From Candidatus Bathyarchaeota archaeon (GTDB lineage: Archaea > Thermoproteota > Bathyarchaeia > Bathyarchaeales > UBA233): 15,194 bases of DNA. Positions 1 through 15,194 of the stretch are shown in pieces. Every line of letters begins with the position of its first letter. Positions within the stretch are counted from its first letter, which is position 1. The notes beneath the pieces were generated by a model. The model worked only from the letters and a program-made list of their open reading frames with translations. It was not told the DNA's origin and ran no database searches. The position numbers and the translations under genes were made by a program. The stretch is taken from positions 1 to 15,194 of the forward strand of contig SOJA01000173.1 of assembly GCA_004376975.1 (NCBI GenBank), written 5' to 3'.

Positions 1-43
1 AAAGAAGATGAACTAACAAAGGTAACGTCTCACACACTTAAGT

Positions 44-223
44 TCAAACGTTAACGTATCTCCGTTTGTCATGACTTTTGACTGGCTTACGTTTGCCTTT
101 TCCGAGTTCCTTCAACTTCTTCATCCAAGCGCCTCTGACATACAAGGTTCCAACCCCTAGCTCAACAATTGCACCTATGCCAACGGCTTTACGCTTCCTC
201 TTCCACGGCTTCATACCAAGCAT
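44..223 (-). CDS. Short basic hypothetical protein (59 aa)
   Basis: An open frame of 59 codons runs from ATG at 223 to TGA at 44, on the same strand as the winged-helix gene and DP2 upstream of it. The product is strongly basic: it starts MLGMKPWKRKRKAVGIG, has a mildly hydrophobic middle (about residues 13-30) and a Lys/Arg-rich tail ending KRRYVNV. The hydrophobic part contains a Glu and an Arg, so I do not call it a membrane helix. A second in-frame ATG lies at 214. I do not recognise the family. The frame starts 62 bases after the winged-helix gene and has its own possible TATA-like element, so it may be a separate short transcript. It could also be a chance frame, although the dense charged codons favour a real small protein, perhaps nucleic-acid binding. 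Confidence 0.42.
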   Translation of the reverse strand: MLGMKPWKRKRKAVGIGAIVELGVGTLYVRGAWMKKLKELGKGKRKPVKSHDKRRYVNV

Positions 224-251
224 CCCAGCTCATTTGTCACATCGAAAATAG

Positions 252-262
252 TAATATAAAAA
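252..262 (-). promoter_or_regulatory. Possible TATA-like element before the 59-aa gene
   Basis: On the minus strand the spacer reads GGGTTTTTATATTAC. The A/T core is centred about 34 bases upstream of the ATG at 223, which would place the start of transcription about 9 bases before the start codon. The assignment rests only on this core and its spacing. Confidence 0.3.
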
Positions 263-285
263 CCCTTAACGAATAGAACCCATTA

Positions 286-546
286 CTAAAGTCTCTTTTG
301 CCCTAAACCCGTAACCTTCCAGATTGAATGTCTACGCCCCTTACGTTGCACTAATCCCCTTGTCTCCAGAAGCTTCAAATGATGCATAACAACCCTGTAA
401 CTTAGCCCTGCTTGTTCTGCAATAGTTTTGGCATCGGCGGAAATCTTCTCTAAAACATTTAGTATGCGAGTTCTAGCCTTCAAGCCAAGTTTTACATTTC
501 TGAAATCAACCAAGTAAGCATTAGGGTGATAAACTCTCTTAGTCAT
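286..546 (-). CDS. Small winged-helix (ArsR-like) DNA-binding protein
   Basis: An 86-residue protein made almost entirely of one winged helix-turn-helix domain. A leading helix (KARTRILNVLEKISADAKTIA) is followed by the turn and recognition helix (EQAGLSYRVVMHHLKLLETRGLV) and then the wing with a basic hairpin (QRKGRRHSIWKVT). This is the layout of archaeal ArsR/MarR-like single-domain regulators; no metal-binding Cys pair is present, so I do not infer metal sensing. I chose the ATG at 546, which has GGTG just upstream. A TTG at 555 in the same frame would add three residues but has no Shine-Dalgarno sequence. The gene begins 48 bases after the DP2 stop on the same strand, so it is probably co-transcribed with the polymerase gene. 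Its target is unknown. Confidence 0.8.
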   Translation of the reverse strand: MTKRVYHPNAYLVDFRNVKLGLKARTRILNVLEKISADAKTIAEQAGLSYRVVMHHLKLLETRGLVQRKGRRHSIWKVTGLGQKRL

Positions 547-593
547 ATGCACCAAGAACTATTATGTAGCTATACATAGAAAAGATTTTCACC

Positions 594-3500
594 TCAGACA
601 AAATCTACTAGACTAATTTGCTTCGGTTTCTTACCATCAAACAAAGCGTTAATCTCCTCCCTCGCAAGTAAAATTCTCTGAGCATAATACTGTGGCAATT
701 CATACTTTTTAATCAGATGCTGTGCAACATCCAAATATTTTTCAATACCGCCCCGATAAACAGTTAAGGTTAATGCTCCGTCACACGATGTACATTTGCC
801 TCGAAGGGGCAAACGCCGAAAACGCCTATTACACGATTTGCATCTAAAGCCCTGTGTCGAAAAAGCCCTTAGATTTCCTGCAATGTCCCGAATAAAATGT
901 GTGGTTAAAACCTTCAAAGCTACCTCTTTGGCATCGACAGCCTTAATCTTGTCAGCTAACTCAAGCTGACTGTTCAGTTTTTCAACCATTGTCTTAAACG
1001 TCTTATACGAACTCTCAGAGTTCCCCATATTAACGTTTGAGACAGGAGTCGTGTAACTGAAACCTTCGAATTGTGCCTCAGTTCCAAGTCTATACTCAAT
1101 CAGGTCTATGAGACGGCTAACATCTTTTGCTTCTGCATTATCCCAAGTCTTCTCATAAAATTCAAGCGGGTAGGACCTCGCAACATCAACGTCATGCGCT
1201 TGTCTTTGCACTTCTTTTGTCTTAACAATTGGAATCAAGAGCATTGGAGCATCCATTATTCCACCTATCCGTGCAGGCAGATATTCACGAGAAAAATTAA
1301 GTAAAGTGTCCAACGCAAGCATCACCGCGTCTTCGTCGCCATCACAGTCCCTCCGCTTGGCTGAATGCCAAATTGGATGAGCATAGCAGACACTTAGACG
1401 TGTAAAGCCTATGATACGTCCCAAAATGCCCGCACAAGTGTGCGGAGCCAAACCAACAACCAAACGTCCTAAAAGATCTTCCGCTCCGTTAACGTTATAG
1501 TAAGGTGGGAGACCGTAAACCTTCTTTAGAAGCTCATCAATGAAAGCTGCAACACGCACAAAGTAATCTGCACATCTGTCTGAAACAATGATGTCTTGAA
1601 TTTTGAGCTCGCATATTTGTTCTGAGCTCGTTAAGGATTCGCCGTTAACATCATTGGTGTAACCAAGTTGCCTCAGCTTTTCAACAGAAACTCCGATTTC
1701 AGAAGATTTGAAATGGGTTAAAGGAGCATTCGTAGCATCAAAACGAATTGTCCCATCCTTATACACTGACAAATCATATTTAGCTCTCAAGACACCTTTT
1801 TCAATGATTTCCGGAATCTTCGACTCGTTAATTAACCCTTTAACACCCTTCAAAATCTTCGGAACAGAAACGCCTAGGCTACTACACGCACTTTGAAGAA
1901 GTTCTCCAAAATTAATAGCCTGTTTCGCATAAGTTCTGGCGGAGATCTTACAGACAGGACATATGTTTCCCTTCAAGCTTCTCCCGCATCTGGGACAAAC
2001 CTTCTCAATAACTGTCTCAGCATCACAATTCCGACATTTTATCCCAAAAGTATACGTTTTACAAACCGGGCACTTACGCTTAACGACCTCCACGAAAACT
2101 TGTTCTCGTTTAGCCGCATCAACAACATTTCTACGAGGCCCCCCAGCCAAACCAACCGGAAACAACACATGCACAAGAGGTTTCATCTCACGCCTTTTCG
2201 CCTTTTCAGGTCGCCCCATCCGCGCACCCACAAGCGTAGGAGCCTTCTCTCTAACGGTTACACCGGAAATCAACCTAATGGCTTCTAAAACAGATTCAGC
2301 AGAAGAAAAATCCACATCCACAGCATTATAACCCAGACAAAACGCAAATGCATGCGCATCATCATCCTCAATAACAACTTCGCCATCTAAAACCTTATGG
2401 GGTAAACATATTGTTTCCATTGCCTTCTTAGTTTTCGAGTTCGCTTCCCCAACAATCTTGCGAACAAATCCATCTTTACACATTATTTCGGAATTAACAA
2501 GCCATTTTTTTACCAGTTCAAGCTCTTCAAGTGATGCAAGGTCTGACCAGAAGAACGTGAAAGACGGGTGAAGGGGGATACTCAAGGTTAGCGCTAGAGC
2601 TATTGCTTCCCTGCTCTCAGGCTTACTTAAAAATGGGTTTTCCAGAAAGCCTTCTAACCTTTTCAACGGAATTTTGACGACCTCAGCTATCTTCCCAAAA
2701 TCTCCATTGAACTTCTCAATTGCCGCTTTCTTCAGGTCCTCAACCCACCACTCCTCGACATATCCAGAAGGCTTAAGAGCCTTACTACTGTACAAGAAAT
2801 CCCCAAAACTGATCAACATGTCGCCTAAAAACAGAATTTTCTCAATCTTATTTTTTATCTCATCAAAGTTCTCTACTGAAACTCGAACAACCGAACCATC
2901 CTCTAACCTTACGATAGAGGACTCTATTGTATCGACTGGAACAGCAATACCGCCCTTTCCTGGAAGTTGTAACCGCAATTGGGTGCCCGCAGCCAGAAAA
3001 CCTTTAAGTGCCAGCATAGTTGCTGGGTGAATGCCTACTGCCGCCAAACCTGTATTTCTCGCCCTACCATATCTTAGCCGAAAACCGCCGCGTTTAGATG
3101 GAAACGAGAATATTGGACGGCCAGCGATAACATCATTCATGAAGCCAGCGGTTTTTTTCTCTTTAGATGCTCGACCAATTTCTTTAAGCCAGTCCCAGCC
3201 TTGAATCCCCAGTTTTTCTATAATTGTCCAAACCTTTGCGGAACGCCCCACAATTCCATCGTTTACCACACGTAGGGCTCCACCCCTCACCCGGTTTGTT
3301 TCAATGCGGGGAATATTCCGGAAGGAAGAAACCTCTACGGGGTTGGACTCCGTACCTGTTACTTGCACTGGTAGCCACTCAAGTGCCTCCCGTAACTCTT
3401 CATCTGAAACATGGTATTGGAAGCGAGTAACAGAACGTTCATAAAGTCTTGCCTCTTCAATAAATCGCGCGATTTCCTCTTCTGTGGGCTTGTATCGGTT

Positions 3501-4010
3501 AAGCCCAAGCAGTCTACGCACAAAATCACCAATTACCAATGTCAAAGCTTGATCTGTGCCACCTGCAGAGCGTATTGGACCCGCAAAATATATTGCAAGA
3601 TATTTTGTCCTATCCTTGTTGGCTTTGATTTTAACATTCGCTACTCCCTGCAAGGGTGCAGCGGTGAGGCCTTCTGTAAGAATTGCTAGTGCAGTTCGTA
3701 TAGCTTGTTCCGCTGCAGCTTCAGGCTCCATATGCCCGAACTTGCCGTAGATGATTTCCTCGGCGATCTTAAAGGCTAATTCTTCCCTTGGAAGTCTGAT
3801 GCTTAATTCTCTGATGCTTTCGGCAACTCTCTTCGGTCCAACGAGTCCCTCCACGAGGTCAGCCAAATCTTTTGCAATGCCACATTCGGGTTTAAGTGCT
3901 GGGTCAAGCGCTTTTTCCCTAGCTTTTCTGCTTGTAATTAGCAAATCTTCAAGTTTAGTTTCTAAACCTCTCACATATTGCTTGTATGCTTTGCTCATTT
4001 CACTATTCAA
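594..4010 (-). CDS. polC: DNA polymerase D large subunit DP2 (PolD catalytic subunit)
   Basis: The 1138-residue catalytic subunit of the archaeal replicative polymerase PolD, which pairs with DP1 (13405-14961). Length and content match complete, intein-free DP2. The active-site block KRRDCDGDEDAVML, around residues 885-898, keeps the acidic DGDED residues that bind metal in this double-psi beta-barrel polymerase. A central zinc region (about 645-690) has CPVC, CRNC, CPRC and CPVC pairs, and a second zinc finger (about 1055-1077) has CKSC and CTSC. The last eight residues, QISLVDFV, resemble a PCNA-interacting peptide. The start is TTG at 4010, supported by GGAGGAT six bases upstream; an ATG five codons in (MSKAYKQY) lacks that spacing. 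A winged-helix gene follows 48 bases downstream. No frameshift or missing motif was seen. Confidence 0.97.
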   Translation of the reverse strand: MNSEMSKAYKQYVRGLETKLEDLLITSRKAREKALDPALKPECGIAKDLADLVEGLVGPKRVAESIRELSIRLPREELAFKIAEEIIYGKFGHMEPEAAAEQAIRTALAILTEGLTAAPLQGVANVKIKANKDRTKYLAIYFAGPIRSAGGTDQALTLVIGDFVRRLLGLNRYKPTEEEIARFIEEARLYERSVTRFQYHVSDEELREALEWLPVQVTGTESNPVEVSSFRNIPRIETNRVRGGALRVVNDGIVGRSAKVWTIIEKLGIQGWDWLKEIGRASKEKKTAGFMNDVIAGRPIFSFPSKRGGFRLRYGRARNTGLAAVGIHPATMLALKGFLAAGTQLRLQLPGKGGIAVPVDTIESSIVRLEDGSVVRVSVENFDEIKNKIEKILFLGDMLISFGDFLYSSKALKPSGYVEEWWVEDLKKAAIEKFNGDFGKIAEVVKIPLKRLEGFLENPFLSKPESREAIALALTLSIPLHPSFTFFWSDLASLEELELVKKWLVNSEIMCKDGFVRKIVGEANSKTKKAMETICLPHKVLDGEVVIEDDDAHAFAFCLGYNAVDVDFSSAESVLEAIRLISGVTVREKAPTLVGARMGRPEKAKRREMKPLVHVLFPVGLAGGPRRNVVDAAKREQVFVEVVKRKCPVCKTYTFGIKCRNCDAETVIEKVCPRCGRSLKGNICPVCKISARTYAKQAINFGELLQSACSSLGVSVPKILKGVKGLINESKIPEIIEKGVLRAKYDLSVYKDGTIRFDATNAPLTHFKSSEIGVSVEKLRQLGYTNDVNGESLTSSEQICELKIQDIIVSDRCADYFVRVAAFIDELLKKVYGLPPYYNVNGAEDLLGRLVVGLAPHTCAGILGRIIGFTRLSVCYAHPIWHSAKRRDCDGDEDAVMLALDTLLNFSREYLPARIGGIMDAPMLLIPIVKTKEVQRQAHDVDVARSYPLEFYEKTWDNAEAKDVSRLIDLIEYRLGTEAQFEGFSYTTPVSNVNMGNSESSYKTFKTMVEKLNSQLELADKIKAVDAKEVALKVLTTHFIRDIAGNLRAFSTQGFRCKSCNRRFRRLPLRGKCTSCDGALTLTVYRGGIEKYLDVAQHLIKKYELPQYYAQRILLAREEINALFDGKKPKQISLVDFV

Positions 4011-4014
4011 GCTG

Positions 4015-4021
4015 ATCCTCC
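4015..4021 (-). promoter_or_regulatory. Strong Shine-Dalgarno site fixing the DP2 TTG start
   Basis: On the minus strand the sequence is GGAGGATCAGC directly before TTG at 4010. The GGAGG core and normal spacing make the TTG the likely DP2 start, in preference to the ATG twelve bases further in. Confidence 0.7.
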
Positions 4022-4072
4022 GAACTCTTCTATCGGTAATAGTTTATTTTGGTTTCCTGACATAAACAAATC

Positions 4073-4079
4073 AAAAAAA
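4073..4079 (-). terminator. Candidate U-tract terminator after the zinc-ribbon gene
   Basis: Seven consecutive T on the minus strand lie in the 85-base spacer between the stop of the 103-aa gene (4096) and the DP2 start (4010), continued by further T-rich sequence. Archaeal RNA polymerase terminates on such tracts without a hairpin, so the elf1-GGGPS-zinc-ribbon transcript may end or be attenuated here before DP2. Confidence 0.3.
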
Positions 4080-4095
4080 TTGTATGTTAGACCTT

Positions 4096-4407
4096 TTATT
4101 CCGTGTGAATTCTACACAAGAAAAGCGTAGACCACTTAGCTTTCGGCCTACCAGTTACCCTCTGATATGCCTCCTTCGCTTTCTTGCCTCTCTTTTCAAC
4201 GCATTCTCTGCAACGTGGATGCCTCAGGTCAGATGGCCCGTCGCATACGCCGCAATTTAACACAAGAACTTCGCCTAGACCCCTTATCGTTGGCCATGCA
4301 TATTCATGCTCATCATATTGTGGTTCAAAATCTGGCCAAATATGATAAATGGCCTCATTTCCCAAAACTTTTTTTAGCGAACTGAAATAGTTTTCAAATG
4401 CTGTCAA
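4096..4407 (-). CDS. Hypothetical protein with a CX2C-X10-CX2C zinc ribbon
   Basis: A 103-residue protein I do not recognise. Its middle carries NCGVC and, ten residues later, CREC, a spacing typical of a small zinc ribbon. Around it are acidic and aromatic stretches at the N-terminus (IWPDFEPQYDEHEYAWP) and a basic tail (KRGKKAKEAYQRVTGRPKAKW). The frame starts with TTG at 4407, five bases after the GGGP synthase stop; there is no in-frame ATG and no clear Shine-Dalgarno site, so translation is probably coupled to the upstream gene. The position suggests co-expression with elf1 and GGGP synthase, but no function follows from that. Zinc ribbons commonly mediate nucleic-acid or protein contacts. 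Confidence 0.6.
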   Translation of the reverse strand: MTAFENYFSSLKKVLGNEAIYHIWPDFEPQYDEHEYAWPTIRGLGEVLVLNCGVCDGPSDLRHPRCRECVEKRGKKAKEAYQRVTGRPKAKWSTLFLCRIHTE

Positions 4408-4412
4408 GGTCT

Positions 4413-5165
4413 TTATGCTCTGCGACTTCTTATGCCTTCAATGATCTCAGAAACCTTCCGTTTCATCCCCGTATTCTCCACGAGGTTACCAGTAACAATT
4501 ATGTTTGCTCCAGCAGACGCTGCTGCTAAGGCTTGCCCTCTAGATTTTATGCCCCCGCCTACAATTAGAGGCAGATCAATTGAATGCTTAACAACGCGAA
4601 TCATCTTTGGAGGAACTGGTTTTTTAGCACCAGAGCCTGCCTCCAAATATATGAAACGCATACCTAGATATTGGCCAGCCAAAGCGTGGGCCGCGGCAAG
4701 GTTAGGCTTGTCGTATGGTACTGGAATAGCTTTGCCCACTACACCTGCAGTACCGCCGTCGCCAACAATAATGTATCCGAGAGGAATAGGTTCTAAACCA
4801 TATTTTTTGACAAGTGGAGCACCTAGAATCTGTGCGCCCATCAGGAAGTAGGGGTCAACAGAGTTTAGCAGAGACATAAACCATATGGCGTCAGCATGTC
4901 GGCTTATACCTGTCACATTGTTTGGAAAGAGAATTACCGGGATGTTCACAGTGTGTTTGATAGCTTTTATCACGTTGCCAAGATGCGTTGTTGAAGCAAA
5001 GGTTGAGCCACCTATCATAATAGCTGATGTCCCACTTGATTTCGCTTTTTTGGCAACTCTGGAAGCTTGTGGCGATGTTACCTTTTCAGGGTCTATCAGC
5101 GTCACATGAACAGCACCTTCAGATTCGATTTTTTCCAGCAAGTACTTTTCAACAGAGCCAATCAT
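4413..5165 (-). CDS. Geranylgeranylglyceryl phosphate synthase (GGGPS)
   Basis: This TIM-barrel prenyltransferase joins sn-glycerol-1-phosphate to geranylgeranyl diphosphate through the first ether bond of archaeal membrane lipids. The protein shows the PcrB/GGGPS pattern: HVTLIDPEK near the N-terminus, IMIGGST, VILFPNN, then GYIIVGDGGTAG, RFIYLEAGSGA (substrate and phosphate contacts), LIVGGGIKS and GANIIVTGN, the last two being the standard phosphate-binding barrel loops. At about 250 residues it is full length. I chose ATG at 5165, preceded by AGGTTGAT; a TTG at 5174 would add three residues and begins one base after the elf1 stop, so the two genes are tightly coupled. The short 103-aa gene follows within five bases. 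Confidence 0.95.
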   Translation of the reverse strand: MIGSVEKYLLEKIESEGAVHVTLIDPEKVTSPQASRVAKKAKSSGTSAIMIGGSTFASTTHLGNVIKAIKHTVNIPVILFPNNVTGISRHADAIWFMSLLNSVDPYFLMGAQILGAPLVKKYGLEPIPLGYIIVGDGGTAGVVGKAIPVPYDKPNLAAAHALAGQYLGMRFIYLEAGSGAKKPVPPKMIRVVKHSIDLPLIVGGGIKSRGQALAAASAGANIIVTGNLVENTGMKRKVSEIIEGIRSRRA

Positions 5166-5175
5166 AACAATCAAC

Positions 5176-5427
5176 CTAGCGGGTTAACACCTTCCTGGAA
5201 ATTCCATAGATCTTGTCTGTAAACATACAGTAGATGTCAACTGCATCCTGTGAAGCTTTGACTTGAAACTCTTCTTTTGCACCACAACTGCCGCAGCTTA
5301 CAAGAGCACGAGTTTCGTCACGAAAAATTTCAACCCTAACCGTTTCCTTCCCACATATGGGACAAGAGAAGACCTTTGGCAAATGCTTCTTAGGGATGTG
5401 AACAACTTTCCTTCTTCTTCGCCCCAT
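5176..5427 (-). CDS. elf1: Elf1-type transcription elongation factor (zinc finger)
   Basis: An 83-residue protein with the Elf1 layout: a very basic N-terminus (MGRRRRKVVHIPKK), CPICGKE, a beta strand with acidic residues (VRVEIFRDE), CGSCG about 20 residues later, and a conserved tail that includes a YCMFTDKIY segment. The four Cys form one zinc site. Elf1 homologues bind RNA polymerase and help it transcribe through obstacles; archaeal versions occur in several TACK and Asgard lineages. The gene starts at ATG 5427 and diverges from nadE. It is the first gene of a run that continues into GGGP synthase with essentially no gap. Confidence 0.9.
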   Translation of the reverse strand: MGRRRRKVVHIPKKHLPKVFSCPICGKETVRVEIFRDETRALVSCGSCGAKEEFQVKASQDAVDIYCMFTDKIYGISRKVLTR

Positions 5428-5525
5428 ACTTTGTATCCTTCTACTCCCTTAATCCCCATTTCCTCAGTATTTATGTTTGCCCTTAAATACTTGCCTAAAC
5501 ACTCATAGCCAATGAGGAGCACCAT
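5428..5525. promoter_or_regulatory. Divergent promoter region between elf1 and nadE
   Basis: This 98-base spacer holds starts for both directions. On the plus strand CTTAAATAC (5482-5490) is a TATA-like element about 40 bases before the nadE ATG, and GAGGAGC (5514-5520) is its ribosome binding site. On the minus strand CATAAATAC (complement of 5467-5475) lies about 44 bases before the elf1 ATG, with AGAAGGA as a likely ribosome binding site. The two TATA-like elements are 15 bases apart, so the promoters may compete. Confidence 0.5.
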
Positions 5526-6368
5526 ATGAAGTTAGAACCAACCGTTTTAAATTTGGATTGGTTTGAAGTTGAGACAAGAATAAAACGGTTCATCAAAGAC
5601 TACGTGGAAAAGTCTGGTGCAAAAGGCATAGTCTTGGGGTTGTCAGGTGGAATTGACAGCTGTACTACGGCAGCGCTTTCTGCCCTAGCCATAGGTGGCA
5701 ACAGGATTGATGGGTTAATGTTGCCAGAGCAAGAAACGCAGAACATTAAAGACATCGAACACGCGAAGCTTGTTGCTGAGAAATTCGGGTTTAAAACTGT
5801 AATGATTGATATCACGTCCACTTTGGAATCCTTTTACACTTCAATACCCATTTTTAAGCCAACACAGAAACTCTGTAAAGGCAACATAAAAGCAAGAACA
5901 AGAATGATCTACATTTACTATTATGCTAATAGGCTTAACCTCCTTGTTTGCGGCGCATCAGACAAATCGGAAGCGATGACCGGTTACTTCACAAAATGGG
6001 GAGATATTGCTGCAGACATATCACCACTCATGGATTTATACAAAACGCAGGTTCGAAAATTAGCTCATCACATAGGCTTGCCAAAGGAAATAGTTGCAAA
6101 ACCAGCTTCACCTACATTATGGCCTGGGCAGCTTGCTGAAGAAGAGTTGGGAATGGAATATGGAACTCTTGACCTCATCCTCTATGGGTTGGAACATTTC
6201 ATGAAGATAGACGAAATAGCGAGACAATTAGGTGTAAGGAAGGAACTTGTTAACGATACAAAACGTAGGTGTATGTTTATGGAACATAAAAGAAGAATGC
6301 CACTTACGACAAAAATCCAGTATCGAACAGTGGGAGCTGATTTCAGGTTTCCAAAAACACTTCATTGA
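5526..6368 (+). CDS. nadE: NAD synthetase, ammonia-dependent type
   Basis: This enzyme makes NAD from deamido-NAD, ATP and ammonia, the last step of NAD synthesis. The 280-residue protein has the N-type ATP pyrophosphatase P-loop LGLSGGIDS (residues about 38-46), a GASDKSEAMTGYFTKWGDIA segment matching the family's NKSE..G..TKYGD region, SPLMDLYKTQV, and PASPTLWPGQLAEEELG, the usual P(S)A.LW.GQ.DE.E.G motif. The tail reads HKRRMPL, also typical. It is the stand-alone synthetase length, without the N-terminal glutaminase domain of the fused enzyme. The start ATG at 5526 follows GAGGAGC. A nitrilase-family gene follows 16 bases after the stop and may supply ammonia. Confidence 0.95.
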   Translation: MKLEPTVLNLDWFEVETRIKRFIKDYVEKSGAKGIVLGLSGGIDSCTTAALSALAIGGNRIDGLMLPEQETQNIKDIEHAKLVAEKFGFKTVMIDITSTLESFYTSIPIFKPTQKLCKGNIKARTRMIYIYYYANRLNLLVCGASDKSEAMTGYFTKWGDIAADISPLMDLYKTQVRKLAHHIGLPKEIVAKPASPTLWPGQLAEEELGMEYGTLDLILYGLEHFMKIDEIARQLGVRKELVNDTKRRCMFMEHKRRMPLTTKIQYRTVGADFRFPKTLH

Positions 6369-6384
6369 CCACGGAAGGAGCCCT

Positions 6385-7218
6385 ATGAAACAAGAAATCA
6401 AGGTAGCTCTGGCTCAGATAAGCTGCAAGCGCGGAGACAAAGTAGAAAACATAAGAAAAATCGAGAGTAATACGAAAAAAGCAAAGCAGCAAGGTGCGGA
6501 CCTTGTTATTTTCCCGGAACTTTCACTAACAGGTTACACTTTAAGAGATCGACTCTATGAACTGGCGGAAACAATACTCGGTCATTCAACGACCGTCCTA
6601 GAAAAGTTGGCTAACAAAACAGGTACATACATTATATTTGGTATGCCTGAACTCAGCGAAAAAACCCAAGCAACAATTTATAACACTGCAGTTCTCATAG
6701 GTCCACAAGGCTTTATTGGAAAATATCGCAAAATGTATCTCCCAACCCACAGTGTTTTTGAAGAGAAACGATATTTTCGCCCAGGATACCAAGCAGCAGC
6801 GTTTGAAACAGATCTTGGAAAAATAGGCTTAATCATATGCTACGATATCTTCTTCCCAGAAGTAAGCCGGTTAACACGTCTACAAGGAGCCCAGGTAATA
6901 ATCTGCATTTCTGCTTCGCCAGCAACACGCCGAACGTTCTTCGAAACTCTGACGGCTGCGAGAGCAATTGAAAACACGGCATTTCTAGTATATGTCAACC
7001 TTGTAGGCATAGAAGATGGGTTGCAGTTTTGGGGAGGGAGCAGACTTGTTGGACCTAACGGGAAGGTCTTGGCAAAGGCCAAGTATGGGGAAGAGGACCT
7101 TGTCATAGGTCAGATTAACTACAGTGACATAAGACCAATCGAAACGTTTGTCCCGGTTCTAAAAGATATACGTCCAGAAATATTCAGTAAGTTAGAGGAC
7201 GCCGCAGAAAAACTGTAG
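6385..7218 (+). CDS. Nitrilase-superfamily carbon-nitrogen hydrolase (possible NadE glutaminase partner)
   Basis: A 277-residue amidase of the nitrilase superfamily with the full Glu-Lys-Cys triad: E45 in FPELSLTGY, K116 in KYRKMYLPT and C152 in IICYDIFFPE. Such enzymes split amides through a thioester on the Cys. The segment VNLVGIEDGLQFWGGSRLVGPNGKVLAKA resembles, as I remember it, the G..D.L.F.GGS region of the glutaminase domain of glutamine-dependent NAD synthetases, although CYDIFFPE is closer to general amidases. I chose ATG 6385, which follows GGAAGGAG; a longer frame open to 6247 overlaps the end of nadE and has no such site. The 16-base gap after nadE indicates co-transcription. It could instead be an omega-amidase or another amide hydrolase. 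Confidence 0.92.
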   Translation: MKQEIKVALAQISCKRGDKVENIRKIESNTKKAKQQGADLVIFPELSLTGYTLRDRLYELAETILGHSTTVLEKLANKTGTYIIFGMPELSEKTQATIYNTAVLIGPQGFIGKYRKMYLPTHSVFEEKRYFRPGYQAAAFETDLGKIGLIICYDIFFPEVSRLTRLQGAQVIICISASPATRRTFFETLTAARAIENTAFLVYVNLVGIEDGLQFWGGSRLVGPNGKVLAKAKYGEEDLVIGQINYSDIRPIETFVPVLKDIRPEIFSKLEDAAEKL

Positions 7219-7227
7219 ACTCCCCGA

Positions 7228-7416
7228 GTGCAAGCTCTAAGAATAATTCGCGTTGAGGATATAGAAACTGAGTTTACAGTCTTTCCCAAAAGGAATCTAA
7301 CACGTTCGATTTACATAGAGTCAAAGGGTAACTCTGTGATCTCTCAAGAAGAAACCATGACAACCATTCCATATGCATACGTAACTACGAAAATCATGTT
7401 CGGCAATAAGAGTTAG
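7228..7416 (+). CDS. Doubtful short frame after the amidase (62 aa)
   Basis: An open frame of 62 codons with a GTG at 7228, nine bases after the amidase TAG and in the same reading frame as the amidase. The composition looks moderately protein-like (RIIRVEDIETEFTVFPKRN, then a more polar second half). There is no clear Shine-Dalgarno site apart from GAG next to the GTG, no internal ATG near the start, and I recognise no family. It may be a small protein translated by coupling, a readthrough extension of the amidase, the decayed remnant of a longer C-terminus, or chance. Confidence 0.28.
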   Translation: MQALRIIRVEDIETEFTVFPKRNLTRSIYIESKGNSVISQEETMTTIPYAYVTTKIMFGNKS

Positions 7417-7442
7417 AGAGACCAAGACCTCTGTTCTGAATG

Positions 7443-7469
7443 TGCCTTTACAAAGACAGGCATATATGC
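7443..7469. other. Inverted repeats in a convergent spacer
   Basis: The 113-base spacer between the plus-strand frame and the minus-strand aminotransferase holds a 5-bp stem TGCCT/AGGCA (7443-7447 with 7458-7462) that overlaps a perfect 10-bp palindrome GCATATATGC (7460-7469). It could form a short hairpin at the ends of both convergent transcripts. No long T tract follows, so a terminator role is weak. Confidence 0.3.
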
Positions 7470-7529
7470 TTCATCAGTCATTGATAACCTTCCAGGATAG
7501 AAAAGAGAGGAGAGAGCTTCTGGAGAACA

Positions 7530-8723
7530 CTATCTGAGGCGTCTAACAGCTTTTTCTATGCGATGTAATGCTTTCTCCAACTGTTCATATGAGGCAGCAT
7601 AGGAAAGTCTAATGTGCCCTTCACCATAACTGCCAAAGGCGGAGCCTGGAACTGCTGTTACATGAGCCTCTCGCATAAGAAATTCTGAAAATTCTTCAGA
7701 AGACATACCGAAACCTTTTATGTTTGGGAAAACGTAGAAAGCACCTTTCGGAAGTGCACAATGAAAACCTTTGATCTCATTAAGCCTTTTGTGAACTAAA
7801 TGTCGTCGTCTATCAAACTCTCTAACCATATTTTCAACAAAATCTTGTGGTCCTCTCAGCGCGGCTAATGCAACATACTGTGCTAAGCTACTTACACAAG
7901 CAACTGTATATTGGTGCACAAGCCAAAGATGGGAAATAAGCTTTTTCGGCCCAGAAACATATCCAACCCGCAGGCCAGTCATCGCGTAGGTTTTTGAGAA
8001 GGAATTAACAATCAATGTACGCTGGCGCATTTCCGGAAAAGTTGCTAGGCAATGATGCTTGGCGCCGTCGTAAATTATCTTTTCATAAACTTCATCAGAT
8101 ATCACAATCAGGTCACGTTCAACAGCAAGTTTTGCCAAAGCGGCAATTTCATCATGGGAAAGAACTGCGCCAGTAGGGTTATTCGGATAATTGAGAATCA
8201 TCACACGTGATTTGTCCGTGACAAGTGACATCACGTTATCAATAGATGGTCTAAACCCCTTTTCTTCTAGCAGAGGAACGTAAATAGGAACACCGCCAGC
8301 TAGCAGAATGCTTGGTTCATAGATTACAAACCCTGGATTTGGGAGTAACACTTCATCGCCAGGATTAACTAGACCCATCAACGCCAAGAAAATTGCTTCC
8401 GTTCCGCCGACAGTGATTAGTATTTCCGAGTTTGGGTCATAATTGAGATTATAATCGCAATATGTTTTCTTAGTCAATTCTTCTCTAAGGTCAGATATTC
8501 CGTTGGTTGGTGCGTAATGGGTCTTACCTTCTTTTGCAGCTTCCCAACCAGCAGCCAGAGCATGTTTTGGAGATGTAAAGTCAGGTTCACCGACGCTTAA
8601 GTTGATAACGTCTGGTATTCCTTGAGCTAAAGTGAAATACCGGCGTATTCCAGAGGGTTTAATCGGTTTCAAGCGTTCTGCTGGTTTAAATTCTGGGACC
8701 ACGACATATTCCCCCTTATGCAT
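7530..8723 (-). CDS. PLP-dependent class I/II aminotransferase
   Basis: A complete 397-residue fold-type I aminotransferase. Visible landmarks in order: NLSVGEPDF (39-49), HYAPTNGISDLRE (substrate and dimer loop), GGTEAIFLAL (PLP phosphate), NYPNNPTG (178-185), ISDEVYE with D210 contacting the PLP ring nitrogen, SFSKTYAMTGLRVGY with the Schiff-base K244 and a phosphate-binding Arg, and GHIRLSYA with the Arg that usually binds the substrate carboxylate. The family covers aspartate, alanine and aromatic amino-acid transamination; the exact substrate cannot be read from the sequence. The ATG at 8723 has only a weak upstream GAGA. A palindromic operator-like sequence lies 20-35 bases upstream, so the gene may be under specific control. 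It diverges from the 8852 gene. Confidence 0.95.
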   Translation of the reverse strand: MHKGEYVVVPEFKPAERLKPIKPSGIRRYFTLAQGIPDVINLSVGEPDFTSPKHALAAGWEAAKEGKTHYAPTNGISDLREELTKKTYCDYNLNYDPNSEILITVGGTEAIFLALMGLVNPGDEVLLPNPGFVIYEPSILLAGGVPIYVPLLEEKGFRPSIDNVMSLVTDKSRVMILNYPNNPTGAVLSHDEIAALAKLAVERDLIVISDEVYEKIIYDGAKHHCLATFPEMRQRTLIVNSFSKTYAMTGLRVGYVSGPKKLISHLWLVHQYTVACVSSLAQYVALAALRGPQDFVENMVREFDRRRHLVHKRLNEIKGFHCALPKGAFYVFPNIKGFGMSSEEFSEFLMREAHVTAVPGSAFGSYGEGHIRLSYAASYEQLEKALHRIEKAVRRLR

Positions 8724-8732
8724 TGTTGTCTC

Positions 8733-8758
8733 AACATAAAATGTTTACGTTCGTAAAC
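8733..8758. promoter_or_regulatory. Two overlapping palindromes before the aminotransferase
   Basis: AACATAAAATGTT (8733-8745, 5-bp arms, 3-base centre) overlaps GTTTACGTTCGTAAAC (8743-8758, 7-bp arms, 2-base centre). Both lie between the aminotransferase ATG and a TTTTAAGA element (about 8789-8796) that could serve as TATA box in both directions. Symmetric sites in this position look like an operator, probably blocking the aminotransferase transcript; a 5' leader hairpin is the alternative. Confidence 0.48.
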
Positions 8759-8851
8759 CAGCAATCTCAAGCATGAAATCCCGACAATCTTAAAAGGGTT
8801 ACAGTGTATACAAAAGTGTATTCACCACAGAGAACTTGTGGAGAGAACAAA

Positions 8852-9316
8852 TTGAATATGAAAAAGAGTGTTCAAACGTGGTTAACAAGAGCCCTAAACG
8901 ACCCAATCACAAAGACGCTCTCCAAAAACAGCCATTTAACTAAAATACAGCTTGAAACATTACTCATTGATGTTTTATCCGACACTGTTGCCGGCAAACC
9001 GTTAAAATACGATGTGAAAGCCAGATTACGACTAACAAAGGCGCAAATAAGTCGTGGATCCTTTAACAGAACATTAGAACAGGCGAAAAATAACGTAGTA
9101 AAGGCGATCTATACAGTACTACTTTTAGGATATCTAGGAGTCTTCGAGAGTACAACACTAGATCCATATCTGGAAATAGCGAACAAACTGAACAGGTACA
9201 TGGAAGCATATAGAACGATGCCAAATCAAGGTCGACTACTCAAAGAACAATTAGAAGTTATGAAAATGATGAGAGAACAGCTTCAAACAGCCCTTAAACA
9301 ACTATCGAGCCCATAA
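8852..9316 (+). CDS. Uncharacterised helical protein, possible degenerate HTH
   Basis: A protein of about 154 residues that I do not recognise. It looks almost wholly helical: LTKIQLETLLIDVLSDTV, then a basic segment with RLRLTKAQISRGSFNRTLEQAKNN (which could be a helix-turn-helix), a hydrophobic helix VVKAIYTVLLLGYLGVFE, and a C-terminal helix rich in Glu, Gln and Met (LLKEQLEVMKMMREQLQTAL) that could form a coiled coil. The hydrophobic segment is short and preceded by lysines, so it may be a core helix and not a membrane span. I chose TTG 8852 because GGAGAG lies six bases upstream; ATG 8858 is an alternative. An upstream GTG at 8804 would precede the likely transcription start. A membrane-linked winged-helix gene follows 304 bases downstream. 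Confidence 0.62.
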   Translation: MNMKKSVQTWLTRALNDPITKTLSKNSHLTKIQLETLLIDVLSDTVAGKPLKYDVKARLRLTKAQISRGSFNRTLEQAKNNVVKAIYTVLLLGYLGVFESTTLDPYLEIANKLNRYMEAYRTMPNQGRLLKEQLEVMKMMREQLQTALKQLSSP

Positions 9317-9323
9317 AAAACGT

Positions 9324-9617
9324 TATGTGACATCACATATCACGAATAAGAAGTAATCTATTTACCTAAAAGTTTGTCGGTGAACACAAATAAAGCGTAA
9401 AAAAGGCTCAAAATGAACAAATAACTCAAGCACAAGACTATTCACGCACAACTGAGTAAGCCGTACACTTCACATAACCTAGGACCATTCACTGTGACAT
9501 GTGATATGATAGATGTGATAAATCATGTGGTTAACCGTAACTTTTAAATCTGAAATGTTAGAACTGTGATGTGTGATGCAACGTGTGTAAATCACATATA
9601 ATCACAAACGAATCACA
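9324..9617. promoter_or_regulatory. TGTGA/TCACA site array before the membrane-anchored regulator
   Basis: The 304-base gap between the 8852 gene and the 9621 gene contains eleven TGTGA or TCACA pentamers: at 9326, 9333, 9470, 9493, 9500, 9514, 9565, 9572, 9592, 9602 and 9613. The first two form a 16-bp palindrome, TATGTGACATCACATA (9324-9339, 7-2-7). The last three are spaced 10 and 11 bases, one helical turn, and bracket CATATAATC (9595-9603), a TATA-like element about 23 bases before the GTG at 9621. A second A/T element, TTTTAAAT, is at 9542-9549. Chance would give fewer than one such pentamer pair. The likely reading is a repressor or autoregulator array over the promoter. Confidence 0.6.
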
Positions 9618-9620
9618 GCG

Positions 9621-10340
9621 GTGTATTATTTGATTGATATCTTCCTAGTTCTTGCTGGCGTTTTACTTGCAGTCACTTTCGGTGCCTCCGTTGAGTACTA
9701 CAGGCAACTTCGGAGGGCCCAAAAGGAGTATGAGAAGGCAAAGGAAGTCATAGAAGACATCATATTAAGTTTCAATAGACAGTTCAAAAATGAAGCAGAG
9801 AAGTTAGAGGTTGTTGCATACAAGGTTGGGGCGATTTCTTCGAAAGGTGAACGGGCTCTAGAGAAGGCAGAAGAGGTAGAAAAACAGCTGCAGGTTCTGG
9901 AGCCTAGAGTCGGCAGCATGTTAGAAAATAGCGAAAAAGTTTTGACGACACTCGATGAAATTGACAAAAGGGTACGTGATACCGTTACATCACAAGAGGT
10001 ATTTGCAGCTAGGGTTTCCGACATAGAACAACAGACCCAGCGAGTCCTGGTGACTCCTGAACTAAGGATTGACGCGGCTATACCGATAAAAAGAGAAAAA
10101 GCCTTGGCTCCGTTAACTGAAACGGAGTTATCTGTGTTAAAGATTCTTGCTTTGGAGGGACCAAAAACTGCACCTGACATCAAGGATAGAATAAATCTTA
10201 GTAGAGAGCATACCGCCAGGTTAATGAAGAATCTTTATGAAGAAGGATATGTAGATCGGGATACAAGAAAAATCCCTTTCAAATATCACGGTAAGAAAGA
10301 GATGAAAAAAATTTTAGGTAAGACAGAAAGAGAAACTTGA
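9621..10340 (+). CDS. Membrane-anchored coiled-coil protein with C-terminal winged helix
   Basis: A 239-residue protein in three parts. Residues about 4-26 (LIDIFLVLAGVLLAVTFGASV) form one hydrophobic helix, most likely a membrane anchor, followed by a basic stretch that puts the rest in the cytoplasm. Residues about 30-150 are a long amphipathic, charged helix with coiled-coil character (AQKEYEKAKEVIEDI, ALEKAEEVEKQLQVLEPR). Residues about 163-239 are a winged helix-turn-helix (LTETELSVLKILALEGPKTA, then DIKDRINLSREHTARLMKNL, YEEGYVDRD) with a basic tail. The start is GTG 9621 with no Shine-Dalgarno site; the TATA-like element 23 bases upstream suggests a leaderless transcript. The family is not recognised by name. 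A role in tethering DNA to the membrane or in membrane-sensed regulation is inferred from the layout only. Confidence 0.8.
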   Translation: MYYLIDIFLVLAGVLLAVTFGASVEYYRQLRRAQKEYEKAKEVIEDIILSFNRQFKNEAEKLEVVAYKVGAISSKGERALEKAEEVEKQLQVLEPRVGSMLENSEKVLTTLDEIDKRVRDTVTSQEVFAARVSDIEQQTQRVLVTPELRIDAAIPIKREKALAPLTETELSVLKILALEGPKTAPDIKDRINLSREHTARLMKNLYEEGYVDRDTRKIPFKYHGKKEMKKILGKTERET

Positions 10341-10428
10341 TTCACTTTCAGCCAAAATTTGTCATATTCACTCACATTTTGCAATAATTCGGATTGGTAA
10401 TTCTCCAACAAAAGTTCGAGATCGTCCT

Positions 10429-10854
10429 TCAAGGTATTGGTTGTTTGATTGTGGTCATAGAAAAACTTGTTATCATCCTATAGTTAAGATGCTTTGACAC
10501 CCGTTTTTTCGCGAGTATCCCTCTATCTGCCATCCGAGAAAGATAAGTTGTCATCGTGCTGTGAGTTATTGGTTCTTTTAGTTCCCGCTCATAAACGGAC
10601 TGAACCTCCTTTGAGGAAAACCATCCCAGCGGAAAGTGTTTTTGAATAATGAGGTGTGCCTTGTCATATTTTGAAAATCTACTAGTGGGATTGGTAATTC
10701 TAGGATTTACTCCACCATCAGATGTCCCACCCAACAATTGCACCAAGTCAAGAAGATGAAGAGCTTTCTCTCGGGTTACTTGACCTTCAAACGATATAGT
10801 ATATCGACCACCTTCACTATCGAATAAGTCAATACGTATCTTTCTCGCAGGCAT
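10429..10854 (-). CDS. Winged-helix DNA-binding protein next to the origin
   Basis: A 141-residue protein. The N-terminal part, about residues 1-42, looks like a small beta domain with a helix (KIRIDLFDSEGGRYTISFEG, then TREKALHLLDLVQLLGG). A polar linker follows, and residues about 63-128 form a winged helix: YDKAHLIIQKHFPLGWFSSKEVQSVY, then ITHSTMTTYLSRMADRGIL, then a basic wing AKKRVSKHLNYRMI. The ATG at 10854 is supported by GGTG within the upstream palindrome. It converges with the membrane-anchored regulator (88-base gap), and its promoter faces the origin region. The symmetric sites directly before it suggest autoregulation, and TCACA repeats in the same spacer could be its targets. 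I do not recognise a named family. Confidence 0.8.
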   Translation of the reverse strand: MPARKIRIDLFDSEGGRYTISFEGQVTREKALHLLDLVQLLGGTSDGGVNPRITNPTSRFSKYDKAHLIIQKHFPLGWFSSKEVQSVYERELKEPITHSTMTTYLSRMADRGILAKKRVSKHLNYRMITSFSMTTIKQPIP

Positions 10855-10855
10855 A

Positions 10856-10871
10856 AAAGGTGTACACCTTT
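10856..10871. promoter_or_regulatory. 16-bp perfect palindrome at the start of the winged-helix gene
   Basis: AAAGGTGTACACCTTT reads the same on both strands and ends two bases upstream of the ATG at 10854. On the minus strand it contains the GGTG that would act as ribosome binding site. A protein bound here would block this gene's transcript or translation initiation, as expected for an autoregulatory operator. Confidence 0.55.
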
Positions 10872-10894
10872 ACAGTAATTCACAACTTTACAGT
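10864..10894. repeat. 13-bp direct repeat, two copies 18 bp apart
   Basis: ACACCTTTACAGT (10864-10876) and ACAACTTTACAGT (10882-10894) differ at one base. The first copy overlaps the right half of the 16-bp palindrome, and both lie in the upstream region of the minus-strand winged-helix gene. TTCACAA follows or overlaps each copy (10879-10885, 10894-10900). They look like repeated protein-binding sites. Confidence 0.5.
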
Positions 10895-11052
10895 TCACAA
10901 GTTATAGGTGTTATGGTGAAAAAGGGAAAAAATACACTCTTATTTTGGGTTTGAAAACACGAAAGAAAGACAAAATGCAGCGGTTTCATCATCACAAACT
11001 TCACAGTTGCCTTGACTAAAGAAAAAAAACCGAAACGTCTACAGTTAGCTAT

Positions 11053-11076
11053 CTCCAGTAGAAAGTTAGGGGTGGC
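11053..11076 (+). promoter_or_regulatory. Origin recognition box-like element, distal copy
   Basis: CTCCAGTAGAAA followed by GTTA and GGGGTGGC. It matches the copy at 11493-11516 at 17 of 24 positions, including the dyad core, GAAA and GGGGTG, and also resembles the classical archaeal box (CTCCAGTGGAAAC plus a G-run). It is 232 bases from the next box. Orc1/Cdc6 proteins contact the dyad by the winged helix and the G-run by the AAA+ domain. Confidence 0.65.
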
Positions 11077-11151
11077 CTTTTCACAGAAAAGAAGCAAGAA
11101 TAAGTTAACATTTATTAGAAGAACATGAAAAACAAACAACATTTAATCAAA

Positions 11152-11178
11152 TTCACAATACATTCACAACATTGTGAA
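11152..11178. repeat. Phased TTCACAA repeats and a 16-bp palindrome
   Basis: TTCACAA occurs at 11152-11158 and 11163-11169, 11 bases apart, and as its complement TTGTGAA at 11172-11178. The last two form a TTCACAA-CA-TTGTGAA palindrome. Two more direct copies are at 10879-10885 and 10894-10900. One-turn spacing and dyad symmetry point to cooperative binding by a dimeric protein. Confidence 0.5.
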
Positions 11179-11231
11179 AAAATACATAAAGAAAGAGGTT
11201 TAACCCCTGTCGCATAACTTTTGCACGAAGC

Positions 11232-11310
11232 TGTGAAAGTAAAAGAGTGAAAAAATGTAAATTAGAAAAATGGAAAGAGTAAAAGTGTAAGTGTTAAGAG
11301 TAGATGGTGG
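11232..11310. other. 79-base stretch without C on the plus strand
   Basis: From 11232 to 11310 the plus strand contains only A, G and T, dominated by GTGAAAG, GTAAAAG and GTGTAAG-like units. It ends inside the left origin recognition box. Such strand asymmetry beside an A/T-rich unwinding element could favour strand separation or be a loading strand for replication proteins. Confidence 0.42.
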
Positions 11311-11332
11311 CACCCCCTCATTTCCAATGGAA
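11309..11332 (-). promoter_or_regulatory. Origin recognition box-like element, left of the A/T tract
   Basis: On the minus strand TTCCATTGGAAA is followed by TGAG and GGGGTGCC. It agrees with the box at 11493-11516 at 19 of 24 positions. Its G-run points away from the A/T-rich tract, mirror image to the right-hand box, as in several described archaeal origins. Confidence 0.72.
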
Positions 11333-11492
11333 GGAAGAAATATAATTACTTCAGTATTTGAAATAAAATTTTGGTGTATATATCAAAAATCTTTAACAAT
11401 AATTATTATAATAGTTTGATTTTGCCTTAAGTATTAGAGTATATTTCTTTTAAATAAAGAAATCAACATAAACTCTTAAAGTTATTAGAGAT
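11333..11492. other. A/T-rich putative DNA unwinding element
   Basis: Counting 11341-11490 gives 27 G or C in 150 bases, about 82% A+T, with runs such as AATAATTATTATAATAG. It lies exactly between two outward-facing recognition boxes, the standard place for the duplex unwinding element of an archaeal origin. Confidence 0.68.
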
Positions 11493-11516
11493 TTCCAATA
11501 GAAACGGTGGGGTGCC
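11493..11516 (+). promoter_or_regulatory. Origin recognition box-like element, right of the A/T tract
   Basis: TTCCAATAGAAAC followed by GGT and GGGGTGCC. It is the copy nearest to orc1/cdc6, about 136 bases before the preferred start, and the inverted partner of the box at 11309-11332. Confidence 0.72.
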
Positions 11517-11651
11517 TCTGTTGTTCACCCTTTTTTCTATATCGCCATCTCCTTTATTTTAGAAATTTTATGTTAACCATTTAGTTTTATGTATGATATG
11601 ACTTATCTTTTTCACGGGAAACTGGGGTATTACGTCTGGACACTGAGGACG

Positions 11652-12896
11652 ATGGTAAATATGATCAACTCTGATATACTTGATGAAGTGTTTGACAAGT
11701 TCGTTGGTTACACACAAATTTTTGATAATCGCGATGTTCTTCGATATGACTATCTGCCTGAAAAGTTGCCCCATCGTGAAGAACAGATTAAATTGCTTGG
11801 GCAAACAGTTGCACCGGTCTTAAAAAGGGCCAGGTGTTCAAACATCTTTCTTTATGGGAAGACAGGGACAGGTAAAACAGCCGTAACAAAATATGTGTTA
11901 AACCATTTAGAAACTAAGGCTAAAGAGCTTAATGCACCGGTTAAGGTGTGCTACGTCAACTGCCGTTTAATAGGGACTGAATATCGGGTTTTTGCAAGGT
12001 TGTGTGGGAGTTTAGGCGTGTCTGTTCCGTTTACAGGGTTATCTGTTGCGGAGGTTTTTGGCAGGTTCAGAACGGGCTTGGATTCTTCAAAAATTCTTTT
12101 AATTATCGTTTTGGATGAGATTGACGCGCTAGTTAAGGTACATGATGACAGTGTGCTCTATGAACTTACTCGAATAAACGAAGAATTATGCCGTAGTGAG
12201 ATTTCTCTTATAGGCATATCTAATGATCTACGACTAAAGGAGTTTCTCGATCCCCGCGTTTTAAGTTCACTCAGCGGAGAAGAAATTGTCTTTCGGCCTT
12301 ATGACGCAGGTGAGTTGCGAAATATTCTTTTCGAACGTGCACAATTAGCTTTTCATGATGGCGCCTTGTCTGATGGGGCTTTGGGCCTTTGTGCTGCATT
12401 GACCGCTGCGGAACATGGTGATGCTCGGCGAGCCTTGGATTTGCTGCGTGTCGCCGGCGAGGTTGCTGAGCGAGAAGGTGTAAACGTTATTATGGAAAAA
12501 CATGTTCGAGAAGCGGAAGAACGCATTGAACATAACAGAGTTATTGAAGCTTTAAGAAATCTTACTCTACATTCGAAACTTGTAATTTTGAGTCTTTTTC
12601 ATTTAAGCAGGTCAAATATCCGCCGTGCTGTTACTGGCGGAATCTACGAGGTTTACAGTGAGCTTTGTGGAGAATTAAGTGTTACACCTTTAACACAGCG
12701 GCGTGTGAGTACTTTGGTTAATGAGCTTGATGCTATGGGGTTATTGAACGCGCGGGTCGTAAGCTTGGGAAGATATGGACGAACGAAGAAAATTCGGTTA
12801 GAGATCACTCGTACAGTTATTAAAGAGGTTTTCGCTGCCGACAAGAGGCTTGGACGTTTGATCAAATATAAGTCAAAATCTCTCTCTAAGAAATGA
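11652..12896 (+). CDS. cdc6: Orc1/Cdc6 replication initiator (AAA+ ATPase)
   Basis: A 414-residue archaeal Orc1/Cdc6 protein, which binds origin boxes and helps load the MCM helicase. Landmarks numbered from the ATG at 11652: Walker A YGKTGTGKTA (about 68-77), Walker B IVLDEIDAL (about 152-160), sensor 1 GISNDL (about 188-193), sensor 2 GDARRALDLLRVAGEVAE (about 256-273), and a C-terminal winged-helix region (about 310-400, including RRVSTLVNELDAMGLLNARVV) for origin DNA. The frame is open to an ATG at 11589, but the family normally begins near MINSDILDEVFDKF; GAGG sits before 11652, and an ATG at 11661 is also possible. Length is normal and all motifs are intact. It faces away from the candidate origin and converges with DP1. 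Confidence 0.95.
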   Translation: MVNMINSDILDEVFDKFVGYTQIFDNRDVLRYDYLPEKLPHREEQIKLLGQTVAPVLKRARCSNIFLYGKTGTGKTAVTKYVLNHLETKAKELNAPVKVCYVNCRLIGTEYRVFARLCGSLGVSVPFTGLSVAEVFGRFRTGLDSSKILLIIVLDEIDALVKVHDDSVLYELTRINEELCRSEISLIGISNDLRLKEFLDPRVLSSLSGEEIVFRPYDAGELRNILFERAQLAFHDGALSDGALGLCAALTAAEHGDARRALDLLRVAGEVAEREGVNVIMEKHVREAEERIEHNRVIEALRNLTLHSKLVILSLFHLSRSNIRRAVTGGIYEVYSELCGELSVTPLTQRRVSTLVNELDAMGLLNARVVSLGRYGRTKKIRLEITRTVIKEVFAADKRLGRLIKYKSKSLSKK

Positions 12897-13404
12897 TCAC
12901 GGTAGGAGTGGCAAATAGAAGTTTCCGAAAGGACATGGCCGCAAAGGCTATTCTCTGCGCAGTTCCGTTTAAAGAACCAAAATTGAAACTATGAAAACCG
13001 TTTTGTGTTCTCTAGGACTGCAAACCACTAAGAATATGCTGAAACCCTGAGAGAACTGAGGTTTGGATTAGTGACGTTTTGAAGTTTCCTTTATAGGCTC
13101 CAAACTCATTGACCTCTTGGTTGTGTGTGAAGAATTTGGAAAACTGGTTGCCAAATATCAATGACAAAACACGGCTATAAAGCAGTGAATCAAGTTGCAA
13201 ACAGCCAGAAAATTGGCGAATCCGCTGGAGAAGGTCCTATATTGGGCTTGTTCCAGTTGGCTGTCTTTCGACTGATGTGTCCCCGTCTTGGTTGGAACTG
13301 CTTGGACACTCGTTGGCTGGCACGTATGAGTTTGCTAAGGTTTCTAGTTTGCAGCGGAACAATAGAATCAATTGGAGATGTGCGGTTAATTTCACATGAC
13401 ATAC
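12897..13404. other. 508-base convergent gap, no gene identified
   Basis: Between the stops of cdc6 and DP1. The frames open here (plus 13161-13412, minus 13190-13402, minus 13012-13200) have unlikely composition, overlap each other and lack good start sites. No tRNA, C/D-box RNA or origin box was found. Two weak inverted repeats are visible: AAACC/GGTTT within 13041-13065, and ACAGCCA (about 13199-13205) pairing with TGGCTGT about 50 bases downstream. The region is less A/T-rich than the other spacers, so a structured RNA or a decayed gene is possible. Confidence 0.4.
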
Positions 13405-14961
13405 CTAATTGAATGAAATAACCGTGGTCCCTAATGTTTGGAGGTTTACTACTGGAACTTTTCCAGGTGTCGGAATAATTCCAAGTCTGTGCATATAATC
13501 TGTTTGTTCTTGCCAGCAGCCTGAATTGACAACTAGAACCCCGCGATAAGTGCCGAGTTCCAGTTGGTGTATGTGTCCCGAGTGGAAAATATCTGGGACA
13601 TTCTCGATAACTAAGCAGTCCCTATTTTCAGGTGATAGAGGTGTTTTTCCACCATATACTGGTGCAAGATGGCGGCTTTTCAACAACAAGGTCATGGCTT
13701 TCTCTGGGTGTTTATGATTCATTGTTGGAATTGTTGAAACAATGTCATCTAGGCTACGGCCATGGTATAGGAGTACTTCCACATTGTGAAGACTTAGACG
13801 ACAAGGATTTCCAAGGGAATAAACTTCTCTCGCCTCTTGCAGTGGCTCTAGGAATTTACTCGAAATGGGTGGTTGTGGCAATGCCTTTCTTGGAGCATCA
13901 TGGTTTCCAGGTATAACAACCACTTCTATGTAATCCGGAATCTGCTCGATGAAATTCGCTGCCAACTCATATTGCTTATAAACTTCTGTGATAGCCAACT
14001 CTTCAATCTGGTTAGGATATATGCCTACTCCATCAACGATGTCGCCCGCTATTAACACATATTTTACGTGGCTTGCTATTTCTCTCATCTTTTCGTTTCC
14101 ATATTTGCCGTTAAGCCACAATATGAAACGGTTGAATGCTTCTCTCTGGAATTTTATGCTACCAACATGCATGTCTGAGGTGAGCACTGCATAAACGGGG
14201 GTTGCGGCTTTACGTTGAGACTTTTTGGCTATGTCAGGCAAAATGATGTCTTCAGCAATAAGAAGATTGCTCCTTGTCTTCACGACGCTTAAGCAGACAA
14301 CTTGGTCAAGTAAAAGGGAGGATACTTTTTTGACAAGATTCTCATTGGCGTTCTGGGGAACAAGTACCGTTGCATTTGCGGATAGATCTTCAATAGTTAA
14401 AAAGGTCCTTCTTCTTGAATCTCTCTTGTTTGTGATCATAGCGATTACTTTGAGTTTCGTGTTCGCTGGAGATTTAACTGCATTAATAATCGATGTGGCA
14501 TTCCTGACATCTATTCTTTGTCTTAGCAATCTTTCCATTCGCTTGAATCGGTCTCGGAAATATCCCAGATAGTTTTCGATTGTTCCGTTTGAATCTAGTT
14601 TGCTGCCTGGGTCCTCAATTATTTTGAGATCTGCCTCAACCTCTTTTGCATAAGGGCGGAATGGTCTTTTCCCTTCTGTTACTTGTGGCTCGGGTAATGT
14701 CTGAAGGGGGTCTTTCATTGACTGGACAAAAGTTTCTTTTGTAGTCTCTCCCTCTTTTACAAGCTCTTCCAGCAAACTTCTGCCAACAAATAATGGCTTT
14801 TCTTTTAGGGTCTCTATTTTCAGTATTAACTTGCTTATGATTTCTGTCGGATCTTCTGTTGTGGATATCAGACTCAGAAATTCAAATGCTTCTTTGTTAA
14901 GCTGGTATCCTGCCTCAATCAATAATTCAACGGCTTTTTGCAGTTTATTTGTTTCATTCAT
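13405..14961 (-). CDS. polB: DNA polymerase D small subunit DP1 (3'-5' exonuclease)
   Basis: A 518-residue DP1, the proofreading partner of DP2. The N-terminal third (about 1-110) is helical and then linker-like. An OB-fold region follows (about 150-250; KLKVIAMITNKRD, TFLTIEDLSANATVLVP). The C-terminal half is a calcineurin-like metallophosphoesterase with all usual motifs: SDMHVGS (about 261-267), AGDIVDGVG (about 305-313), IPGNHD (about 351-357), HGRSLDD (about 397-404) and SGHIHQ (about 460-466). All metal ligands appear present, so exonuclease activity is expected, as in other archaeal DP1 and unlike eukaryotic B-subunits. The ATG at 14961 follows GAGGAAG with a somewhat long gap. A 51-residue frame overlaps its start by eight bases, suggesting translational coupling. 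Confidence 0.96.
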   Translation of the reverse strand: MNETNKLQKAVELLIEAGYQLNKEAFEFLSLISTTEDPTEIISKLILKIETLKEKPLFVGRSLLEELVKEGETTKETFVQSMKDPLQTLPEPQVTEGKRPFRPYAKEVEADLKIIEDPGSKLDSNGTIENYLGYFRDRFKRMERLLRQRIDVRNATSIINAVKSPANTKLKVIAMITNKRDSRRRTFLTIEDLSANATVLVPQNANENLVKKVSSLLLDQVVCLSVVKTRSNLLIAEDIILPDIAKKSQRKAATPVYAVLTSDMHVGSIKFQREAFNRFILWLNGKYGNEKMREIASHVKYVLIAGDIVDGVGIYPNQIEELAITEVYKQYELAANFIEQIPDYIEVVVIPGNHDAPRKALPQPPISSKFLEPLQEAREVYSLGNPCRLSLHNVEVLLYHGRSLDDIVSTIPTMNHKHPEKAMTLLLKSRHLAPVYGGKTPLSPENRDCLVIENVPDIFHSGHIHQLELGTYRGVLVVNSGCWQEQTDYMHRLGIIPTPGKVPVVNLQTLGTTVISFN

Positions 14962-15109
14962 CTTTGAAGACTTCCTCAGTGCTTTTCTCTGGAATAATCG
15001 TGTGGCTTTCTTCCCGGTCTTCCATAGCTTCTTTTCGGTGTTTTGTGTGGGCGTATGTTATCGAAGTAGCTGTCTCTGCGTTAATTTTGTGAGACTTAAG
15101 GGCGTACAT
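14954..15109 (-). CDS. Possible small hydrophilic protein overlapping the DP1 start (51 aa)
   Basis: A frame from ATG at 15109 to TGA at 14954, bounded upstream by an in-frame TAA. The product is very polar and charged (KSHKINAETATSITYAHTKH, then MEDREESHTIIPEKSTEEVF) and likely disordered. AGGA lies eight bases before the ATG. Its stop overlaps the DP1 start codon by eight bases, the arrangement of coupled genes. No family is recognised. It could be a leader peptide for DP1, a small partner, or a chance frame in the DP1 leader. Confidence 0.4.
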   Translation of the reverse strand: MYALKSHKINAETATSITYAHTKHRKEAMEDREESHTIIPEKSTEEVFKDE

Positions 15110-15127
15110 TGAGTTGTCCTTTTTAGC

Positions 15128-15194
15128 TTATGGTTTGTAGCGGTGCTTGAATTTTCTCCGATCTCTTTCATACATCGATGTGGGATAGGTCTCT
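15128..15194 (-). CDS. C-terminal tail of a gene running off the window
   Basis: Reading inward from the window edge, one minus-strand frame stays open for 21 codons and ends TSMYERDRRKFKHRYKP followed by TAA at 15130-15128; the other frames stop earlier. The basic, tyrosine-rich tail resembles a protein C-terminus, but 21 residues are too few to identify it. The stop lies 18 bases before the 51-residue frame, so it may be the first visible gene of the DP1 operon. Confidence 0.35.
   Translation of the reverse strand, partial: ETYPTSMYERDRRKFKHRYKP

What the first reader, a model, noticed from the sequence alone, without database searches (positions are those of the whole stretch)
11053..11516. 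Candidate chromosomal replication origin beside orc1/cdc6
Two 24-bp elements agreeing at 19 of 24 positions face outward across a tract of about 82% A+T, directly upstream of the initiator gene. Each has a TTCCA dyad, GAAA and GGGGTGCC, matching the composite logic of archaeal origin recognition boxes. That is seen in the sequence; origin function is inferred from characterised archaeal origins. Origins in PolD-bearing TACK lineages are little described, so the exact box consensus here may be new.
Basis: partly seen in the sequence, partly recalled or inferred. Interest (0 to 1): 0.85.

Follow-up and report, generated by a model that had tools for sequence, protein, structure and literature searches.

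The report
Archaeal replication origin with second element
This stretch is very probably where an uncultured archaeon starts copying its chromosome, and besides the usual initiator-binding boxes it carries a second set of repeats and a neighbouring DNA-binding protein gene that recur together at candidate origins of many related archaea.

Summary
The spacer upstream of orc1/cdc6 in this Bathyarchaeia-like contig holds three origin recognition boxes: 11053-11077 (+), 11309-11332 (-), 11493-11516 (+). The last two face outward across 160 bp of 81% A+T. Their pattern (TCCA-3-GAAA-4-GGGGT) is the published common archaeal ORB, so the box is not new. In 81 genomes of the probable class, 76 of 86 exact boxes lie within 1.5 kb of orc1 or of a neighbouring winged-helix (wHTH) gene. 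GC skew was uninformative; no firing data exist.

The new part is a second element. The spacer holds eight TTCACA/TGTGAA copies (0 of 2000 shuffles reach eight), all on the side away from orc1, where a divergent gene (10429-10854, -) encodes an uncharacterised wHTH protein. Twenty-six further spacers confirm the repeat (126 seen, 28.9 expected). Gene, ORBs and repeat recur in Nitrososphaeria and Asgard archaea; ammonia-oxidiser-type loci carry TTAACA instead, and there a recognition-helix Thr is Ile/Val. I infer that this protein binds the repeats and acts at the origin. Binding and function are untested.

The parts
11053..11077 (+). ORB1, CTCCAGTAGAAAGTTAGGGGTGGCC
   Evidence: exact match to the pattern; matrix score 28.6; conserved in the 10-spacer alignment
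11309..11332 (-). ORB2, TTCCATTGGAAATGAGGGGGTGCC, inverted relative to ORB1 and ORB3
11333..11492 (.). A+T-rich core between ORB2 and ORB3 (81% A+T), probable unwinding element
   Evidence: position and spacing conserved
11493..11516 (+). ORB3, TTCCAATAGAAACGGTGGGGTGCC
10879..10899 (+). two TTCACA copies (10879-10884, 10894-10899) at the promoter end of the divergent wHTH gene
   Evidence: present in most rows of the alignment
11000..11005 (+). TTCACA copy
11080..11085 (+). TTCACA copy beside ORB1, 26 bp after the start of TCCA
   Evidence: the same 26-bp offset is the commonest one relative to an ORB in the 54 spacers (10 cases)
11152..11178 (.). TTCACA 11152-11157, TTCACA 11163-11168 and TGTGAA 11173-11178: tandem pair 11 bp apart, the second copy forming the dyad TTCACAACATTGTGAA
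11232..11237 (-). TTCACA copy on the minus strand (reads TGTGAA on +)
10429..10854 (-). divergent gene for a 141-aa winged-helix protein of an uncharacterised family; proposed binder of the TTCACA array
11589..12896 (+). orc1/cdc6 (Orc1-1 type); likely start near 11652
   Evidence: Pfam Cdc6_C and Cdc6_lid, NCBIfam NF001625 above cut-off, PDB 2qby_A
13405..14961 (-). PolD small subunit DP1, convergent neighbour of orc1
   Evidence: DNA_pol_E_B, Metallophos
594..4010 (-). PolD large subunit DP2
   Evidence: PolC_DP2 domains

Best explanation
This is the orc1-linked chromosomal origin of a Bathyarchaeia-like archaeon. Orc1-1 from the adjacent gene binds ORB1, ORB2 and ORB3; the inverted pair ORB2/ORB3 flanks an A+T-rich core that opens and where MCM is loaded (inferred from Sulfolobus oriC1). 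On the side away from orc1, the winged-helix protein made by the divergent gene binds an array of TTCACA sites that runs from its own promoter past ORB1 to within about 70 bp of ORB2. It most likely acts as an origin-associated factor that shapes or limits initiation and also regulates its own gene. Shown here: the anatomy, its conservation, and the association of repeat, protein gene and ORBs. Inferred: binding by this protein, its effect on initiation, and that the origin fires.
For: Three exact ORBs with the published common motif in the layout described for Sulfolobus oriC1. Boxes confined to these loci: 10 of 10 exact matches in 8 genomes, 76 of 86 in 81 genomes. Inverted pair in 61 of 71 spacers scanned, ORB1 as well in 57. 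TTCACA is the top hexamer in two sets of 26 spacers (127 vs 27.8; 126 vs 28.9), and 259 of 266 copies lie on the wHTH side. Three-copy arrays: 10 of 11 matches in 81 genomes are at these loci, reversed control 2. Where the wHTH gene is elsewhere in the genome (9 genomes) the array stays with the ORBs and orc1. Spacers of genomes with wHTH (63) have a median of 6.8 copies per kb, without (20) 0. AOA-type spacers have TTAACA (213 vs 40.7) and the wHTH recognition helix has Ile/Val for Thr there.
Against: No binding, footprint or firing data. GC skew uninformative. The window's own genome is not held. TTCACA is not enriched in 28 Nitrososphaeria loci (5 of 28 with 3 or more); the TTAACA reading was made after that. 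Exceptions: L286 (4 repeats, no wHTH found, assembly gap just upstream), L261 (wHTH, no TTCACA), L305 (1 copy), L223, L243, L054 for the residue-motif match. In L307 the array is at the wHTH gene with no ORB found there, and the orc1 spacer of that genome has none. Independent residue/motif changes are too few for significance. Kinship is not corrected.
Confidence: 0.7

Rival explanations
1. A canonical Orc1 origin only. The TTCACA repeats are the operator of the divergent wHTH gene, an ordinary transcription regulator beside the origin with no role in replication.
For: Two copies sit at the promoter end of the wHTH gene in the window. In L307 the array is at the wHTH gene without an ORB. The fold matches are ArsR-, BlaI- and Fur-type regulators.
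Against: In nine genomes the wHTH gene lies elsewhere with 0-2 copies in its upstream 500 bp and no exact ORB, while the array stays at the ORBs and orc1. In Asgard L288 and L289 the array lies beyond the ORBs, on the far side from the wHTH gene. Copies spread over about 360 bp of the window and flank ORB1.
Confidence: 0.17
2. The origin has a second element, but another protein reads the repeats, for example the second Orc1/Cdc6 paralogue or a chromatin protein.
For: A second Cdc6_C match is present in 7 of 8 genomes searched, in one of them only a 72-aa contig-edge fragment. No binding data exist.
Against: Genomes without a detectable wHTH have 0-1 copies at orc1 in 19 of 20 cases. The repeat variant goes with residue 100 of the wHTH, first of 118 columns over all 111 sequences and first of 120 with the AOA type left out.
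Confidence: 0.1
3. The boxes mainly control transcription of orc1 and wHTH, and the chromosome starts replication elsewhere or by recombination.
For: ORB3 lies about 135 bp before the likely orc1 start. Thermococcus kodakarensis can replicate without Cdc6 and its origin (PMC5663688, start of abstract in the listing).
Against: Three boxes with an inverted pair around the most A+T-rich 100 bp of the window match characterised origins. The boxes are confined to these loci.
Confidence: 0.05

Closest known systems
Sulfolobus oriC1 (Orc1-1, ORB1-ORB3)
   Same: Three ORBs, two of them inverted around an A+T-rich region, beside orc1-1 (PMC12141716, sections read); Orc1 of the window matches Sulfolobus Orc1-1 best (2qby_A).
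   Different: ORB2 to ORB3 is about 185 bp here, against a 130-bp ORB3-DUE-ORB2 region there; TTCACA array and divergent wHTH gene here.
ucm/UBP of Sulfolobus origins
   Same: A second origin element with its own DNA-binding protein, UBP (PMC12141716, sections read).
   Different: ucm lies inside the DUE, the TTCACA array outside it; UBP is a saddle-shaped beta-hairpin protein, the candidate here a winged helix.
Euryarchaeal cdc6-DP1 origin islands
   Same: Origin beside cdc6 with the PolD small subunit near by (PMC2643942, passages read).
   Different: DP1 is convergent with orc1 here; wHTH gene and repeats are additional.
BlaI/MecI-type (Penicillinase_R) and ArsR-type regulators
   Same: Winged-helix fold, weak sequence similarity.
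   Different: Below Pfam cut-off for the window's protein; extra N-terminal beta-hairpin and helix; linkage to ORBs.

Membership tests
Orc1-dependent archaeal chromosomal origin (oriC1 type) | ORB motifs of the known consensus | tested here: met
   three exact boxes; common motif from PMC4164010
Orc1-dependent archaeal chromosomal origin (oriC1 type) | inverted ORBs around an A+T-rich region | tested here: met
Orc1-dependent archaeal chromosomal origin (oriC1 type) | adjacent Orc1/Cdc6 initiator gene of Orc1-1 type | tested here: met
Orc1-dependent archaeal chromosomal origin (oriC1 type) | box cluster confined to the origin in the genome | tested here: met
   met in relatives: 10 of 10 matches, 76 of 86; the window's own genome is not held
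Orc1-dependent archaeal chromosomal origin (oriC1 type) | extreme of base-composition disparity | tested here: inconclusive
   no significant skew in three sampled relatives
Orc1-dependent archaeal chromosomal origin (oriC1 type) | replication starts there in vivo; Orc1 binds the boxes | not testable with these tools
   needs marker-frequency analysis and footprinting
ucm/UBP element | element inside the DUE | tested here: not met
   none of the 8 TTCACA copies in the window lies between ORB2 and ORB3
ucm/UBP element | UBP beta-hairpin saddle fold | tested here: not met
   model of the wHTH is a winged helix; UBP fold as described in PMC12141716; the two were not aligned directly
Penicillinase_R (BlaI/MecI) | Pfam gathering score | tested here: not met
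   20.4 bits against 22.6 for the window's protein; 35 of 53 members match at E 0.01 or better
WhiP (winged-helix initiator of Sulfolobus oriC3) | sequence homology to WhiP | not tested
   WhiP is known here from papers only

The most novel reading that the evidence does not exclude
Many TACK and Asgard archaea, ammonia oxidisers included, carry a two-part origin: Orc1 on ORBs, and an undescribed winged-helix origin protein on a TTCACA (TTAACA in ammonia-oxidiser-type loci) array. The two are old partners, and the protein's recognition helix and its site have changed together.
Probability: 0.6. Interest if true: 0.86.

Novelty: new variant of a known kind. Interest (0 to 1): 0.74.

Why it matters
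The ORBs alone would be one more predicted archaeal origin. The linked gene and repeat point to a second origin factor across TACK and Asgard archaea, with one gene and one short site to test. Some of these lineages have cultivated ammonia oxidisers (recalled), in which marker-frequency and ChIP experiments should be feasible. The gene is also a marker for finding origins in Asgard genomes, where in several loci the boxes sit beside it with no orc1 near by.

Tried and rejected
GC skew: three related chromosome records were sampled in 40 pieces of 20 kb each (about 66%, 51% and 61% of 1.20, 1.56 and 1.31 Mb) and showed no significant cumulative skew. The records may be scaffolded, so I draw nothing from it.

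Viral origin: a scan of viral contigs with the Orc1 found no relative. Both PolD subunits lie in the window, which fits a chromosome.

RNA element: no Rfam family in 10400-13450. Terminator-like stems (2 found, 0.3 expected in shuffles) and bacterial-type promoter matches (3 found, 3.5 expected) at 10800-11700 were set aside; one stem overlaps ORB3.

Plain TTCACA density as a genome-wide marker: in the three sampled chromosomes, whose orc1 spacers hold 3, 4 and 4 copies, 2.4%, 0.35% and 0.10% of 800-bp windows reach as many, so a plain count is not unique there. The three-copy pattern is more specific but was found in only 11 of 81 genomes.

'TTCACA wherever the wHTH is' was rejected by 28 Nitrososphaeria loci and replaced by the TTCACA/TTAACA reading.

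Literature: searches listed no paper whose title or abstract start describes this wHTH, this repeat or a Bathyarchaeia ORB origin. For some searches only part of the matching papers was listed (15 of 43, 10 of 458, 8 of 10). The library holds open-licence PMC papers only.

Full report
1. What is there. The window encodes an Orc1/Cdc6 protein (11589-12896 +), PolD small subunit DP1 (13405-14961 -) and PolD large subunit DP2 (594-4010 -). The closest listed relatives of the Orc1 are about 71-80% identical; those with an organism name are nearly all Bathyarchaeia MAGs. Its best solved relatives are 2qby_A (Cdc6 homologue 1; Sulfolobus Orc1-1 is recalled) and 2v1u_A. Most listed relatives are 414-418 aa long, so translation probably starts near 11652 and the spacer to the divergent gene runs from 10855 to 11651 (797 bp, 69% A+T). 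The window's own genome is not held, so all genome-wide tests are on relatives.

2. The boxes. A third copy opens the finding's interval (11053-11077). All three are exact matches to one 23-base pattern, and none of 200 shuffles gives three matches even with three mismatches. Spacing and letters agree with the 'common' archaeal ORB motif of Ori-Finder 2, TCCA[CG]T[TG]GAAA[TC][GA]AAGGGGT (PMC4164010, passages read). The layout is that described for Sulfolobus oriC1: three ORBs, two inverted around an A+T-rich region (PMC12141716, sections read).

3. Conservation and uniqueness of the boxes. Near-strict matches occur upstream of orc1 in 26 of the first 33 loci (two of the seven without have under 150 bp upstream). 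With a weight matrix trained on 88 strict boxes (null 0.0075 hits per kb), 61 of 71 spacers scanned have the inverted pair and 57 also ORB1; the median distance between ORB2 and ORB3 starts is 183, 10-90% range 171-210. Fifty-four of those 71 supplied the training boxes, and L064 is in twice. In 8 whole genomes all 10 exact matches lie upstream of orc1; two of the 8 have no exact match, and the reversed control gives one. In 81 genomes of the class of G002 (Bathyarchaeia by inference from the record title of L012), 76 of 86 exact matches lie within 1.5 kb of orc1 or of the wHTH gene described next; 30 of the 81 genomes have no exact match.

4. A second element. A hexamer count on the spacer showed 8 copies of TTCACA/TGTGAA; 0 of 2000 second-order shuffles reach 8 (mean 1.76). 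This was noticed after the fact, so it was tested elsewhere. In 26 spacers, window included, it is the most enriched hexamer, ahead of the ORB words: 127 against 27.8, at least 3 copies in 26 of 26. In 26 further spacers from other genomes it is again first: 126 against 28.9 (maximum of 200 simulations 42), at least 3 copies in 23 of 26. Of 266 copies in 54 non-redundant spacers, 259 lie in the half towards the divergent gene. An alignment of 10 spacers shows conserved islands: a double TTCACA at the divergent gene's promoter end, one beside ORB1, a tandem pair 11 bp apart between ORB1 and ORB2, the three ORBs, and a TTAGAGTATA-like block in the core. A three-copy pattern occurs 11 times in 81 genomes, 10 of them at these loci; the reversed control occurs twice (compared).

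5. The divergent gene. It encodes a 141-aa protein with 444 homologues at E 0.001 or better; where the 120 listed are named, they are hypothetical proteins or ArsR-family regulators. The AlphaFold2 model has mean pLDDT 73, with 80-92 per ten-residue block over residues 61-130, the winged helix. Foldseek gives only generic winged helices among its best matches, none at E 0.001 or better. Pfam gives Penicillinase_R below cut-off for the window's protein (35 of 53 members match at E 0.01) and Cdc6_C weakly in 8 of 53. It was found in 52 of 81 genomes of the class, including a few fragments or weak matches; 37 of these 52 are divergent from orc1 within 1.2 kb. It was also found in 52 of 61 genomes of the class of a Nitrososphaerales record (50 at E 1e-20 or better) and in 55 of 79 of the phylum of a Heimdallarchaeota record (50 at E 1e-11 or better).

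6. Which parts go together. (a) In nine Aigarchaeota/Caldarchaeum-like and related genomes (L034, L035, L037, L038, L039, L042, L062, L072, L077) 3-6 repeats are at the orc1/ORB spacer, although the wHTH gene lies elsewhere in the genome with 0-2 repeats in its upstream 500 bp and no exact ORB. (b) In four genomes where 3.3 kb separates orc1 and wHTH (L279-L282), the repeats and ORBs are at the wHTH gene and no ORB was found at orc1. (c) In six genomes with the wHTH gene about 3.8 kb downstream and convergent (L273-L278), four keep an exact ORB 125-132 bp from the wHTH gene and the matrix finds one there in all six; the inverted pair is at orc1 in three (L273, L275, L278); the wHTH side has 1-5 repeats. 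(d) In Asgard L288 and L289 the order repeats, ORB1, ORB2, core, ORB3 stands beside the wHTH gene, with the repeats on the far side and no orc1 within the 6.5 kb held. Across 79 genomes, 41 of 91 exact ORBs are within 1.5 kb of the wHTH gene, in 30 of 51 genomes. (e) Of 20 spacers from genomes without a detectable wHTH, 19 have 0-1 repeats. Four are from the class itself: L283, L284 and L285 keep an exact ORB and have none (L285 has only 243 bp upstream), L287 has one repeat and no exact ORB. The 20th, L286, has four repeats and no wHTH found, but a run of N in the assembly lies just upstream of them. Spacers with wHTH (63) have a median of 6.8 copies per kb against 0 without, p 1.4e-10, kinship not corrected. 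Eighteen relocated, Asgard or euryarchaeal rows were listed apart: the wHTH side had 0-11 copies, low in L305, L306 and the Methanosarcinales-type distant homologues. (f) In L307 (Archaeoglobaceae) the array is at the wHTH gene with no ORB found there, while the orc1 spacer of that genome has ORBs and no repeat.

7. A result against, and what it led to. In 28 Nitrososphaeria loci ORBs lie upstream of the wHTH gene in 27 (downstream in 3), but TTCACA is not enriched: only 5 have 3 or more. An open count on 22 of these spacers gave TGTTAA/TTAACA as the top hexamer, 212 against 43.1 (213 against 40.7 on slightly longer pieces). Residue 100 of the protein (99 where the initial Met is not counted, as), third in the predicted recognition helix, is Thr in 81 of 111 sequences. 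TTCACA is the commoner word in 77 of those 81 (1 TTAACA, 3 ties); TTAACA is commoner in 28 of the 30 without Thr. The column ranks first of 118 overall and first of 120 with the AOA type left out (p 1.9e-4); among the 54 Bathyarchaeia-set spacers alone it is not in the top six. The tree needs 5 residue changes and 4 motif changes; there are three independent supported pairs, which agree on average in 2.2 and oppose in none, too few for significance. Exceptions: L223, L243, L054. I take this as suggestive that the protein reads the site, not as proof.

8. Mechanism. Orc1-1 on the three ORBs and opening of the core follow characterised origins. The second element, I propose, is read by the wHTH protein. 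Because the array stays with the ORBs when the gene is elsewhere, an origin role is likelier than a plain operator; because two sites sit at the gene's own promoter end, autoregulation is likely as well. Whether it helps or restrains initiation is unknown. Firing, binding and function are all untested.

9. Literature. Passages of PMC4010727, PMC2643942, PMC12993045, PMC4164010, PMC8287685 and PMC11005403 and the abstract and four sections of PMC12141716 were read. Ten searches listed nothing on this protein, this repeat or a Bathyarchaeia ORB origin; listings and abstract starts only were seen.

Noticed in passing
L273-L278: Six genomes have the origin apparently split: ORB1 and repeats beside a convergent wHTH gene about 3.8 kb downstream of orc1, with the inverted ORB pair left at orc1 in three of them.
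   Followed up: partly
L288 1796-2474, L289 2281-2718: Asgard loci with repeats, three ORBs and an A+T-rich core beside the wHTH gene and no orc1 in the 6.5 kb held.
   Followed up: partly
L307 1188-1465: Archaeoglobaceae genome with six TTCACA copies upstream of a wHTH homologue but no ORB found in the locus.
   Followed up: no
L292, L311-L313: Methanosarcinales-type genomes hold longer proteins (230-320 aa open frames) with a distantly related C-terminal winged helix; L292 has an ORB a few hundred bp upstream.
   Followed up: no
window 11427-11450: A TTAGAGTATATTTCTTT-like block inside the A+T-rich core is conserved in most of 10 related spacers and could be a further origin element.
   Followed up: no
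window 8804-10340: Two genes of unknown function (170 aa without Pfam match; 239 aa with a C-terminal MarR/TrmB-like winged helix) precede the wHTH gene; similar-looking ORFs precede orc1 in L284, where the wHTH gene is missing (compared by eye).
   Followed up: no
L024: A contig labelled Omnitrophota bacterium encodes a Bathyarchaeia-like Orc1 with two ORBs upstream, probably a binning error.
   Followed up: no
window 12897-13404: About 508 bp between orc1 and DP1 with no ORF of 80 aa or more except the start of one at 13161 on the + strand that overlaps DP1.
   Followed up: no
L286 about 1870-1975: A run of N (assembly gap) lies just upstream of the TTCACA copies, where the wHTH gene would be expected.
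   Followed up: partly
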